DNA from: Streptomyces piniterrae
Lineage (GTDB): Bacteria; Actinomycetota; Actinomycetes; Streptomycetales; Streptomycetaceae
DNA length: 64,000 nucleotides
Direction of reading: 5' to 3'
NCBI RefSeq assembly: GCF_005048155.1
Contig: NZ_SUMB01000013.1
Coordinates: forward strand, 1 to 64,000
The notes under the pieces are model-generated. The model was not told where the DNA came from, made no database searches, and saw nothing but the letters and a program-made list of their open reading frames with translations. Made by a program: the position numbers and the translations under genes. Below, piece after piece: positions 1 to 64,000 of this stretch. Position 1 is the first letter of the stretch, and each line of letters begins with the position of its first letter.

Positions 1-58
1 GCATGTGTTAAGCACGCCGCCAGCGTTCGTCCTGAGCCAGGATCAAACTCTCCGTGAA
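1..58 (-). rRNA. rrs: 16S rRNA, 5' end only (partial)
   Basis: Read on the minus strand, this stretch contains AGAGTTTGATCCTGGCTCAG, the universal start of bacterial 16S rRNA, followed by the usual sequence up to CTTAACACATGC. The mature 5' end should lie near position 58, at TTCACGGAGAG. The rest of the rRNA operon lies to the left of the window. Confidence 0.97.
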
Positions 59-238
59 TGTTTACCCGTAATCGGGTGACACTCGCGTTGAGCGGAACCA
101 CCAGAGGAATAATCCGGTGGTTCACAGCGTCCTCGCTGTGTATCGCCTACCGGCACATCGTGACGGTAGGACTTTCAAAGGAACCTCGTCCCAGCTGATG
201 CTGGAGACGGGGTATCAACATATCTGGCGTTGACTTTT

Positions 239-261
239 GGCACGCTGTTGAGTTCTCAAGG
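239..261 (-). promoter_or_regulatory. rrn leader boxA-like antitermination element
   Basis: On the minus strand this reads CCTTGAGAACTCAACAGCG and continues TGCC. It contains TTGAGAACTC at 250-259. This conserved actinobacterial rRNA leader motif matches boxA, the Nus-factor antitermination site. It lies about 180 nt upstream of the 16S 5' end, as expected for an rRNA leader. Confidence 0.7.
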
Positions 262-324
262 AACGGACGCTTCCTTTGGATTCCCTCTCGGGCTTCCTCC
301 GGGCGCTTCCCTTCGGCGTTTCAC

Positions 325-354
325 ACTCTATCAGGGCTTTTCGGGGCTTTCGAA
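325..354 (-). promoter_or_regulatory. probable rrn promoter (TTCGAA-18-TAGAGT)
   Basis: On the minus strand a TAGAGT -10 hexamer (330-325) lies 18 nt after TTCGAA (354-349), in the leader DNA upstream of boxA. Streptomyces rrn operons carry several promoters in this interval. The -35 match is weak, so the call rests mainly on the -10 and the position. Confidence 0.45.
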
Positions 355-481
355 CCGCCGCCTTTCTGCAGACATGCAGAAGCGCACAATTCGAGAATCT
401 CGAAGAAGACTCTGAGGAGTGCCGCCCACCACTGTCCGGGCCGCAGTTGCTTGCGGCCTGGCTCTCCGGGGCAGGTGTCAG

Positions 482-510
482 ACAGTACAGGTCTGCTGTG
501 GGCGAGGCAA
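482..510 (-). promoter_or_regulatory. probable upstream rrn promoter (TTGCCT-17-TACTGT)
   Basis: On the minus strand TTGCCT (510-505) and TACTGT (487-482) are separated by exactly 17 nt, pointing toward the 16S gene. The rest of 59-653 holds no gene. It carries the rRNA leader and, on the other strand, the crr promoter, for which I see no convincing hexamers. Confidence 0.45.
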
Positions 511-653
511 ATCGATTCGGCGCGACGCGAGATCTTCGACCGGGCGCTCTATGCGGAACCGTCAGTTCTAATGACTTACGCTTCTGAACGGTGCGTCGTC
601 CAGGACAGGTAGTGACGGCGGCCTGATGAATCTCCACCCCTGGGAGGCTTCCC

Positions 654-1103
654 ATGACCACCGTGACGTCCCCTATTGCAGGACGCGCCATCGGACTCGC
701 GGCTGTGCCCGACCCGGTGTTCTCCGGAGCGATGGTGGGTCCCGGTACCGCCATCGACCCCGTTCGTGAGCCGTCCGAGGCGGTTGCGCCTGTGGACGGC
801 GTTGTTGTCTCGCTTCATCCGCACGCGTTCGTCGTTGTCGACGGCGAGGGACACGGCGTGCTCACCCATCTCGGTATCGACACCGTTCAGCTCAACGGCC
901 AGGGCTTCGAGCTGCTCGTCAACAAGGGCGACAACGTTTCCCGCGGGCAGGCCATCGTGCGCTGGAACCCGGCTGCGGTCGAGGAGGCCGGCAAGTCGGC
1001 GGTGTGCCCGATCGTCGCGCTGGAGGCCACGGCGGACTCGCTGGGCGATGTGCGCGAGGACGGCGACGTGAAGTCGGGCGACCAGCTCTTCTCCTGGCAG
1101 TAG
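654..1103 (+). CDS. crr: PTS glucose-type enzyme IIA (EIIA-Glc)
   Basis: A 149-residue soluble EIIA of the glucose family. It accepts phosphate from HPr and passes it to the EIIB domain of a sugar permease. The active-site histidine is H72 in THLGIDTV; the second conserved histidine is H57 in HPHAF, 15 residues earlier as in E. coli Crr. The start ATG has a strong GGGAGG ribosome site six bases upstream. It is followed 74 nt later by ptsI, so the two are probably co-transcribed; ptsH is not in this window. In Streptomyces crr and ptsI serve N-acetylglucosamine and fructose uptake under DasR, but I find no clear DasR site upstream here. Confidence 0.95.
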   Translation: MTTVTSPIAGRAIGLAAVPDPVFSGAMVGPGTAIDPVREPSEAVAPVDGVVVSLHPHAFVVVDGEGHGVLTHLGIDTVQLNGQGFELLVNKGDNVSRGQAIVRWNPAAVEEAGKSAVCPIVALEATADSLGDVREDGDVKSGDQLFSWQ

Positions 1104-1137
1104 CCGGGCGCCGTTCGACGGCGGTACCACATTCACC

Positions 1138-1157
1138 GCGGCGGCTCGGACCGCCGC
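1138..1157 (+). other. stem-loop between crr and ptsI
   Basis: GCGGCGG and CCGCCGC form a perfect 7-bp stem around a 6-nt loop, ending 20 nt before the ptsI start. There is no U-tract. It could stabilise or partly attenuate the crr-ptsI message; that role is inference. Confidence 0.4.
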
Positions 1158-1177
1158 ATCAACCGGAGACGGGTGAA

Positions 1178-2848
1178 ATGGAGACAACGCTGCGAGGCGT
1201 CGGCGTGAGCCACGGTGTGGCCATAGGCGAGGTGCGGCACATGGGGACGGCGGTTCTGGAACCGCCGGCCAAGCAGATTCCGGCGGAAGAGGCGGAGCGC
1301 GAACAGGGGCGTGCCCGCCAGGCCGTGGAAGCGGTGGCAGCCGACCTGATCGCGCGGGGCAATCTGGCGGGCGGCGAGGCTCAGGCCGTGCTCGAGGCGC
1401 AGGCCATGATGGCTCAGGACCCCGAGCTGATGGCGGACGTCGAGCGTCGGATCGCGGTCGGCAGCACCGCCGAGCGCGGTGTGTACGACGCGTTCGCCGC
1501 CTATCGGGCGCTGCTGGCGGGTGCTGGTGAGTATCTCGCCGGGCGGGTCGCCGACCTCGATGATGTGCGGAATCGGATCGTCGCCCGGCTGTTGGGCGTG
1601 CCGATGCCGGGTGTGCCGGACAGCGACGAGCCGTATGTGCTGATCGCTCGCGATCTGGCGCCGGCGGACACGGCGCTGCTGGACCCGGCGCTGGTGCTCG
1701 GGTTCGTGACCGAGGAGGGCGGGCCGACCAGTCACAGCGCGATTCTCGCGCGGGCGCTGGGGGTGCCGGCCGTGGTCGCGCTGCCGGGTGCGGGTGAGCT
1801 GGTCGAGGGCACGGTGATCGCCGTCGACGGCAGCACCGGGGAGATCTTCGTCGAGCCGAGCGCCGAGAAGCGCGCGGAGATGGAGAAGGCCGCCGCGGAG
1901 CGGAAGGCCGCGCTGGCCGCGTCGTCCGGTCCTGGGGCCACGTCCGACGGGCACAAGGTGCCGCTGCTGGCGAACGTCGGCGGTCCCGGTGATGTGCCGG
2001 CCGCGGTCGAGGCGGGTGCGGAGGGTGTCGGTCTGTTCCGGACCGAGTTCCTGTTCCTGGATGACAGCCAGAAGGCGCCGTCCGAGGAGAAGCAGGTCGA
2101 GGCGTACCGGAAGGTGCTGGAGGCCTTTCCCGAGGGCCGGGTTGTCGTGCGGGTGCTCGACGCCGGTGCGGACAAGCCGCTGGACTTCCTGACGCCGGGT
2201 GACGAGCCGAACCCGGCGCTGGGCGTGCGGGGCCTGCGGACGCTGCTCGACCACCCCGATGTGCTGCGGACGCAGCTGACCGCGCTGGCCAAGGCGGCCG
2301 AGGGGCTGCCGGTCTACCTCGAGGTCATGGCCCCGATGGTGGCGGACCGGATCGACGCCAGGGCGTTCGCGGACGCCTGCCGGGATGCCGGGCTGCGGGC
2401 GAAGTTCGGGGCGATGGTGGAGATTCCGTCCGCGGCTCTCAGGGCGCGGTCGATTCTTCAGGAGGTCGAGTTCCTTTCTCTGGGGACGAACGACCTGGCG
2501 CAGTACACGTTCGCCGCCGACCGTCAGGTGGGTGCGGTGTCGCGGTTGCAGGATCCATGGCAGCCGGCGCTGCTGGATCTCGTGGCGGTTTCCGCCGAGG
2601 CCGCGAAGGCCGAGGGCAAGAGCTGTGGTGTGTGTGGTGAGGCGGCCTCCGATCCGCTGTTGGCCTGTGTGCTGACGGGGCTCGGTGTCACCAGCCTTTC
2701 GATGGGTGCGGCGTCGATTCCGTATGTGCGGGCGACGCTGGCCAAGCACACGCTGGCGCAGTGTGAGCGTGCGGCGGCCGCGGCGCGTGCCGCGGACACC
2801 GCCGACGATGCTCGGGCCGCCGCGCAGGCGGTGCTCTCCGGGGAGTGA
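1178..2848 (+). CDS. ptsI: PTS enzyme I (phosphoenolpyruvate-protein phosphotransferase)
   Basis: A 556-residue enzyme I, the first enzyme of the PTS, which moves phosphate from PEP to HPr in the cytoplasm. The protein begins METTLRGVGVSHGVAIGEV. The phosphohistidine lies in EEGGPTSHSAI near residue 186. The C-terminal PEP-binding barrel is marked by GLFRTEFLFLD and by CGVCGEAASDP near the end. I chose the ATG at 1178 because it gives the normal family N-terminus and follows CCGGAGACGGGTGAA; in-frame sequence further upstream is not enzyme I-like. A strong hairpin follows at 2882-2914. Confidence 0.96.
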   Translation: METTLRGVGVSHGVAIGEVRHMGTAVLEPPAKQIPAEEAEREQGRARQAVEAVAADLIARGNLAGGEAQAVLEAQAMMAQDPELMADVERRIAVGSTAERGVYDAFAAYRALLAGAGEYLAGRVADLDDVRNRIVARLLGVPMPGVPDSDEPYVLIARDLAPADTALLDPALVLGFVTEEGGPTSHSAILARALGVPAVVALPGAGELVEGTVIAVDGSTGEIFVEPSAEKRAEMEKAAAERKAALAASSGPGATSDGHKVPLLANVGGPGDVPAAVEAGAEGVGLFRTEFLFLDDSQKAPSEEKQVEAYRKVLEAFPEGRVVVRVLDAGADKPLDFLTPGDEPNPALGVRGLRTLLDHPDVLRTQLTALAKAAEGLPVYLEVMAPMVADRIDARAFADACRDAGLRAKFGAMVEIPSAALRARSILQEVEFLSLGTNDLAQYTFAADRQVGAVSRLQDPWQPALLDLVAVSAEAAKAEGKSCGVCGEAASDPLLACVLTGLGVTSLSMGAASIPYVRATLAKHTLAQCERAAAAARAADTADDARAAAQAVLSGE

Positions 2849-2881
2849 TCCCGTGCGGCGCGGTGCGTCGCAGGAGCCTTG

Positions 2882-2914
2882 ATGGCCGTCCCGCCCCCGT
2901 GGCGGGGCGGCCAT
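2882..2914. terminator. bidirectional terminator hairpin
   Basis: ATGGCCGTCCCGCC (2882-2895) pairs with GGCGGGGCGGCCAT (2901-2914). The 14-bp stem has one G-T wobble and a 5-nt loop. It lies between the convergent ptsI and the gene at 2940-3965. Confidence 0.8.
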
Positions 2915-2939
2915 CTGCCGTACGGGCGGGGGCGGTCCG

Positions 2940-3965
2940 TCAGTGGTGGCGGTGTCTGTCCGGCGGGGGTGTGAGGGTGAGGCCGGGGGCGTAGTCGACG
3001 CCGTGCTCGGGTGGGATGGGCTCGCCGGTGTCGGCGTCGGTGCAGTAGGCGGTGAAGACCTCGGCGGCGGTGAGCGGGCGGAGCCAGGAGTCCCGCAGGG
3101 CCCAGCCGCGGACGGTGTCGTGGGGGTGGGTGGCGTTGGTCGTGTCGGTGGCGTCGGCGTCGGGGGCCTTGGCGGTGGTGCGGGAGACGATGCCGCCTGG
3201 GGTGCGGAGGGCGAGGCCGGCGGCGAGGACGGTGCAGAAGACCAGGGTCCGGGACTCGGAGAGTTGGCGGCGGTCGGCGTCGTCGGCCGTAACGTGCAGG
3301 ACCGCCAGCAGGGATGGCTCGCGGGCGGGGATGCTGCAGACGAGGTGGTGGGTGCCGGCCCCGAGGGCTTCGAGGAGGCGTTGCAGTGCGTGGGTGGCGC
3401 GGGCGAAGGCGGCGGGTGCGAGGTCTTCGCCGCAGTCGGGGCAGGTGCCGGCGCGGGCCAGGAGCGCGGTGGCCTGGTCCCAGGTCGCCTGCCGGTCGGC
3501 TTCTTCGACGAGTAACGGCAGCAGTTCGGTGAGCGGCTCGCCCCCGTAGGGCAATGTCGCGCCGGTGCAGGCGAGTTCGGCGGTGTAGCGCGTACGGCTG
3601 TCGGGGCGGTCCGGGTCCAGGCCGAGGTCCGCGCAGTATTCCTCGTAGGCGGCCGGGTCGAAGAGGCTGAGGGTGGTGTGTACGCCCTGGGAGGCGAGGG
3701 TGCGCAGCAGGGTCTCCAGCTGCTGGAGGTAGCCGGCGTGGTCGTCGAACGGGAAGGTGGGGTAGCGGCGCATGGCCGCGAAGTCCCGCTCGTCGGCCAG
3801 GACGGCGGCGGTGCTGGGGACTTCGCGGCGCAGTTGGCGGCGGGCGGCGGACTGCTTGGTCCGCCGGGTGGGACGGTCGGGCGTGTGCCCGGATGCGTTC
3901 CGCGAGGTGTTGCGGGACGTGTTCCGGGCTGTGTTGCGGGATGTGTCTCTCGGTGTGGATGTCAT
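2940..3965 (-). CDS. conserved hypothetical protein with a TTA codon
   Basis: A 341-residue soluble protein I do not recognise. The N-terminus (residues 7-25) is a run of SRNT-like tetrapeptides followed by a basic stretch (RPTRRTK). The central part is mostly helical and contains CPDCGED near residue 175, half of a possible zinc-binding site with no obvious second CxxC. The C-terminus ends in RHRHH. Codon 151 (3515-3513) is TTA, the rare leucine codon read by the bldA tRNA in Streptomyces, so its synthesis may be tied to development. The start has AGGGGG four bases upstream. It is followed on the same strand, 83 nt upstream, by the end of the acetoacetyl-CoA synthetase gene. Confidence 0.75.
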   Translation of the reverse strand: MTSTPRDTSRNTARNTSRNTSRNASGHTPDRPTRRTKQSAARRQLRREVPSTAAVLADERDFAAMRRYPTFPFDDHAGYLQQLETLLRTLASQGVHTTLSLFDPAAYEEYCADLGLDPDRPDSRTRYTAELACTGATLPYGGEPLTELLPLLVEEADRQATWDQATALLARAGTCPDCGEDLAPAAFARATHALQRLLEALGAGTHHLVCSIPAREPSLLAVLHVTADDADRRQLSESRTLVFCTVLAAGLALRTPGGIVSRTTAKAPDADATDTTNATHPHDTVRGWALRDSWLRPLTAAEVFTAYCTDADTGEPIPPEHGVDYAPGLTLTPPPDRHRHH

Positions 3966-4048
3966 GACTCCCCCTGGTCCGCCTCAGTGCGATGCGGTGC
4001 TCGAACATCACTTGTCACTGAGAGTAATCGAGGGGTCTGACAACGGCC

Positions 4049-6082
4049 CTACTTCGCGCGGTCGCGGGCGATGCGCTCGTAGAAGCGGAGGAGTTCGAGG
4101 TTGTCGACGGAGCCGGGATTGACGGCCTTTTCGAGGGGGGTGCCCTGGAGGAGGCGTTTGACGGGGACCTCGATGCGCTTGCCGGTGAGGGTGTGCGGCA
4201 CGCCGGGGGCTTCGATGATGTCGTCGGGGACGTGGCGGGGGGAGAGCTGTTCGCGGATGGTGCGCTTGATGCGGTCGCGGAGGTCGTCGTCGAGGGTGGC
4301 GCCGGGCGCGAGGTGCACGAAGAGCGGCATCCAGTAGCCGCCGTCGGGGAGTTCGAGGCCGATGACCAGGGATTCCCGGACCTCGGGGAGGCGCTCGACG
4401 GCTTCGTAGATGTCCGCCGAGCCCATCCGGACGCCCTGGCGGTTGAGGGTGGAGTCGGAGCGGCCGTGGATGACGACGGAGCCGCGGGAGGTGAGGGTGA
4501 TCCAGTCGCCGTGCCGCCAGACGCCGGGGTACATGTCGAAGTAGCTGTCGTGGTAGCGGCTGCCGTCGGGGTCGTTCCAGAAGCGGATGGGCATGGAGGG
4601 CATCGGGTTGGTGACGACGAGTTCGCCGACCTCGTCGGTGAGGGGCTTGCCCTGGGGGTCCCAGGACTGGAGGTCGGTGCCGAGGCAGGCGGCCTGGAGT
4701 TCGCCGATGTGGACGGGGAGGGTGGGGACGGCGCCGGCGAAGCAGCTGCAGACGTCGGTGCCGCCGCTGACGGAGGCGGTCCACAGGTCGGCGCCGCTCT
4801 CCGCGAAGGAGTCGTGCAGCCAGCGGAAGCCGTCGGGCGGGAGCGGGGAGCCGGTGGTGGCGACGCAGGTGACGGCGGAGAGGTCGAGGTCGCGGGCGGG
4901 GTGCAGGCCGGCTTTGCGGCAGGCCATGACGTAGGCGGCGGAGGTGCCGAAGACGGTGGCGCGGGTGGTCGCGGCGACCCGCCATTGGGCGGAGATGTCG
5001 GGGTGGCCGGGGCTGCCGTCGTAGAGGACGATCGTCGACCCCACCAGCAGACCGGCGACGAGGAAGTTCCACATCATCCAGCCGGTCGAGGTGTACCAGA
5101 AGAACCGGTCGTCGGGGCCGAGGTCGCAGTGCAGGCCGGTCTGCTTGAGGTGTTCGAGGAGGATGCCGCCCTGGGACTGGACGATGGCCTTGGGCAGGCC
5201 GGTGGTGCCGGAGGAGTACAGAACCCACAGCGGGTGGTCGAAGGGGACCTGTTCGAAGACCGGTTCGGTGTCGTTCGCGGTCAGGTCCGACCAGTTCAGG
5301 GCGCCTTCGGGGGCGGGCGTGCCGAGGAGGGGGATGTGGACGACGGCCTGGAGGGTCGGCAGTTCGCGGCGTAGCTCGGCGACGGTGTCCCGCCGGTCGT
5401 GTTCCTTGCCGCCGTAGCGGTAGCCGTCGACGGTGAACAGGACGACCGGTTCGATCTGCTGGAAGCGGTCCAGCACGCTGCGGGCGCCGAAGTCGGGGGC
5501 GCAGGAGGTCCAGACGGCGCCGACCGCGGCGGAGGCGAGGAGGGCGACGACGGCCTGCGGGATGTTGGGGACATAGCCGCTGACGCGGTCGCCGGGGCGG
5601 ACGCCGAGGCGGCGCAGCTCGGCGGCCAGCGATCCGACCTGGGCGCGCAGGTCCGTCCAGGTGACGGGGGTGGGTTCGTGGGTCTCGTCGACGTACAGCA
5701 GTGCCGGGGTGGCGGCGCGGGCCGGGTCCTCGGCGGCGCGCAGGGCGTGCTCGGCGTAGTTGAGGGTGGCGCCGGGGAACCAGCGGGCGCCGGGCATCGT
5801 CGGGTCTGCGAGGACGGTTTCGTACGGGGTGGAGAAGCGGACGTCGAACCATTCGGCGGTGGCCTGCCAGAAGGCGGCGAGTTCGTCGGTGGACCAGCGG
5901 TGCAGGGCGGCGTAGCCGGCGGCGGGGTCGCCGGGGGTCGGGGCGGGTGCCCCGTGGTGTGCGGCGGCCCAGGTGTGGAAGCGGGTGACCTGTGCTTCGG
6001 CGATGCGGTCCGGGCCGGGCTGCCAGAGGGGTTCCGGCTGTGGTTCCGGCTGGGGGGCGGACTGCGGTGCGGTGGTCATCAT
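4049..6082 (-). CDS. acetoacetyl-CoA synthetase (AMP-forming)
   Basis: About 677 residues of the acyl-adenylate-forming family. It should convert acetoacetate, ATP and CoA to acetoacetyl-CoA. The AMP-binding P-loop-like motif reads YSSGTTGLPKAIVQ. Other family marks are PNIPQAVVALLASAAVGAVW, which fits acetoacetyl/acetyl-CoA synthetases, and the C-terminal hinge plus TLTGKRIEVPVKRLL with the adenylating lysine in GKRIEVPVK. The FWQATAEWFDVRF and NYAEH pattern near the N-terminus fits acetoacetyl- rather than acetyl-CoA synthetase. Two tandem ATGs (6082 and 6079) follow GGGAG; the second has better spacing (7 nt). The N-terminus is a PQPEP repeat. It is transcribed away from the GH31 gene. Confidence 0.88.
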   Translation of the reverse strand: MMTTAPQSAPQPEPQPEPLWQPGPDRIAEAQVTRFHTWAAAHHGAPAPTPGDPAAGYAALHRWSTDELAAFWQATAEWFDVRFSTPYETVLADPTMPGARWFPGATLNYAEHALRAAEDPARAATPALLYVDETHEPTPVTWTDLRAQVGSLAAELRRLGVRPGDRVSGYVPNIPQAVVALLASAAVGAVWTSCAPDFGARSVLDRFQQIEPVVLFTVDGYRYGGKEHDRRDTVAELRRELPTLQAVVHIPLLGTPAPEGALNWSDLTANDTEPVFEQVPFDHPLWVLYSSGTTGLPKAIVQSQGGILLEHLKQTGLHCDLGPDDRFFWYTSTGWMMWNFLVAGLLVGSTIVLYDGSPGHPDISAQWRVAATTRATVFGTSAAYVMACRKAGLHPARDLDLSAVTCVATTGSPLPPDGFRWLHDSFAESGADLWTASVSGGTDVCSCFAGAVPTLPVHIGELQAACLGTDLQSWDPQGKPLTDEVGELVVTNPMPSMPIRFWNDPDGSRYHDSYFDMYPGVWRHGDWITLTSRGSVVIHGRSDSTLNRQGVRMGSADIYEAVERLPEVRESLVIGLELPDGGYWMPLFVHLAPGATLDDDLRDRIKRTIREQLSPRHVPDDIIEAPGVPHTLTGKRIEVPVKRLLQGTPLEKAVNPGSVDNLELLRFYERIARDRAK

Positions 6083-6430
6083 GCGGCTCCCGGGCGGTAC
6101 GTCGTCTGCGTCGGGCGCGCACGGCGTTGGGGGTCTCCCGGGGCGTGGGCGCGCGACACGGCTTGCCTGGACGATGCCATGTGATCGTCTTGTGCACCAG
6201 GGTCGGCCTGCCACATTCGGACGGGGGGCGGTGAGGGGGTGGGCAGCAGGTCGGGCGGGGGGACGGGAGGGAGCGGTCATGGGCGGCCGGGCCGGCGCCT
6301 GGCCGGTGGGTCGGTTTCGGCCATCGCCCGGCGATCCGCTGGCCCGAAGGTGGCCGAGCGTGACCCCTCGCAGGTGAACGGCAGTTGAACGGCTCCCGCA
6401 CAGGGGGGCGTCAATGGCAGGCTGACCGGC
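6083..6430. other. divergent intergenic region, acetoacetyl-CoA synthetase / GH31
   Basis: This 348-bp gap holds the 5' regions of two divergent genes. I see a TTGAAC at 6385-6390 that could be a -35 for the glycosidase, but no good -10. I see no RNA gene, repeat or small ORF I would support. Confidence 0.5.
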
Positions 6431-8887
6431 ATGGACGGGCGTGATCTGGTGCGGTCGGTACGGGTGGTCAGGGCAGTCGGGCCGGCGCAGGGGCTGCGGT
6501 CCGTGCGTACGGCGTGGCGCCGGCGAAGGGCGGATGCGCGGGCGCTGCCGCGTCGGGTGTCGGAGCGGGCGCGGGTGCCGGGGGCCGCGCGCGACGCCGA
6601 GTCGCTGCCGGGCGGCGGGCTGATCCACTTCGCGCGGTCGTCGCTGCGGGTGCGGGTGGCGGCGGGCGGCGCGGTGTTCTGCGGCTGGGACGGTGCCGAG
6701 CCGGAGCCCTCGTACGCGCTGGCCGGGCCTTGTCCCGAGGCGGACGCCAGGGCGGTGCTGGAGCCGGACACCGAGGGCGGCTGGCGGATCGTCTCGGAGC
6801 GGGTGATGGTGACCGTTTCCCGGCACGGCGCGGTCGAGGTGCGGACGCCCGGCGGCGCGGTGCTGCGCCGGGAGCTGCCGCCGCGCTGGTGGGACCGGAC
6901 CGACGACCGCGCCGACGACCGCGCCGACGACTCGGCCCACGACGGTTCCGGCTCCCCCGCGGGCGGCCACGCGGAGGGGCGGGAGCCCGGCGGGGGCCTC
7001 GGTTCCCGGTGGGTGCAGCGCTCCGAGGTGGCGGCCGACGCCCGGTTCTTCGGGCTGGGCGGCCGTGCGCACGGGCCGCGGCTGCGGGACGGTGCGTACC
7101 GGCTGTGGAACACCGATCCGGGCGGCGCCTTCGAGCCGGGTGACGATCCGCTGTCGCTGACGATGCCGGTGCAGATAGTGGTGGCGGACGCCGGCACCCA
7201 TCTGGTGTTCCACGACAACTCCTGGGACGGCCGGGTGGCGCTGCGCGAGGGCGCGGAGGGCGCGGGCTCGGGGCACGACCGGCCGGGCACCTGTGAGGTG
7301 CGGATGGACGGCGGGCCGCTGCGCTACTGGGTGCTGGCCGGTACCCCGTCCCGGGTGCTGCTCGGCTGGACCGCGCTGACCGGCGCGCCCGCGCTGCCGC
7401 CCCGGTGGGCGCTGGGTTATCAGCACGCCCGCTGGGGGTTCGGCGACGAGGCGGAGGTGCGCCGGGTGGTCGCCGGCTACCGGGAGCGCGAACTGCCGCT
7501 GTCCGCCGTCCACTTGGACATCGATCACTTCGACGGGAAGCGGGTCTTCACCGTCGACCGGGAGCGGTTCCCGGATCTTCCGGGGCTCGCCGGGGAGCTG
7601 CGCGCCGAGGGGGTGCGGCTGGTGTCGATCGTGGATCCGGCGGTGAAGGCGGAGCCGGGGCAGGAGAACCCGACGGTGTACGACGGCGGGGCGGCGGCCG
7701 ATGCGTTCGTGCGGGACGCGCGGGGGCGGGAGGTGCGCGGCGTGGTGTGGCCGGGCGAGTCGGTGTTCCCGGATTTCACCGACGCGCGGGTACGCAAGTG
7801 GTGGGGCGGGCTGTACGCGGAGCGGCTGGCGCAGGGGTTCTCGGGGGTCTGGCACGACATGAACGAGCCGGTCTCGTTCGCGCCGTTCGGGGAGTCGACG
7901 CTGCCGCGCTCGGCCCGGCATGCGCTGGAGGGCCGGGGCGGCGACCACCGGGAGGCGCACAACGTCTACGGGCTGGCGATGGCGCGGGCGGGCTACGAGG
8001 GGCTGTGCGAACTGCGCCCCGACGAGCGGCCCTTCCTGTTCTCGCGGTCCGGCTGGGCGGGGTTGCAGCGGTACGGGGGCACCTGGTCGGGGGATGTGGC
8101 GACGGGCTGGCCGGGGCTGCGCGCGTCGCTGTCGCTGGTGCTGGGGATGGGGCTGTGCGGGGTGCCGTACAGCGGGCCCGATGTCGGCGGGTTCTCCGCG
8201 GTGCCGTCCCGGGAGCTGTATCTGCGCTGGTTCCAGCTGGGGGCGTATCTGCCGCTGTTCCGTACGCATTCGGCGATCTGGGCGGGGCGGCGGGAGCCGT
8301 GGGAGTACGGCCCCGAGGTGCTGGCGCATGCCCGTACGGCGCTGCGCGAGCGGGAGCGGCTGCTGCCGTATTTCGGCACGCTGGGGCAGTTGGCGCGGCT
8401 GACCGGCGCTCCTTACGTCCGTCCCGTGTGGTGGAGCCAGCCGCGGGACCGGGCGCTGCGGGACTGTGAGGACGCCTTCCTGCTGGGGGACGCGCTGCTG
8501 GTGGCGCCGGTGATGGAGGAGGGGGCGACGCGGCGGGCGGTGCGGCTGCCGCGCGGGCGGTGGTACGACACCGCGACCGGGCGGGCGTACGACGGTCCTG
8601 GGCAGGTGCTGGTGGACGCGCCGCTGTCGCGGATTCCGGTGCTGGCGCGGGCGGGTTCGGTGCTGCCGGTGGCGGGCGCGGACGGGGGGATGGAGCTGGA
8701 GGTGTGGGCGCCGGCGGCCGGGCGCGGGGGCGGCGGTGTGGTGGTGCCGGATGCCGGGGACGGCTGGCAGCGGCCGAGTGTGGAGCGGTTCACCGCGCGG
8801 CTGGTGGACGGCCGGGTGGTCGTGGAGCGGCGGGACGGGGGCGCGGTGGGGTATCGGGTGCGGGTACGGGGAGTTGAGGGCGGCTAG
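6431..8887 (+). CDS. glycoside hydrolase family 31 (alpha-glucosidase-like)
   Basis: An 818-residue GH31 enzyme, a retaining alpha-glycosidase such as alpha-glucosidase or alpha-xylosidase. The catalytic nucleophile is D476 in VWHDMNEP and the acid/base is D555 in TWSGDVATGW. Other GH31 marks are ALPPRWALGYQ, HLDIDHFDGKRVFTVD and GPDVGGFSAVPSRELYLRW. The first 60 residues are Arg-rich and not a signal peptide, so the enzyme is probably cytoplasmic. Residues 150-175 carry an Asp-rich repeat (TDDRADDRADD). The ribosome site is weak (GGCAGG, 9 nt before ATG). It precedes the VanX-like gene by 54 bp on the same strand, so co-transcription is possible. Substrate cannot be read from sequence. Confidence 0.9.
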   Translation: MDGRDLVRSVRVVRAVGPAQGLRSVRTAWRRRRADARALPRRVSERARVPGAARDAESLPGGGLIHFARSSLRVRVAAGGAVFCGWDGAEPEPSYALAGPCPEADARAVLEPDTEGGWRIVSERVMVTVSRHGAVEVRTPGGAVLRRELPPRWWDRTDDRADDRADDSAHDGSGSPAGGHAEGREPGGGLGSRWVQRSEVAADARFFGLGGRAHGPRLRDGAYRLWNTDPGGAFEPGDDPLSLTMPVQIVVADAGTHLVFHDNSWDGRVALREGAEGAGSGHDRPGTCEVRMDGGPLRYWVLAGTPSRVLLGWTALTGAPALPPRWALGYQHARWGFGDEAEVRRVVAGYRERELPLSAVHLDIDHFDGKRVFTVDRERFPDLPGLAGELRAEGVRLVSIVDPAVKAEPGQENPTVYDGGAAADAFVRDARGREVRGVVWPGESVFPDFTDARVRKWWGGLYAERLAQGFSGVWHDMNEPVSFAPFGESTLPRSARHALEGRGGDHREAHNVYGLAMARAGYEGLCELRPDERPFLFSRSGWAGLQRYGGTWSGDVATGWPGLRASLSLVLGMGLCGVPYSGPDVGGFSAVPSRELYLRWFQLGAYLPLFRTHSAIWAGRREPWEYGPEVLAHARTALRERERLLPYFGTLGQLARLTGAPYVRPVWWSQPRDRALRDCEDAFLLGDALLVAPVMEEGATRRAVRLPRGRWYDTATGRAYDGPGQVLVDAPLSRIPVLARAGSVLPVAGADGGMELEVWAPAAGRGGGGVVVPDAGDGWQRPSVERFTARLVDGRVVVERRDGGAVGYRVRVRGVEGG

Positions 8888-8941
8888 CCGGGCCCGGTGG
8901 CGGTCTTCCGCTCCGCCGCCCGTGCCTGGTAGACGAGGGCC

Positions 8942-9754
8942 ATGCCGAGACTCGCTGCCGCGCTGCGCGGCCTCGCCGTCGCTGCCGCCGCCCTGCTGAC
9001 CGTCACCGCGCTGCCGTCCGGCGCGGGGGCCGGGACCGTTCACGGGCCGGCGCGCCACTCCCCCGCGCCCGGACTCCCGAAGGGGTTTGTCGCGCTGCGG
9101 GAGGTGGATCCCACGATCATCCAGGAGATGCGCTATTTCACGCCGCACAATTTCGTGGGCGTACCGGTGGACGGATATCTCAGACCGAAATGCATACTGA
9201 CCCGGGATGCCGCTCGGGCGCTGCACCGTGCCCAAGTGTCCTTTCTGCGGCGGGGATTCACGCTCAAGGTGTACGACTGCTATCGGCCGCAGCGTGCCGT
9301 GGACCATTTCGTGCGGTGGGCCGAGGATCTCGACGACGAGGCGATGAAGGCCGAGTTCTATCCGCGGGTGGCGAAGTCGAGGCTGTTCGAGGACGGCTAT
9401 ATCGCCGCCAAGTCGGGGCACAGCAGGGGCAGTACGCTCGATGTGACGCTGGTGCGGCTGCCCGCGCTGCCGACTCGCCCCTACGTCCCCGGCGAGCCGC
9501 TCACGCCTTGTTACGGGCCGCGGGCCGACCGCTTCCCGGACAACTCCCTTGACATGGGCACCGGTTTCGACTGTTTCGACACGCTCGCGCACACCCTCGA
9601 TCCGCGCATTCACGGGCGGCAGTTGAGGAACAGGCTGCTGCTCAAGCACGGGCTGGAGCGGGCCGGGTTCGTGAATCTCCCGGAGGAATGGTGGCACTAC
9701 ACCTTCAAGCCGGAGACCTTTCCCGACACCTATTTCGACTTTCCCGTGCGGTGA
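8942..9754 (+). CDS. secreted D-alanyl-D-alanine dipeptidase (VanX/DdpX family)
   Basis: A 270-residue zinc dipeptidase of the M15D family, which cleaves D-Ala-D-Ala. Residues 1-30 form a signal peptide (hydrophobic LAVAAAALLTVTALP, then Ala/Gly cleavage region), so it acts outside the membrane. Zinc and catalytic motifs are SGHSRGSTLDVTL (the SxHxxGxAxD pattern with S-T in place of the usual A) and EEWWHYTF. YDCYRPQRAVDHF is also typical. Because it is exported and alone, with no vanH/vanA homologue nearby, peptidoglycan turnover or D-Ala scavenging is more likely than glycopeptide resistance. Its last 50 bp overlap the 3' end of the convergent PurA-like gene. Confidence 0.9.
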   Translation: MPRLAAALRGLAVAAAALLTVTALPSGAGAGTVHGPARHSPAPGLPKGFVALREVDPTIIQEMRYFTPHNFVGVPVDGYLRPKCILTRDAARALHRAQVSFLRRGFTLKVYDCYRPQRAVDHFVRWAEDLDDEAMKAEFYPRVAKSRLFEDGYIAAKSGHSRGSTLDVTLVRLPALPTRPYVPGEPLTPCYGPRADRFPDNSLDMGTGFDCFDTLAHTLDPRIHGRQLRNRLLLKHGLERAGFVNLPEEWWHYTFKPETFPDTYFDFPVR

Positions 9755-11012
9755 TTTTGTCGGCCGCCGTGGGCCCGTACGACTCCATGACGACCGGGGC
9801 GTCCAGGGTGTGCGCGAGGGCGTCGCACCAGGCGTGCGGGTCGGCACCCGGGGACCGCCAACGGGTGGGCCGGGCGGCCGACAGCCGTTCGGTGAGCCGT
9901 TGTTGGCGTGCCAGGTCGCCGGGCGGCGCGGTGGGGATGCGGTCCAGGAGGCCGGTGGGCGTGCGGTAGGCGTGGGCCATCCGCAGGGCGCCTCCGGTGC
10001 GGGCAGGGGCGTCGAGATGGGTGACGGCGAGGGCGTCCACTCCGCCGCAGACCTCGACGGCGTAGGTGTGCGCGACGGCGTCGAAGTGGCCGGCGCGGAA
10101 GGCGCCCTGCCAGCGGCCGTTGCCGTTGTGGGCCTCGGGGAGGGCGTCCGGCAGCGCGGGGTCCTCGGTGACCAGCGGGCCCGGTCCGTGCCGGGTGGTG
10201 TAGGTCCGTACGACGCCCAGCCGCCGGGCCGCGCGCGGCTGCCCGGCCTCGGCGAGCAGTTCCTCCGCGCCCGCGAAGGTGGTCGTCGACCAGGTCGTGT
10301 AGGGGTGGAAGCCGTGCCATTCGTCGAGGAGTACGCCCTGGGCGCCCTCGAAGACGACCGGGCCGGTGCGCAGCAGCCGCGCCAGGTGGTCGCCGTCGAC
10401 GAGCCGTACGTGAGCGGCGAACGCGGCGAAGGCGTCCAGGCAGGCCTCGACGGGCGGGGCGTCGAGCGGGCCGAGTTCCTCGGTCAACCGGTCGCGGAGC
10501 AGGGCGAGTTTGCGGCGCAGTGTCGTACGGGAGGTGCAGTCGCCCGCGGTGGGCGCGTCGGCGGGGTGGGCCAGGGCGTAGGCGGCGGTTTCGCCGATGC
10601 CCATGCCGCAGGAGCCGTGCCGGGCGGTGCCGCGGGCCTGCTCGCGGGCCCGGTTGGCGGCCGCGTGGTAGGGGGTGGTGAGCCGGGCGCGCCGGTCGAC
10701 GGTCAGCAGGGCGAGCGGGTTCGCCGAGCCGAGGGAGGCGAGGTGGCGGGCCTCGGCGGCGAGCGCGAGGGGGTCCACCAGCATCAGGCGGGAGAGGTGG
10801 GTGGGGACGCCGCTGAAGGTGCCGGAGCCGAACTGGGCGAAGGTGTGGTGGCGTCCGTCGGTGGTGACGACGTTGTGGGCGGCCTGGGCGCCGCCGTTGA
10901 AGCGGACCACCGCCGCGACCGGCGCCGCGCCCGGTGAGGGGACGCAGAGCCGGTCGACGACGGTGCCCTTGCCGGCGTCGCCGTAGCCGAGGTCGACGAC
11001 GATGGTGTGCAC
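9705..11012 (-). CDS. divergent adenylosuccinate synthetase paralogue (PurA-like)
   Basis: A 435-residue homologue of adenylosuccinate synthetase, which normally joins IMP and L-aspartate using GTP. The fold is clear: DLGYGDAGKG at the N-terminus keeps the catalytic Asp (D12) and P-loop Lys (K15). RFNGGAQAAHNVV keeps the catalytic His (H46). FEGAQGVLLDEWHG and RTYTTRHGPGPLVTE match conserved blocks. It departs from true PurA in the P-loop (GDEGKGK becomes GDAGKGT). It also departs in the loop that binds L-aspartate, where TGRxRRxGWxD becomes NGRWQGAFRAGHFD near residues 293-310. It is therefore unlikely to be the housekeeping enzyme. Start GTG follows GGGGAAGG by 8 nt. It is the last gene of a four-gene operon, 26 nt after the VWA gene. 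Confidence 0.82.
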   Translation of the reverse strand: MHTIVVDLGYGDAGKGTVVDRLCVPSPGAAPVAAVVRFNGGAQAAHNVVTTDGRHHTFAQFGSGTFSGVPTHLSRLMLVDPLALAAEARHLASLGSANPLALLTVDRRARLTTPYHAAANRAREQARGTARHGSCGMGIGETAAYALAHPADAPTAGDCTSRTTLRRKLALLRDRLTEELGPLDAPPVEACLDAFAAFAAHVRLVDGDHLARLLRTGPVVFEGAQGVLLDEWHGFHPYTTWSTTTFAGAEELLAEAGQPRAARRLGVVRTYTTRHGPGPLVTEDPALPDALPEAHNGNGRWQGAFRAGHFDAVAHTYAVEVCGGVDALAVTHLDAPARTGGALRMAHAYRTPTGLLDRIPTAPPGDLARQQRLTERLSAARPTRWRSPGADPHAWCDALAHTLDAPVVMESYGPTAADKITARESRNRCRERSPA

Positions 11013-11038
11013 GGGAGGAACCTTCCCCTTGAGGCCGG

Positions 11039-12037
11039 TCAGAGGCGGGTGGTGGCGCCGGGACCGGTCTCGCCGGCGGGGTCGATCAGCGGGGCCGTGG
11101 ACCGCGCGACGGTGCCGCGGCCACGGTTGAGGGTGGCCAGTGCCTTGCCGACGGTGTCGCCCGCGTCGGAGCCGATGTCGGCGAGGTCGTCGAGGCCGGC
11201 GGCGAGGTCGATGGCCTCCTCGCCGAGGCCGATGGTCAGCGCGATGGTCTCGCAGACCGCGCCGAGGTCGTCGAGTTCGATGACGTTCTGGCCGAGCAGC
11301 TTGCGCCAGGTGCCCAGGACGGAGGCGTTGCCGACGTGGGCGGCGCCGGCCGGGACGAGGAAGTAGACATCGAACTTCTGGCGTACTTCGGCGAGGATCG
11401 TGGCGAGGGGAATGTCCTCGTGGACGTCGTCGCCGAACACCGCCCGGATCTCGCGGGCCTTGACCTTGCCGTACGGCATCTCGTCGCCGATGAGGAAGAG
11501 GTAGCCGCGGCGGCCGCGCTTCTCGTGGCAGTCGAGGCTGGTGTGGCGGGCCATGGCGTAGAGGGCGAGCTCGTACGACTCGGTCATCTGGCCGCCGCCT
11601 CCGCCCTCCAGGAGGATGTTGCCGAGGTCGTCGTCCATGCGGTTGTCGGACTCGAACTGGCCGAGCTGGAGCGGGACCCGGTCGCAGGTGGCGTCGCCGA
11701 CGGCGCCGAAGAGGATCTGCGGGTGCTCGACATATCCCTTGCGCAGCAGCAGGCCGAACAGCTCGGGGAGCTTGGTCTGCAGGACGCGCGGCACGGACCG
11801 CATGGATCCGGTCACATCGAAGATGACCGAGACGGCCAGCGAGGTGGGGTGTTCGTCCGAGTCGCGGCTCTCGCGGGTCGTCAGGCCCTCGGGGTCCAGC
11901 GAGGGGTGCGCCGTCCAGGTGTGGCGCGGGGCCGTGGCGGTGACGCGATCGCTGTAGTCGAAGGCGCTGGCGCCGGAGGCGGCGCGGTAGCTCGCCGCGG
12001 CGCCGTAGACGTTGGTGGACCAGGTTCCGCTGCCCAT
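11039..12037 (-). CDS. VWA-domain protein
   Basis: A 332-residue cytoplasmic protein with one von Willebrand A domain. The MIDAS metal site is visible as IFDVTGSM (D74, T76, S78), with the threonine in GGQMTESYELALY and the aspartate in FLIGDEMPYG completing it. Residues 1-65 are polar and probably flexible. The C-terminus after about residue 270 is low-complexity. VWA proteins are metal-dependent interaction modules, and TerY-type VWA proteins are often encoded beside kinases in stress or conflict operons. Here the upstream neighbour (83 nt) is the J-domain/pseudokinase gene. The start ATG has GGGGGA six bases upstream. Confidence 0.85.
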   Translation of the reverse strand: MGSGTWSTNVYGAAASYRAASGASAFDYSDRVTATAPRHTWTAHPSLDPEGLTTRESRDSDEHPTSLAVSVIFDVTGSMRSVPRVLQTKLPELFGLLLRKGYVEHPQILFGAVGDATCDRVPLQLGQFESDNRMDDDLGNILLEGGGGGQMTESYELALYAMARHTSLDCHEKRGRRGYLFLIGDEMPYGKVKAREIRAVFGDDVHEDIPLATILAEVRQKFDVYFLVPAGAAHVGNASVLGTWRKLLGQNVIELDDLGAVCETIALTIGLGEEAIDLAAGLDDLADIGSDAGDTVGKALATLNRGRGTVARSTAPLIDPAGETGPGATTRL

Positions 12038-12120
12038 GGTGAATCCCCCTGATGCGTTGAGTGGTTGCGTGCGTGAAGGTGGTTGCGTGTGTGAGTGGTG
12101 TACGGCGGAGGTGCGGCGGC

Positions 12121-13203
12121 TCACTGGTGCCGGGCCGGCTCCGGCATCGTGAACGGGCGGAAGGTGCGCGGCCCGTAGAGGCGGTCGAGGAGCGCGTCCA
12201 GCTCGGCCAGCAGCCGCCAGGCGTCGTGCGGCCGGCGGGCCTCGGCGGGAAGGGTGCAGCCGCGCAGGAAGGCCCGCATCGGCTTCGGCGTGCGCTCCCC
12301 CATGAGGGCCCCCATGGTGCGGGAGGCGAGGTGGATGTCGGTGGCCTCGGTCGCCGGTCGGCGCCCTGTGACCTCGGGCGGATAGCTGTCGCGGTGGCGT
12401 TCGACGAGGGCGGGCACGTGCTCACCGGCGCCGACGGGGGTGCTGTAGCACCAGTCGACGAGGACCAGGCCGTGCTTCTCCGGGTGGATGAGGAGGTGGT
12501 CGGGGAGGACGGCGCCGTGCACCCGGCCCGCACGGTGCGCCCAGCCGAGGGCGACCAGGAGCCGGCGCCACATCCAGGCGGCGTCGCGCGGGTCGAGTCC
12601 GTCGGGGTGGGCGGCGCGGACCTCGGTGAGGGTTCGGAAGCCGTCGAGGGGGACGAGGGCGTTGACGCGGCGTTCTACGCCGGTGTCCGGATCGCGGTGC
12701 CGGAAGGATTCCAGCAGGCGGGGCGCGTAGCCGCGGTGGCGTGGCTCGCCGCGCCGCGCCAGGCGGGACAGCGCCTCCGCCTCGCGTTCCATGAGGTCGT
12801 TGTCGGTCACCGCGCGCGGGATCTTCAGCAGCGCGTGGTGCCGGGTGCCGTCCTGCTCGTACGTGGCCTCGCGGAGTACGGCGAGGTCGCCGGTGGCCCG
12901 GGTGGCGCCGAGGCTGTAGGTGTGGCGGCGGGTGGTGAGGGTCGGGCGGGTGGCGTCGGTCCGGCGCTGCCAGAGGGCGTTGAGGCGGGCGAACTCGTCC
13001 TGGGCGGCGGGGCGTTCGGTGGCGGTGGCGGCGTCGGGGTGCAGCAGGCGGGCGAGCCTGCGGTAGACGCGGGCGGCCTCGGCGTCGTCGGTGGGGAAGA
13101 GGTCGGCGGGCCGGCGGGCGGCGGCCAGCGCGGCGCGGGCGTCGGCGGGTGTGTCGGCCGTACGGGGGCTCCCCTCGGCAACCTCCCCGCTCCCCCGGCT
13201 CAT
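12121..13203 (-). CDS. J-domain-like / protein-kinase-like fusion (probable pseudokinase)
   Basis: A 360-residue cytoplasmic protein. Residues 34-75 resemble a DnaJ domain, with RVYRRLARLLHPD carrying the HPD motif (55-57). Residues 90-350 look like a protein kinase fold. YSLGATRATGDLAVLREA fits the nucleotide loop, ALLKIPR supplies the beta-3 lysine, and HRAGRVHGAVLPDHLLIH sits where HRDxKxxN should be. LVDW replaces DFG. The catalytic-loop aspartate and the DFG motif are thus altered, suggesting weak or no kinase activity. Its ATG overlaps the stop of the upstream Nudix gene by 4 bp, so the two are translationally coupled. The VWA gene follows 83 nt downstream. Confidence 0.72.
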   Translation of the reverse strand: MSRGSGEVAEGSPRTADTPADARAALAAARRPADLFPTDDAEAARVYRRLARLLHPDAATATERPAAQDEFARLNALWQRRTDATRPTLTTRRHTYSLGATRATGDLAVLREATYEQDGTRHHALLKIPRAVTDNDLMEREAEALSRLARRGEPRHRGYAPRLLESFRHRDPDTGVERRVNALVPLDGFRTLTEVRAAHPDGLDPRDAAWMWRRLLVALGWAHRAGRVHGAVLPDHLLIHPEKHGLVLVDWCYSTPVGAGEHVPALVERHRDSYPPEVTGRRPATEATDIHLASRTMGALMGERTPKPMRAFLRGCTLPAEARRPHDAWRLLAELDALLDRLYGPRTFRPFTMPEPARHQ

Positions 13204-14219
13204 CGGACGCTGTCCTCACGGTCCGGGCGGAGCAGTGCCGGGTGCAGCAGGCGGGCGTCGCCCGCGCGGTAGAGGCGGGCGCGTGGGCCTCCTCGGGCTC
13301 CCCCGCGGGCGGCGGTGGCGCCGGTGGATTCGACGAACCCGGGGACGGAGAGCACCTTGCGGTGGAAGTTCCCGGCGTGCAGCGGGCTGCCCCAGACGGC
13401 TTCGTAGACGCCGCGGAGTTCGACGATGGTGAACTCGGCGCCGAGGAAGGCGGTGGCCAGCGGGGTGTACTCGATCTTCGCGCGGGCGCGGTCGAGGCCG
13501 TCGGCGACGATCCTGGCGTGGTCGAAGGCGAGCCGGGCCCTCACCGTCTCCGGGAGCGGGGTCTGCGTTGTCTCCGGGGCGGTTGCGGCCGCAGAGCCCA
13601 CCGCGGCGGGGTCTGCGGGCCGGGGCACGGAACCACCCCCGTCGGTCCCGTGCCCCGGGCCCTGCTCTGGTGGACGCGGGCGGGCCGCGTCCGGTTCGGT
13701 GAAACTTTGACCAGTCCGACGAGCCTGCCGCGTTCGAGAAGCCGCAGGGTGCCCGGCGCCGAGATCCAGATCGGCGACCGGGACCCAGGCCGCCGCCGAG
13801 GCGTCGCCGCCGCCGCGCGCCTCGGGGAGGTCGGGGGCGAAGGCGAGATAGGCGACGGTGACGACGGGCATCCGCGGGTCGCGCCCTGGGTCGCCGTACG
13901 AGCCGAGCTGTTCGAGGTGGACGCGGTCCAGCTGGGCGGCGTCCAGCCCGGTCTCCTCGGCGAGTTCGCGGGCGGCGGCCTCGTCCAGCGATTCCCGCCC
14001 GGCCCGCACGAAGCCGCCGGGCAGCGCCCAGGCGCCCTGGAAGGGCCGGCCGCCGCGCTCCACGAGCAGGACGTGCAGGGCGCCTTGACGGAGTGTCAGC
14101 GCGACGATGTCGACGGTCACGGCGATGGCGGGGAAGTCACGCGGGTCGTAGGCCGCGAGGAATGCGCGCTCCGCGTCGTCCTCGGCGCCGCTGCCACCGC
14201 GCTCCCGGTCCCCGTCCAT
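13200..14219 (-). CDS. Nudix-fold / winged-helix transcriptional regulator (NrtR-like)
   Basis: A 339-residue protein with an N-terminal Nudix domain (about 28-165) and a C-terminal winged helix (about 265-335, including FTIVELRGVYEAVWGSPLH and NFHRKVLSV). This is the NrtR architecture: the Nudix fold senses an ADP-ribose-type or other nucleotide ligand and the winged helix binds DNA. The Nudix box (68-92) keeps REL, EE and GL, but the first G-to-E spacing is one residue too long, as expected for sensors rather than hydrolases. A 75-residue Pro/Gly/Ala-rich linker separates the domains. An upstream GTG at 14228 is an alternative start. The promoter carries two tandem palindromes likely to be its own operator. 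First gene of the operon running to 9705. Confidence 0.78.
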   Translation of the reverse strand: MDGDRERGGSGAEDDAERAFLAAYDPRDFPAIAVTVDIVALTLRQGALHVLLVERGGRPFQGAWALPGGFVRAGRESLDEAAARELAEETGLDAAQLDRVHLEQLGSYGDPGRDPRMPVVTVAYLAFAPDLPEARGGGDASAAAWVPVADLDLGAGHPAASRTRQARRTGQSFTEPDAARPRPPEQGPGHGTDGGGSVPRPADPAAVGSAAATAPETTQTPLPETVRARLAFDHARIVADGLDRARAKIEYTPLATAFLGAEFTIVELRGVYEAVWGSPLHAGNFHRKVLSVPGFVESTGATAARGGARGGPRARLYRAGDARLLHPALLRPDREDSVR

Positions 14220-14241
14220 GACCCTCACCCCGGTCTCGTCA

Positions 14242-14302
14242 TTCTCACTTTGAGTCTTTCTCGGAACGAGAACAACATAACACCGCGCACCGACGGCGTC
14301 CA
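14242..14302 (-). promoter_or_regulatory. promoter of the Nudix-J-VWA-PurA operon with two tandem operators
   Basis: On the minus strand TGGACG (14302-14297) and TATGTT (14279-14274) are spaced by 17 nt, a good housekeeping-type promoter. The predicted start, near 14267, falls in a perfect 15-bp palindrome TTCTCG-GAA-CGAGAA (14258-14272). It is followed by a second, imperfect copy TTCTCA-CTT-TGAGTC (14242-14256) centred 16 bp away. This layout is typical of repression, most simply by the encoded Nudix regulator. Confidence 0.62.
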
Positions 14303-14345
14303 GACCGGACCGGGGTTCCCCGTCGAGCGAGGGCGTGGCACACTC

Positions 14346-14360
14346 CTGACGTACCGTCAG
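14346..14360. promoter_or_regulatory. 15-bp palindrome, probable operator of the DUF35-thiolase pair
   Basis: CTGACG-TAC-CGTCAG is a perfect inverted repeat 43 bp before the DUF35 start. Its form resembles TetR-family sites upstream of actinobacterial acyl-CoA and lipid catabolism genes. No TetR gene lies nearby, so the regulator would act in trans. Confidence 0.5.
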
Positions 14361-14403
14361 ATTGCTTGGGTCAACGCGCTGTTCGCTGCCGGAAGGGGCC
14401 GTC

Positions 14404-14868
14404 GTGCCACGCATACGCAAGCCCGTGGTGCCGGGCTGGTTCGATCAGGACGCCGCGGACTTCCGGCTGCTGGGGACCCGGTGCCGGGACTGCGGCTCGG
14501 TGTTCTTCCCGCGCGAGGACACCTTCTGCCGCAACCCCGGCTGCGCGGGCGGCGAGCTGGACGAGGTGCCGTTGTCCCGGCGCGGCACGGTCTGGTCGTA
14601 CACCGACGGGCGCTATCGCCCGCCCGCCCCGTACGTCTCCGATCCCGACGTCGAGTGGCGGCCGTACACGCTGGTCGCGGTGGAGCTGGCGGCGGAGCGG
14701 ATGGTGGTTCTCGGGCAGGCCGCGCCCGGTGTCGGGGTCGCGGATCTGGCGGTCGGCGCGGAGGTCGAGCTGGTGCCGGGGGTCCTCGACGAGGATGCCG
14801 AGCACATCTGGACGACCTGGTGGTGGCGGCCGGTCGCGGGCGCGTCCGGACGGGAGGCGGCCGCATGA
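14404..14868 (+). CDS. Zn-ribbon OB-fold protein (DUF35 family)
   Basis: A 154-residue DUF35 protein. The N-terminal zinc ribbon is CRDCGSVFFPREDTFCRNPGC (CxxC, then CxxxxC), followed by an OB-fold (about residues 60-145). DUF35 proteins form complexes with thiolase-like partners, for example in steroid side-chain retro-aldol cleavage and in acyl transfer. The partner is the next gene, whose ATG overlaps this stop codon by 4 bp. The GTG start follows GGAAGGGG; an in-frame ATG 42 bp upstream is less well placed. A palindromic operator lies just upstream. Confidence 0.85.
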   Translation: MPRIRKPVVPGWFDQDAADFRLLGTRCRDCGSVFFPREDTFCRNPGCAGGELDEVPLSRRGTVWSYTDGRYRPPAPYVSDPDVEWRPYTLVAVELAAERMVVLGQAAPGVGVADLAVGAEVELVPGVLDEDAEHIWTTWWWRPVAGASGREAAA

Positions 14869-16055
14869 CGGGCGAGGTGGCGGTGCTCGGCGCCGGTATG
14901 CACCCGTGGGGCAAGTGGGGGCGTAGCTTCGTCGAGTACGGGACGAAGGCGGCCAGGGACGCGCTCGCGGACGCCGGCCTGGAATGGGGCGCCGTGCAGA
15001 GCGTGGTCGGTGCCGACACGGTGCGCGGTGGCTATCCCGGCTATGTCGCGGGGGCGACCTTCGCCAGGGCGCTGGGCTGGCAGGGCGCCCGGGTGACCAG
15101 CGTGTACGCCGCCTGCGCGTCCGGCGCGCAGGCGATCAACACCGCGCGGGCGCAGATCCTGGCCGGCATGGCGGAGGTGGTCCTGGTGGTGGGCGCCGAC
15201 GCCGCGCCCAAGGGGTTCTTCGCGCCGGCCGGCGGCGAGCGCCCCGACGACCCGGACTGGCTGCGGTTCCGGGTGCTGGGGGCCACCAACCCGGAGTACT
15301 TCGGGCTGTACGCGCGCCGCAGGATGGCGCTGTACGGCGATACCGTCGAGGACTTCGCGCAGGTGAAGGTGAAGAACTCGGCGGCGGGCGCGGCCAATCC
15401 GTACGCCCGCTACCGGAAGCGGGTCACCGCCGAGGAGGTCGCGGCGTCGCCGGTGGTGGCCGATCCGCTGCGGCTGCTGGACATCTGCGCCACTTCCGAC
15501 GGGGCCGCCGCGCTGGTCCTGAGCAGCATGGACTTCGCCCGCCGGCACGGCGCCGCGGACCCGGTGCGGATCCGCGCGGTCTCCACGGCCACCCCGCACT
15601 ATCCGCGTACGGTGCTGGATCTGCCCGACATCGCCACCGACTCCGCGGCCGCCGTCCCGGAGCCGGCGACCGGGTTCCGGGCGTCGATCGCCCGGGGCGC
15701 GTACGAGGAGGCGGGCATCGGCCCCGAGGACCTGTCGCTGGCCGAGGTCTACGACCTGTCCACGGCGCTGGAGCTGGAGTGGTACGAGGATCTGGGGCTG
15801 TGCGGCGCGGGCGAGGCCACGAAGCTGCTCCGGGACGGTGCGACGGCGCTCGGCGGGCGGCTGCCGGTGAACGCCAGCGGCGGTCTGTCCTCGTTCGGCG
15901 AGGCGGTGCCGGCGCAGGCCGTCGCGCAGGTCTGCGAGCTGACCTGGCAGCTGAGGGGGCACGCGGGTGAGCGTCAAGTCCCTGGCGCACGCGTGGGGTT
16001 GACGGCCAATCAGGGGCTGTTCGGGCACGGTTCCGCGGTGGTCGCCGTGCGGTGA
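14865..16055 (+). CDS. thiolase-like lipid-transfer protein
   Basis: A 396-residue thiolase-fold protein of the SCP-x/Ltp type. It keeps the cysteine of the nucleophile block (YAACASGAQAINTAR) and a late LFGHGS block, so thiolase-type acyl chemistry is possible, though many relatives are aldolases. It is translationally coupled to the DUF35 gene and probably forms a complex with it. A substrate of acyl-CoA type, perhaps sterol- or polyketide-derived, is inference. Compare the second thiolase/DUF35 set at 60874-64000, whose members lack this cysteine. Confidence 0.85.
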   Translation: MTGEVAVLGAGMHPWGKWGRSFVEYGTKAARDALADAGLEWGAVQSVVGADTVRGGYPGYVAGATFARALGWQGARVTSVYAACASGAQAINTARAQILAGMAEVVLVVGADAAPKGFFAPAGGERPDDPDWLRFRVLGATNPEYFGLYARRRMALYGDTVEDFAQVKVKNSAAGAANPYARYRKRVTAEEVAASPVVADPLRLLDICATSDGAAALVLSSMDFARRHGAADPVRIRAVSTATPHYPRTVLDLPDIATDSAAAVPEPATGFRASIARGAYEEAGIGPEDLSLAEVYDLSTALELEWYEDLGLCGAGEATKLLRDGATALGGRLPVNASGGLSSFGEAVPAQAVAQVCELTWQLRGHAGERQVPGARVGLTANQGLFGHGSAVVAVR

Positions 16056-16199
16056 AGGCGCTGCCGCCGGCGCCCGCCCCCGAAGCTGATGGCGCCCGGC
16101 CTCGAAGATCATGTGAGGGTGCCGGACGGCGGTCCGTACTCTCCGGAATGATGCATGAACAGTGCGTGAACCGGGCCGAGTCGGGGTCTCCGCGGGGGC

Positions 16200-17942
16200 A
16201 TGCTGCTTACCGTGCCTGCCTGGACGGACCAGCTTCGATTCGCCTTCCAACCCGTCGTGAACCTCGCGACCGGCTCGGTCGCCGCGCTGGAGATACTCGC
16301 CCGTCCCGAGGGCCGCGGCAACGGCTCCGACGTACTGGCGTCCGCGCACCGCTGCCCCGATCTGGACGCCGAACTGGCGGCGCTCGCCGTGCGGTCCGCG
16401 GCGCGCCAGGAGACGCTGCTGCCGCTGCACGTCAATGTCTTCGCGGCGACCGTCGCCGAGCTGCCGAGCCTGACGTCGCTCGGCAAGGCCGTGCGCGATG
16501 TGGGCCGCCGCCCGTGGGAGATCACCCTGGACATCGGCGGGCCGTTCACCCATGTCCCGCACCGGTCGCTGCTGGAGGCGGTGGCCGGGCTGCGCGACGA
16601 GGGCTACCGGATCAGCGCGGACGGGGTCGGGGACGGCGATCTGCCGCTGCGGCTGCTCGGAGATCTGGCACCCGACCTCGTCAAACTCGACGCCTCGCTG
16701 TGCGTCGGGCTGGACGAGGACCGGGGGCGACGGGCCACGGTCGCCGCGATGCGGCAGCTGTGCGACCAGGTGGGCGGGCTGCTGGCCATCGAGGGCGTGG
16801 AGACCGAGCGGCAGTACGCGGCGGCACGGGAGGCGGGGGTGCAGCTGGCGCAGGGGTATCTGTTCGCGCCGCCGGCCCGCCGGGCGGCCGCGGACATCTA
16901 CCTCCCGGCCGACCCACCGGCGGTGAGCGGGCACGCGGCGCCGGCCGGCCCGCCCGCCGGGCCGCCCGTCGCGCAGTTCCTGCAGCCGGCCGCGCTGCTG
17001 CCGATGTCCGCGTCGGCGGACGCGGTACGCAGCCATCTCACCGGCTCTCCCGCGGTGTCGGGTGTCCTGCTGGTGGACACCGACGGGGTGCCGGTCAGGG
17101 CGATCGACCGCGACCGGTTCCTGCTGTCGCTCTCCGGGCGCTACGGGCACGCGCTGTACGCCGACCGGCCGGCGCTGCGGCTCGCGGACCGGCCGCGGAC
17201 GGTCGGCGCCGACGCCACCGCCTGGCAGGTGCTGGACGTGATCGCCGAGGGCGACCGGGACCGGGCCGGCGACGATGTGGCGGTGGTGGACGAGCGCGGC
17301 CGGTGCATCGGTGTGGTGCATCTGGCGGACATTCTGCGGGCGCTGGCCGAGAGCCGGGTGGAGGAGGCGGCACGGCTCAACCCGCTGACCCGGCTGCCCG
17401 GTTCGGACGCGGTCAACGGGGAGGTCGACCGGCGGATCTCCGAGGGCCGGGCGTTCGCGCTGAGCTGGCTGGACGTGGACGGTTTCAAGCAGGTCAACGA
17501 CGGCGCGGGGTTCGCGGCCGGCGATGAGCTGATCCGCTCGGTGGGCCGGGTGCTGGCCGAGGTCGCGGCGCGCGAGCCGGCCGCCAGGGTGGGCCATATC
17601 GGCGGTGACGACTTCCTGGTGCTGGCCGAGCCCGACCGGCTCGACCCGTTCGCCAAATCGCTGCTGGACACGGCCTGGTCGGCGGGCGGGCTGCCGGTGA
17701 CGCTGTCGCTGGCCACGGTGGTCTGCCCGCCCGGCAGCGTCACCGGTCACCACCAGGCGGCGGCCGCGCTGGCGCCGCTGAAGAAGGCCGCGAAGGGGCT
17801 GCCGGGGGCGAGCTGGGTGCTGGGCCGGCCTGGCTCGGAGCGTACGGAGGTGCGCCGTGGGGCCGCGCTGCGGGTGCCGCTGCCGACCGGCCCGGCGTAC
17901 GGCAGGCGGGCCGGCCAGGCGGGCGTACCGGCGGCCGGCTGA
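16200..17942 (+). CDS. EAL-CBS-GGDEF protein (cyclic-di-GMP signalling)
   Basis: A 580-residue cytoplasmic protein with an EAL domain (about 10-235), a CBS pair (about 260-395) and a GGDEF domain (about 400-540). The EAL signature reads LEILAR (E31), with HVNVF, VKLD and IEGVE retained. The metal-binding DDFG loop has become ADGVGDG, which predicts a weak or inactive phosphodiesterase. The GGDEF motif is GGDDF (468-472) after WLDVDGFKQVND and is compatible with cyclase activity. CBS domains usually bind adenine nucleotides, so the output may respond to energy state or cyclic nucleotides. No transmembrane segment is seen. The start ATG has GGGGG very close, so a nearby GTG is possible. Confidence 0.85.
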   Translation: MLLTVPAWTDQLRFAFQPVVNLATGSVAALEILARPEGRGNGSDVLASAHRCPDLDAELAALAVRSAARQETLLPLHVNVFAATVAELPSLTSLGKAVRDVGRRPWEITLDIGGPFTHVPHRSLLEAVAGLRDEGYRISADGVGDGDLPLRLLGDLAPDLVKLDASLCVGLDEDRGRRATVAAMRQLCDQVGGLLAIEGVETERQYAAAREAGVQLAQGYLFAPPARRAAADIYLPADPPAVSGHAAPAGPPAGPPVAQFLQPAALLPMSASADAVRSHLTGSPAVSGVLLVDTDGVPVRAIDRDRFLLSLSGRYGHALYADRPALRLADRPRTVGADATAWQVLDVIAEGDRDRAGDDVAVVDERGRCIGVVHLADILRALAESRVEEAARLNPLTRLPGSDAVNGEVDRRISEGRAFALSWLDVDGFKQVNDGAGFAAGDELIRSVGRVLAEVAAREPAARVGHIGGDDFLVLAEPDRLDPFAKSLLDTAWSAGGLPVTLSLATVVCPPGSVTGHHQAAAALAPLKKAAKGLPGASWVLGRPGSERTEVRRGAALRVPLPTGPAYGRRAGQAGVPAAG

Positions 17943-18013
17943 CGGCCGCGGGACCGGCCCGCGGCGACCGGCCGGTCCGTCCCCCGCACAGCCGCCAGGC
18001 CCGCCTCCTCCCC

Positions 18014-18066
18014 CAACATCCACTGTTGTGCGCGACCTTGACGCCCCATCACCTGCGGTGAACACT
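18014..18066 (+). promoter_or_regulatory. candidate glpFK promoter and operator
   Basis: TTGACG (18038-18043) is followed after 17 nt by AACACT (18061-18066). Just upstream lies the inverted repeat CAACA-TCCAC-TGTTG (18014-18028), a possible site for a GylR-type regulator. The gap 17943-18214 holds no gene. Confidence 0.4.
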
Positions 18067-18214
18067 TCCGGGTGCCAGTTCGGCAACGCCGCACCTGGGG
18101 CCGGACCGGCCTGGGCACCCGGCCGGGTGGCAGCGGCTGTCCGCTGCCCGCCGGTGACACGCACCCTGCACGGAGGACCGGGGGACGTCCCCGGGCCAGG
18201 GCCAAGGAGCCGCC

Positions 18215-18982
18215 ATGTATTCCAATGGGGACATCTTCGTCGGTGAAGTGATCGGCACCGCGATTCTGATTCTGTTCGGCGCCGGTGTGTGCGCCGCGGT
18301 CACCCTGCACTACTCCAAGGCGAAATCCGCCGGCTGGGTCGCCATCGCCTTCGGCTGGGGCCTGGGCGTACTCGCCGGGGCCTATACCGCAGCCCCGCTG
18401 TCCGGCGGGCATCTCAATCCGGCCGTGACGATCGGCTCGGCGGTCGCGGACGGCACCGAGTGGTCCAAGGTGCCGCTGTACATCCTGGCGCAGATGGTCG
18501 GCGCGCTGATCGGCGCCGTGCTGGCCTGGGCGCTGTACTACGCCCAGTTCGCCGCCAACTCCGAGCAGGACAAGGCCCAGCCGACGCTGGGGATCTTCTC
18601 CACGGCGCCGGAGATCCGCAATCCGGCCGCCAACCTCGTCAGCGAGATCATCGCCACCATCGGCCTGGTGCTGCCACTGCTGTTCTTCGGCCAGAACAAG
18701 GGCATCGGTATCGGCCAGGTCCCCGGCGCGCAGGCCGGGGTCTACGGCTCCGGGATCAACGTCCTGCTGGTGGCGCTGCTCGTGGTCGGCATCGGGCTCT
18801 CGCTCGGCGGGCCCACCGGCTACGCCATCAACCCCGCCCGCGACCTCGGCCCGCGGATCGCACACGCGCTGCTGCCGATCCCCAACAAGGGTTCCTCCGA
18901 CTGGAGTTACTCCTGGATCCCGGTGGCCGGACCGCTGATCGGCGCGGTGCTCTCCGGTCTGGTCTACAACACGGCGTACTGA
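18215..18982 (+). CDS. glpF: glycerol uptake facilitator (MIP/aquaglyceroporin)
   Basis: A 255-residue integral membrane channel of the MIP family. Both NPA boxes are present (HLNPAVTIG and AINPARDLG). There are six hydrophobic segments, and [13 protein letters not shown] plus the following region favour glycerol over pure water selectivity. It passes glycerol across the membrane for phosphorylation by GlpK, encoded 100 bp downstream. The ATG follows GGAGCC closely. In S. coelicolor the homologous glycerol operon is preceded by gylR and followed by glpD; neither is beside this copy. Confidence 0.94.
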
Positions 18983-19082
18983 CACCGGCGGTCCGGCACC
19001 CTCGTTCCGGCACCAGCGGGCCCCGCCCCCCTCACCCGTACTCCAGCACCCGTACTCCAGAGACTTCAGGAGACATGACGTC

Positions 19083-20612
19083 ATGACGGAGCACACCGAG
19101 AAGTACGTCGCCGCCATCGACCAGGGCACCACCTCCAGCCGGTGCATCATCTTCGGCCACGACGGGGCGATCGTCGCCGTCGACCAGCGCGAGCACCGGC
19201 AGATCTTCCCCAAACCGGGCTGGGTGGAGCACGACGCCACCGAGATCTGGTCGAAGGTGCAGGCCGTGGTGGCGGGTGCGCTCGCCAAGGCCGGACTGCG
19301 CGCGGACCAGCTCAGCGCGCTGGGCATCACCAACCAGCGGGAGACCACCGTCCTGTGGGACCGGGCCACCGGCAAACCGGTCCATCACGCGATCGTCTGG
19401 CAGGACACCCGCACCGCCCAGCTCTGCGCCGAACTGGGTGGCACGGACGGCCAGGACCGGTTCCGGGAGGCCACCGGGCTGCCGCTGGCCAGCTACTTCT
19501 CCGGCCCCAAGGCGGCCTGGCTGCTGGACGAGGTGCCGGGCCTGCGGGCCCGCGCGGAGCGGGGCGAGATCGCCTTCGGCACCATCGACTCCTGGCTGAT
19601 CTGGAATCTGACCGGCGGCATCGACGGCGGGGTGCATGTCACGGACGTCACCAACGCGGGCCGCACGATGCTGATGAACCTCTCCACCCTCCAGTGGGAT
19701 CCGGCCATTCTGTCGGCGATGCGGGTGCCCGAGGCGATGCTGCCGGAGATCAGATCGTCGGCGGAGGTGTACGGCACGGCCGTCGGGCAGCTGCACGGCG
19801 TACCGGTGGCGTCCGCGCTCGGCGACCAGCAGGCGGCGGTTTTCGGGCAGACCTGCTACGGCGTCGGCGAGGCCAAAAACACCTATGGCACCGGCTCGTT
19901 CCTGCTGCTCAACACGGGTAACCGGCCGGTCCCGTCGAAGAGCGGGCTGCTGACGACCATGGGCTACCAGCTCGGCGGCGAGGCACCTGTCTACTGCCTG
20001 GAGGGGTCGATCGCGATCACCGGCGCCCTGGTGCAGTGGCTGCGCGACCAGCTCGGCATCATCGCGTCGGCCGCCGAGATCGAACCGCTGGCGGCGAGCG
20101 TCCCGGACAACGGCGGCGCGTATATCGTCCCGGCCTTCTCCGGCCTGTTCGCGCCGTATTGGCGCTCCGACGCGCGCGGGGTGATCACCGGTCTGACCGG
20201 CTTCGTCACCAAGGCGCATCTGGCGCGCGCCGTACTGGAGGCGACGAGCTGGCAGACCCGGGAGGTGGTGGACGCCATGTACCAGGACTCCGGGGTGCGG
20301 ATCACCCAGCTCAAGGTCGACGGCGGTATGACCGCCAACAGTCTGCTGATGCAGCATCAGGCGGATGTGCTGGGCGTACCGGTGATCCGCCCGGTCATCC
20401 CGGAGACGACGTGCCTGGGCGCGGCGTACGCGGCCGGCCTGGCGACCGGTGTCTGGCAGGACCTGGACGAGCTGAGGACGCACTGGCAGCGCGACGCGGA
20501 GTGGACACCGCGGATGGACGGACAGACCCGGGACCGGGAGTACGGCAACTGGCGCAAAGCCGTCGAGCGGAGCTTCGGCTGGCTGGCCGAGGACGGCGGG
20601 GCGGGCGCGTAA
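19083..20612 (+). CDS. glpK: glycerol kinase
   Basis: A 509-residue FGGY-family kinase converting glycerol and ATP to sn-glycerol 3-phosphate. Family marks include [13 protein letters not shown] at the ATP site, [28 protein letters not shown] and [15 protein letters not shown]. Length is normal. It is the second gene of a glpFK unit and ends 28 bp before a perfect terminator hairpin. The ribosome site AGGAGACATGACGTC precedes the ATG at 19083. The product needs a glycerol-3-phosphate dehydrogenase encoded elsewhere. Confidence 0.97.
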
Positions 20613-20639
20613 CCCCGCGGTATCCCCGGATACTGAGAC

Positions 20640-20678
20640 GTACGGCCCGTACCCCGGACGGCGGGGTACGGGCCGTAC
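20640..20678. terminator. bidirectional terminator, glpK / cvnD
   Basis: GTACGGCCCGTACCCC (20640-20655) is perfectly complementary to GGGGTACGGGCCGTAC (20663-20678), giving a 16-bp stem with a 7-nt loop between convergent genes. Confidence 0.88.
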
Positions 20679-20688
20679 TCCGCGCTCC

Positions 20689-21297
20689 TCAGGGGAACGC
20701 GGGCTCGCGCCGCCGGGCGCCGAACCGCATCGCGTGCTCGACGACGGCGATCAGTACGTCACGGGCCGAGTCCTTGACCCGCGCGTCGCACAGCATCACC
20801 GGGACCGCGGGGTCCAGGTCCAGGGCCTCCCGGACGGCGTCCACCGGGTAGACCTCGGCTCCGTCGAAGCAGTTGACGGCGACCGTGAAGGGAAGGTCGC
20901 GCCGCTCGAAGTAGTCGATCGCGGCGAAGCTGTCCGCCAGCCGGCGGGTGTCGGCGAGCACCACCGCGCCGAGGGCGCCGCGCGCCAGCTCGTCCCAGAG
21001 GAACCAGAAACGGTCCTGTCCCGGTGTGCCGAAGAGATAGAGGACCAGCTCTTCGTTGAGCGTGATCCGGCCGAAGTCCATCGCGACCGTGGTGGTGGTC
21101 TTGGCCTCCACCCCGGCGAGGTCGTCGACCGGCCGGCTCGCCTCGGTCAACTGCTCCTCGGTACGCAGCGGTTTGATCTCGCTGACCGCGCCCACCAGCG
21201 TGGTCTTGCCCACGCCGAAACCGCCCGCGACCAGGATCTTGAGCGACACCGGGTCGACGACGGCGGCCCGGCCGTGGCGCTCAGAACGCCCGAACAC
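20689..21297 (-). CDS. cvnD: conservon Ras-like GTPase (CvnD)
   Basis: A 202-residue small GTPase of the conservon type. The P-loop is GGFGVGKTTLVGA, the switch-II/G3 region is DFGRITL...LFGTPGQDRFWFLWDE, and the later G4-like region is AVNCFDG. CvnD binds GTP at the membrane-associated CvnA-B-C complex and is thought to act like a eukaryotic G protein in developmental and antibiotic control. The start is GTG after GAAGGGACCCAAG. In most conservons cvnD overlaps cvnC; here 338 bp separate them and contain a strong hairpin. Confidence 0.93.
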   Translation of the reverse strand: MFGRSERHGRAAVVDPVSLKILVAGGFGVGKTTLVGAVSEIKPLRTEEQLTEASRPVDDLAGVEAKTTTTVAMDFGRITLNEELVLYLFGTPGQDRFWFLWDELARGALGAVVLADTRRLADSFAAIDYFERRDLPFTVAVNCFDGAEVYPVDAVREALDLDPAVPVMLCDARVKDSARDVLIAVVEHAMRFGARRREPAFP

Positions 21298-21523
21298 CTT
21301 GGGTCCCTTCTCCCGAAATGCCGTGTATGAAGGTGCGGCTCACGCTTGTTCCTTGAATCCAGCCAACGGGGGGCGGCAGCTGACGAGGCACGCTACAACG
21401 CGGGCGGCGGCGTGCTCACCCGTGGCGCGGAATCGTTGTACGCGGGTGACCACCAGAGGTCGCCAACCCGCCCAAAAGGGGCCGTCATGACGGTGCCGCC
21501 GGGGCGTCCCCCATGCACCACAC

Positions 21524-21568
21524 ATGACTGTGCCGCCCGCCGGAGATCCGGACGGGCGGCACGGTCAT
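21524..21568. terminator. long hairpin between cvnC and cvnD
   Basis: ATGACTGTGCCGCCCG (21524-21539) pairs with CGGGCGGCACGGTCAT (21553-21568) with one wobble, and the loop adds a CCGG-AGAT-CCGG stem. The whole is about a 20-bp stem with one bulged base. It probably ends the cvnABC transcript. The rest of the 21298-21635 gap holds a 12-bp palindrome (CCGTCATGACGG, 21482-21493), short tandem repeats (21564-21625) and presumably a cvnD promoter, but no gene I can support. Confidence 0.7.
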
Positions 21569-21635
21569 GCGTCATGCGTCAGGCGTCATGAGGTGGACGT
21601 CCTACGCCCTACGTCCTACGTCGGACGCGCGCGGG

Positions 21636-22064
21636 TCACAAGGCACGCAGGCCGTCGATCACCTCGCGCAGCACCTTCTCGTCGGGCAGTTCGGCCGGCG
21701 GCACGGGCCGGCTGACATGCACCAGGCCCACATCCAGCAGATCGCCGATGAGCACCCGGACGACGCCGACCGGCAAGTCGAGTTCGGCCGCGAGCTCGGC
21801 GACCGACAGCGGTGCGTCCCGGCACAGCCCGACGATGTCCAGATGCTCGGGCGACAGCGTCTGGTCGGTGACGGACTCGTCCGCGCGGCTCTCGGCGATC
21901 ACCTGCGCGATCAGGTCGAGGCGGTCCTCGGCGGGCGTACGGGTGCGCCCCCGCGTCATGGCGTACGGGCGGACGACCGGGCCCGCGTCGTCGTCGAACC
22001 AGCGGGCCGGGTCCCGCCCCGGCACGGCCGACCCGCCGCCTCGATGCTCGCTCCGCTCCCTCAT
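21636..22064 (-). CDS. cvnC: conservon DUF742 protein (CvnC)
   Basis: A 142-residue DUF742 protein, the third conservon member. It has a winged-helix-like core (residues 60-135) including LCRDAPLSVAELAAELDLPVG and VRVLIGDLLDVGLV. The N-terminal 45 residues carry the RPYAMTRGRT stretch usual for the family. It probably bridges CvnB and CvnD in the conservon complex rather than binding DNA. It starts 19 bp after the cvnB stop and is followed by an unusual 338-bp gap before cvnD. Confidence 0.92.
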   Translation of the reverse strand: MRERSEHRGGGSAVPGRDPARWFDDDAGPVVRPYAMTRGRTRTPAEDRLDLIAQVIAESRADESVTDQTLSPEHLDIVGLCRDAPLSVAELAAELDLPVGVVRVLIGDLLDVGLVHVSRPVPPAELPDEKVLREVIDGLRAL

Positions 22065-22083
22065 GCCGTCGCCGCCATCGCGC

Positions 22084-22533
22084 TCAGGTGGACAGCCCGG
22101 ACCTGGGCGCGGTGCCCAGGTGCGTACCCACGCGCTTGACCAGCAGCGTCATCTCGTAGGCGATCTGCCCGACATCGGAGTCCGCGTCGGCCAGTACGGC
22201 CAGACAGCTGCCGTCGCCGGCCGCGCTGACGAACAGGAACGCGTCGTCCAGCTCGACCATGGTCTGCCGGACCCGGCCCGCGTCGAAGTGCCGGCCGACG
22301 CCCTTGGCCAGGCTGTGGAAGCCGGAGGCGACCGCGGCCAGATGCTCGCCGTCCTCACGGCTGAGGTCCTTCGAGGCGCCGGTGGCCAGCCCGTCGCTGG
22401 AGAGCACAAGTGCCTTGCGGACGCTGCCGACCCGTGCGACCAGCTCATCGAGGAGCCAGTTCAACTGTCCGGACCCCTTCGCCGACTCTGCCGCGGCGGA
22501 CGCGATGGAAGCTGCTGCCTTCGGTGCGGTCAT
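22084..22533 (-). CDS. cvnB: conservon roadblock/LC7 protein (CvnB)
   Basis: A 149-residue roadblock/LC7-fold protein. The fold is seen in LNWLLDELVARVGSVRKALVLSSDGL, followed by the amphipathic and beta segments ending VGTHLG. Roadblock proteins regulate Ras-like GTPases, here CvnD. Its ATG overlaps the cvnA stop by 4 bp, so translation is coupled. The first 20 residues are Ala-rich. Confidence 0.93.
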   Translation of the reverse strand: MTAPKAAASIASAAAESAKGSGQLNWLLDELVARVGSVRKALVLSSDGLATGASKDLSREDGEHLAAVASGFHSLAKGVGRHFDAGRVRQTMVELDDAFLFVSAAGDGSCLAVLADADSDVGQIAYEMTLLVKRVGTHLGTAPRSGLST

Positions 22534-25394
22534 GGACCGTCCCCTCCCGATGTGGTTCCTGGTGCTGTGGTGCCCTCGCCGTCGCCGCGCGCGGCGATGT
22601 CGCGGACGTCGTCCGGGCGGCGGACGTCATCCGTACGTCCGGCGTCCGCGTCTTGTGGGGCTTCGGCGCGCGCCGGGGCGGTGCCTCCCGTTGCCGTGTC
22701 GCCCGTCGTCCTGTCGCCCGCGGTCTCGTCGTTGTCGCGGCGGCCGCGCTGCCAGCCGCGCTGGAGGGAGGCCATCCGGGCGCGGACCGCCTCGGCGTCG
22801 CGGTCGTCGGCGGGCTCCGCGGCCGGCTCGGGGCGGCGGTCGGGGTCGGGCTTGAGCTGCGGGGCCAGGCTGGCCTGACGCACCCGGCGGGGCAGCCCCC
22901 TGGACGTCGTGGCCTCGGAACCGGCCTCGTCGGTGCGCTCGGTGTCGGAGCGCTCGGCATCGGAACGTCCGGTGTCGGAGCGCCCGTTGTCGGGGCGCCC
23001 GGTGGCCGCCTTGCCGCGCGCGTCGCCGTCGTCGACCGTGCGGCCGTGGTCGGAGACCAGGACCGGCGGGCGGGGGCGGCGCGGCAGCGGAGCGAGTCCG
23101 CCGGCCGGGGCCTGGTCGCGGGTCTGGTGGTGCTGCTCGCCGTCCGGCACGGGCGGCACCGGCGCGATACTGCGGGGGGCGGACGGGGCGGCCTGCGAGG
23201 GCACCGGGCCGGTCGGCGCGGACGGCCCCCGGCGGCCGCGGCCCCGGGTGCGTTCCGCGCCGCTCCCGCCGAACAGCCGTTCCTCGTCGTCGAGGGAGCT
23301 CAGCTCGTCCGGGCCCAGCGGCGCCTCCAGCTCCACCGGGCCGTCGAAGATGCCGGGCGTACGGCTCTCGCGCTCCGGGAGCGGCACCGGCACCTGGGAG
23401 AGCGCGGCCAACCTGCCCGCGGGGCCCTCCAGTTCACGGACGCCCCGGCCGCCCGCCGGTTCCCCGGCCGTCAGCTCGGGATCGTCCCGGCCGCCGTCGG
23501 AGGTCTCGGTCAGGATCGTGCCGGGGATGAAGACCACGGCCGTGGTGCCGCCGTACGGCGAGGTCTGGAGGGAGACCCGGACGCCCTGCCGCTGGGCGAG
23601 CCGGCTGACCACGAACAGGCCGAGCCGGTCGGTGTCGGACAGCTCGAACTCGGGGGTCTCGGCGAGCCGGAGGTTGGCGTCGAGCAGCAGATCGGCGGTC
23701 ATGCCCAGACCGCGATCGTGGATCTCCAGGGTGAAGCCGTTGGCGACCCGCTCGCCGAGCACCTGGACTGCGGTGTGCGGCGGCGAGAAGACGGTGGCGT
23801 TCTCCAGGAGTTCGGCTATCAGGTGGGTGAGGTCGGAGACCGCCGGGCCGTCCACCGCGAGGCGCGGCAGCCGGCGCACCTCGATCCGCTCGTAGTCCTC
23901 CACCTCGGCGACGGCCGCGCGCACCACATCCATCAGCTGGATGGGTTTGCGCCACTGCCGGGAGGGGGCCGCGCCGGACAGGATGACCAGGCCCTCCGCG
24001 TGCCGGCGCATACGGGTGGTCATGTGGTCGAGCCGGAACAGGTCGGCGAGTTCCTCGGTGTCCTCGGTGCGCCGCTCCATGGTGTCCAGGAGGGTCAGCT
24101 GCCGGTGCAGCAGGACCTGGCTGCGGCGGGCGAGGTTGACGAACACCTCGGAGACGCCGCGGCGCATGTCCGCCTGTTTGACGGCGGCTTCGACGGCGGC
24201 CCGCTGGAGGGTGTTGAGCGCCTGGCCGACCTGGCCCATCTCGTCCTGGCCGAATTCCAGCCGGGGTGCCTCGGTCTCCACGTCGACCTGTTCGCCGGCG
24301 GCCAGCCGGCGCATGACGCTGGGCAGCCGGACGCCGGAGACCTCGTGTGCGCCCTTGCGCAGCCGGGTCAGGTCCTTGATGTGCCGGCGGCCGATGCGGA
24401 AGGAGACGATGACGGAGACCAGCAGGGCGATGAAGCCGATCACACCGGCGACACCGGCCTTGAGGACGACGGTCACGGCCACCGGTTCGACGCGCTGCCG
24501 GTAGCGGGCGCCGGCCTCCTCGCCCATCTTCCGCAGGTCGCCGAGCACCTTCTCCGCGGCCACGTCCCAGCGTTCGGCGTTGAGTACGCGGGGTGCGGCC
24601 TGCGCGCCCGCGGCGATGGCCTGGTCCTCGTAGGAGGTCACCTCGCGGGCCCTGGCGTCGCGCCAGTAGTCGTCGTAGAGGCCGCGGTCCTTGGCGGGCA
24701 GGACGGCGAGGGCGGCGCTGTAGCGGACCCGGCGCTCGGCGATCCGGTCGGAGAAGGCGCGCAGATCGCGTTTGCTCATGCTGCCGGAGACCAGCGCCGC
24801 GGATATCAGCGCGTCCTCGCGGGCGAAGGCTTCCCGGGCCCGCGCGATGATGACGAGCGCACGGCCCTGCCGGTCCATCTCCGCGTCGTCCAGGGCGTTG
24901 AGGGCTAGCAGGAAGTCGTACTGGGGGTCGACCAGGGCGCTGTACGCCTCCATGGCCTCGTCCCTGGTGACGGTGTTGGCCTCGACCTGCGCGCGCAGCG
25001 AGGTGAGCCCGTCCAGGCCGCTGATGATGCCGTCCATCCGGTTCCCGGCGTCGCCGCTGAGGTCCTCGCGCACGCCGGGGTCCTCGGTGATGCCGCGCAG
25101 CCGCTCGACGGCCTCGTCGGTGGCGCGGGTCCGCTGGCGCAGTTCGGTGACCGCGTTGGCGCCGCGCCGGTCGGCGAGATAGAGCAGGCTCTGGCGGCGC
25201 TCGCGCTGCAGCGACCGGACGACCTCGTCGACCGGCGAGCCCAGTTTCAGTACGACGTTGCCGACATCGAGCAGCTGGTTGGCCTCGCGTCCGGTGATAT
25301 AGGTCGCGAACGCCCACATGGCCGTGAGGGACACCAGTGGCACGAGCAGCAGCGCCACGATCTTCCGGCGGATCGACTTCCCGCGAAAGCGCAT
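22530..25394 (-). CDS. cvnA: conservon sensor-kinase-like protein (CvnA)
   Basis: A 954-residue membrane sensor. A first transmembrane segment (IVALLLVPLVSLTAMWAFATYI) is followed by an extracytoplasmic nitrate/nitrite-sensing-type (NIT) helical domain (about 40-300), a second transmembrane segment (VAGVIGFIALLVSVIVSF), a HAMP region and a histidine-kinase-type ATPase domain. The N box is LIAELLENA and the G box is IHDRGLGM. No standard H-box histidine is seen, as usual for CvnA. Residues 600-954 are long Pro/Arg/Thr/Asp-rich low-complexity sequence with SDTGRSDAERSDTERTD repeats. The ATG follows AGGGGAGGCC. It is the first gene of the operon. Confidence 0.92.
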   Translation of the reverse strand: MRFRGKSIRRKIVALLLVPLVSLTAMWAFATYITGREANQLLDVGNVVLKLGSPVDEVVRSLQRERRQSLLYLADRRGANAVTELRQRTRATDEAVERLRGITEDPGVREDLSGDAGNRMDGIISGLDGLTSLRAQVEANTVTRDEAMEAYSALVDPQYDFLLALNALDDAEMDRQGRALVIIARAREAFAREDALISAALVSGSMSKRDLRAFSDRIAERRVRYSAALAVLPAKDRGLYDDYWRDARAREVTSYEDQAIAAGAQAAPRVLNAERWDVAAEKVLGDLRKMGEEAGARYRQRVEPVAVTVVLKAGVAGVIGFIALLVSVIVSFRIGRRHIKDLTRLRKGAHEVSGVRLPSVMRRLAAGEQVDVETEAPRLEFGQDEMGQVGQALNTLQRAAVEAAVKQADMRRGVSEVFVNLARRSQVLLHRQLTLLDTMERRTEDTEELADLFRLDHMTTRMRRHAEGLVILSGAAPSRQWRKPIQLMDVVRAAVAEVEDYERIEVRRLPRLAVDGPAVSDLTHLIAELLENATVFSPPHTAVQVLGERVANGFTLEIHDRGLGMTADLLLDANLRLAETPEFELSDTDRLGLFVVSRLAQRQGVRVSLQTSPYGGTTAVVFIPGTILTETSDGGRDDPELTAGEPAGGRGVRELEGPAGRLAALSQVPVPLPERESRTPGIFDGPVELEAPLGPDELSSLDDEERLFGGSGAERTRGRGRRGPSAPTGPVPSQAAPSAPRSIAPVPPVPDGEQHHQTRDQAPAGGLAPLPRRPRPPVLVSDHGRTVDDGDARGKAATGRPDNGRSDTGRSDAERSDTERTDEAGSEATTSRGLPRRVRQASLAPQLKPDPDRRPEPAAEPADDRDAEAVRARMASLQRGWQRGRRDNDETAGDRTTGDTATGGTAPARAEAPQDADAGRTDDVRRPDDVRDIAARGDGEGTTAPGTTSGGDGP

Positions 25395-25527
25395 GGCCTC
25401 CCCTACGTCAACCCCGGCGCTCGGGGGCGGTGTTCCGTCAACAAACGGCGAGAGCCTACTACTGTCGGGGTACCAACCCGAAGGGCCACCGGGGCGTCGG
25501 GGAATACGGCCGGGGCGGGATCGTCCT

Positions 25528-25555
25528 GGGTTGTCCGTTGATTCCCGGACAACCC
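25528..25555. promoter_or_regulatory. perfect inverted repeat upstream of cvnA
   Basis: GGGTTGTCCG (25528-25537) and CGGACAACCC (25546-25555) form a perfect 10-bp repeat with an 8-nt spacer, in the 383-bp divergent gap 25395-25777 between cvnA and the small membrane protein. It may be an operator or a leader hairpin. On the cvnA side two TTGAC elements are seen (near 25411 and 25433). I see no gene in the gap. Confidence 0.4.
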
Positions 25556-25777
25556 GCCCGGGATGGCGACCGGGTATAGGACGGAGATATCGCGCGGACG
25601 ACGTAGCCGGGTGACCGGATTTGCGTGGCCCCCGGGAACTTCGCGCCGGACGGGTGCGTGACGATGAGAGGCGACGAGGACATCCGGTGGACGAACGCCT
25701 CGAGCATGTGTCCGGTGAAATCCGGGAATCAGCCGAGGAGTCGGACACGCGGGAGAGTACGGGAGTGTGACGCTTTC

Positions 25778-26161
25778 ATGGACACCGGCAGGCGTGCCTT
25801 GTGGGTGGAGGAGCCGGCGACCCGGCGCCGGATGCCCGATCCGGTGCGTACGGCCGCGGTGCGGGCCGTCATCATCGTGGCGCTCACGCTGATTCAGGCC
25901 ATGGTGGCGTTCCTGAGCACGCTGGCGGGATCCTGGCTGGCGTTCCCCGCGGTGCTCAGCACCGTCGCCAGCACCGTGGTCGCGACCTGGGCGGTGCTGG
26001 ACGTATGGGTGACCCGGCAGGTGTGGGTGCAGCGGTACGGGGTGCAGTCCCAGCCGAGCAGTACGGCTAGGGAGTTGCGCCGTGAGCGGCGGCGGGTGCG
26101 CCGGCAGGAGGAGCGGGAGTCGCGGGACGGCCGGTCGCGAGTCGACGGCGCAGCCGCATGA
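25778..26161 (+). CDS. small two-helix membrane protein, unknown
   Basis: A 127-residue protein with two hydrophobic segments, VRAVIIVALTLIQAMVAFLS and WLAFPAVLSTVASTVVATWA. A very basic, Arg-rich C-terminus (RELRRERRRVRRQEERE) is probably cytoplasmic. I do not recognise a family. The ATG at 25778 has GGGAG 12 nt upstream; longer in-frame starts add unlikely sequence. Its last 95 bp lie antisense to the end of the ferredoxin reductase gene. Confidence 0.7.
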   Translation: MDTGRRALWVEEPATRRRMPDPVRTAAVRAVIIVALTLIQAMVAFLSTLAGSWLAFPAVLSTVASTVVATWAVLDVWVTRQVWVQRYGVQSQPSSTARELRRERRRVRRQEERESRDGRSRVDGAAA

Positions 26162-27299
26162 AGGGACGCGGGCGGTTGACGGCGAAGACCGCGGTGATCT
26201 CGCCGTCGCGTTCGTGGACGGCGAGCAGACTGCCCTCGTCGGGGCCGCCCTCGACGATGCGTACGGTGTCCTTGGGTCCGCGGCGGCCGGCCAGTTGGAT
26301 TCTGCTGCCGTACTGGTCGGACCAGAAGTAGGGCGGGGCGGTGTGCCGGGCGACGGTGGCGCCGGCGAGCAGGTTGCGGACGGCGGTGGCGGGCTGTTCG
26401 GTGGCGCTGGTCCAGTGTTCGGCGCGCAGTTCGCCGTAGCGGGCGACGTCTCCGGCGGCGACGATCTGCGGCAGCGAGCTCACTCCGCCCTCGTCGCAGA
26501 GCACGCCGTCGCGCAGGGCGAGGGGCGAGGGCGTCAGCCAGTCGGTGGCGGCGCTGACACCGATGCCGACGATCACGACGTCGGCGTCCAGCAGACGGCC
26601 GTCGGCGAGTTCCACGGCGGTGACGCGGGGCGCGGGGCGGCCCCCGGCGTCCGCCCGCAGCGCCTTGACGCCGGTGCCGCACAGCAGCCGCACCCCGTGC
26701 TCGGCGGGCATCCGTGCGCACAACTGGGCCATTTCCCGGCCGAGTTGGGGCACCAGCGGGAGGGGTGCCGCTTCCACGACGGTGACCTGGGCGCCGAGGC
26801 CGGCGCAGGCGGTGGCGGCCTCGGCGCCGATGAAGCCGCCGCCGATCACCACCACCTGCCGTGCGCCGGTGCGCAGTTCGCCGCGCAGCGCAAGCGCGTC
26901 GTCCAGGGTGCGCAGGGTGTGGACGCCGGCGAGGGGCGGCCCCGGCAGGGTGCGGGGCGCCGCTCCGGTGGCGACCACCACGCCGTCGGTGGTGATCCGG
27001 CGGCCGTCGGCGAGGAGCACCGCGCGGCCGGCCGTGTCGAGTCCGGCGGCGGGGGTGCCGAGCAGCCATTCGGCGGCCAGTTCCGCCTCCTCCTCGGCGT
27101 CGGAGAGCGACAGCGCGTCGGTCTCCGCGTCCCCGGCCAGGAAGGATTTGGACAGCGGCGGCCGGTCGTACGGGCGGTGGCGTTCGGCGCCGATGACGAC
27201 CAGGCGGCCGTCGAAGCCCTGGGCGCGGAGGGCCCGGACGGCGTGGAGCCCGGCCAGGGACGCTCCGACGACCGTGACGGTCCGCATGGCGGCGGTCAT
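26067..27299 (-). CDS. FAD-dependent ferredoxin reductase of a Rieske oxygenase system
   Basis: A 410-residue NAD(P)H-dependent FAD reductase of the putidaredoxin/rubredoxin reductase type. The FAD site is VVGASLAGLHAVRALR, ATGAAPRTLPG follows, the NAD site is VVVIGGGFIGAEAATA, and the second FAD contact is AAGDVARYG. It should pass electrons to the Rieske ferredoxin whose stop codon overlaps this start by 4 bp, and from there to the terminal oxygenase at 33645-34904. The last 30 residues (Pro/Ala-rich) go beyond the usual end and overlap the convergent small membrane gene by 95 bp. Confidence 0.9.
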   Translation of the reverse strand: MTAAMRTVTVVGASLAGLHAVRALRAQGFDGRLVVIGAERHRPYDRPPLSKSFLAGDAETDALSLSDAEEEAELAAEWLLGTPAAGLDTAGRAVLLADGRRITTDGVVVATGAAPRTLPGPPLAGVHTLRTLDDALALRGELRTGARQVVVIGGGFIGAEAATACAGLGAQVTVVEAAPLPLVPQLGREMAQLCARMPAEHGVRLLCGTGVKALRADAGGRPAPRVTAVELADGRLLDADVVIVGIGVSAATDWLTPSPLALRDGVLCDEGGVSSLPQIVAAGDVARYGELRAEHWTSATEQPATAVRNLLAGATVARHTAPPYFWSDQYGSRIQLAGRRGPKDTVRIVEGGPDEGSLLAVHERDGEITAVFAVNRPRPFMRLRRRLATGRPATPAPPAGAPAAAHGATP

Positions 27300-27625
27300 G
27301 CCACGGCCTCTTCCCGGACGGCGGGCCGGACATGGATCATCCCGTCCAGCACACTGACCTCGTGCGTGCGCACGGGGCGGCGGGCGGGCAGGCAGGCGGG
27401 TGCGCCGGTGCGCAGGTCGAACAGGGCCGCGTGCAGCGGGCATTCCACGAAGCAGCCCTCGACCCAGCCCTCGGAGAGCGAGGCGTCCTGGTGGCTGCAT
27501 GTGTCGTCGACGGCGTAGAAACCGTCCTCGGTGTGGAAGACGGCGATGGCCGGTGTGGTGTCGTCGATCTCGATCCGTACGGACTCGCCCTCGGGCAGGT
27601 CCTCGATGCGGCAGACGGGAATCAT
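27296..27625 (-). CDS. Rieske-type [2Fe-2S] ferredoxin
   Basis: A 109-residue soluble Rieske ferredoxin. The cluster ligands are C and H in DDTCSHQDASL and again in VECPLHAALFD, the CxH-x16-CxxH pattern. It carries electrons between the reductase (next gene, overlapping by 4 bp) and a Rieske oxygenase. GAGGGGGG lies four bases before the ATG. It is transcribed divergently from the IclR gene, and a 26-bp operator lies in the shared upstream region. Confidence 0.93.
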   Translation of the reverse strand: MIPVCRIEDLPEGESVRIEIDDTTPAIAVFHTEDGFYAVDDTCSHQDASLSEGWVEGCFVECPLHAALFDLRTGAPACLPARRPVRTHEVSVLDGMIHVRPAVREEAVA

Positions 27626-27668
27626 CTGGCCCCCCTCGCGCTGATCGGTATCATGGCGTTTTGAATAA

Positions 27669-27694
27669 CGCATCGCAGAGCGCGATGCGCAACA
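27669..27694. promoter_or_regulatory. probable IclR operator 1 (ferredoxin / iclR divergent region)
   Basis: This 26-bp site contains the perfect 8-bp inverted repeat CGCATCGC-AGAGC-GCGATGCG (27669-27689) followed by CAACA. On the minus strand it begins TGTTGCGCATCGCGC. 22 of its 26 bases match site 2 at 28672-28697. On the ferredoxin strand it lies between TTGCGC and TTATTC (18-nt spacing), a possible promoter, so binding would block ferredoxin transcription. Confidence 0.65.
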
Positions 27695-27769
27695 GAATCC
27701 AAGCCGGGGAGCGGGCCGTCAAGGGCTTCCCGGAGACATGCCCTCAGACGAGCCCGCAAGGGCCACCGG

Positions 27770-28594
27770 GTGGTGACGCAAAGACCCATGTCGAACTCGA
27801 GCGAGACGGCTGACGACCGGTCCGAGGAGCGGCGCGGCGGGGCGGGATCCGTCCAGTCCGTGGACCGCGCGGTGAGCGTTCTGGAGATCCTGGCCCGGAT
27901 GGGCGAGGCCGGGGTGACGGAGATTTCCGAGGAGCTGGGCGTCCACAAGTCGACCGCGTTCCGGATCCTGGGTGTGCTGGAGAACCGCGGGCTGGTGGAG
28001 CAGGAGAAGGAGCGCGGGAAGTACTTCCTGGGCGCCGGGGTGCTGCGGCTGGCCGGGGCCGCCGCGATCCGGCTGGACATCTCGCAGGAGGGCCAGCCGG
28101 TGTGCCGGGCGCTCGCGACGGACACCGGGGAGACCGCCAACATCGCGGTACTGGACGGCGATGCGGCGGTCAACATCATGCAGGCCAGGGGCGCCGCCGC
28201 GGTGACCGCCTACAACTGGCTCGGCCGCCGCACCCCGCTGCACGCCACCGCCAGCGGCAAGGTGCTGCTGGCGCATCTGCCGCGGGAGCGCCGGGAGGCC
28301 CTGGTGACCCGCAAGCTGGCACGTTTCACCGAGAACACCGTGGCCACCCCGGCCGCACTGCGCGCACAGCTCACCGCCGCCTTCGAGGACGGATTCGCCT
28401 GCACCACCGAGGAGTTGGAGATCGGTCTGAACGCGGTGGCGGCGCCGGTCAGGGCGCACGACGGCGCGGTGATCGGGGCGATCGGCGTGTCCGGGCCCGC
28501 GTACCGCATGGAGCGCTCGCTGCTCCCCGAACTCGCGGAGCGCTCCGCGAAGGCCGCGGCCGAGCTCTCCCGCCGCATGGGGTACGCGGGTTGA
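27770..28594 (+). CDS. IclR-family transcriptional regulator
   Basis: A 274-residue IclR regulator. The winged helix (about 28-95) has the recognition segment VTEISEELGVHKSTAFRIL. The C-terminal effector domain (about 105-265) has GETANIAVLDG, PLHATASGKVLLAHLP and GAIGVSGP. It sits in the middle of the demethylation genes with near-identical palindromic sites on both sides, so it very likely controls both the reductase/ferredoxin pair and the dehydrogenase operon. Start choice is between GTG 27770 (AAGGG, 7-nt spacing) and ATG 27788. The glycerol regulator GylR is also IclR-type, but this gene's position argues against that role. Confidence 0.92.
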   Translation: MVTQRPMSNSSETADDRSEERRGGAGSVQSVDRAVSVLEILARMGEAGVTEISEELGVHKSTAFRILGVLENRGLVEQEKERGKYFLGAGVLRLAGAAAIRLDISQEGQPVCRALATDTGETANIAVLDGDAAVNIMQARGAAAVTAYNWLGRRTPLHATASGKVLLAHLPRERREALVTRKLARFTENTVATPAALRAQLTAAFEDGFACTTEELEIGLNAVAAPVRAHDGAVIGAIGVSGPAYRMERSLLPELAERSAKAAAELSRRMGYAG

Positions 28595-28631
28595 GCCCGG
28601 GGCCGGGGACGGGGCAGCGAAAAATCACCTC

Positions 28632-28697
28632 TTGACGGATCCCTGGCTGACTTCCAGCATGTCTCCCATGGCGCAACGCAGCGCGCCATGGGCAACA
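28632..28697 (+). promoter_or_regulatory. promoter of the formaldehyde dehydrogenase operon with IclR operator 2
   Basis: TTGACG (28632-28637) is followed 17 nt later by CAGCAT (28655-28660). Immediately downstream is CCCATGGCGC (28665-28674) with its perfect 10-bp partner GCGCCATGGG (28683-28692). Overlapping it is the 26-bp sequence shared with operator 1 (28672-28697). A regulator bound here would cover the transcription start. The remaining 200 bp before the ATG form a long pyrimidine-rich leader without a gene. Confidence 0.6.
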
Positions 28698-28893
28698 CCG
28701 GGAGGGGCGGACGGCTGTGTCCGTCACGGTTCTCCGCTCCCCGGATTCCGCATTCCGCCTTTCACCTCTCGCATCCCGTCTTTCGCGTTTCACCTTTCGC
28801 GCAACGCACCACCACAACCCCTCACAGGCATCCGTGCCGACTCCATGCGCACCCGCCCCTGCCCTGCCGGCAGGCGCTGTTTAGGAGTGAGAC

Positions 28894-32429
<3,536 letters not shown>

Positions 32430-32466
32430 GGCCTGTCCGATGGCCCCGCCCCCCAGGGAGGCCCGT

Positions 32467-33648
32467 ATGTCCCCCTCGTATGACGTGATCGTGCTCGGAC
32501 TCGGCGGCATGGGCAGCGCCGCCGCCCACCATCTGGCCGCGCGCGGCGCCCGTGTGCTCGGCCTGGAGAAGTTCGGCCCGGTGCATCAACGCGGCTCCAG
32601 CCACGGCGGATCGCGCATCACCCGGCAGTCCTATTTCGAGGATCCCGCGTATGTCCCGCTGCTGCTGCGCTCCTACGAGCTGTACGACCGGCTGGAGCGC
32701 GACACCGGCCGCACGGTGGCGACGCTCTGCGGCGGGGTGATGCTCGGGCGTCCTGACAGCCGTACCGTCGCCGGGTCGCTGCTCTCCGCGCGGACCTGGG
32801 ACCTGCCGCACGAGATGCTGGACGCCGAGGAGATCCGGCGCCGCTTCCCGACCCTGACCCCGGCCGCGGACGAGGTCGCGCTGTACGAGGCGCGGGCCGG
32901 GCTCGTCCGCCCCGAGAACACCGTCGCGGCGCAGCTCCAGCTCGCCACCCGCGGCGGCGCCGAACTGCGCTTCCAGGAGCCGGTGACCCGCTGGGAGACA
33001 CTGCCCGGCGGTCGCGGGGTGCGGGTGCACACCCCCGAAGACACCTATACGGCCGGCCAGTTGGTGATCTGCCCGGGTGCCTGGGCGCCGGGGCTGCTGG
33101 CGGATCTCGGTGTGCCGTTCACCATCGAGCGGCAGGTCATGTACTGGTTCGCGCCCGACGGCGGCACCGCCCCGTACACCCCGGCGCGGCACCCCGTCTA
33201 CATCTGGGAGGACGCGGCGGGCGTCCAGATCTACGGCTTCCCCGCGATCGACGGGCCCGGCGGCGGCGCGAAGGTGGCGTTCTTCCGCAAGGGCACCGTC
33301 TGCACCCCGGAAACCATCGAGCGGACCGTCCACGACGACGAGGTGCGGGCCATGGCCGACCAGGTGGGACGGCTGCTGCCGGGCCTGCCGGGACGCTTCC
33401 TGAAGGCCGCCACCTGCATGTACAGCAACACCCCCGACGAGCACTTCGTCATCACCCGGCATCCCGCGCACCCCGACGCGGTCACCGTCGCCTGCGGATT
33501 CTCCGGCCATGGCTTCAAGTTCGTGCCGGTGGTCGGTGAGATCCTCGCCGACCTGGCGCTGACCGGGGAGACCGGGCATCCCATCGAGCTGTTCGACCCC
33601 GGCCGGCTGACCGCCGCGCCCGCGCCCGCACACGGAGGTGCCCGATGA
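32467..33648 (+). CDS. monomeric sarcosine oxidase / N-methyl amino acid oxidase (SolA family)
   Basis: A 393-residue flavoprotein of the monomeric sarcosine oxidase/N-methyltryptophan oxidase family, oxidising N-methyl groups to formaldehyde and hydrogen peroxide. The FAD site is [18 protein letters not shown]. The family motif [11 protein letters not shown] is present, and the covalent-flavin cysteine lies in [24 protein letters not shown] closes the FAD site. GGGAGG lies 8 nt before the ATG. Its position between a dimethylglycine dehydrogenase-like gene and a Rieske demethylase makes sarcosine the most likely substrate. Stop overlaps the next start by 4 bp. Confidence 0.87.
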
Positions 33649-34904
33649 CCCTCGCGCCCGTATCGCCCAGCCTGCTCGCCACCCTGCCGGGCCGGATGTA
33701 CACCGACGCCGGTGTGTTCGCCGAGGAACAGGAGCGGATCTTCGAGTCGCTGTGGTTCTGCGCGGTCCGCGCCGCCGACCTGGAGCGGCCCGGCGCCTTC
33801 CGCACGGTCCAGGTGGGCCGGGAGAGCGTGGTGATCACCCGCACTCGCCGGGGCGGTCTCGCGGCCTTCCTGAACGTGTGCCGGCACCGTGGCGCCCGGC
33901 TGTGCACCGAGGAGTCCGGGGAGGTGCGGCGCAACCTCCAGTGCCCGTACCACGCCTGGACCTACGACCTGGACGGACGGCTGGTGGCCGCGCCCAACCT
34001 CCAGCGGATGCCGGATGTGGACCGCGGCGAGCGAGGGCTGCTGCCGGTACGGCTGCGGGAGTGGCTGGGCTATGTGTGGGTGTGCCTGGCCGAGGAACCG
34101 CCGTCGTTCGAGGAGACGGTGGTCGCCGCGGTCTCCGAGCGGCTGGGCGACCCGGCGGCCGTGCAGCGCTACGGGGTGGACGGTCTCGCGCTCGGCCGGC
34201 GGATCCGCTACGACGTGGCCGCCAACTGGAAGCTGATCGTCGAGAACTTCATGGAGTGCTACCACTGCGCCACCATCCACCCCGAACTCACCGAGGTGCT
34301 CCCGGAGTTCGCGGACGGTTTCGCGGCGCAGTACTTCGTGGGGCACGGTGCACAGTTCGCGGCGGAGGCCGAGGGGTTCACCGTGGACGGCGGCGGCGGC
34401 TTCGCGCCGTTCGCGGGCATCGCCGAGGAACAGGACCGCCGCTACTACGCCATCACCGTCCGCCCGCAGGTCTTCGTCAACCTCGTGCCCGACCATGTCA
34501 TCGTGCACCGGATGTTCCCGATGGCCGCGGACCGCACCGTCGTCGAGTGCGACTGGCTGTACGCACCCGACGTCGTGGCCTCAGGCGCCGACCTGTCCCG
34601 CTCCGTGGAACTCTTCCACCGGGTCAACGCGCAGGACTTCGCGGCCTGCGAACGGACCCAGCCCGCGATGGCGTCGCGGGCCTACCGCGCCGGCGGGGTG
34701 CTGGTGCCCAGCGAGCACCACATCGGCGAGTTCCACCGGTGGGTCAGCGAGCGGCTCCGTCCTGGGCCGGGTCCTCAGGGCTCGTCTCCGGCGATGTCGT
34801 CCGCGGGTCCGGTGCCTGCTGATCCCGGGCCCGCTGATCCGGGGCCTGCGGATCAGCAGGCTGCTGCGGCTCTTCCGGACGGCGGTACATACGCGTCGCC
34901 GTGA
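33645..34904 (+). CDS. Rieske oxygenase, alpha subunit (probable glycine betaine demethylase)
   Basis: A 419-residue ring-hydroxylating-type oxygenase. The Rieske centre is CRHRGARLC...NLQCPYHAW. The mononuclear iron site has [15 protein letters not shown] (ExYHx4H) and an aspartate in [11 protein letters not shown]-terminal [14 protein letters not shown] and [11 protein letters not shown] fit the glycine betaine/quaternary amine demethylase branch. With the ferredoxin and reductase at 26067-27625 it would remove one methyl group as formaldehyde. The catalytic domain ends near residue 372 ([10 protein letters not shown]). The last 47 residues are Pro/Ala/Gly-rich and antisense to the 3' end of the SMC gene (161-bp overlap). 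Carnitine or stachydrine are other possible substrates. Confidence 0.85.
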
Positions 34905-37900
34905 TCTGGCCGTGCACCGCCTCACCCGCCGGATCCTGCTGCGGCAGCCCCGGCCGCAGATGCTCCTCGACGCTGATGTACTTCAGCCCGGCCCGCAGGT
35001 CGGCATCGTTGCGCAGCCGGATGACCAGCGGGAACTCGGCGAGCGCGGTGGTGTCGAACAGGCCCGTGGTGTAGAGCAGCTGGACGCCCAACGCGTCGGC
35101 CACCGCACGCTGGAGCTCCAGCAGATAGGTGGCGTTGGCGCGGCCGATGGGGTTGTCGAGGAACAGCGTGCCGGCGTGCCGCTGCTTGTCACGGCCCCGG
35201 TCGTTGCTGCGCAGCGCCGCCATCGTGCAGTACAGGGCGATGGCGGCGGTCAGCAGCTGGCCGCCGGAGAACACATCGCCCATCTGCCCGACCGGCACCC
35301 GCTCGGCGCGCAGCACCGCGTCCGGCTTGAGGATCTCCACGGCCACCCCGCGCGGCTGGAGCGCCGCGCTGACCCCGCGCAGCAGCAGGGACATACCGTC
35401 CCGCCGCAGATCGCTGTTCTTCCTGACCGCCGCGCGGGTCGCCTCGTCGATGACCTCGCCCAGCCGCTCGGTGAGCGTGGCCTGGTCCGGGTCCTCGAAA
35501 CGGATCCGCAGGAACTCCTGCCCGGACCACTCCCCCAGCCCCTCGGGAAGGCGGGACAGCCGCTGGGCCGAACGCAGCGTCGTCAGCGACGACTCCACCA
35601 GACCGCGGAGCCGGTCGACGATGCTGTCGCGATTGCGCTCCAGCTGCGCCAGCTCGTCGGTCAGCACCCGCAGCCGGGGCGCGAACGCCTCCGCCCACTT
35701 GGCGGCGTGGTCCGGCAGCGCGGCCGCGGGCAGCTCGCGGATCTGCTGGCGGGCGGGGGTGCGGACCTGTTCGTAGCGGGTGGCGTTGGCGTGCCGTACG
35801 AGGATGTCGCCGGCCTCGCGGACCGCGGCCTCGGCGGCGGAGAGGTCGGTGGCGCAGCCGCGCAGCGAACGGCGGGACTCGGCAGCGGCCTGCCGCGCCT
35901 CCTCCAGACGGCCGGCGTACGGCTCGGGCCGCTCGCCCGCCGCATCCTCGGCGTCGTGGTGGTCGCGGAGCAGATCGCGCAGCAGCGCCGCGGTCTCGTC
36001 GAAGCCGCCGGCCGCGTCCTCGGCGGCGCGGTGGGCGCGCAGCAGTCCTTCGTGCTGCGCGCGGGCGGTGTCCAACGCCTCGGTGGCGGTGGCCAGTTCG
36101 CCATTGGCGGTGCGCAGCAGCTCCTTGGCCCGGTCGGCGTCCGCGGGGACCATGCCGTCGGGCAGCTCGGTGTGCGCGTCGCCGTCGGCCGGTGCCAGCC
36201 GCTCGGCCTCGCCGCGCAGCCGGCCGAGCTGCTCGCTGGCGGCCGAGGCGCGGGTCTCCAGCATCTGAACCAGGGATTCGGCGCGGGCCGCGGCCGCCTG
36301 CCGGGACGGGCCGTCGGCGGCTTCCGGGCTCTCCAGGAGCTGTTCGGCGCGGGTGCGGACCTTGTTGGTGAGGCGGTTGAGCTCGGCCAGGGCGGCGCTC
36401 TCCTCGCCCTCGGCGCGGGCCTGTTCGGCGCGCAGGTCGGCGCCGACGCCGACCTTCTCGTAGAGCTGGGAGGCGGCACGGTAGGCCTCGCGCAGCGCGG
36501 GGAGGGAGCTGCTCGCACCCTCCGGTGCATCGCCCAGGTCGTCCGGGACGCCGGCGATCTCGGCGCGCTCGGCGCGCAGCGCGCGGGCGGTGCGGCGGGC
36601 GTCGTCGGCGGCCCGCTGGGCGGCCCTGCGGTCCTCGTCGGCGGCCCGCGCCCGGTCCACGCACTCCTCGGCTCGGGCCTCGAACTCGGCTGCCTCGTCG
36701 GCGAGTTCACGCATCCGCGACTGCCAGCCGGCGCGCTCGCGCAGCCGGTGCGCGAGCCCGGCGAGGACGTCCGCGACCCGGCGGGCGCGCTGCGCGGTCT
36801 CCTGACGCTCGTCGCGGACCCGGGTGGCCTCCGCCGCGGCCTCGTCCGCCTCGGCCCGCACCGTACGGGCCTCGGCCAGCTCGGCCGCCGCCTCGTCCGC
36901 GGCCGTGCGGCCGTGCTCCGCGGCTTCGGCCAGCTCGGCGAGCCGGCCGGCCGGGCAGCCGGCGCGCCATGAGCCGAGCCGGGCGGCCAGTGCGCGGTCC
37001 CCGGAGAGGCGGGCGGCCAGCGCCCGGATCTCCTCGTCGCGCTCTATGGCGCGGGCGCGCAGCGTCTGCCGCTCCTCGTCGGCGGCGGACTCGTCGTGCA
37101 TCGCCGGGTTCGGTGTAACGAGGAAAACGCCGTACACGCCGGTGTCCCGCTCGTCGGGGCCCGTGGTGGGCGCGAGCAGCGCGGCGGCGGTGCCGACGGC
37201 GACCGCGGAGCGGGGCAGCAGCGCGGCCTGGGCGAGCACGTCGCGCGCCCGCGCGTGGGTGTCGGGGTCCGTGATGATCACGCCGTCGACCAGCTCGGGG
37301 CGGGCGGCCAGCACTCGGGCGTGGTCGGCGGGGTCGACGGACTGGGCGAGATAGCGCCAGCCGGGCAGCGCGGGCACGCCGTGCTCACCCAGGTACTCCA
37401 CGGCGGCCAGGACGTCGGGGCCCGGGGGCAGCAGCCCGCCGTCACCCAGCGCGCCGAGGATCCGCGCGTCGTCGGCGGCGGCCGTCCGCAGATCGAACAG
37501 CTGCCGCTCGGCGGCGGCGACCCCCTCCTCCAGCAGTTCGCACAGCGCGTCGGCGCTGCGGTCCAGCTCCTCCGCGGTGAGCGGGCCGGCGGCGGGGCGG
37601 CGCGCCTCGGTGTCATCCGCGCCGGTGGACGGTGTCCGGGGACCCGGCAGCCGCTTGGACGTCGACTGCGGAAGGCCCAGCAGTTCGGCCAGCCGCTCCT
37701 CCGCGCCGAGGGATTCGGCGGCCCGGCGCTCGGCTTCGTGGGCGCGCTCCGCGGCCTGCGCCGCGTCCTCGGCGCGGGCGGCGGCCAGTTCCGCCGCGGA
37801 GTGCCGCGCGGTGGCCTCCCGGGCACGGTCGGTGGACTGCCGGGCGGCCTCGCGGGCCGAATCCCAGGCCGCCACGGCGGTCTTCTCCGCGTCGGAGGCG

Positions 37901-39519
37901 GCGAGCGCGGCGCGCGCCGGGTCGGCGTCCGGGGCGGTGTCGTCCAGCCAGCCGGCCTGGACGGCCTCGGTGGTCTCCTGGGCGACCTCGGCGAGCCGCT
38001 GCTTGAGGTGGTCGGCCTCGCTGCGGGCGCGCTGGGCGTGGGTGGCGGCGGCGGTCGCGTCGCGGTGCGCGCCCTCGCCGGCCTCCTGGAGGGCGGCGGA
38101 GCGCTCCTCCTCCTCGTTGGCGATCCGCTCGCCGGCCTCGGCGGCGGTGTGCAGGGCGCGTACGAGGTCGGCGGCGGCGGTGGCGCGGGCGGCGAGCGCC
38201 GGGGCGGCGTCCCGCTCGGCCTCGCGGATGGCGGCGGCGACCCGGGCGGAGCGGTCGGCGGCGGCGCGGTGCCGCAGCGCGATCTCGGCGGCCTGCCAGG
38301 CGCTGTGCAGCGTACGGGCGTCGTTGAGCTCGCGGCGCTGGGCGGCGGCGCCCTTCTCGGCGGCGGCCAGTGCCAGCGAGGCGTGCCGGTAGGCGAGTTC
38401 GGCGGAGACCAGGGAGCGGCGCTCGCGGGTGCGCTCGGCGTCGGTGACGCGGTGCGCCGCAGCGGCGACCTGCTCCGCGAGCTCGGCGGCACGGCCGCGC
38501 TCTTCGGTGCCGCGGGCGTGCAGCCGCTGGGCGAGGCCGCGGGTGCGGCGCTCGGCGCCGGCGTGCACCTCGCGGGCGCGTTCGCGCTGCTCGGCGGCGT
38601 CGGCGATACGCGACAGCAGGTCGAGGGAGCCGGCGGTGAAGTCCCGCTCGGCGGTGAGCTCGGCGCGCCGGCCGAGCTTGTGGGCGAAGCCGTGGACGAG
38701 GTCGGCGAGGCCGTCGGTGTCGCGGGTGTCGGTGACGGCACGCAGCAGCAGGTCGGTGAAGTCGGAGTCGTTCTTGACCGCGAACAGGCCGGCGGCCTCG
38801 CCCTCGTCGGCGTTCATCTCCCGCTGGTAGCGGAAGAGCTCCGGGTCCAGGCCCAGCACGCCGAGGTGTTCGTTCCAGCGCTCGTGGATCTCTTCCCAGA
38901 CCACGTCGAGATTCGGGTAGTTCTTCCCGGCCTCGGTCAGGACGTCGCGGAAGCCCTTCATCGTGCGGCGGCGGCCCTGTGCGCCGGAGGCGCCCTCGCC
39001 GTGCTCGTGGCGGGGCCGGACGATGGTGGCCTCGGCGACGGGCAGCGAGTCCAGGCTCATCCCGGGCCCCGGCCGGAAGCTGTACCAGGCTTCGGCGAAC
39101 TTCCTCGGGTCGTTGGAGACCTGCCGGCCACGCCATTCGCTGACCTTGCCGACGACGACGCTCTCACCGGTCAGTACGTGCTGCCACTCCAGGGCGACAT
39201 GGCCGCAGTCGTCGGCGAGCAGGAACTTGCGCAGGACGCCGGAGCTGGCGCCGCCGAGGGTGTTGCGGTGGCCGGGCAGCATCACCGAGAAGATCAGCTT
39301 GAGCAGGACGGACTTGCCGCCGCCGTTCTCCAGGAAGAGGACACCCGCGGGGGCGGGGCGGCGGGGCGGGCCGACCGGTTCGTCCTCGAAGAAGTCCGCC
39401 TGCGCCGGGGCCGGTTGGGGCACCGGCGCGCCGACTCCGCGCAGGTCCAGCACGGTGTCGGCATAGCGCGCACCGGCGGGCCCGATGGAGTAGAGACGGA
39501 CCCGGGACAGCTCGTACAT
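34744..39519 (-). CDS. giant SMC-like ATPase of a MukBEF/Wadjet-type complex
   Basis: A 1591-residue SMC-like protein. The head is split. Walker A FLENGGGKSVLLKLIF lies at about residues 62-77. The signature VFSGGQLLTAAIA (near 1417) and Walker B TLFLDNPIGRA (near 1455) lie at the other end. Between them are two long Ala/Arg/Glu-rich coiled coils around a globular hinge near 690-830. This is the layout of MukB, MksB and JetC. Upstream are kite-like and kleisin-like genes, so the three should form a DNA-loop-extruding condensin. No JetD/MksG nuclease gene is adjacent. The last 50 residues are polar low-complexity ([14 protein letters not shown]) and overlap the Rieske oxygenase gene. The ATG lies 47 nt after the kite gene. 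Confidence 0.8.
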   Translation of the reverse strand: MYELSRVRLYSIGPAGARYADTVLDLRGVGAPVPQPAPAQADFFEDEPVGPPRRPAPAGVLFLENGGGKSVLLKLIFSVMLPGHRNTLGGASSGVLRKFLLADDCGHVALEWQHVLTGESVVVGKVSEWRGRQVSNDPRKFAEAWYSFRPGPGMSLDSLPVAEATIVRPRHEHGEGASGAQGRRRTMKGFRDVLTEAGKNYPNLDVVWEEIHERWNEHLGVLGLDPELFRYQREMNADEGEAAGLFAVKNDSDFTDLLLRAVTDTRDTDGLADLVHGFAHKLGRRAELTAERDFTAGSLDLLSRIADAAEQRERAREVHAGAERRTRGLAQRLHARGTEERGRAAELAEQVAAAAHRVTDAERTRERRSLVSAELAYRHASLALAAAEKGAAAQRRELNDARTLHSAWQAAEIALRHRAAADRSARVAAAIREAERDAAPALAARATAAADLVRALHTAAEAGERIANEEEERSAALQEAGEGAHRDATAAATHAQRARSEADHLKQRLAEVAQETTEAVQAGWLDDTAPDADPARAALAASDAEKTAVAAWDSAREAARQSTDRAREATARHSAAELAAARAEDAAQAAERAHEAERRAAESLGAEERLAELLGLPQSTSKRLPGPRTPSTGADDTEARRPAAGPLTAEELDRSADALCELLEEGVAAAERQLFDLRTAAADDARILGALGDGGLLPPGPDVLAAVEYLGEHGVPALPGWRYLAQSVDPADHARVLAARPELVDGVIITDPDTHARARDVLAQAALLPRSAVAVGTAAALLAPTTGPDERDTGVYGVFLVTPNPAMHDESAADEERQTLRARAIERDEEIRALAARLSGDRALAARLGSWRAGCPAGRLAELAEAAEHGRTAADEAAAELAEARTVRAEADEAAAEATRVRDERQETAQRARRVADVLAGLAHRLRERAGWQSRMRELADEAAEFEARAEECVDRARAADEDRRAAQRAADDARRTARALRAERAEIAGVPDDLGDAPEGASSSLPALREAYRAASQLYEKVGVGADLRAEQARAEGEESAALAELNRLTNKVRTRAEQLLESPEAADGPSRQAAAARAESLVQMLETRASAASEQLGRLRGEAERLAPADGDAHTELPDGMVPADADRAKELLRTANGELATATEALDTARAQHEGLLRAHRAAEDAAGGFDETAALLRDLLRDHHDAEDAAGERPEPYAGRLEEARQAAAESRRSLRGCATDLSAAEAAVREAGDILVRHANATRYEQVRTPARQQIRELPAAALPDHAAKWAEAFAPRLRVLTDELAQLERNRDSIVDRLRGLVESSLTTLRSAQRLSRLPEGLGEWSGQEFLRIRFEDPDQATLTERLGEVIDEATRAAVRKNSDLRRDGMSLLLRGVSAALQPRGVAVEILKPDAVLRAERVPVGQMGDVFSGGQLLTAAIALYCTMAALRSNDRGRDKQRHAGTLFLDNPIGRANATYLLELQRAVADALGVQLLYTTGLFDTTALAEFPLVIRLRNDADLRAGLKYISVEEHLRPGLPQQDPAGEAVHGQITATRMYRRPEEPQQPADPQAPDQRARDQQAPDPRTTSPETSPEDPAQDGAAR

Positions 39520-39566
39520 GGCGGACTCTCGTTGTTGTGGCGGGTAGGTGGTACGGGTGTGCGTGC

Positions 39567-40505
39567 TCAGCCGGAGTGGAAGGGCAGTCCCGCGCCTGCG
39601 ACCAGGTCGAGGTCGTCGGTGTCCTCGCCGGGCAGCAGCGTGGCACTGCCGTCGGCGACCGGGACCACACCGAGTTCCAGCAGCTCGGCCATGGCGGCGC
39701 TGCCGGCCATGTCGCGGACCTGGAGCTGGTAGCGGGCGGTGGTGCGGTAGGCGCCGCCGGCGTCGTCGCCGGTGCGCTGGAGGAAGCCGGAGTCGACGAG
39801 GAAGGTGACGGCCTTGGCGATGATGCCGGTGGTCGAACCGGCGAGCCGCCGGGCGTCCTTCGTGGCGCCGGTGGCGCTGCGCCGGGCGTAGACCCGCCAG
39901 GCGGATTCCAGGCCGGGGGCGTCGGTGGCCGGGTCGGTGTTATGGCCGTCCTGCTCGGCGCGCTCCTCCAGGCGGCGGCAGGCCTGCCGGACGAAGGCGT
40001 CGACGCCGTTGACGGTGATCCGGCCGATGTAGCCGTCGTCGGCGAGGTCCTCGGGGCGCGGGAAGGCCAGCGCGGCTACGGCGAGATGCGCCAGTCCGTG
40101 CAGAAAGCGGTCGGCGGAGTCGGCGGAGGCGCGGCGGGCGTAGTCGCCCATGCGGACCGCGAAGACGGAGTCCTCGGCGGCGGTGACGGCCATCCCGGCG
40201 CGGGTGGAGACCTCCAGGACGACCAGGCCGAGGCCGGCGGCGACGGCGTCGGCGAGGCGGGCGAAGGCGGGCTCGTCCCGGTAGCGGCGCAGCAGCTCGG
40301 CGTACTCGGCGTCGCGGGCCGGCAGCAGCTTGGGCTGGAGCCCGAAGGAGACCAGCCGGGCGGCGTCGGCGGCGTCGGCCGGGGTGAGGGGCGCAGGCCC
40401 GGCCGGTGCCGGCTCGGCGTCGGCGGCACGGGCACCCCAGCCCGCTTCGCCCGTCCCGGACGCCGGGTCCGGCTGCGGCACCTCGTCGGCGTCGTACTCG
40501 GTCAC
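39567..40505 (-). CDS. kite-like subunit of the SMC complex (MukE/MksE/JetB position)
   Basis: A 312-residue protein with winged-helix character in FLHGLAHLAVAALAF and WRVYARRSATGATKDARRLAGS and the segment after it. Residues 1-40 are acidic and disordered. Size, fold and position between a kleisin-like gene and an SMC gene match the kite subunits (tandem winged-helix dimers) of MukBEF, MksBEF and Wadjet JetABC. Sequence similarity to named families is too low for me to confirm by eye. GTG start with AAGGAG eight bases upstream. The gap to the kleisin gene is 136 bp. Confidence 0.65.
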   Translation of the reverse strand: MTEYDADEVPQPDPASGTGEAGWGARAADAEPAPAGPAPLTPADAADAARLVSFGLQPKLLPARDAEYAELLRRYRDEPAFARLADAVAAGLGLVVLEVSTRAGMAVTAAEDSVFAVRMGDYARRASADSADRFLHGLAHLAVAALAFPRPEDLADDGYIGRITVNGVDAFVRQACRRLEERAEQDGHNTDPATDAPGLESAWRVYARRSATGATKDARRLAGSTTGIIAKAVTFLVDSGFLQRTGDDAGGAYRTTARYQLQVRDMAGSAAMAELLELGVVPVADGSATLLPGEDTDDLDLVAGAGLPFHSG

Positions 40506-40641
40506 GGGACAAGCTCCTTGCGGGGGACGATCTCGGCGATATCGGATGAACAGGCGGGATCTACGGAATCGGCGGGATGTGCGGCAGTTGCCGGGTGGGC
40601 CCCAGGGCGCCGCACCGGCCGTACGCCCCCAGCGCGGGACA

Positions 40642-42165
40642 TCAGGCCACCTCCGAGCGGTCGGCGGCCATCCCGGCCGCGTCCAGCAGGGCGGTGCCGA
40701 CGATGAGGTCGGCGCCGCCGAACTCGGGGTCGGCCAGCTCGGTGCCGTCGTCGACGGCGAAGAGCAGCTGCTGCTCGCCCTGGCGGTAGGCGGTGCCGAC
40801 CGGGGGGCTGGCGGCGTGCACCGCCAACAGGGCGACGAGATAGGGGAGTTCGGGGTCCTTGCGGCGCGCCTCGGCGAGCAGCCCGGAGAGCCGGCGGGGC
40901 GCGTCGGCGGGCAGGTCGAGCAGCTCCATCGCGGCGTCCAGCTGCTCCTCGCTGAAGCGGCTGTCGTCGGGCGTCGCCACGAGATCGGGCTCGGGCATCT
41001 CGGCGCCGAGGTGCTCACGTTCCATGGGCGGGGTGAGCAGCACCTCGACGAGGTCGGCGACGCGGACCGCGGAGGGGGTGCGCAGCCCCGTACCGCGGGC
41101 GAAGAACGCGTCGGTGACACGGATGGCACGCTCGGCGGGCAGCGGCAGCAGGGGGGCGACCAGCTGGCCGTAGAGGTCGAGCCCGGAGCGGGCGGTGGGG
41201 GTGGCGAACGCCTGCCGGTCCTGTTCGGCGCGGAAGAGCGGGCCGGCCTCCAGCAGCCGGGACTGGAGCTGGGTGTGGCGGCGGATGCAGTCCTTGACGA
41301 TGTCGACGAGCTCGGCGGCGCGCCGCTTGTGCTCCGGCTCCTCGGACTCGTCGCGGGCCTTGCGGATGTTGGTGAGGATGGCGTTCTCGTGGCGGTAGCG
41401 GTCCGCGACGTGGTCCAGCGCCTCGGTGATCATGTCGGGGACGGTTTCCAGCCAGTCGACGGCGCGGACATTGCGGCGGGTGGCGTCCAGCGTGCGGCGC
41501 AGCGTCTCGGCGTACTGCACGGTGCGGTAGCGGGCCTGCTCGGCGGCGAGCTGGGCGTCGGCCAGCCGGCCGCGGTTGATCAGCACCTCCAGCTTGACCT
41601 CGGCGGCGATCTGGGCGCTGGTGACGTCCGTGTCGAGCGCGCCGACCAGGACGTTGACCGCTTCGTCGGTGGCGCGGAGGTACACGCTGCCGCCCGCGCC
41701 CGGCACCTCCTCGATCAGCTTGAAGTCGTAGTCGCGGCGGACGTACTCGCCGTCGGTGTTGAAGGTGCCGTAGACGGCGCGGAAGCCGCGGTCCACGCTG
41801 CCGACGTTGATCAGGTTCTCCAGCACCCAGCGGGCCACCCGCTCATGCTCGGCGGCGGGGCGGCGCGGGGTCTGCGCGGCGACCCGGGGGAGCACCTTCG
41901 CCACTATCTCTTCATGATCGGCGCCGGTGTCGAAGTCCATGTTCAGCGTGACGAGATCGATGACGGCGAGCGCCACCTCCGCCATCGCGTAGACGCCGTA
42001 CTCGCCCGCGAGGTTGGCCTTGCGCACGTCGAGGTCGTGCAGCGGCGCGGTGCACGCGAGGGCGCGCAGCCGGCGGGCCAGTCCTTCGTCGGCGGCCGGG
42101 CCCGGCGCGGGCCGGTGCGGCCCGTTGAGCTGGGGCGCAGCGGCCCCCGGGGCGGAAAAAGTCAC
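40642..42165 (-). CDS. kleisin-like subunit of the SMC complex (MukF/MksF/JetA position)
   Basis: A 507-residue, mostly helical protein. The N-terminal winged-helix-like part (about 25-115) includes YGVYAMAEVALAVIDLVTLNMDF and ARWVLENLINVG. A long helical middle (about 165-310) includes LADAQLAAEQARYRTVQYAETL. The C-terminal globular part includes VRVADLVEVLLTPP. This matches a MukF/MksF-type kleisin in size and order (kleisin, kite, SMC on one transcript). The GTG start lacks a Shine-Dalgarno sequence but has a TACTCT -10 hexamer 7 nt upstream, suggesting a leaderless mRNA. Confidence 0.65.
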   Translation of the reverse strand: MTFSAPGAAAPQLNGPHRPAPGPAADEGLARRLRALACTAPLHDLDVRKANLAGEYGVYAMAEVALAVIDLVTLNMDFDTGADHEEIVAKVLPRVAAQTPRRPAAEHERVARWVLENLINVGSVDRGFRAVYGTFNTDGEYVRRDYDFKLIEEVPGAGGSVYLRATDEAVNVLVGALDTDVTSAQIAAEVKLEVLINRGRLADAQLAAEQARYRTVQYAETLRRTLDATRRNVRAVDWLETVPDMITEALDHVADRYRHENAILTNIRKARDESEEPEHKRRAAELVDIVKDCIRRHTQLQSRLLEAGPLFRAEQDRQAFATPTARSGLDLYGQLVAPLLPLPAERAIRVTDAFFARGTGLRTPSAVRVADLVEVLLTPPMEREHLGAEMPEPDLVATPDDSRFSEEQLDAAMELLDLPADAPRRLSGLLAEARRKDPELPYLVALLAVHAASPPVGTAYRQGEQQLLFAVDDGTELADPEFGGADLIVGTALLDAAGMAADRSEVA

Positions 42166-42172
42166 GTCGCAC

Positions 42173-42178
42173 AGAGTA
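42173..42178 (-). promoter_or_regulatory. -10 element for a leaderless kleisin transcript
   Basis: TACTCT on the minus strand ends 7 nt before the GTG start codon at 42165, which places the expected transcription start at or next to the start codon. No ribosome site is visible. Leaderless genes with this spacing are common in Streptomyces. No good -35 is seen. Confidence 0.5.
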
Positions 42179-42324
42179 GGCGGTCCCACTGACAACGGAC
42201 GAAACGGCACGGACCCGCCGGGGGACGGCCCTGCTGGTGGCGCCGGTCGTGGAGTCGTGGCCCCGCTCGCCGGCCGGCGCGTCATTCTACGGCGCACCCG
42301 CCGCCGGGACGCTCCCGGCCCCGC

Positions 42325-45300
42325 TCACGCCTCCCCGTACCCCCCGCCCCCGGGCGTCCGGATCACCAGCACATCGTCCACACCGGCCTCCGCCGCGTCG
42401 CAGCCCTTGAGCTCCTCACGGGAACCGTCCGCCCGGTCGATGAAGTTGGCGCCGAGCGTGCCCGGTGCGCCGCCCGCCATGCCGTACGGCGGGACCCTGC
42501 GGTGGTTGGTGAGCAGGGCGATGGTCATCGGCTCCAGGAAGCGCAGCCGGCGTTCGGCGCCGCAGCCGCCGTGCCAGCGGCCGGTGCCGCCGCTGCCGTC
42601 ACGGATGGCGAAGCTGTCGACGCGGACCGGGTAGCGCCATTCCAGCACTTCGGGATCGGTCAGCCGGGAGTTGGTCATATGGGTCTGTACGGCGTCCGCG
42701 CCGTCGAAGCCGTCGCCCGCGCCGGAGCCGCCGGCCACGGTCTCGTAGTACTGCACCCGGTCGTTGCCGAAGGTGACGTTGTTCATGGTGCCCGAGCCCT
42801 CGGCCTGGACGCCCAGCGCGGCGTACAGCGCGCCGGTGACCGCCTGCGAGGTCTCCACGTTGCCCGCGACGGTGGCCGCCGGGAAGACCGGCGCGAGCAT
42901 CGAGCCCTCCGGGATACGGACGTCGACGGGCTTGAGGCAGCCGCTGTTGAGCGGGATGTCCTCGGCGACCAGGGTGCGGAACACGTACAAAACCGCCGCC
43001 ATCACCACCGAGCTGGGCGCGTTGGCGTTGCCGGGCTGCTGGGGCGAGGTGCCGGCGAAGTCCAGTACGGCGCCGCGGGCGGCGTGGTCGACGGTCAGGG
43101 CGACATGGATCTCCGCCCCGCTGTCGGTCTCGTAGCGGCAGCTGCCGTCGGACAGGTCCGCGATGATCCGCCGCACCGATTCCTCGGCGTTGTCCTGTAC
43201 GTGCCCCATGTAGGCCCGTACGACATCCAGCCCGAACTGCTCGGTCATCCGCCGCAGTTCGTGGATGCCCTTCTCGTTGGCGGCGATCTGGGCCCGCAGA
43301 TCGGCGATGTTGGCGTCCGGCGCACGGGACGGATACGGGCCCGAGGCCAGCAGTTCGCGGGTCTCGCGCTCGCGCAGCCGGCCGTCGCGCACCAGCAGCC
43401 AGTTGTCGAGGAGGATGCCCTCGTCCTGGATGGTGCTGCTGAAGGCGGGCATCGAGCCGGGGGTGATGCCGCCGATCTCGGCGTGATGGCCGCGGGAAGC
43501 CACCAGGAAGAGCAGCTCGTGGCGCTCGTCGCCCGCCGCGTCGGCCGCCGGTGTCTCGTCGAAAACGGGGGTGACGACGGTGACGTCCGGGAGGTGTGTC
43601 CCCCCGTGGTACGGGTCGTTGATGGCGTACACGTCGCCCGGCCGCATGTCGTCGCCGCGCCGCTTGAGCACCTCCTTGATGGACTCCCCCATCGAGCCCA
43701 GGTGCACGGGGATGTGGGGGGCGTTGGCGATGAGGTTGCCCTCGGAGTCGAAGAGCGCACAGGAGAAGTCGAGGCGTTCCTTGATGTTGACGGAGTGCGC
43801 GGTGTTCTCCAGGCGGACGCCCATCTGCTCGGCGACGGCCATGAAGAGGCTGTTGAAGACCTCCAGCATCACCGGGTCGGCCTCGGTGCCGACCGCGACC
43901 CGCCCGGCACGCGGCTCGGCCCGGGTCAGCAGGAGGTGACCGCGCTCGCCCACGGCCGCCTGCCAGCCCGGGTCGAGGACCGTCGTCGCGTCGTCCTCGG
44001 CGATGATCGCCGGGGCGGTGAGGACGTCCCCGGGGCGCAGCTCGGTGCGCCGGTAGAGGGCGGTGTCCTGCCAGTGCCCCTGCGCGTACATCCGGACCGT
44101 GGCGGCGGGCCGCAACTCCCCTTCCCTGTCGGCGGACGGGGCCTGGTACCCGGAGGCGCCACCGGCCGCGCCGAGCGCCTCGACCGATACCGCCTCCGCC
44201 ACCAGCGGCTTGTCCATGGTGAAGGCGTAGCGGGCGCGGTGTGCCCGGACGAACTCGGCGGTCATGGTGTCGGCGTCGGCCAGCGGGACGCCGATGGTGG
44301 AGTCCGTCCCGGCGTAGCGGATCAGCACCCGGGCGCGGGTGGTGATCGACTCGTCCGGCACCCCGTCGTCGAGGAGTTCCCGCCGAGTCTGCTCGGCGAG
44401 CGCGTCGCAGACCTCCCGGACCCGGCCGATGGCCCCGGCCTCCGCGAACTCCGCCTCGACGGCCTGTTCGCGCATCGCGGTGGCGTCGGCGACGCCGATG
44501 CCGTACGCGGAGAGCACGCCGGCCAGCGGCGGGACGAGGACCGTGTCGATGCCCAGGGCGTCGGCGACCGCGCAGGCGTGCTGGCCGCCGGCGCCGCCGA
44601 AGCTGGTGAGCGCGTAGCGGGTGATGTCATGGCCGCGCTGGACGGAGATCCTCTTGACCGCGTTGGCCATGTTGAGCACGGCGATGTCCAGGAATCCGGC
44701 GGCGACGTCCTCCGGGCCGCGGTCGTCGCCGGTCTCCGCGGCGATCCGCTCGGCGAGCTCCGCGAAGCGGGTCCGTACGGTGCCGGCGTCCAGCGGCTGG
44801 TCGCCGTCCGGCCCGAACACCGCGGGGAAGTGGTCGGGCTGGATACGGCCGAGCATCACGTTGGCGTCGGTGACGGCCAGCGGTCCGCCGCGCCGGTAGC
44901 AGGCCGGGCCCGGGTCCGCGCCGGCCGAGTCGGGGCCGACGCGGTAGCGGCGCCCGTCGAAGTGCAGCACGGACCCGCCGCCCGCCGCGACGGTGTGGAT
45001 GTTCATCATCGGGGTGCGCATCCGTACGCCGGCGACCTCGCTGCCGAAGACCCGCTCGAACTCGCCCGCGTAGTGCGACACGTCCGTGGAGGTGCCGCCC
45101 ATGTCGAAGCCGATCACCCGGTCGTGGTCGCCGGCCTCGGCGGCCGTACGGACCATGCCGACGACGCCGCCCGCGGGCCCGGACAGCACCGCGTCCTTGC
45201 CGCGGAAGTGCGTGGCCTCCCGCAGCCCCCCATTGGACTGCATGAACATCAGCCGGATGCCCGGGAGTTCGGCCGCGATCTCGTCGACATAGCGGCCCAG

Positions 45301-45954
45301 GATCGGGGAGAGATACGCGTCGACGACGGTGGTGTCCCCGCGCGGCACCAGCTTCATCAGCGGGCTGACCTCGTGCGAACAGCTCACCTGCGGGAAGCCG
45401 GCGGCACGGGCCAGTTCGGCGACGGCCTTCTCGTGCGCGGTGTGCCGGTAGCCGTGCAGCAGCACGACGGCCGCGCTGCGCAGCCCGTCCGCACGCGCCC
45501 GGACCAGGGCCCGGCGGACCTTGTCGGCGTCCAGCGGCCGGACGACCGTGCCGTCCGCGCCGACCCGCTCCGGGACCTCGACGACCCGCTCGTACAACGC
45601 CTCCGGCAGCAGGATCCGCCGGTCGAAGATCCGCGGCCGGTTCTGGTACGCGATCCGCAGCGCGTCGCGGAATCCTTCGGTGATGAGCAGCACGGTCGGC
45701 TCGCCCTTGCGTTCGAGCAGGGCGTTGGTGGCGACCGTCGTCCCCATCTTCACGAAGGAGACCCGCTCGGCGGGCACCGGTTCGTCGGGGCCGAGCCCCA
45801 GCATCATCCGGATGCCGGCCACCGCGGCGTCCCGGTAGCGCTCGGGATGGTGCGAGAGCAGCTTGCCGGTGACCAGCCGCCCGTCCGGCCGTCTGCCGAC
45901 GACGTCCGTGAAGGTGCCCCCGCGATCGATCCAGAACTCCCAGCGTCCCGTCAT
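42325..45954 (-). CDS. fused hydantoinase/5-oxoprolinase (HyuA-HyuB)
   Basis: A 1209-residue fusion of hydantoinase A (about 1-690) and hydantoinase B (about 700-1209), the layout of ATP-dependent 5-oxoprolinase, which opens 5-oxo-L-proline to glutamate. HyuA marks are [14 protein letters not shown] at the start (phosphate/ATP loop), [27 protein letters not shown] and [12 protein letters not shown]. HyuB marks are [36 protein letters not shown] and GGGGYGEA at the end. ATG overlaps the stop of the SGNH hydrolase by 4 bp, which is odd for a metabolic enzyme downstream of glycosyltransferases. Acetone carboxylase-type or N-methylhydantoinase specificity cannot be excluded. Confidence 0.9.
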
Positions 45955-46991
45955 CCGGCCATTGTCGCAGCGCCCTTCGACCCTGGGCCCTGTACGGGTG
46001 AGCCGGCGCGTGCCGGGCCCAGGGCGGCGAGCGCGGCGCGGGTCGTACGCTCGGCCGCCGCGTCCAGCAGCCGTCCGGAGCCGGCCAGGCCGTGCCGGCA
46101 CTCCTGCCAGGCCAGGGCCAGCAGACCGGGCAGCAGGTCGGTGCACCGGTCGGCGACCCAGCGGGTGCCGCGGGTCGCCATCCACCAGGCGGACCCGGCG
46201 CGGGTCGGCGGCGGTCCGTCGAGGGTGAGCGCGGGCGGCGGTCCGACGGGCACGCCGGTGCCGGCGAGCGCGGTGTGGAAGGCGTGCGCCAGCAGCCGGT
46301 GGCCGCGCTCACTGGGGTGCAGCCGGTCCACGCTCCAGGAGTCACGGTCGGTGACCCACCGGTGGTCGGCGATATGCAGATGCACGCCCCCGTAGCGGTC
46401 GGACACCGCGTGCACGACGGCGTTCACGGCCCGCATCCGGCGGGCGAGCGGCCGGGCGAGCGGTGCGGGCAGCCCCAGCATCCGGCCCGGGTCCGGCAGA
46501 CACGCCGTCAGCACCACGGCACCGTCGGCGCTCAGCGCGCCATGCGCCAGATCGAGCGCGGCCGCGACCTTCGCGATGTCGAAGGCGGCGCGCAGCGTGT
46601 CGTTCGCGCCGACCACGAGCGACACGAAGCGCGGCGCGAGCCGCCGCGCCGCGGGCAGCTGCCGCTCCGCCACATCACCGGCCAGCGCCCCGCTCTCGGC
46701 CAGATTCACCAGCCGTACGCCGCCCGGCCGCTCCCCCAGCGCGTCCGCGAGCAGCGCCGCCCAGCCCCGCCAGCCGCCGCCCGGCAGCGGGTCGCCCAGC
46801 CCCTCGGTGAGCGAATCACCGAGCGCTACGAAGCAGGGCGGGGCCTGTGGATCGGTGGGGTGGGGCCTTGCCTTGCCCTCCGGGGCCGGTGAATCGGTGG
46901 GGTGGGGCCCAACCGTGCCCTCCGAGCCCTCCATGCCCTCCGCGGTCGACGGTTCGGTACTCCCTCCTGCCTCCTGCGTCCCCATCCTCAC
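45951..46991 (-). CDS. SGNH/GDSL hydrolase
   Basis: A 346-residue esterase/lipase of the SGNH family. Block I is [10 protein letters not shown] (serine), block III is VVGANDTL, and block V is [12 protein letters not shown] (Asp and His). No signal peptide is seen, so it is probably cytoplasmic. The first 50 residues are Pro/Glu/Gly-rich with a PHPTD repeat and are probably disordered. The C-terminus after residue 240 is an extension with aromatic and Arg-rich helices. I chose GTG 46991 (GGGG six bases upstream, GTGA overlap with the upstream stop); GTG 46994 and ATG 46985 are alternatives. It sits between a glycosyltransferase and the oxoprolinase. Confidence 0.85.
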
Positions 46992-48262
46992 CACCCGCCC
47001 CGCGGGCTCGTCGGATACGACGGCACCGGCGCACCGGCCGGCTCGTCCGTCGGCCCGTGCGCGTCATGCGCGGCGAGAAACGCCTCGACGGCGGGCCGCC
47101 AGCCGTAGCCCTCGGCACGGCGGCGGGCGGCGTCCCGGCGCGGCCGCTCGGGCCGGGACAGGACCCGCTGGACCGCGTCGGCGAAGGAGGAGCCGTCGTC
47201 CAGGGCCGTGTCACCGCCGCGCCCGACCAGACCGGCGAGCGCCGAGGCCGCGCTGGCGACCACCGGCGTGCCGCAGGCCAGCGCCTCCAGAGCGGCGAGG
47301 CCGAACGTCTCGGCCGGCCCCGGTGCCAGGCACAGATCGGCGCTGGCCTGGAGCGCGGCGAGCCGGGAGCGGTCGGCGACATGCCCGAGGAACGCCGCGG
47401 GCAGCCGCTCGGCCCGTGCCCGCGCCTCCAGCCGCGCCCGGAGCGGCCCGTCACCCGCCACCACCAGCGCCGCGTCGACACCGCGCCGGCGCAGCTCGGC
47501 CAGCGCGTCCAGCGCGCGGCCCGGCCGCTTCTCCGGCGACAACCGGGAGCAGAGCAGCATCAGCACCGATGCCCGTGCCGCGCACCGCCGCCGCAGCTCC
47601 TCGCTGCGGCAGCCCGGGTGCCAGGCGGCGAGGTCGACGCCGAGCGGCGCCCGCACCACGTTGCGCGCCCCGACCCGGGTGAACTCCGCCGCCGCCCACT
47701 CGGTGGTGCACACCACCCGGCTGTAGGCGTGCGCCGTACGGGAGTTCAGCCGGTCCGCGGCGGCGCGGGCGACCGGCCGCGGCACGCCCCAGGTCCGCAG
47801 CACCCCGTCGACGCTCTCGTGCGACACCATCACCGCCGGGACCCGGGCCCGGCGCGCCCACTCCCCCGTCCAGCGCAGCGTCGTACGGTCGGAGACCTCC
47901 AGCCGGTCGGGAGCCAGCGCCCGCAGCAGATGGTGCAGCCGGCGGCGGTCGGCCAGCACGCGATAGCCGCCGGTACCGGGCAGCACCGGCCCCGGCAGGG
48001 TGATCACCCGCCCCTGGTCGGTGAGTTCATCCCGCACACCGAGGCCGGACGCGCCACCGGCCTGGTCCTTCCCCGGCTCGCCCGGCACGATGAGCACCGG
48101 CTCGTGCCCCGCCGCCCGGTAGCCGGCGCCGAGCTCGCGCAGTGCGGTGCGCAGCCCGCCGGAGGCCGGGGTGACGAAGTTGGCGATCCGTACGATCCGC
48201 AGCCCGGTTTCCTGGCGCGGCGCCGTCCGGAGCTCCGCCACGACCTCCCCGCGTGCCGTCAT
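46988..48262 (-). CDS. GT4 glycosyltransferase (second of a pair)
   Basis: A 424-residue GT-B glycosyltransferase of family 4. The N-terminal acceptor part starts RIVRIANFVTPASGGLRTAL. The donor half has LCSRLSPEKRPGRALDAL, VVAGDGPLRARLE and the EX7E-type stretch APGPAETFGLAALEALACGTPVV. No transmembrane segment is seen; it is probably a peripheral membrane enzyme. Its ATG overlaps the stop of the other GT4 gene by 4 bp. Donor and acceptor are unknown; mannosyl transfer to phosphatidylinositol-type lipids is a common role for actinobacterial pairs like this. Confidence 0.88.
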   Translation of the reverse strand: MTARGEVVAELRTAPRQETGLRIVRIANFVTPASGGLRTALRELGAGYRAAGHEPVLIVPGEPGKDQAGGASGLGVRDELTDQGRVITLPGPVLPGTGGYRVLADRRRLHHLLRALAPDRLEVSDRTTLRWTGEWARRARVPAVMVSHESVDGVLRTWGVPRPVARAAADRLNSRTAHAYSRVVCTTEWAAAEFTRVGARNVVRAPLGVDLAAWHPGCRSEELRRRCAARASVLMLLCSRLSPEKRPGRALDALAELRRRGVDAALVVAGDGPLRARLEARARAERLPAAFLGHVADRSRLAALQASADLCLAPGPAETFGLAALEALACGTPVVASAASALAGLVGRGGDTALDDGSSFADAVQRVLSRPERPRRDAARRRAEGYGWRPAVEAFLAAHDAHGPTDEPAGAPVPSYPTSPRGGW

Positions 48263-49386
48263 GCCGCCACCGCCGTCCGGTCGCCGAGCACGTCCTCGTA
48301 GTGCCCGAGCAGCTGGTCGCCCACGGCCTCCCAGGTGCGGTCCTCCACGGCGCGGCGGCCCGCGGCGCCGTACCGGGCGCGGAGCTCGGCGCTGCCCGCG
48401 AGGAACCGCACCGCGTCCCGGAACGCGCCGCCGTCGCCGGGCGTCACCAGCAGCCCGGTACGGCCGTGGTCCACCAGGTCGACCGGACCGCCCGCGCGCG
48501 GCGCGACCACCGGCACACCGGAGGCCATCGCCTCCTGCACGGTCTGACAGAAGGTCTCATACGGGCCGGTATGGACGAACACGTCCAGTGACGCGTAGAG
48601 GCGGGCGAGTTCATCGCCGGTGCGGCGGCCCAGGAAGCGCACCTGCGGCAGGCCGGCCCGCAGTCCGGCGGCGCTGGGGCCGTCGCCGATGACGACGGTG
48701 CGGACGCCCGGCAGCCGCGAGGTCTCGGCGAGCAGCCGGACGTCCTTCTCCGGAGCCAGCCGCCCCACGTACCCCACCAGCAGCTCCCGGCCCGCGAGCA
48801 GCGAGGTGCGCAGCACCGTGTCACGCCGCCCGGGGTGGAAGCGCTCGGAGTCGACGCCGCGCGGCCACAGGCGCACCCGTGGCACACCGTGCTCGGTCAG
48901 GTCGAGCAGCGCGGCACTGGACGGTGCGAGGGTGCGGGCGGCGGCGGCGTGCACGGCCCGTATGCGGCGCCAGGCCGTCGCGCCGCCGCCCCCGAGGTAG
49001 GTGCGGGCGTAGCGGCCCAGATCGGTCTGGTAGACGGCGATCGCGGGCACCCGCCGCCGGGCCGCGGCCGCCATCCCCCGCGCGCCGAGGACGAAGGGGC
49101 TGGCGAGGTGCACCAGGTCGGGACGGTGCCCGTCGAGCGCCGCGGACAGCTTGCGTCCGGGCAGCGCGATCCGCACCTGCGGATACCCGGGCAGCGGCAC
49201 CGACGGCACTCGGACGACGGGGCAGGGACTCTCGTACGTTCCGCCGGCCGGCTCATAGCCGCCGAGCGGGGCGATGACGAGCGGATCGTGGCCGCGCCGG
49301 ACGAGGTGCCGGGCGGTCTCCAGGGCGCAGTGGGCGACGCCGTTGACATCTGGCGGGAAGGATTCGGTGACGATGACGACACGCAT
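48259..49386 (-). CDS. GT4 glycosyltransferase (first of a pair)
   Basis: A 375-residue family 4 glycosyltransferase with the N-terminal motif RVVIVTESFPPDVNGVAHCAL, close to mannosyltransferases such as MgtA-type enzymes. The donor half carries YVGRLAPEKDVRLLAE, VVIGDGPSAAGLR and HTGPYETFCQTVQEAMASGVPVV (the EX7E region). It is the first gene of an operon with the second GT4, the SGNH hydrolase and the oxoprolinase, all overlapping by 4 bp. GDP-mannose as donor is inference from family resemblance. Confidence 0.88.
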   Translation of the reverse strand: MRVVIVTESFPPDVNGVAHCALETARHLVRRGHDPLVIAPLGGYEPAGGTYESPCPVVRVPSVPLPGYPQVRIALPGRKLSAALDGHRPDLVHLASPFVLGARGMAAAARRRVPAIAVYQTDLGRYARTYLGGGGATAWRRIRAVHAAAARTLAPSSAALLDLTEHGVPRVRLWPRGVDSERFHPGRRDTVLRTSLLAGRELLVGYVGRLAPEKDVRLLAETSRLPGVRTVVIGDGPSAAGLRAGLPQVRFLGRRTGDELARLYASLDVFVHTGPYETFCQTVQEAMASGVPVVAPRAGGPVDLVDHGRTGLLVTPGDGGAFRDAVRFLAGSAELRARYGAAGRRAVEDRTWEAVGDQLLGHYEDVLGDRTAVAA

Positions 49387-49500
49387 ACCGCTGTTGTCGG
49401 CGCACCGTGCGTGGAGGGAGCCAAGGGGATCTTTCCAGCCGGGAAACGTCCCATGAGCGTTCCGGTTGCACGCGGGCGGTGCGGGGCCGCGGCCCCGCCG

Positions 49501-50925
49501 TCACACCGCCGAGGCGTCGGGCCCGAACCGGCTGCGTACGGCCGTCTGGACCTCGGCCTCCTCCGCCGGGTCCGCGGCGAGCCGCCGGAGCTGCTCGACG
49601 ACCCGGTCGTCGCCGGTCGCGGCGTGCCGGGCGGCCAGCTCGCGGGTGGTCTCCTCGCAGTCCCACAGGCACTCGACGGCGAAGCCGGCCGCGAACCCGG
49701 GATCGGTGACGGCGAGCGCGCCGGCCGCCCGGCCCCGGAGGTGGGAGGAGGAGGTCTCACGGTAGATATGACGCAAAACCGGGGCGGCGCAGCCGACGCC
49801 GAGGCGCCCGGCGCCGTCGACCAGCTCCCAGAGGGCGTCCGCGTCCGGGCCCGCCTCGCGGACGGTCCGGCGCAGCGCGGCCAGCACCAGCTCGGTGTCG
49901 CGTTTCGCGCCGCGGCGGGCGAGCATCGCGGCGGCGGACGCGCCCAGCCGGTCCTGGCGACGGGCCCAGACGCGGGACCGTTCGACGGCGGCCACGCTGC
50001 GCATCCGCTCGAAGGAGGCGAGCGCGGCGGAGACCAGCGACTCGGAGGAGACGGGGTCGACGGCCGCGATCTCGATCAGATCGAGGACGTCGGGATCGCC
50101 GCGCTCGGCGAGGTGGTGCAGCGCCGCGGCGCGTGCCGCGTCCGGGCCGCTGCGCGCGGCCCGCAGCACCTCGGGGCGGTCCTCGGGACCGACCACGGCG
50201 GCCAGGCAGCGCGCCGCGGCGATGTGCCGGCGCTCCCCGGGGCGCAGGTCGAGGTCCTGCTCGGCCCACTCCAGGACCTCGGTGACGCTCCAGCCGGGGC
50301 GCGGCCCGCGCGGCCGCAGCTGCCGCTGCCAGCGGTCGAAGGAGCCCTGCTCCCCGGCGGCGGCCAGCCGCACGCCGTAGCGGGGATCCTCGGCCCACAG
50401 CCGCCAGGGCCGGGGCTCGAAGGCGTCGCGGACCGCGGCGGCGAGCTCGGCCCGGCCCTCCTCGGTGTCGGGGAAGCGGGCGAGGACGGCGGGCGCGAGG
50501 GTCATCAGCCCGGCGTCGTCGTCACGCAGCGCGAGCTCGTCCAGGGCCCATCGCCAGTTGCTGCCGACAGCGGCGTAGCTGCGCAGCAGGAGGCGCGCGG
50601 CGTCCCTGCCGTACGCGGCGAGGTGGCCGAGGACGGCGAGGGCGAGGCCGGTGCGCTCCTCGCCCGTGTCGATGCGGTCGTCGGGGTGGAAGAGGTGCCG
50701 TTCGATCTCTTCGAGGCCGCCGTCGAGCTGCATGTAGAGGCGCGCGTAGTAGAGCGAGCGGTTCTCCACCTGCCAGTCGCGGCGGGGGTCACGCAGCACA
50801 CTGTCGTTGAGTGCCGCGAGCGCCTCGGCCCGCGGCGCCGCGAGGGCATGCAGGGTCCCGTCGCCGCGGCCACGCTGAAGGAGGCCGAGCAGGGTGCCAC
50901 TGGGCGCTATGTCTGGATCGAACAT
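49501..50925 (-). CDS. HEAT-repeat-like protein, unknown
   Basis: A 474-residue all-helical protein without signal or membrane segments. The body is a series of helical pairs of about 30 residues, for example VLRAARSGPDAARAAALHHL then VLDLIEIAAVDPVSSESLVS. A second series is MLARRGAKRDTELVLAALRR then VLRHIYRETSSSHLRGRAAGA. This fits HEAT/Armadillo-type solenoids. Such proteins are scaffolds. The start is uncertain: ATG 50925 (MFDPDIAPSG) is family-like in style; ATG 50982 is the next upstream. It is divergent from the PP2C gene and follows the GT operon by 114 bp in a separate unit. Confidence 0.68.
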   Translation of the reverse strand: MFDPDIAPSGTLLGLLQRGRGDGTLHALAAPRAEALAALNDSVLRDPRRDWQVENRSLYYARLYMQLDGGLEEIERHLFHPDDRIDTGEERTGLALAVLGHLAAYGRDAARLLLRSYAAVGSNWRWALDELALRDDDAGLMTLAPAVLARFPDTEEGRAELAAAVRDAFEPRPWRLWAEDPRYGVRLAAAGEQGSFDRWQRQLRPRGPRPGWSVTEVLEWAEQDLDLRPGERRHIAAARCLAAVVGPEDRPEVLRAARSGPDAARAAALHHLAERGDPDVLDLIEIAAVDPVSSESLVSAALASFERMRSVAAVERSRVWARRQDRLGASAAAMLARRGAKRDTELVLAALRRTVREAGPDADALWELVDGAGRLGVGCAAPVLRHIYRETSSSHLRGRAAGALAVTDPGFAAGFAVECLWDCEETTRELAARHAATGDDRVVEQLRRLAADPAEEAEVQTAVRSRFGPDASAV

Positions 50926-51250
50926 GAGGTCAGCATCCGGTGCGGGGGACGGGCTGGCAACGGGATTTCCGCTGACCGGCATTCTTGCCGGTGTCCGCGG
51001 ACCGTATGCGTCGTTCCCACCATGGGATCGCGGGAACAGCAGCTTTACGGCGGCCGCAGCCTAGCCTGGAATCCGATATTCCGCAGAGTCGGCGGTGTCT
51101 ATGCCCCAGGAAGCCACTGGCATATGCCCGCTGCACCACCGTATCGGGTAATGCCAAATCCCTTACGGACGGTCGCAGCCTGTGCAACAGTCGTAACCGG
51201 CCCTTCTCTCAGACCTGGCCCTGGCGCGCCGCCTGATCACGGAGTACGTC
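50926..51250. other. divergent intergenic region, HEAT protein / PP2C
   Basis: This 325-bp gap is less GC-rich than its surroundings. It contains the inverted repeat GGAAT-CCGAT-ATTCC (51068-51082) and the palindrome GGCATATGCC (51119-51128). Both may be regulatory sites for the divergent genes. No ORF or RNA is supported. Confidence 0.4.
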
Positions 51251-52720
51251 ATGCCGTCCCCTCTCTTCGCGGACCATCCCGCCGACCGGCCCCCCGAGCG
51301 CGGCACGGTCGAGGCACTGATCACGCAGGCCCGCCGCCTGCGCGGTGGCCTCGACGCCGTGCGCCGGGAGTCGTCCGTACACGCCGAGACCGCCGCCGAC
51401 CCCCAGCTGCGCTGGCAGCGGGCCCTCTGCGACCTCGCCGTGCACCACCTCGACGACCTCGGCGGCCACCTCGACCAGCTGAGAGAGGGCCTCCCGGTCG
51501 AGGACGAGGAACCGCACGACGAGCTGCCCGCCGCACCGCCCGAAGCGGAGCCGGCCCCGGCGCCCCACGAGCGCGGCGCGCTGCTGCGCCGGGTGGGCAG
51601 CGCCGAGTGGAATCTGCTCACCGACGAGGTGAGCTGGTCCGACGAACTGTTCGCCATGTTCGGCAGGGACCCGGCCGACGGACCGCTGACCCTCGACGAA
51701 CTGCCGTCCCTGATCCTCACCGACGACCAGGAGCAGCTGACCAGGATGGTCACCGACTGCCTGGTGGACGGTAAGCCGATCGACGGCGAATTCCGCATCG
51801 TGCGCACCGACCACAGCGTCCGCACGGTGCACATGGTGGGCGAGCCGGTGCTCGACGCCGACGGCAGCACCGCATGCATGTGGGCCGTGCTGCGGGACGT
51901 CAGCGAGCTGCGCCGCAGCCAGCGGGCGGTGCGCGAGACCCGTGACTCGCTGCAACGCCAACGGCACATCGCGCAGACCGAGCACCGGCTGGCGGTCGAG
52001 CTGCAGGAGGCCGTGCTACCGCCGTGGCGCGGCTCCCTGCGGTTCCCGCAGGGCGGCCCGGTGGCCCTCGACCTCGCCGGGCGCTACCTCCCGTCCGGCA
52101 CCAGCGCCCTGATCGGCGGCGACTGGTACGACGCACTGCAACTCCCGGACGGCGACACGCTGTTGAGCGTCGGCGACCTCACCGGGCACGGCGTCACCGC
52201 CACCTCGGGCATGGCGATGGTCCTCGGCGCACTGCGCGGCATGGCCGTCGCCGGACAGCGCCCGGGACCGCTGATGGGCTACCTCAACCAACTGCTCGAC
52301 ACCGCCTCCCAGCCCGCGCTGGGCAGCGCCGTCTGCGCCCGCTTCGACCCGGCCAGCCGCCGACTGGAGTGGGCCCAGGCCGGACACCCCGCCCCCCTGC
52401 TCTTCCGCGACGGCACAGGGCGCGCACTGGACCCGCCCGAGGGCGTACTGCTCGGGGCGACCGCCGGCGCGACCTACGACCAGCGGACCGAGCAACTGCA
52501 GCCGGGCGACCTGCTCGTGCTGCACACCGACGGACTCGCACCCCGCCGTACACATGGCGCGGACGCCGCCCATGAGGGAGCCGAGCGGCTCCTCGCACTG
52601 GCACCGCGGTTCGCCGCGGCCCGCAGCGCGCAGGACAGCGTCCGTATCGTCGTCGAGGAGTTCGGCAGCACCGAACGCGAGGACGACGCATGCGTACTGG
52701 TCGCCAGGGTCGGCGGCTGA
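51251..52720 (+). CDS. PAS-PP2C (SpoIIE/RsbU-type) serine phosphatase
   Basis: A 489-residue cytoplasmic phosphatase. After a charged N-terminus there is a PAS domain (about 108-235; VGSAEWNLLTDEVSWSDELF), a short coiled linker (LRRSQRAVRETRDSLQRQR) and an SpoIIE-type PP2C domain (about 265-488). Metal ligands are in LIGGDWYDAL, SVGDLTGHGV, LHTDGL and REDDACVLVARV. Such proteins dephosphorylate anti-anti-sigma factors in partner-switching systems that control stress sigma factors; no partner gene is adjacent. GGAG lies six bases before the ATG. Confidence 0.9.
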   Translation: MPSPLFADHPADRPPERGTVEALITQARRLRGGLDAVRRESSVHAETAADPQLRWQRALCDLAVHHLDDLGGHLDQLREGLPVEDEEPHDELPAAPPEAEPAPAPHERGALLRRVGSAEWNLLTDEVSWSDELFAMFGRDPADGPLTLDELPSLILTDDQEQLTRMVTDCLVDGKPIDGEFRIVRTDHSVRTVHMVGEPVLDADGSTACMWAVLRDVSELRRSQRAVRETRDSLQRQRHIAQTEHRLAVELQEAVLPPWRGSLRFPQGGPVALDLAGRYLPSGTSALIGGDWYDALQLPDGDTLLSVGDLTGHGVTATSGMAMVLGALRGMAVAGQRPGPLMGYLNQLLDTASQPALGSAVCARFDPASRRLEWAQAGHPAPLLFRDGTGRALDPPEGVLLGATAGATYDQRTEQLQPGDLLVLHTDGLAPRRTHGADAAHEGAERLLALAPRFAAARSAQDSVRIVVEEFGSTEREDDACVLVARVGG

Positions 52721-52851
52721 CGCAGGCACAGCTGCCGAGAGCTGACCTGGCGACAACTGCCGTCGGGCAAGGGATCGTTGACGTCTTCCGGTAGATGTAC
52801 GGGTAGGTGCGGGCGCCGGGGTCGTTCCGGGGTTGTGCTGCCGGGAACGTA

Positions 52852-52883
52852 GGACCGGTCAGCCCTCTTCGGGCCTTCGGTCC
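52852..52883. terminator. probable bidirectional terminator, PP2C / NsdA-like
   Basis: GGACCG (52852-52857) pairs with CGGTCC (52878-52883), with an inner GCCC-TCTTC-GGGC stem (52862-52874), between convergent genes. Confidence 0.55.
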
Positions 52884-52885
52884 GG

Positions 52886-54409
52886 TCAGACCGAGAGGTT
52901 GCCGCCGAGACCCGGCCCCGACAGGCCCGGCCCCCGCCCCTTGGCCTTCGCCTTCGGCAGGACCTGCTGGATCTCCTCCCGCAGGTCCTGGATCTTGGCG
53001 TAGTTCGCGTACTGGCCGGTGAGCCGGTACATCTCGCGCAGCCGGTCCCAGGTGCGGTGGGAGGAGTTCTCACCGATGGACAGCAGCGCCAACCGTGCGT
53101 AACGGTCGGCCTGTTCCGGGTCGTCCGCGATGAAGCAGGCCGACGCGATCGAGATGTGGTCGAAGATCTGCGAACGCTGCCGGCCGTCCTCGCGCAGCGC
53201 CAGCGCCTTCTTGGCGTGCTGCTCCGCGATGGGCGCGACCGAAGGGTCGTGCTCCGCCAGGGTGCGGTACACCAGCCCCTCCATCCCGTGCATATCCGCC
53301 TCGTTGAACAGCTGCATCCAACTCGGCGGCGGCACATCGCCCTTGTCCGAAACGAACAGCTCCTCCGCCTCGCCGAGGGTGCGCCGGGTCGCCTGACCGC
53401 GCCCCATCGACGCCTGCGCCCAGGCCTCGATGGTGTGGAACATGGCGCGGGTACGGGGCAACGCCGCCTCCCCGGAGCCGGACTTGGCCAGCTTCATCAG
53501 GTCCAGCGCTTCGTCGGGACGGCCCAGATGGACCATCTGGCGGGCGGCCCGGGAGAGCGCCTCGCCGGCCCGCGGCCGGTCGCCGCCCTCACGCGCCGCA
53601 TGGGCGGCGATGACGAAGTACTTCTGCGCGGTGGGCTCCAGGCCCACGTCATGGGACATCCAGCCGGCGAGCACCGCCAGGTTGGCCGCCACCCCCCACA
53701 GCCTGCGCTGCAGATGATCGGGATGACGGTAGGCGAGCATGCCGCCGACCTCGTTGAGCTGTCCCACCACGGCCTTGCGCTGCAGCCCGCCGCCGCGGGC
53801 CGCGTCCCAGGCGCGGAAGACCTCGACCGAGCGCTCCAGCGCGTCGATCTCCTGCGACCCCACGGGGGCCGCCTCGTAGCGGTCGAGGCCGATCTGGTCG
53901 AGTTCGTCGAAGGAGTCGGCCGCGAACTGGTCGTCGGGGCGTAGCGAGTGGACGGTCCGGTCCGGTTCGGTGTGCAGCCAGTCGTACATGGCGCCAGTGA
54001 GTGCGGAGCCCGCGGCGAGCGCAGCGCCCGCACCCACCAAGCCGCGTCGGTTGAGCATGAGGTCCATTCCCGTGAATTCCGTGAGGACCGCGGCGGTCCG
54101 CTCGGGTGCCCACGGCAGACCGTCCATGGCCTGCCGCTTCCCCGCGCGACCTGTCCTTGCGAACCCGAGGTCCTCGATGGTTACGACACGGCCGAGGCGC
54201 TCGGTGAACAGGGAAGCCAGGACCTTGGGCACCGGATCCCGTGGGGTCTCCCCCATATCGATCCAACGCCGCACTCGCGAGGTGTCGGTCGCCAGCTGCG
54301 GATGCCCCATGGCCGCCGCCTGCCGGTTGACCAGTCTCGCCAGCTCGCCCTTGGACCAGCCGGCCAGGCCGAAAAGGTCCGCGAGACGGGTGTTCGGCTG
54401 CCTGTCCAC
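52886..54409 (-). CDS. NsdA/NsdB-like developmental regulator (TPR protein)
   Basis: A 507-residue protein. The N-terminus (about 8-75; ARLADLFGLAGWSKGELARL and TSRVRRWIDMGETPRD) looks like a degenerate helix-turn-helix. The rest (about 180-490) is TPR-like helical repeats, such as GEALSRAARQMVHLGRPDEALDLM and HAKKALALREDGRQR. This matches the NsdA/NsdB family, negative regulators of Streptomyces differentiation and antibiotic production. A stretch NRRGLVGAGAALAAGSALTGAMYDW (130-155) is weakly hydrophobic and resembles a twin-arginine-like segment, but is internal. GTG start has GGGGG six bases upstream. It is divergent from the TTA-containing phosphotransferase. Confidence 0.8.
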   Translation of the reverse strand: MDRQPNTRLADLFGLAGWSKGELARLVNRQAAAMGHPQLATDTSRVRRWIDMGETPRDPVPKVLASLFTERLGRVVTIEDLGFARTGRAGKRQAMDGLPWAPERTAAVLTEFTGMDLMLNRRGLVGAGAALAAGSALTGAMYDWLHTEPDRTVHSLRPDDQFAADSFDELDQIGLDRYEAAPVGSQEIDALERSVEVFRAWDAARGGGLQRKAVVGQLNEVGGMLAYRHPDHLQRRLWGVAANLAVLAGWMSHDVGLEPTAQKYFVIAAHAAREGGDRPRAGEALSRAARQMVHLGRPDEALDLMKLAKSGSGEAALPRTRAMFHTIEAWAQASMGRGQATRRTLGEAEELFVSDKGDVPPPSWMQLFNEADMHGMEGLVYRTLAEHDPSVAPIAEQHAKKALALREDGRQRSQIFDHISIASACFIADDPEQADRYARLALLSIGENSSHRTWDRLREMYRLTGQYANYAKIQDLREEIQQVLPKAKAKGRGPGLSGPGLGGNLSV

Positions 54410-54694
54410 GTCAAGCCCCCAGGTTCCTCGACTGAGTTGACAGTAACGGCCCGTGACGGGGCCTGCGAGCATTCGCCAGGGTTCGCCAGGGTGCGCCACA
54501 TGGTCTGCCACCCGCGCCCGCGTGTTCTGTAGATGTGCAGCCCCCGGCCCGGTGGCGGGACCGCATTCCCCAGGGTGCGCGCCCTTCACGGGGACCCTGG
54601 ATCGGCCTCCTGCACGGGGCCCGTTCACCGGGTTCTCACCGCCGGGCCGGGGGCGCACGCAACTCGTCGGCGCACGAAGGGATCTGTCTCACCC

Positions 54695-55828
54695 ATGTAT
54701 GCAGCATCGTCCGCCGTGACCGCCCCCACCCGGCCGTACCGCCCGCACCCCTCGGGGAGCGGGCCGTATCTCGACCCCTCCCCCTCCGCGGGGGGAGTGA
54801 CCGGCCTTCCCGGTGGCCGTATGAGGCGGGCGCAGGGGACGGGCACCCAACCGCTCAGCGGGAGACTCGACTTGTCCGGCCCACAGGGCGCCCAGCTACG
54901 CGCCGCCGTCGCCTCGGTGCACCGCATCTGCCCGGAGTTCAACCCGGTCCAGGTCCTGCGGCGCACCGGCCGGTCCGTCCTCCTGGTGGGCACGACGGGC
55001 CGTACGACCGCGGTCGCCAAGTGTTTACTGGACCACTCCCCCGCGTGGTCCGAGCGGTTCCGGCAGGAAATAGCTGCTTACCGCGCGTTCGTCCGGCATC
55101 GTCCGCCGGTACGGGTGCCGCGGCTGGTGGCGGCCGATCCCGACAACTGCACGCTGGTCGTCGAGCGGATGCCCGGCAGGATCGCGGCGGTGGCCCGGCA
55201 TCCGTCCGAGGCGCCGCCCCGCGCGGACGTACGGGCCGCGCTCGGTGCGATCTGCCGGATCAACCTCTGGCGCCCGCCGGCCGGACTGTTCGACGCCCCG
55301 CTGGACTACGCGGGCCGCATCGGCCGGTATCACGACCTGGGGCTGCTCACCGACCGTGACCTGGGGGACCTGCAGAAGCTGCTGCACGGCCTGGCGCACA
55401 CCCAGGGCCAGTTCTGCCACGGTGACGCACTGCTGAACAACGTGCTGCTGTCCCCCGCGGGCCCGGTGCTGCTGGACTGGGACAGCGCGGGCTGGTACCT
55501 GCCGGGGTACGACCTGGCGACGCTGTGGTCCGTGCTCGGTGACGCCCCGGTGGCCCGCCGGCAGATCAGCCAGCTCGCCCAGGCCGCCGGGCCCGTCTCG
55601 CGGGACGCGTTCCTGGTCAATCTGATGCTGGTGCTGACCCGCGAGATCCGGCGCTACGAGACCGCGGTGCAGCGCACCATGCGCGAACCCGCGCCGACGG
55701 GCACCCAGGGGCCGGGACACCCCGGGGCGCCCGCGGCGGGCGAGGAGCAGCGGCTGCTCCTGCGCCGGCTGCACGACGACTGCCAGATGGCGCGCCGTGC
55801 GGTGAGGGCGGCGGTGGGCACCCGCTGA
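54695..55828 (+). CDS. aminoglycoside-phosphotransferase-fold kinase with a TTA codon
   Basis: A 377-residue APH/choline-kinase-fold protein. The catalytic loop is [13 protein letters not shown] (near residue 241) and the metal aspartate is in [20 protein letters not shown] (near 261). AVAKCLLD supplies the ATP lysine. Residues 1-60 are Pro/Gly-rich and probably disordered. Codon 111 (55025-55027) is TTA, so translation should depend on the bldA tRNA. The substrate is unknown; a role in antibiotic resistance is only one option. It is divergent from the NsdA-like regulator, and the 285-bp gap between them holds both promoters. Confidence 0.82.
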
Positions 55829-55921
55829 CCGCCGAGGGGGGTCGTCAAAGGCCCGTCAGGTTCTCGGGTACGGCGAGCCGGAGGCCAGGCGGGCACTTTG
55901 ATGGCGCCCCCTAGGGGGACT

Positions 55922-55956
55922 GTGAGCGGCGCGACCGATACGGGCGCGCCGCTCAC
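55922..55956 (+). terminator. terminator hairpin after the phosphotransferase gene
   Basis: GTGAGCGGCGCG (55922-55933) is perfectly complementary to CGCGCCGCTCAC (55945-55956), a 12-bp stem with an 11-nt loop. The right arm runs into a tandem repeat array. Confidence 0.7.
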
Positions 55957-56015
55957 CCGTGTGTGCGGCTCACCCGAACGTGCCGCTCACCTCTGCGTGC
56001 GGCTCACCCATGTGC
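55948..56015. repeat. four tandem 17-bp repeats
   Basis: Four head-to-tail units of exactly 17 bp start at 55948, 55965, 55982 and 55999. The consensus is GCSGCTCACCCRTGYGT. The first unit is also the right arm of the terminator. The whole gap 55829-56261 (433 bp) contains the hairpin, these repeats and the amidase promoter, but no gene. Confidence 0.8.
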
Positions 56016-56133
56016 GAGCCACCGGGCCGCGGCCATTGGTCCATTCCACTGATGCCCCGCAGGCCAGGCGCCCGGACCGGGAAAGCTCCTCGGGATACGC
56101 CCTGACATGCGAAATCCCGACCGTGTGGGGTGG

Positions 56134-56162
56134 TTGACGGATCGTCGGCGAACGTATAGCGC
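56134..56162 (+). promoter_or_regulatory. candidate amidase promoter
   Basis: TTGACG (56134-56139) is followed by TAGCGC at 17 nt (56157-56162), or by TATAGC at 15 nt. It lies about 100 bp before the TTG start. Confidence 0.45.
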
Positions 56163-56261
56163 TGAACGTACAGGGGCTCTAGTCTCGGGTCCCGCCCCGC
56201 ACGGCCGTTTGTGCGCCAACCGTCACACCGCTCCGGCTCGGGCCGGCTCGAGGAGGCTGCT

Positions 56262-58277
56262 TTGCGAGGATCCGCCCCGGAAGACGACAAGAGAGTCCCC
56301 CGCTCCGCCCTGCGCAGGTCCGGCACCGCCGTCGCCGCGGCGGTGTTATTGCTGCCACTGGTCTCGGCCGCCCCGTCGGCCGGGGCCGCAGCACCCCGTA
56401 CGGAGGCTCTGCAGCGCGCCTTCACCGACGCCGCCGCGCGGTTCCATGTGCCGCGCAGTGTGCTGCTGGGCGTCTCGTATCTGGAGTCGCGCTGGGACGC
56501 CCACGGCGGCGCGCCCAGCGTCTCCGGTGGTTACGGTCCGATGCATCTGACGGACGCCCGCGCGGCGCTGGCCGGTGTTCCGGAGTTCAGCGACGGTACC
56601 GAGGACGCCCGTGGCGACAGCGCCCGCCCGCGGAAGACCGCGCCGGAGGGCCGGGCCAGGGCTGCGGTACCCGCCGAACTCCCCGCCCGGCTGCGGACCT
56701 TGCCCAGGGCCGCCGAGCTGACCGGTCTGCCGGCGGAGAAGCTGCGCTCGGACCCGTCGGCGAATGTGCTCGGCGGCGCGGCGCTGCTCGCCGCCGAGCA
56801 GCGGAAACTGGGCCTGCGCGAGAGCGCCGACCCGGCCGAGTGGTATGCGGCGGTGGCGCGGTATGCGGGCGCCGACGACGCCAGGAGCGGCAAGGTCTTC
56901 GCCGACGAGGTGTACGACCTGATGCGCCGTGGCCAGACCCGGACGACCGACGCGGGTCAGCGGGTCACCCTCGCCGCCGCGCCCTCGCTCGCCGCCGACA
57001 AGGCCCAGGCGGACCGGCTCGCCCGGCGGGCCCCCGCCCGGGCGCGGGCGTCCGCGTCGGGCGACGACGGCAGTCTGGAGTGCCCGTGGAGCGTCGCCTG
57101 CGAGTCGGTCCCGGCGCCGTACGAGGAGTTCGGCGACGACGACTACGGCAATCACGACCTGGCGAACCGGCCCTATGACCAGCGCGTGGACTCGATCGTC
57201 ATCCATGACACCGAGGGTTCGTGGGAGACGACACTGAGGCTGATCCAGGACCCGAAGTATGTGTCCTGGCACTACACGATCCGCTCCTCGGACGGTCTGA
57301 TCGCCCAGCATGTGCCGACCAAGGACGTCGGCTGGCACGCGGGCAACTGGTACATCAACGCGCACTCCATCGGCGTCGAGCACGAGGGTTTCCTCGCCGC
57401 GCCGGACGCCTGGTACACGGAGGCGATGTACCGTACGTCGGCCCGGCTGGTGAGGTATCTGGCCCACCGGTACGACGTGCCGCTCGACCGGCAGCACATC
57501 CTGGGGCACGACAACGTGGCCGGTATGACGCCCACCGCGGTCAAGGGCATGCACACCGACCCGGGCCCGTACTGGGACTGGGCGCACTACTTCGAGCTGC
57601 TGGGCAGGCCGTTCACGCCCACCGCGGGCCCGCGCGGCGGCCTGGTCACCATCCTCCCCTCCTACGACGGCAACCAGCCCGTCTACACCGACTGCGAGAA
57701 GGCCGGCAAGCCCTGCGCGCCGCACGGCTCGGCCGCGGTCCGGCTGCACACCGGGCCGAGCGGGGACGCCCCGCTGGTGAAGGACATCGGCCTGCATCCG
57801 GACGGCAAGGACTCGACGACCGGCGTCAACGACACCGGGGCGCGTGCCACGACGGGCCAGCGGTTCGCGGTGGCGGGCCGCTCCGGTGACTGGACGGCGA
57901 TCTGGTATCTCGGGCAGCGGGCGTGGTTCCACAACCCGCGTCGTGCGCCGACGGCGGTGAACGCGAGGGGCCTGGTCGTCACGCCGAAGCCCGGTGTGGC
58001 GGAGATCCCGGTCTACGGCCGGGCGTACCCGGAGAAGGAGGCGTACCCCGCGGGGGTGCCGGTCCAGGACGTCGTCCCGTTGCCGTACAAACTGGCCGCC
58101 GGTCAGCGGTACGCCGTCGGGGACCGCAAGCGGAGCGAGTACTTCTACGCGCCGACGTTCGACGTCAGCCAGCATGCGATCGTGCGCGGCGAGGACGTCT
58201 ACTACGAGATCCAGGTCGGGCACCGGGTGGGCTATGTCCGGGCGGCCGATGTGAAGGTGCCGCCGTCGGGCCGGTAG
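56262..58277 (+). CDS. secreted N-acetylmuramoyl-L-alanine amidase with a TTA codon
   Basis: A 671-residue exported cell-wall hydrolase. A basic then hydrophobic signal (RRSGTAVAAAVLLLPLVSAA) leads to a transglycosylase-like helical domain (about 45-235; VPRSVLLGVSYLESRWDAHG). An Amidase_2 domain follows (about 305-440), with zinc/catalytic residues in IVIHDTEG, WHAGNWYINAHSIGVEHEG and GMHTDPGPYWDW. SH3-like segments make up the C-terminus. It cleaves the glycan-peptide bond. I chose TTG 56262 because GAGGAGG ends 5 nt before it. Codon 29 (56346-56348) is TTA, inside the signal peptide, so synthesis should depend on bldA and development. Confidence 0.88.
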   Translation: MRGSAPEDDKRVPRSALRRSGTAVAAAVLLLPLVSAAPSAGAAAPRTEALQRAFTDAAARFHVPRSVLLGVSYLESRWDAHGGAPSVSGGYGPMHLTDARAALAGVPEFSDGTEDARGDSARPRKTAPEGRARAAVPAELPARLRTLPRAAELTGLPAEKLRSDPSANVLGGAALLAAEQRKLGLRESADPAEWYAAVARYAGADDARSGKVFADEVYDLMRRGQTRTTDAGQRVTLAAAPSLAADKAQADRLARRAPARARASASGDDGSLECPWSVACESVPAPYEEFGDDDYGNHDLANRPYDQRVDSIVIHDTEGSWETTLRLIQDPKYVSWHYTIRSSDGLIAQHVPTKDVGWHAGNWYINAHSIGVEHEGFLAAPDAWYTEAMYRTSARLVRYLAHRYDVPLDRQHILGHDNVAGMTPTAVKGMHTDPGPYWDWAHYFELLGRPFTPTAGPRGGLVTILPSYDGNQPVYTDCEKAGKPCAPHGSAAVRLHTGPSGDAPLVKDIGLHPDGKDSTTGVNDTGARATTGQRFAVAGRSGDWTAIWYLGQRAWFHNPRRAPTAVNARGLVVTPKPGVAEIPVYGRAYPEKEAYPAGVPVQDVVPLPYKLAAGQRYAVGDRKRSEYFYAPTFDVSQHAIVRGEDVYYEIQVGHRVGYVRAADVKVPPSGR

Positions 58278-58319
58278 CTCCGCCGGCCGGCGCCGGGAGG
58301 TGCCCAGGCCGGATGACGA

Positions 58320-58370
58320 CAGCCTCGCGCCCGGTGGACGGCAGGACCGTTCACCGGGCGCGAGGCTGTG
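58320..58370. terminator. bidirectional terminator after the amidase
   Basis: ACAGCCTCGCGCCCGGTG (58320-58337) is perfectly complementary to CACCGGGCGCGAGGCTGT (58353-58370), an 18-bp stem. The loop adds an ACGG/CCGT pairing. It lies between convergent genes. Confidence 0.88.
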
Positions 58371-58416
58371 CGCGCGGCAGCTGTCCGCGCGGCGGATGTC
58401 CGCTCCGGGGCGCCGC

Positions 58417-58917
58417 TCAGCCCTGCTGGAAGAGTTCCGCGGGCAGCGGCTTGAGCAGGGCGTAGAGATCGTCGGTGATCGGCCGGTCCCAGCTGGCGAT
58501 GGTGACCAGGACACCGTCGCTGCGGTCGAACTGGGCGCAGGAGATCCGGCTCTCGGAGCACTTGATGCGCTTGACGATCAGCAGGTTGTCCTCGTGCATC
58601 ACCGGGGTGTCCTCGCTCTCGACGACCACCACCGGCTCGTCGTTGCCGAGCGCCGCGAGGAGCTGGGCGACCTCGAAGGGCACCTGGTCCTCGTCGAGCT
58701 CGCGGGCCGGGGAGCCCTCCGGCAGATTGCCGATGATCATCGCGGGGCCGCGGCCGCCGAACAGGTCGTAGCGGAGGAAAACGCCCTGGCAGCTGCCGTC
58801 GGGCGCGGGCAGCAGCCCGGCTCCGAGGTTGCCCGGCCAGTCACCGGGGTCCATGGCGAGGACGTCGAAGTCAGGCCCGGCGGGCGTGGCTGCGCTGCGG
58901 CGGCGGAGAAAGGACAT
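58417..58917 (-). CDS. conserved hypothetical protein (166 aa)
   Basis: A 166-residue soluble protein that I do not recognise. It has an alpha/beta look: VFLRYDLFGG, PAMIIGNLPEG, EPVVVVESEDTPV and GVLVTIASWDRPITDDLYALL. The last segment looks like a helix after a beta strand. No cysteine motif beyond a single CSESRISC, no signal and no membrane segment. It is a single-gene unit convergent with the amidase and separated by the strong terminator at 58320-58370. Confidence 0.75.
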   Translation of the reverse strand: MSFLRRRSAATPAGPDFDVLAMDPGDWPGNLGAGLLPAPDGSCQGVFLRYDLFGGRGPAMIIGNLPEGSPARELDEDQVPFEVAQLLAALGNDEPVVVVESEDTPVMHEDNLLIVKRIKCSESRISCAQFDRSDGVLVTIASWDRPITDDLYALLKPLPAELFQQG

Positions 58918-59030
58918 GCCGCCATCGTACGTGGCCGGAGGGCACGAGCGGCGCGGACGTCGGCGCGAGCGACACGCGCGGCGTACCGGCCGGGAGGCCG
59001 GGCGGTGCGGGGCCCGCCGTACCGCGCCGA

Positions 59031-59426
59031 TCAGCTGCTGGCGGCGAGCGCGGAGAGACGGCGGAGCGCTTCGTCCGCCGCGTCGTACGGCACGAAAAGA
59101 TGGTCGTGGTGAAAGCCGGCGACGACATTGCAGCTGAGGCCGGCGGCGGCGAGTTCGGTGGCGATGGCGGCGGTCAGTCCGACGGCGTCCAGCGCGGAAT
59201 GCACCCGCAGCGTGATCCAGCCGGCGACGTAGTCGTAGGCCAGGCCCGCCCGGTCGGCGTCCTCCTGGCGGACGACGAGGGTGCGGCCCTCCTGCTCGGC
59301 GACGGTGACGACCGGCGTCAGCCCCTCGGGGACGGCGCCGGGCACGGTCGTGAACACATAGGGTCCCTGGTTGAGCTCGGGCCGCATACCGCTCAGCAGC
59401 GCCCTCAGATCTCTCTCGCCCGTCAT
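59031..59426 (-). CDS. ACT-domain protein
   Basis: A 131-residue protein with two ACT-like halves. The first contains LLSGMRPELNQGPYVFTTVP and the second ITLRVHSALDAVGLTAAIATELA followed by NVVAGFHHDHLFVP. This is the stand-alone DUF2241-type ACT family; members probably bind amino acids or similar small ligands. Nothing nearby points to a pathway. ATG at 59426 gives the usual family start; upstream in-frame sequence is Arg-rich and unlikely. Confidence 0.82.
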   Translation of the reverse strand: MTGERDLRALLSGMRPELNQGPYVFTTVPGAVPEGLTPVVTVAEQEGRTLVVRQEDADRAGLAYDYVAGWITLRVHSALDAVGLTAAIATELAAAGLSCNVVAGFHHDHLFVPYDAADEALRRLSALAASS

Positions 59427-59598
59427 GATCGCCACTTTACGGCGCCGGCCCGGCCCCCTCGGCAAGATCGTCGGCGACTCCGCCGTGCCCGCCGTGCCCT
59501 TCATGGCGCGGAGTGACGACAAGATCCACCACCTGCCGGACGGCGGTCCTCACCGTTCCTGCTAGCGTCGCCGACTGCCGTCGATCAGAGGGGGCGAG

Positions 59599-59757
59599 AT
59601 GGCCGACAGCCGGCAGCTGCTGCGTGATCTCCCGGTCTTCGGAGGCCGCCTGCCCCCATGCGATCCGGTGGACACGCCGGACGATCCGGTGGAGCCGTGC
59701 ACCGCGTCCTGCCACCGCACCGGCGCCGGCCGGACCAGGGGCCTGCGGTGGCCCTGA
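59599..59757 (+). pseudogene. 52-codon ORF resembling the N-terminus of a PNPOx-type flavin oxidase
   Basis: ATG at 59599 follows GGGGGCGAG. The first 31 residues (LLRDLPVFGGRLPPCDPVDT, then PDDPVE) resemble the N-terminus of actinobacterial pyridoxamine 5'-phosphate oxidase-like proteins. After that the sequence becomes Cys/Arg-rich and stops at 59757. The leucine-rich-repeat gene starts inside it (GTG 59748, 10-bp overlap). It may be a broken gene fused onto a new neighbour, or a short leader peptide. The resemblance is from memory and needs a search. Confidence 0.45.
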
Positions 59758-60491
59758 CGCCCGCGCCTTCGTCTCCTCCCACCCTCAACCTCTGGAAGGC
59801 CGGGCTGCGTTGCGTTCCCGAGGAGGTCTGGGGGCGGGAGGACTGGGAGGTCCTGATCCTCGCCGACAACCACCTGACCGAGATCCCGCCCGCGATCGGC
59901 CGGCTCCGCGCCCTGCACACCCTGGATCTGGGCCACAACGCCCTGACCCGGGTGCCCGACGAGATCGGCGATCTGGCCGGGCTGACGCGCTGTCTCTACC
60001 TCCACGACAACCGGCTCACCGCACTGCCGGACGCCCTCGGCAGGCTGGACCGGCTCGGCTATCTCAACATCGGCGGGAACCCGCTGGATCGCCTCCCGGA
60101 GACGCTCGGCGACCTGGCCGGGCTGGTGGAACTCCGTGCTCAGGGCGCCGAGTTGAGGCACCTCCCCACGTCCGTGGGACGGCTCGGCCGGCTGCGGGAG
60201 CTCTGGCTGCGCGGCAACCGCCTGACGGACCTCCCGGCGGGCGTCGGGACGCTGCACGAGCTCCGCGAACTGGAGCTACGGGACAACGCGCTGCCCCGCG
60301 TCCCCGAGGCGCTCCGCGCCCTCCCGCTGCTGCGCCGGGTCGACCTGCGCGGCAATCGGATCGCCGAACTCCCGTCGTGGGTCGCGGAGTTGCCGTCGCT
60401 GGAGAAGCTGGATCTGCGGTGGAACGCCGTGCATGACGGGGCGGTGGCGGTCCGGGCGCTGCGGGAGCGGGGGTGTGTGGTTCTCGCATAG
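59748..60491 (+). CDS. leucine-rich repeat protein
   Basis: A 247-residue protein built of about eight to nine leucine-rich repeats of 23 residues, for example LHTLDLGHNALTRVPDEIG then LTRCLYLHDNRLTALPDAL then LGYLNIGGNPLDRLPETLG. No signal peptide, so it is probably cytoplasmic and acts as a binding scaffold. GTG start follows AGGGG by six bases and overlaps the small upstream ORF. It ends 13 bp before a terminator. Confidence 0.85.
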   Translation: MALTPAPSSPPTLNLWKAGLRCVPEEVWGREDWEVLILADNHLTEIPPAIGRLRALHTLDLGHNALTRVPDEIGDLAGLTRCLYLHDNRLTALPDALGRLDRLGYLNIGGNPLDRLPETLGDLAGLVELRAQGAELRHLPTSVGRLGRLRELWLRGNRLTDLPAGVGTLHELRELELRDNALPRVPEALRALPLLRRVDLRGNRIAELPSWVAELPSLEKLDLRWNAVHDGAVAVRALRERGCVVLA

Positions 60492-60503
60492 GCGAGCCGG
60501 GCA

Positions 60504-60537
60504 GGGCCTGTCCGACCCTGACCCGTCGGACAGGCCC
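60504..60537. terminator. bidirectional terminator, LRR / DUF397
   Basis: GGGCCTGTCCGAC (60504-60516) is perfectly complementary to GTCGGACAGGCCC (60525-60537), a 13-bp stem with an 8-nt loop between convergent genes. Confidence 0.85.
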
Positions 60538-60543
60538 CACGGG

Positions 60544-60783
60544 CTAGGTGAGGTCGAATTCGCCCTCGCGCGCGCCGAGGACGAACGCATTCCACTCGCC
60601 GGGGGTGAAGATCACCGCCGGGATATCCGGGCTGCGGCTGTTGCGCATCGCGATATAGCCCTCGACAAAGGCGATCTGGACCTCGCCCACCCCCTGGCTG
60701 CTCGACTGCCATTCGGCCTGTGTCAGGTCGAGCTCGGGCCTGATCCCGCCCGCGAGCCGCTCCTCGGTGATGCTGTCGGCCAC
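60544..60783 (-). CDS. DUF397 protein
   Basis: A 79-residue DUF397 protein; the family core is EVQIAFVEGYIAMRNSRSPD and the FTPGEWNAFVLGAREGEFD end. In Streptomyces these are usually encoded beside a helix-turn-helix DUF5753 regulator (BldB/WhiJ-like pairs) and influence development. No such partner is adjacent here. GTG start with AGGAGG nine bases upstream. Confidence 0.88.
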   Translation of the reverse strand: MADSITEERLAGGIRPELDLTQAEWQSSSQGVGEVQIAFVEGYIAMRNSRSPDIPAVIFTPGEWNAFVLGAREGEFDLT

Positions 60784-60873
60784 GTCCCCGCTCCTCCTGG
60801 TCGGTCGTCGGCGGCCAAGCCTAACCACTGCGTACGGGGACGGACAGGGGGCCTCCGCGGGCGGCCACCGGGG

Positions 60874-62064
60874 TCAGTTCTGCGGGGGTTCGGCGCCCAC
60901 CAGCCACATCGAGAAGAACTGCGCGCCGCCTCCGTAGGCATGGCCCAACGCCCGCCGGGCGCCGTCCACTTGGTGCGCGCCGGCCCGGCCGCGTACCTGG
61001 AGGGCGGCCTCGGCGAAGCGGATCATTCCGGAGGCGCCGATGGGGTTGGTGGACAGGACGCCGCCGGACGGGTTGACCGGGAGATCGCCGTCCAGTTCGG
61101 TGACGCCGGCTTCGGTGAGTTTCCAGCCCTCGCCCTCCGCGGCGAAGCCCAGGTTCTCCAGCCACATCGGCTCGTACCAGCTGAAGGGGACATACATCTC
61201 GACCGCGTCGATCTCCCGGCGCGGGTCGGTGATACCGGCCTGGTGGTAGACGTCGGCGGCGCAGTCCTTGCCGGCCTGCGGTGAGACGAAGTCCTTGCCG
61301 GCGAAGAGGGTGGGTTCGCTGCGCATCGCGCCGCCGTGGACCCAGGCGGGCGGGTGCGGCGAGCGCGCGGCCCCGGTCCGGTCGGTGAGGATCATCGCGC
61401 AGGCGCCGTCGGAGGACGGGCAGGTCTCGGAGTAGCGGATCGGGTCCCAGAGCATCGGCGACGCCTGGACCTTCTCCAGGGTGATGTCGGTTTCGTGGAG
61501 GTGCGCGTACGGGTTCTTCAGCGCGTTGCGGCGGTCCTTGTAGGCGACGAGGGAGCCGACGGTGTCGGGGGCGCCGGTGCGGCGCATGTAGGCGCGGACG
61601 TGCGGGGCGAAGAAGCCGCCGGCGCCGGCCAGCAGGGGCTGCTGGAAGGGAATGGGGAGGGAGAGGCCCCACATGGCGTTGGACTCGGATTGTTTTTCGA
61701 AGGCGAGGGTGAGGACCGTGCCGTGGACGCGGGCGGCGACGAGGTTGGCGGCGACCAGGGCTGTGGAGCCGCCGACCGATCCGGCGGTGTGCACGCGCAG
61801 CATCGGTTTCCCCACCGCGCCCAGTGCGTCCGCGAGATACAGCTCCGGCATCATCACCCCCTCGAAGAAGTCCGGGGCCTTCCCGATGACGACGGCGTCG
61901 ATGTCGGCCCAGGTCAACTCGGCGTCTTCCAGGGCGCATTGGGCGGCCTCGCGGACCAGTCCTGCGATCGACACGTCCTTGCGCGCGGCGACGTGCCTGG
62001 TCTGGCCGATGCCGACGACGGCCACGGGCTCCTTGTGCGGCATGAGCCTCTCGTTATGCGGCAT
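60874..62064 (-). CDS. thiolase-like lipid-transfer protein without the nucleophilic cysteine (A)
   Basis: A 396-residue thiolase-fold protein (SCP-x/Ltp type). The block that holds the nucleophilic cysteine in true thiolases reads VHTAGSVGGSTALVAANLV, with no cysteine. The C-terminal block is LGHAYGGGAQFFSMW. Such proteins, paired with DUF35, catalyse retro-aldol cleavage in sterol side-chain degradation. ATG 62064 has AAGGAG six bases upstream and lies 11 bp inside the previous gene's end. A second start (62043) repeats the first: MPHNERL then MPHKEPV. It is the third gene of the DUF35-thiolase-thiolase unit. Confidence 0.85.
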   Translation of the reverse strand: MPHNERLMPHKEPVAVVGIGQTRHVAARKDVSIAGLVREAAQCALEDAELTWADIDAVVIGKAPDFFEGVMMPELYLADALGAVGKPMLRVHTAGSVGGSTALVAANLVAARVHGTVLTLAFEKQSESNAMWGLSLPIPFQQPLLAGAGGFFAPHVRAYMRRTGAPDTVGSLVAYKDRRNALKNPYAHLHETDITLEKVQASPMLWDPIRYSETCPSSDGACAMILTDRTGAARSPHPPAWVHGGAMRSEPTLFAGKDFVSPQAGKDCAADVYHQAGITDPRREIDAVEMYVPFSWYEPMWLENLGFAAEGEGWKLTEAGVTELDGDLPVNPSGGVLSTNPIGASGMIRFAEAALQVRGRAGAHQVDGARRALGHAYGGGAQFFSMWLVGAEPPQN

Positions 62065-63106
62065 GTCCCTCTCCTTCGAGGACGGCGACCAGGTTCTGCT
62101 GCAGGCATGGGCCGGAGGTGGCGTGGGCCAGGGCGCGGTCCGACTCGCCCCGGTGGATGCGGGCGGCGGCTTCGCCGAGCCGGATGAGGCCGGCGGCCAT
62201 GACGGGGTTGGCGGTGAGCGCGCCGCCCGAGGGGTTGACGGTCACGTCGTCGTCGAGCCGCAGCGCCCGGCGCAGTACGACCTCCTGGGAGGTGAAGGGG
62301 GCGTGGAGTTCGGCGGTGTCGGCGGGCCGCGCGAAGGCGCCCGCGCGTTCGGCGGCCAGGCGCGTCGACGGCGATTCGGTGAGGTCCCGGACGCCCAGGC
62401 TGTGCGCCTCGATGCGGTGGTCCAGGCCGCGTATCCAGGCGGGGCGGGCGCACAGGGCACGGGCGGTGTCCCCGGCGGCGAGGATCACGGCTGCCGCGCC
62501 GTCGCTCACCGGCGGGCAGTCGCCGCGACGCAGCGGCCGCACGACGTAGTCCCCCATCGGGGCGGGGCCGCTGAGCTGCGCGTACGGGTTGGCGGCGGCG
62601 TCCGTACGGCTGCGGGCCGCGACACCGGCCAGCGCCCGCTCGTCGGTGGCTCCCGCGTCGATCAGGGCCTGCGCCTGAAGCGCGGCCAGGGCGACGGAGT
62701 CGGGCCACAGCGGCGCCACGTAGTACGGGTCCAGCTGCCGCGTCAGTACGTCGCGCAGTTCGCCCGGGGAGGACTTCCCGTAGGCGTAGACGAGGGCGGT
62801 GTCGGCCTCACCGGTGAGGATCTTGACCCATGCCTCGTACAGCGCCCAGGCGCCGTCCATCTCGACATGCGACTCGGAGACCGGCGGCCACGCTCCCACG
62901 CCGTCCAGTGCCATGGTGAAGGAGAAGGCCCGGCCGGCGAGGTAGTCGCTGGAGCCGGAGCAGACGAAGCCGAGGTCGGCGGTCTTCAGGCCGGTGCGGT
63001 CCAGTACCTCGTGGAGGACCGGCATCAGCATCTCCACCTCGGAGAGCTCATCGGAGGTCCGGCTGTGCGCGGTCTGCGCGAAGGCGACGATCGCCACGTC
63101 CCGCAT
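62054..63106 (-). CDS. thiolase-like lipid-transfer protein without the nucleophilic cysteine (B)
   Basis: A 350-residue thiolase-fold protein, shorter and more divergent than its neighbour. The nucleophile block is SESHVEMDGAWALYEAWVKI (no cysteine). DDDVTVNPSGGALTANPVMA and ALAHATSGPCLQQN mark the C-terminal half. It starts with AAGGAG eight bases before ATG, overlapping the DUF35 stop (TGATG). It probably forms a heteromer with the partner thiolase and the double DUF35 protein. Confidence 0.82.
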   Translation of the reverse strand: MRDVAIVAFAQTAHSRTSDELSEVEMLMPVLHEVLDRTGLKTADLGFVCSGSSDYLAGRAFSFTMALDGVGAWPPVSESHVEMDGAWALYEAWVKILTGEADTALVYAYGKSSPGELRDVLTRQLDPYYVAPLWPDSVALAALQAQALIDAGATDERALAGVAARSRTDAAANPYAQLSGPAPMGDYVVRPLRRGDCPPVSDGAAAVILAAGDTARALCARPAWIRGLDHRIEAHSLGVRDLTESPSTRLAAERAGAFARPADTAELHAPFTSQEVVLRRALRLDDDVTVNPSGGALTANPVMAAGLIRLGEAAARIHRGESDRALAHATSGPCLQQNLVAVLEGEGHAA

Positions 63107-64000
63107 CAGATCAGCTCCTTGTAGCTGTCGTAGTCGGCGTCGGGCTCGCCGGTGGGGCGGTAGTGGTCGGGGAAGCGGGCGCCCTCGGTCCACACGGGCG
63201 CCACCCGCAGCCCCATCCGGACCTGGTCGTACGGGATGCCGCCGATGCGGGCGTGCAGCGCCAGGTCGGCGCCGTCCAGGGCGATATGGGCGTAGACGTA
63301 GGGGACTTCGATGTCGAGATTGCGGGCTTTGATGTTGACGATGCAGAAGGTGGTGACGGTGCCGTTCGGCCCCGCCTCCACCTGCTCGTCGGTGGCGACG
63401 CCGCAGGTGGGGCAGGCGCCGCGGGGCGGGACGTACACCTTGCGGCAGGCCGGGCAGCGCTCGCCGACGGTCCTGCGGTCGACGAGCGCGTTGAGATAGC
63501 GGCTCTGGGCCCGTCCGGGCGCGTAGGTGTAGTCGAGCCTGGCGGGGGCGATGATGCCGGTGACGGGGCCGGCGTCGGCGTTGGCGTCGGTGTCTGCGTT
63601 TGTCTCTGTGTCCGTGTCGGCGAACTCGCCGCTGTGGGCGGTGGGTTGACGCCCCGGCTCGCTGTCGTACGGCTCGAAGCAGGCGATGTCGGTGATGGCG
63701 CCGGTGCGCTCCTCGGCCCACCGGATGCGCACCCTCATCCCGCTGTGTACGGATTCCGCGCCGGGGGCGTCGAGGGCGTGCAGCAGGGCGGTGTCCGCGC
63801 CGTCCAGGGTGACCAGCGCCCAGGCGAAGGGGGTGCCCAGGGGCTGCCCGGGGCGGGGGCGGGCGTTCCAGGCCCAGGTGGTGACGGTGCCGGTGGTGCC
63901 GACCTCGACCAGCTCGCGGATCTCCTCGGCGGTGACCGGGTCGTATTCGGTGGGCGGTACGACCACCCGGCCGTCGCTCGCCCTGACGCCGAGGACGGTG
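63106..64000 (-). CDS. double DUF35 (Zn-ribbon OB-fold) protein, partial
   Basis: The reading frame is open to the window edge, so the N-terminus is missing. At least 298 residues are visible. The first OB-fold half (TVLGVRASDGRVVVPPTEYD, then TGTVTTWAWN) lacks its zinc ribbon only because of the cut. The second half has a full ribbon (CPACRKVYVPPRGACPTCG) and OB-fold (GTVTTFCIVNIKARN). The halves are joined by an Asp/Thr-rich repeat (TDTETNADTDANADA). It is the likely partner of the two downstream thiolase-like proteins, with which it overlaps at TGATG. A GTG at 63966 is not a convincing start because the conserved fold continues upstream. Confidence 0.85.
   Translation of the reverse strand, partial: TVLGVRASDGRVVVPPTEYDPVTAEEIRELVEVGTTGTVTTWAWNARPRPGQPLGTPFAWALVTLDGADTALLHALDAPGAESVHSGMRVRIRWAEERTGAITDIACFEPYDSEPGRQPTAHSGEFADTDTETNADTDANADAGPVTGIIAPARLDYTYAPGRAQSRYLNALVDRRTVGERCPACRKVYVPPRGACPTCGVATDEQVEAGPNGTVTTFCIVNIKARNLDIEVPYVYAHIALDGADLALHARIGGIPYDQVRMGLRVAPVWTEGARFPDHYRPTGEPDADYDSYKELI

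Follow-up and report, generated by a model that had tools for sequence, protein, structure and literature searches.

An operon of Streptomyces piniterrae with an NrtR-type regulator, a PurA-like ligase and a VWA protein shares its core with large bacterial viruses

The window analysed here, a stretch of 64,000 nucleotides from Streptomyces piniterrae, contains an operon whose four genes are conserved together in actinobacteria behind a common operator, whose core also occurs in phages and plasmids, and whose PurA-like enzyme has kept its catalytic residues while its acceptor loop is replaced. We propose, giving it an even chance, that this operon represents a domesticated phage-borne module in a chromosomal version governed by NrtR. 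The core of this module would be an obligate pair of PurA-like enzyme and VWA protein, usually joined by a J-domain pseudokinase, and the PurA-like protein would act as a purine ligase that depends on GTP, takes a new acceptor and is connected with NAD/ADP-ribose metabolism. The features are:

14242 to 14272, minus strand: operator TTCTC-N5-GAGAA-N2-ACTC-N4-TGAGAA, immediately after a TATGTT -10-like box (alignment of upstream regions)
13200 to 14219, minus strand: NrtR-type regulator, a Nudix domain with a C-terminal NrtR winged helix (Pfam NUDIX 1.1e-21, NrtR_WHD 2e-10; family conservation)
12121 to 13203, minus strand: J-domain (HPD) and protein-kinase-like protein (motifs; PHROG 3043 'kinase', 3.4e-50)
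11039 to 12037, minus strand: VWA protein (AlphaFold2 model with Foldseek; PHROG 2971)
9705 to 11012, minus strand: PurA-like ligase (Pfam Adenylsucc_synt 1.9e-55)

All four open reading frames are present, and along the minus strand they follow the order NrtR-like, J-domain plus kinase-like, VWA and PurA-like. The junctions are a 4-bp ATGA overlap (13200-13203), 83 bp (12038-12120) and 26 bp (11013-11038), in exact agreement with an earlier sequence-only reading of this DNA. That reading placed the operon at 9705-14302; its gene set stands, while the upper end does not, since 14302 is out of frame with the Nudix ORF. The likely start of the regulator is the ATG at 14219, because the N-terminus conserved in the family begins at about residue 83 of the open reading frame. 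A GGTGAG ribosome-binding site precedes this ATG, and the stretch upstream of the corrected start (14220-14290) comprises the promoter and the operator.

The conservation of this gene order is far beyond chance. The same four genes, in the same order and on the same strand, are kept in 68 of 81 related actinobacterial loci, in agreement with the proposal that they form a functional unit, and in 50 of 69 loci the regulator and J-kinase genes overlap by exactly 4 bp. The four-gene unit is kept across actinobacterial families, and on alphaproteobacterial plasmids (A. vitis, Acetobacter, Rhodovulum, R. leguminosarum) the regulator is divergent and adjoins the core. In the flanks of the operon we found no fifth conserved gene beyond lineage synteny. 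The four genes prove to be an ancient set whose linkage many bacteria have maintained. A single-protein search had made the VWA protein look nearly unique in the genus (1/394) and also in the phylum; this was overturned by a profile search, positive in 35 of 361 good genomes of the class, and by a GTDB scan that returned 380 relatives.

The regulator exceeds the Pfam cut-off for NrtR_WHD (41 bits against 27) and stays below that of the NCBIfam NtrR model (112.7 bits against 400). Its operator has the 27-bp core CTC-N5-GAG-N5-CTC-N5-GAG; of 75 upstream regions, 71 match it at 11 or 12 of the 12 bases, compared with 0.3% of shuffles. In the 8.5-Mb genome it occurs once, even with up to 3 mismatches allowed, and no NAD gene of this genome lies under it. 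With the operator in nearly all upstream regions and at one genomic site, the regulator seems to be an autorepressor dedicated to its own operon. A scan with the sigma-70 consensus gave no promoter; the alignment places a TATGTT/TAAGTT box ahead of the operator. At phage or plasmid copies no confident operator match was found, the best over whole loci being 9-10 of 12. The NrtR regulators of NAD metabolism have in common with this one the Nudix and winged-helix architecture and a site at their own promoter; they differ from it in that here there is a single target and another operator. The M. smegmatis NrtR box, GTTTTCGA-N7-TCGAAAAC (PMC6800001), is unlike the operator here, as are the operators of the NrtR relatives used for ligand inference, a point that counts against the proposal above. 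In M. smegmatis, ADP-ribose frees NrtR from DNA (PMC6800001), and by analogy the ligand in this operon would be of the ADP-ribose type.

The PurA-like protein shares with PurA and with phage PurZ the fold, the P-loop, the catalytic Asp and His and the Asp that binds the GTP base. Equivalents of the catalytic His41 and of Lys16 are found in 123 of 123 PurA-like sequences and that of Asp13 in 122, with one gap; the equivalent of Asp333 (GTP base) is also retained. In contrast, the canonical aspartate loop TTGRxRR is xWQGxFR in this family, where N-x5-WQG-x-FR-x-G occupies its place family-wide, and a residue census shows the equivalents of Thr301, Arg303 and Arg305 to be replaced in all bacterial and nearly all phage copies. 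Further differences from PurA and PurZ are Asn38 to Gln, Thr129 to Cys and the linkage to VWA. The substrate pocket is rebuilt at the aspartate loop, with the catalytic residues intact. The proposed PurA paralogue is upheld, as the genome has a canonical purA elsewhere. If the protein were a usual adenylosuccinate synthetase isozyme, induced by stress and unrelated to its neighbours, the intact catalytic residues and the clear PurA homology would be accounted for, but the family-wide loop replacement, the coupling to VWA over large evolutionary distances and the second, canonical purA make this very unlikely.

The model of the PurA-like protein (pLDDT 85.7) superposes on E. coli PurA structures with TM 0.77-0.81; PurA gives the best structural matches and PurZ/DgsS weaker ones. 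The NCBIfam purA models score 108 and 141 bits (cut-offs 395 and 402) and PurZ 32.8 bits (cut-off 300). A PurZ-like enzyme that supplies phage DNA with a modified purine deoxynucleotide is suggested by the PurA fold, the presence in phages and the match to PHROG 1211, labelled '2-aminooxy adenylosuccinate synthetase'. We regard it as most improbable, given the PurZ score, the better structural matches to PurA and the copies on bacterial chromosomes under NrtR control; nor do we know of a role for a VWA protein and a pseudokinase in base-modification pathways.

The VWA protein has no sequence match in Pfam, NCBIfam or PDB, and PHROG 2971, of unknown function, matches it at 1.1e-74. Its AlphaFold2 model (pLDDT 85.2) has integrin I/VWA domains as top Foldseek matches (probability 1.00), and the MIDAS (DVTGS ... 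GDE) is intact and nearly invariant in the family, which also has an invariant EGGGGGQ-ESYEL motif. Model and motif together confirm a true MIDAS VWA fold, as proposed earlier. In the J-domain protein the DnaJ match (2.4e-4) is below the Pfam cut-off and the HPD motif is present, near-invariant in actinobacterial copies and missing in some phage copies. The kinase domain retains the beta3 Lys and the DFG-type Asp; the HRD motif has lost its catalytic Asp and reads HGA/HGS in the bacterial copies and in nearly every phage copy, and the domain is predicted to be a pseudokinase, as the sequence-only reading had called it. Eight actinobacterial loci are missing this protein, which is therefore not essential to the module. 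With two protein-binding-type partners coupled to it, the PurA-like enzyme might modify proteins, attaching a purine nucleotide to the side chain of a target that the VWA protein and the pseudokinase present. The family-wide loss of the free-aspartate loop with retained activation chemistry agrees with such a protein-modifying ligase, but the loop might fit another small amine equally well and no PurA relative is known to us to act in this way, so that we consider it unlikely.

The core is carried by hundreds of large bacterial viruses. Kinase, VWA and PurA genes are found together in the cluster C phages of Mycobacterium, in many large phages from metagenomes and on several plasmids, and Rhizobium and Vibrio phages carry VWA and PurA. 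When viral loci were gathered by PurA alone, 66 of the 71 PurAs of the module type had a VWA gene no more than 8 kb away, the remaining five being near contig ends; of the nine canonical-type ones, none had. A second divergent PurA in one genome (G028, L026) belongs to a different locus type and was left out. In cultured phages the record counts of VWA and PurA are equal (Mycobacterium 189/189, Rhizobium 10/10, Vibrio 6/6). In a PurA tree rooted on canonical PurA, the actinobacterial clade is nested within viral diversity. As viral markers, Terminase_6N was too insensitive (4/24), and a terminase PHROG was found in 14 of 39.

NAMPT (NAD salvage) lies within 8 kb in 12 of the 71 viral loci, six of which also have NrtR; several of the NAMPT-bearing loci are related to each other. 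One viral locus (L156) has an NMNAT/Nudix-type gene. The NAMPT link, being confined to a minority of phage loci, speaks against our preferred explanation, and the NAD link could arise simply because nucleotide genes tend to lie together in large phages. These same neighbours, adjoining the module in several large phages, would also suit a conflict module: in phages a counter-defence against NAD+-depleting immunity, in bacteria an antiviral or damage response induced by ADP-ribose, with a chemistry that restores or detoxifies purine/ADP-ribose species. The kinase domain is similar to the defence kinases MkoA (3.3e-8) and MAD6, and a kindred theme appears in the predicted systems centred on an ADP-ribosylglycohydrolase (ARG; PMC9503650), in which one operon likewise holds a Nudix-HTH one-component regulator and a vWA protein, with an ADP-ribose theme. 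Here, a PurA-like ligase and a J-pseudokinase are found instead, with a phage-borne core; no ARG, phosphatase, SseB or TY-chaperone gene was found conserved, and none of the four operon genes is an ARG. Against a conflict role, defence genes do not recur beside actinobacterial copies, where common flanks are lineage synteny, VWA and PurA have no PADLOC match, and the VWA protein is strongly conserved (62% mean column identity), unlike fast-evolving defence genes. We see this role as a possibility of rather low probability.

Under our preferred explanation, NrtR would sit on the operator over the transcription start and silence the operon; binding of a ligand of the ADP-ribose type, which signals that NAD+ is being broken down, to the Nudix domain would lift this repression. 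As in PurA, the 6-oxo group of a purine nucleotide would be phosphorylated at the expense of GTP, and the PurA-like enzyme would couple the activated nucleotide to an acceptor other than free L-aspartate, while the MIDAS VWA protein and the J-domain pseudokinase may bind, position or chaperone the enzyme or the acceptor, probably in one complex. In large phages the module would manage purine/NAD nucleotides in infection, and actinobacteria would have adopted it as a regulated nucleotide-stress operon. As the sequence-only reading suggested, the module may make or sense a purine derivative, and a stress or defence role is conceivable; the phage and plasmid sharing, the replaced aspartate loop, the single-target operator and the NAD-salvage neighbours had escaped that reading. 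More tentatively, and with less than even confidence, this may be a previously undescribed kind of nucleotide-ligase complex common to viruses and hosts: a PurA-derived GTP-dependent enzyme that joins an activated purine nucleotide to an acceptor which is not aspartate and might be a protein bound by VWA and J-pseudokinase, induced on NAD+ breakdown and used on both sides of the phage-host conflict.

Genes that about 200 cultured phages carry under the separate labels 'hypothetical', 'kinase' and 'adenylosuccinate synthetase' belong to a single conserved unit. Its enzyme pocket is rebuilt, and in bacteria it has a counterpart that is controlled by a regulator of the NAD type. Cluster C mycobacteriophages grow on a standard laboratory host, and the function of the unit is therefore directly testable; a new PurA-family reaction may come with it. 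The open-access literature, of which coverage was incomplete, yielded no description of a system so composed, in line with the sequence-only reading, which knew of none. The Ter-associated modules (summarised in PMC7824862) comprise VWA with kinase and a HAD/PRTase nucleoside module, and are alike in pairing VWA with a kinase-like protein; here the VWA family is distinct, a PurA-like enzyme is present and no TerD, TerC or TerB gene was seen. HAD and PRTase_3 genes lie near one Rhizobium phage copy.

We found the four open reading frames in the order and on the strand proposed by the sequence-only reading, and the junctions of 4, 83 and 26 bp that it gave are exact in the window sequence. The regulator start that it placed at 14302 is out of frame (13200-14302); the true start is most likely the ATG at 14219, and the intervening 14220-14290 is regulatory, containing promoter and operator. 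The genes, with the outcome of domain and sequence searches, are:

13200..14219, - strand: regulator, Nudix and NrtR winged helix
12121..13203, - strand: J-domain kinase-like protein, DnaJ (weak) and kinase-like
11039..12037, - strand: VWA protein, zero sequence matches in Pfam, NCBIfam or PDB
9705..11012, - strand: PurA-like protein, Adenylsucc_synt

The structural model of the VWA protein (pLDDT 85.2) matches integrin I domains, and almost no variation is seen in its MIDAS residues or in an EGGGGG-ESYEL motif. The kinase domain retains the beta3 Lys and, in most copies, the DFG-type Asp, with HRD changed to HGA/HGS, and by motif would be a pseudokinase. A convergent neighbour (8942-9754, + strand) resembles by eye a VanX-type D-Ala-D-Ala dipeptidase.

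A GTDB scan with one genome per species yielded 380 relatives of the VWA protein, and the best 80 of these 380 plus one further locus constituted our bacterial set. The complete quartet, arranged as in the window and on a single strand, is present in 68 of these 81 loci, spanning Streptomycetaceae, Frankiaceae, Micromonosporaceae, Nocardiopsidaceae, Thermomonosporaceae, Streptosporangiaceae and others. In 50/69 loci the NrtR and J-kinase genes share exactly 4 bp, and the VWA/PurA overlap measures 1 or 4 bp in 48/80. The J-pseudokinase is absent from 8/81 loci and is thus usual yet dispensable, the bacterial core being NrtR-VWA-PurA; the remaining incomplete loci lie mostly at contig ends. No fifth conserved gene was found in the flanks of the bacterial loci. 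The distribution is patchy, with the VWA protein in 35 of 361 good genomes of the class (profile search) and 1 of 394 of the genus (single-sequence search). At system level the four-gene set matches no known family among those tested and in the part of the literature that the search reached.

Upstream of the regulator, immediately 3' of a TATGTT/TAAGTT box, lies CTC-N5-GAG-N5-CTC-N5-GAG, with 12/12 core bases in 61 of 75 upstream regions and 11/12 in 10; 0.3% of shuffled controls reach 11 bases. The site is single copy in the 8.5-Mb genome, even at 3 mismatches, which fits NrtR as a dedicated autorepressor; a second NrtR-type gene is found elsewhere in the same genome. NrtR of M. smegmatis is an autorepressor that ADP-ribose frees from DNA, although its operator differs from that in the window (PMC6800001). 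By analogy, ADP-ribose may be the ligand of the regulator described here.

The genome also contains a canonical purA (G000:C9). The PurA-like model (pLDDT 85.7) has a TM of 0.77-0.81 against E. coli PurA. Residue roles are those of established PurA biochemistry. In a census of 123 family sequences, the equivalents of Lys16, His41 and Asp13 are invariant (one gap at Asp13) and that of Asp333 nearly so, while Asn38 is replaced by Gln and Thr129 mostly by Cys. Canonical PurA carries a TTGRxRR aspartate loop, whereas module proteins, including nearly all phage copies, have xWQGxFR, where Arg303 and Arg305 are gone and the following Arg is retained. This WQG loop is a family-wide feature and a putative ligand site. 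Conserved catalytic residues together with a replaced aspartate loop make GTP activation of a 6-oxopurine likely and free aspartate an unlikely acceptor. PHROG 1211, which matches 9705-11012, is labelled '2-aminooxy adenylosuccinate synthetase', a name that is doubtful for module members because of the replaced loop. Another divergent PurA homologue, at locus L026 (G028:C918, ~1602-3185), has by eye GHMP-kinase-like, NMT1/THI5-like and anthranilate-synthase-like neighbours; this is a different type of locus and possibly a small-molecule cluster.

Because bacterial loci had been picked via VWA, the converse linkage was tested separately by searching viral contigs with PurA alone. A VWA gene lies within 8 kb of 66 of 71 module-type PurAs (lacking the TTGR loop), the other 5 being less than 2 kb from a contig end, against 0 of 9 with the canonical loop; both tallies count near-duplicate contigs. 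Altered PurA effectively forms an obligate pair with VWA.

Among 50,697 phage records, 208 have VWA relatives, chiefly Mycobacterium cluster C (189), Rhizobium (10) and Vibrio (6), and the PurA query gave identical counts in these groups. Phage Ghost carries kinase (gp260), VWA (gp261), a small protein (gp262) and 'PurA-like' (gp263). In the Rhizobium and Vibrio phages examined VWA adjoins PurA, and no J-kinase was detected. PHROGs hold kinase, VWA and PurA as three separate families, with VWA labelled unknown. In some cluster C phages (Quasimodo, CharlieB and the like; H55-H59) the VWA match falls in two pieces spanning ~0.75 kb beyond that of Ghost, some annotated 'HNH endonuclease', probably a homing intron or intein. 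When viral metagenome contigs were scanned for VWA, 47 loci emerged; PurA accompanies nearly all of them and the J-pseudokinase most. Terminase was seen in 14 of 39 records searched, Ghost included, so some of the contigs may be of non-phage origin. The A. vitis, Acetobacter, Rhodovulum and R. leguminosarum plasmids carry J-kinase-VWA next to a divergently oriented regulator, and PurA is there too except in Rhodovulum; in the plasmids of Rhodococcus and Tsukamurella, PurA is followed by a plain Nudix gene.

In a tree rooted on canonical PurA, where long branches blur detail, all module sequences fall on one side (support 100) and the 30 chromosomal actinobacterial rows are nested within viral diversity; constraining these to one clade was not rejected (AU p 0.987). 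The midpoint-rooted VWA tree agrees. The simplest reading would be capture of a phage module followed by mostly vertical descent.

Neighbouring genes support an NAD/purine context and point to no specific reaction. The analysis establishes the anatomy, conservation, operator, phage sharing and loop replacement of the module; its ligand, reaction, complex and biological role are what we infer. In 12/71 viral loci, several of them related, a NAMPT gene is found no more than 8 kb from the module, and 6 of the 12 also have NrtR; viral locus L156 reads VWA, NMNAT/Nudix-type gene, NAMPT, PurA, J-kinase. NAMPT was above cut-off in 6 of 39 records searched whole and near the module in 4 of those 6 (P ~6e-5 by random placement; ~9e-4 with two related records merged). 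Rhizobium phage RHph_TM40 has genes for a HAD hydrolase, PRTase_3 and Nudix protein (L190, 1806-4142) a few kb upstream of VWA-PurA, which recall Ter-type nucleoside modules.
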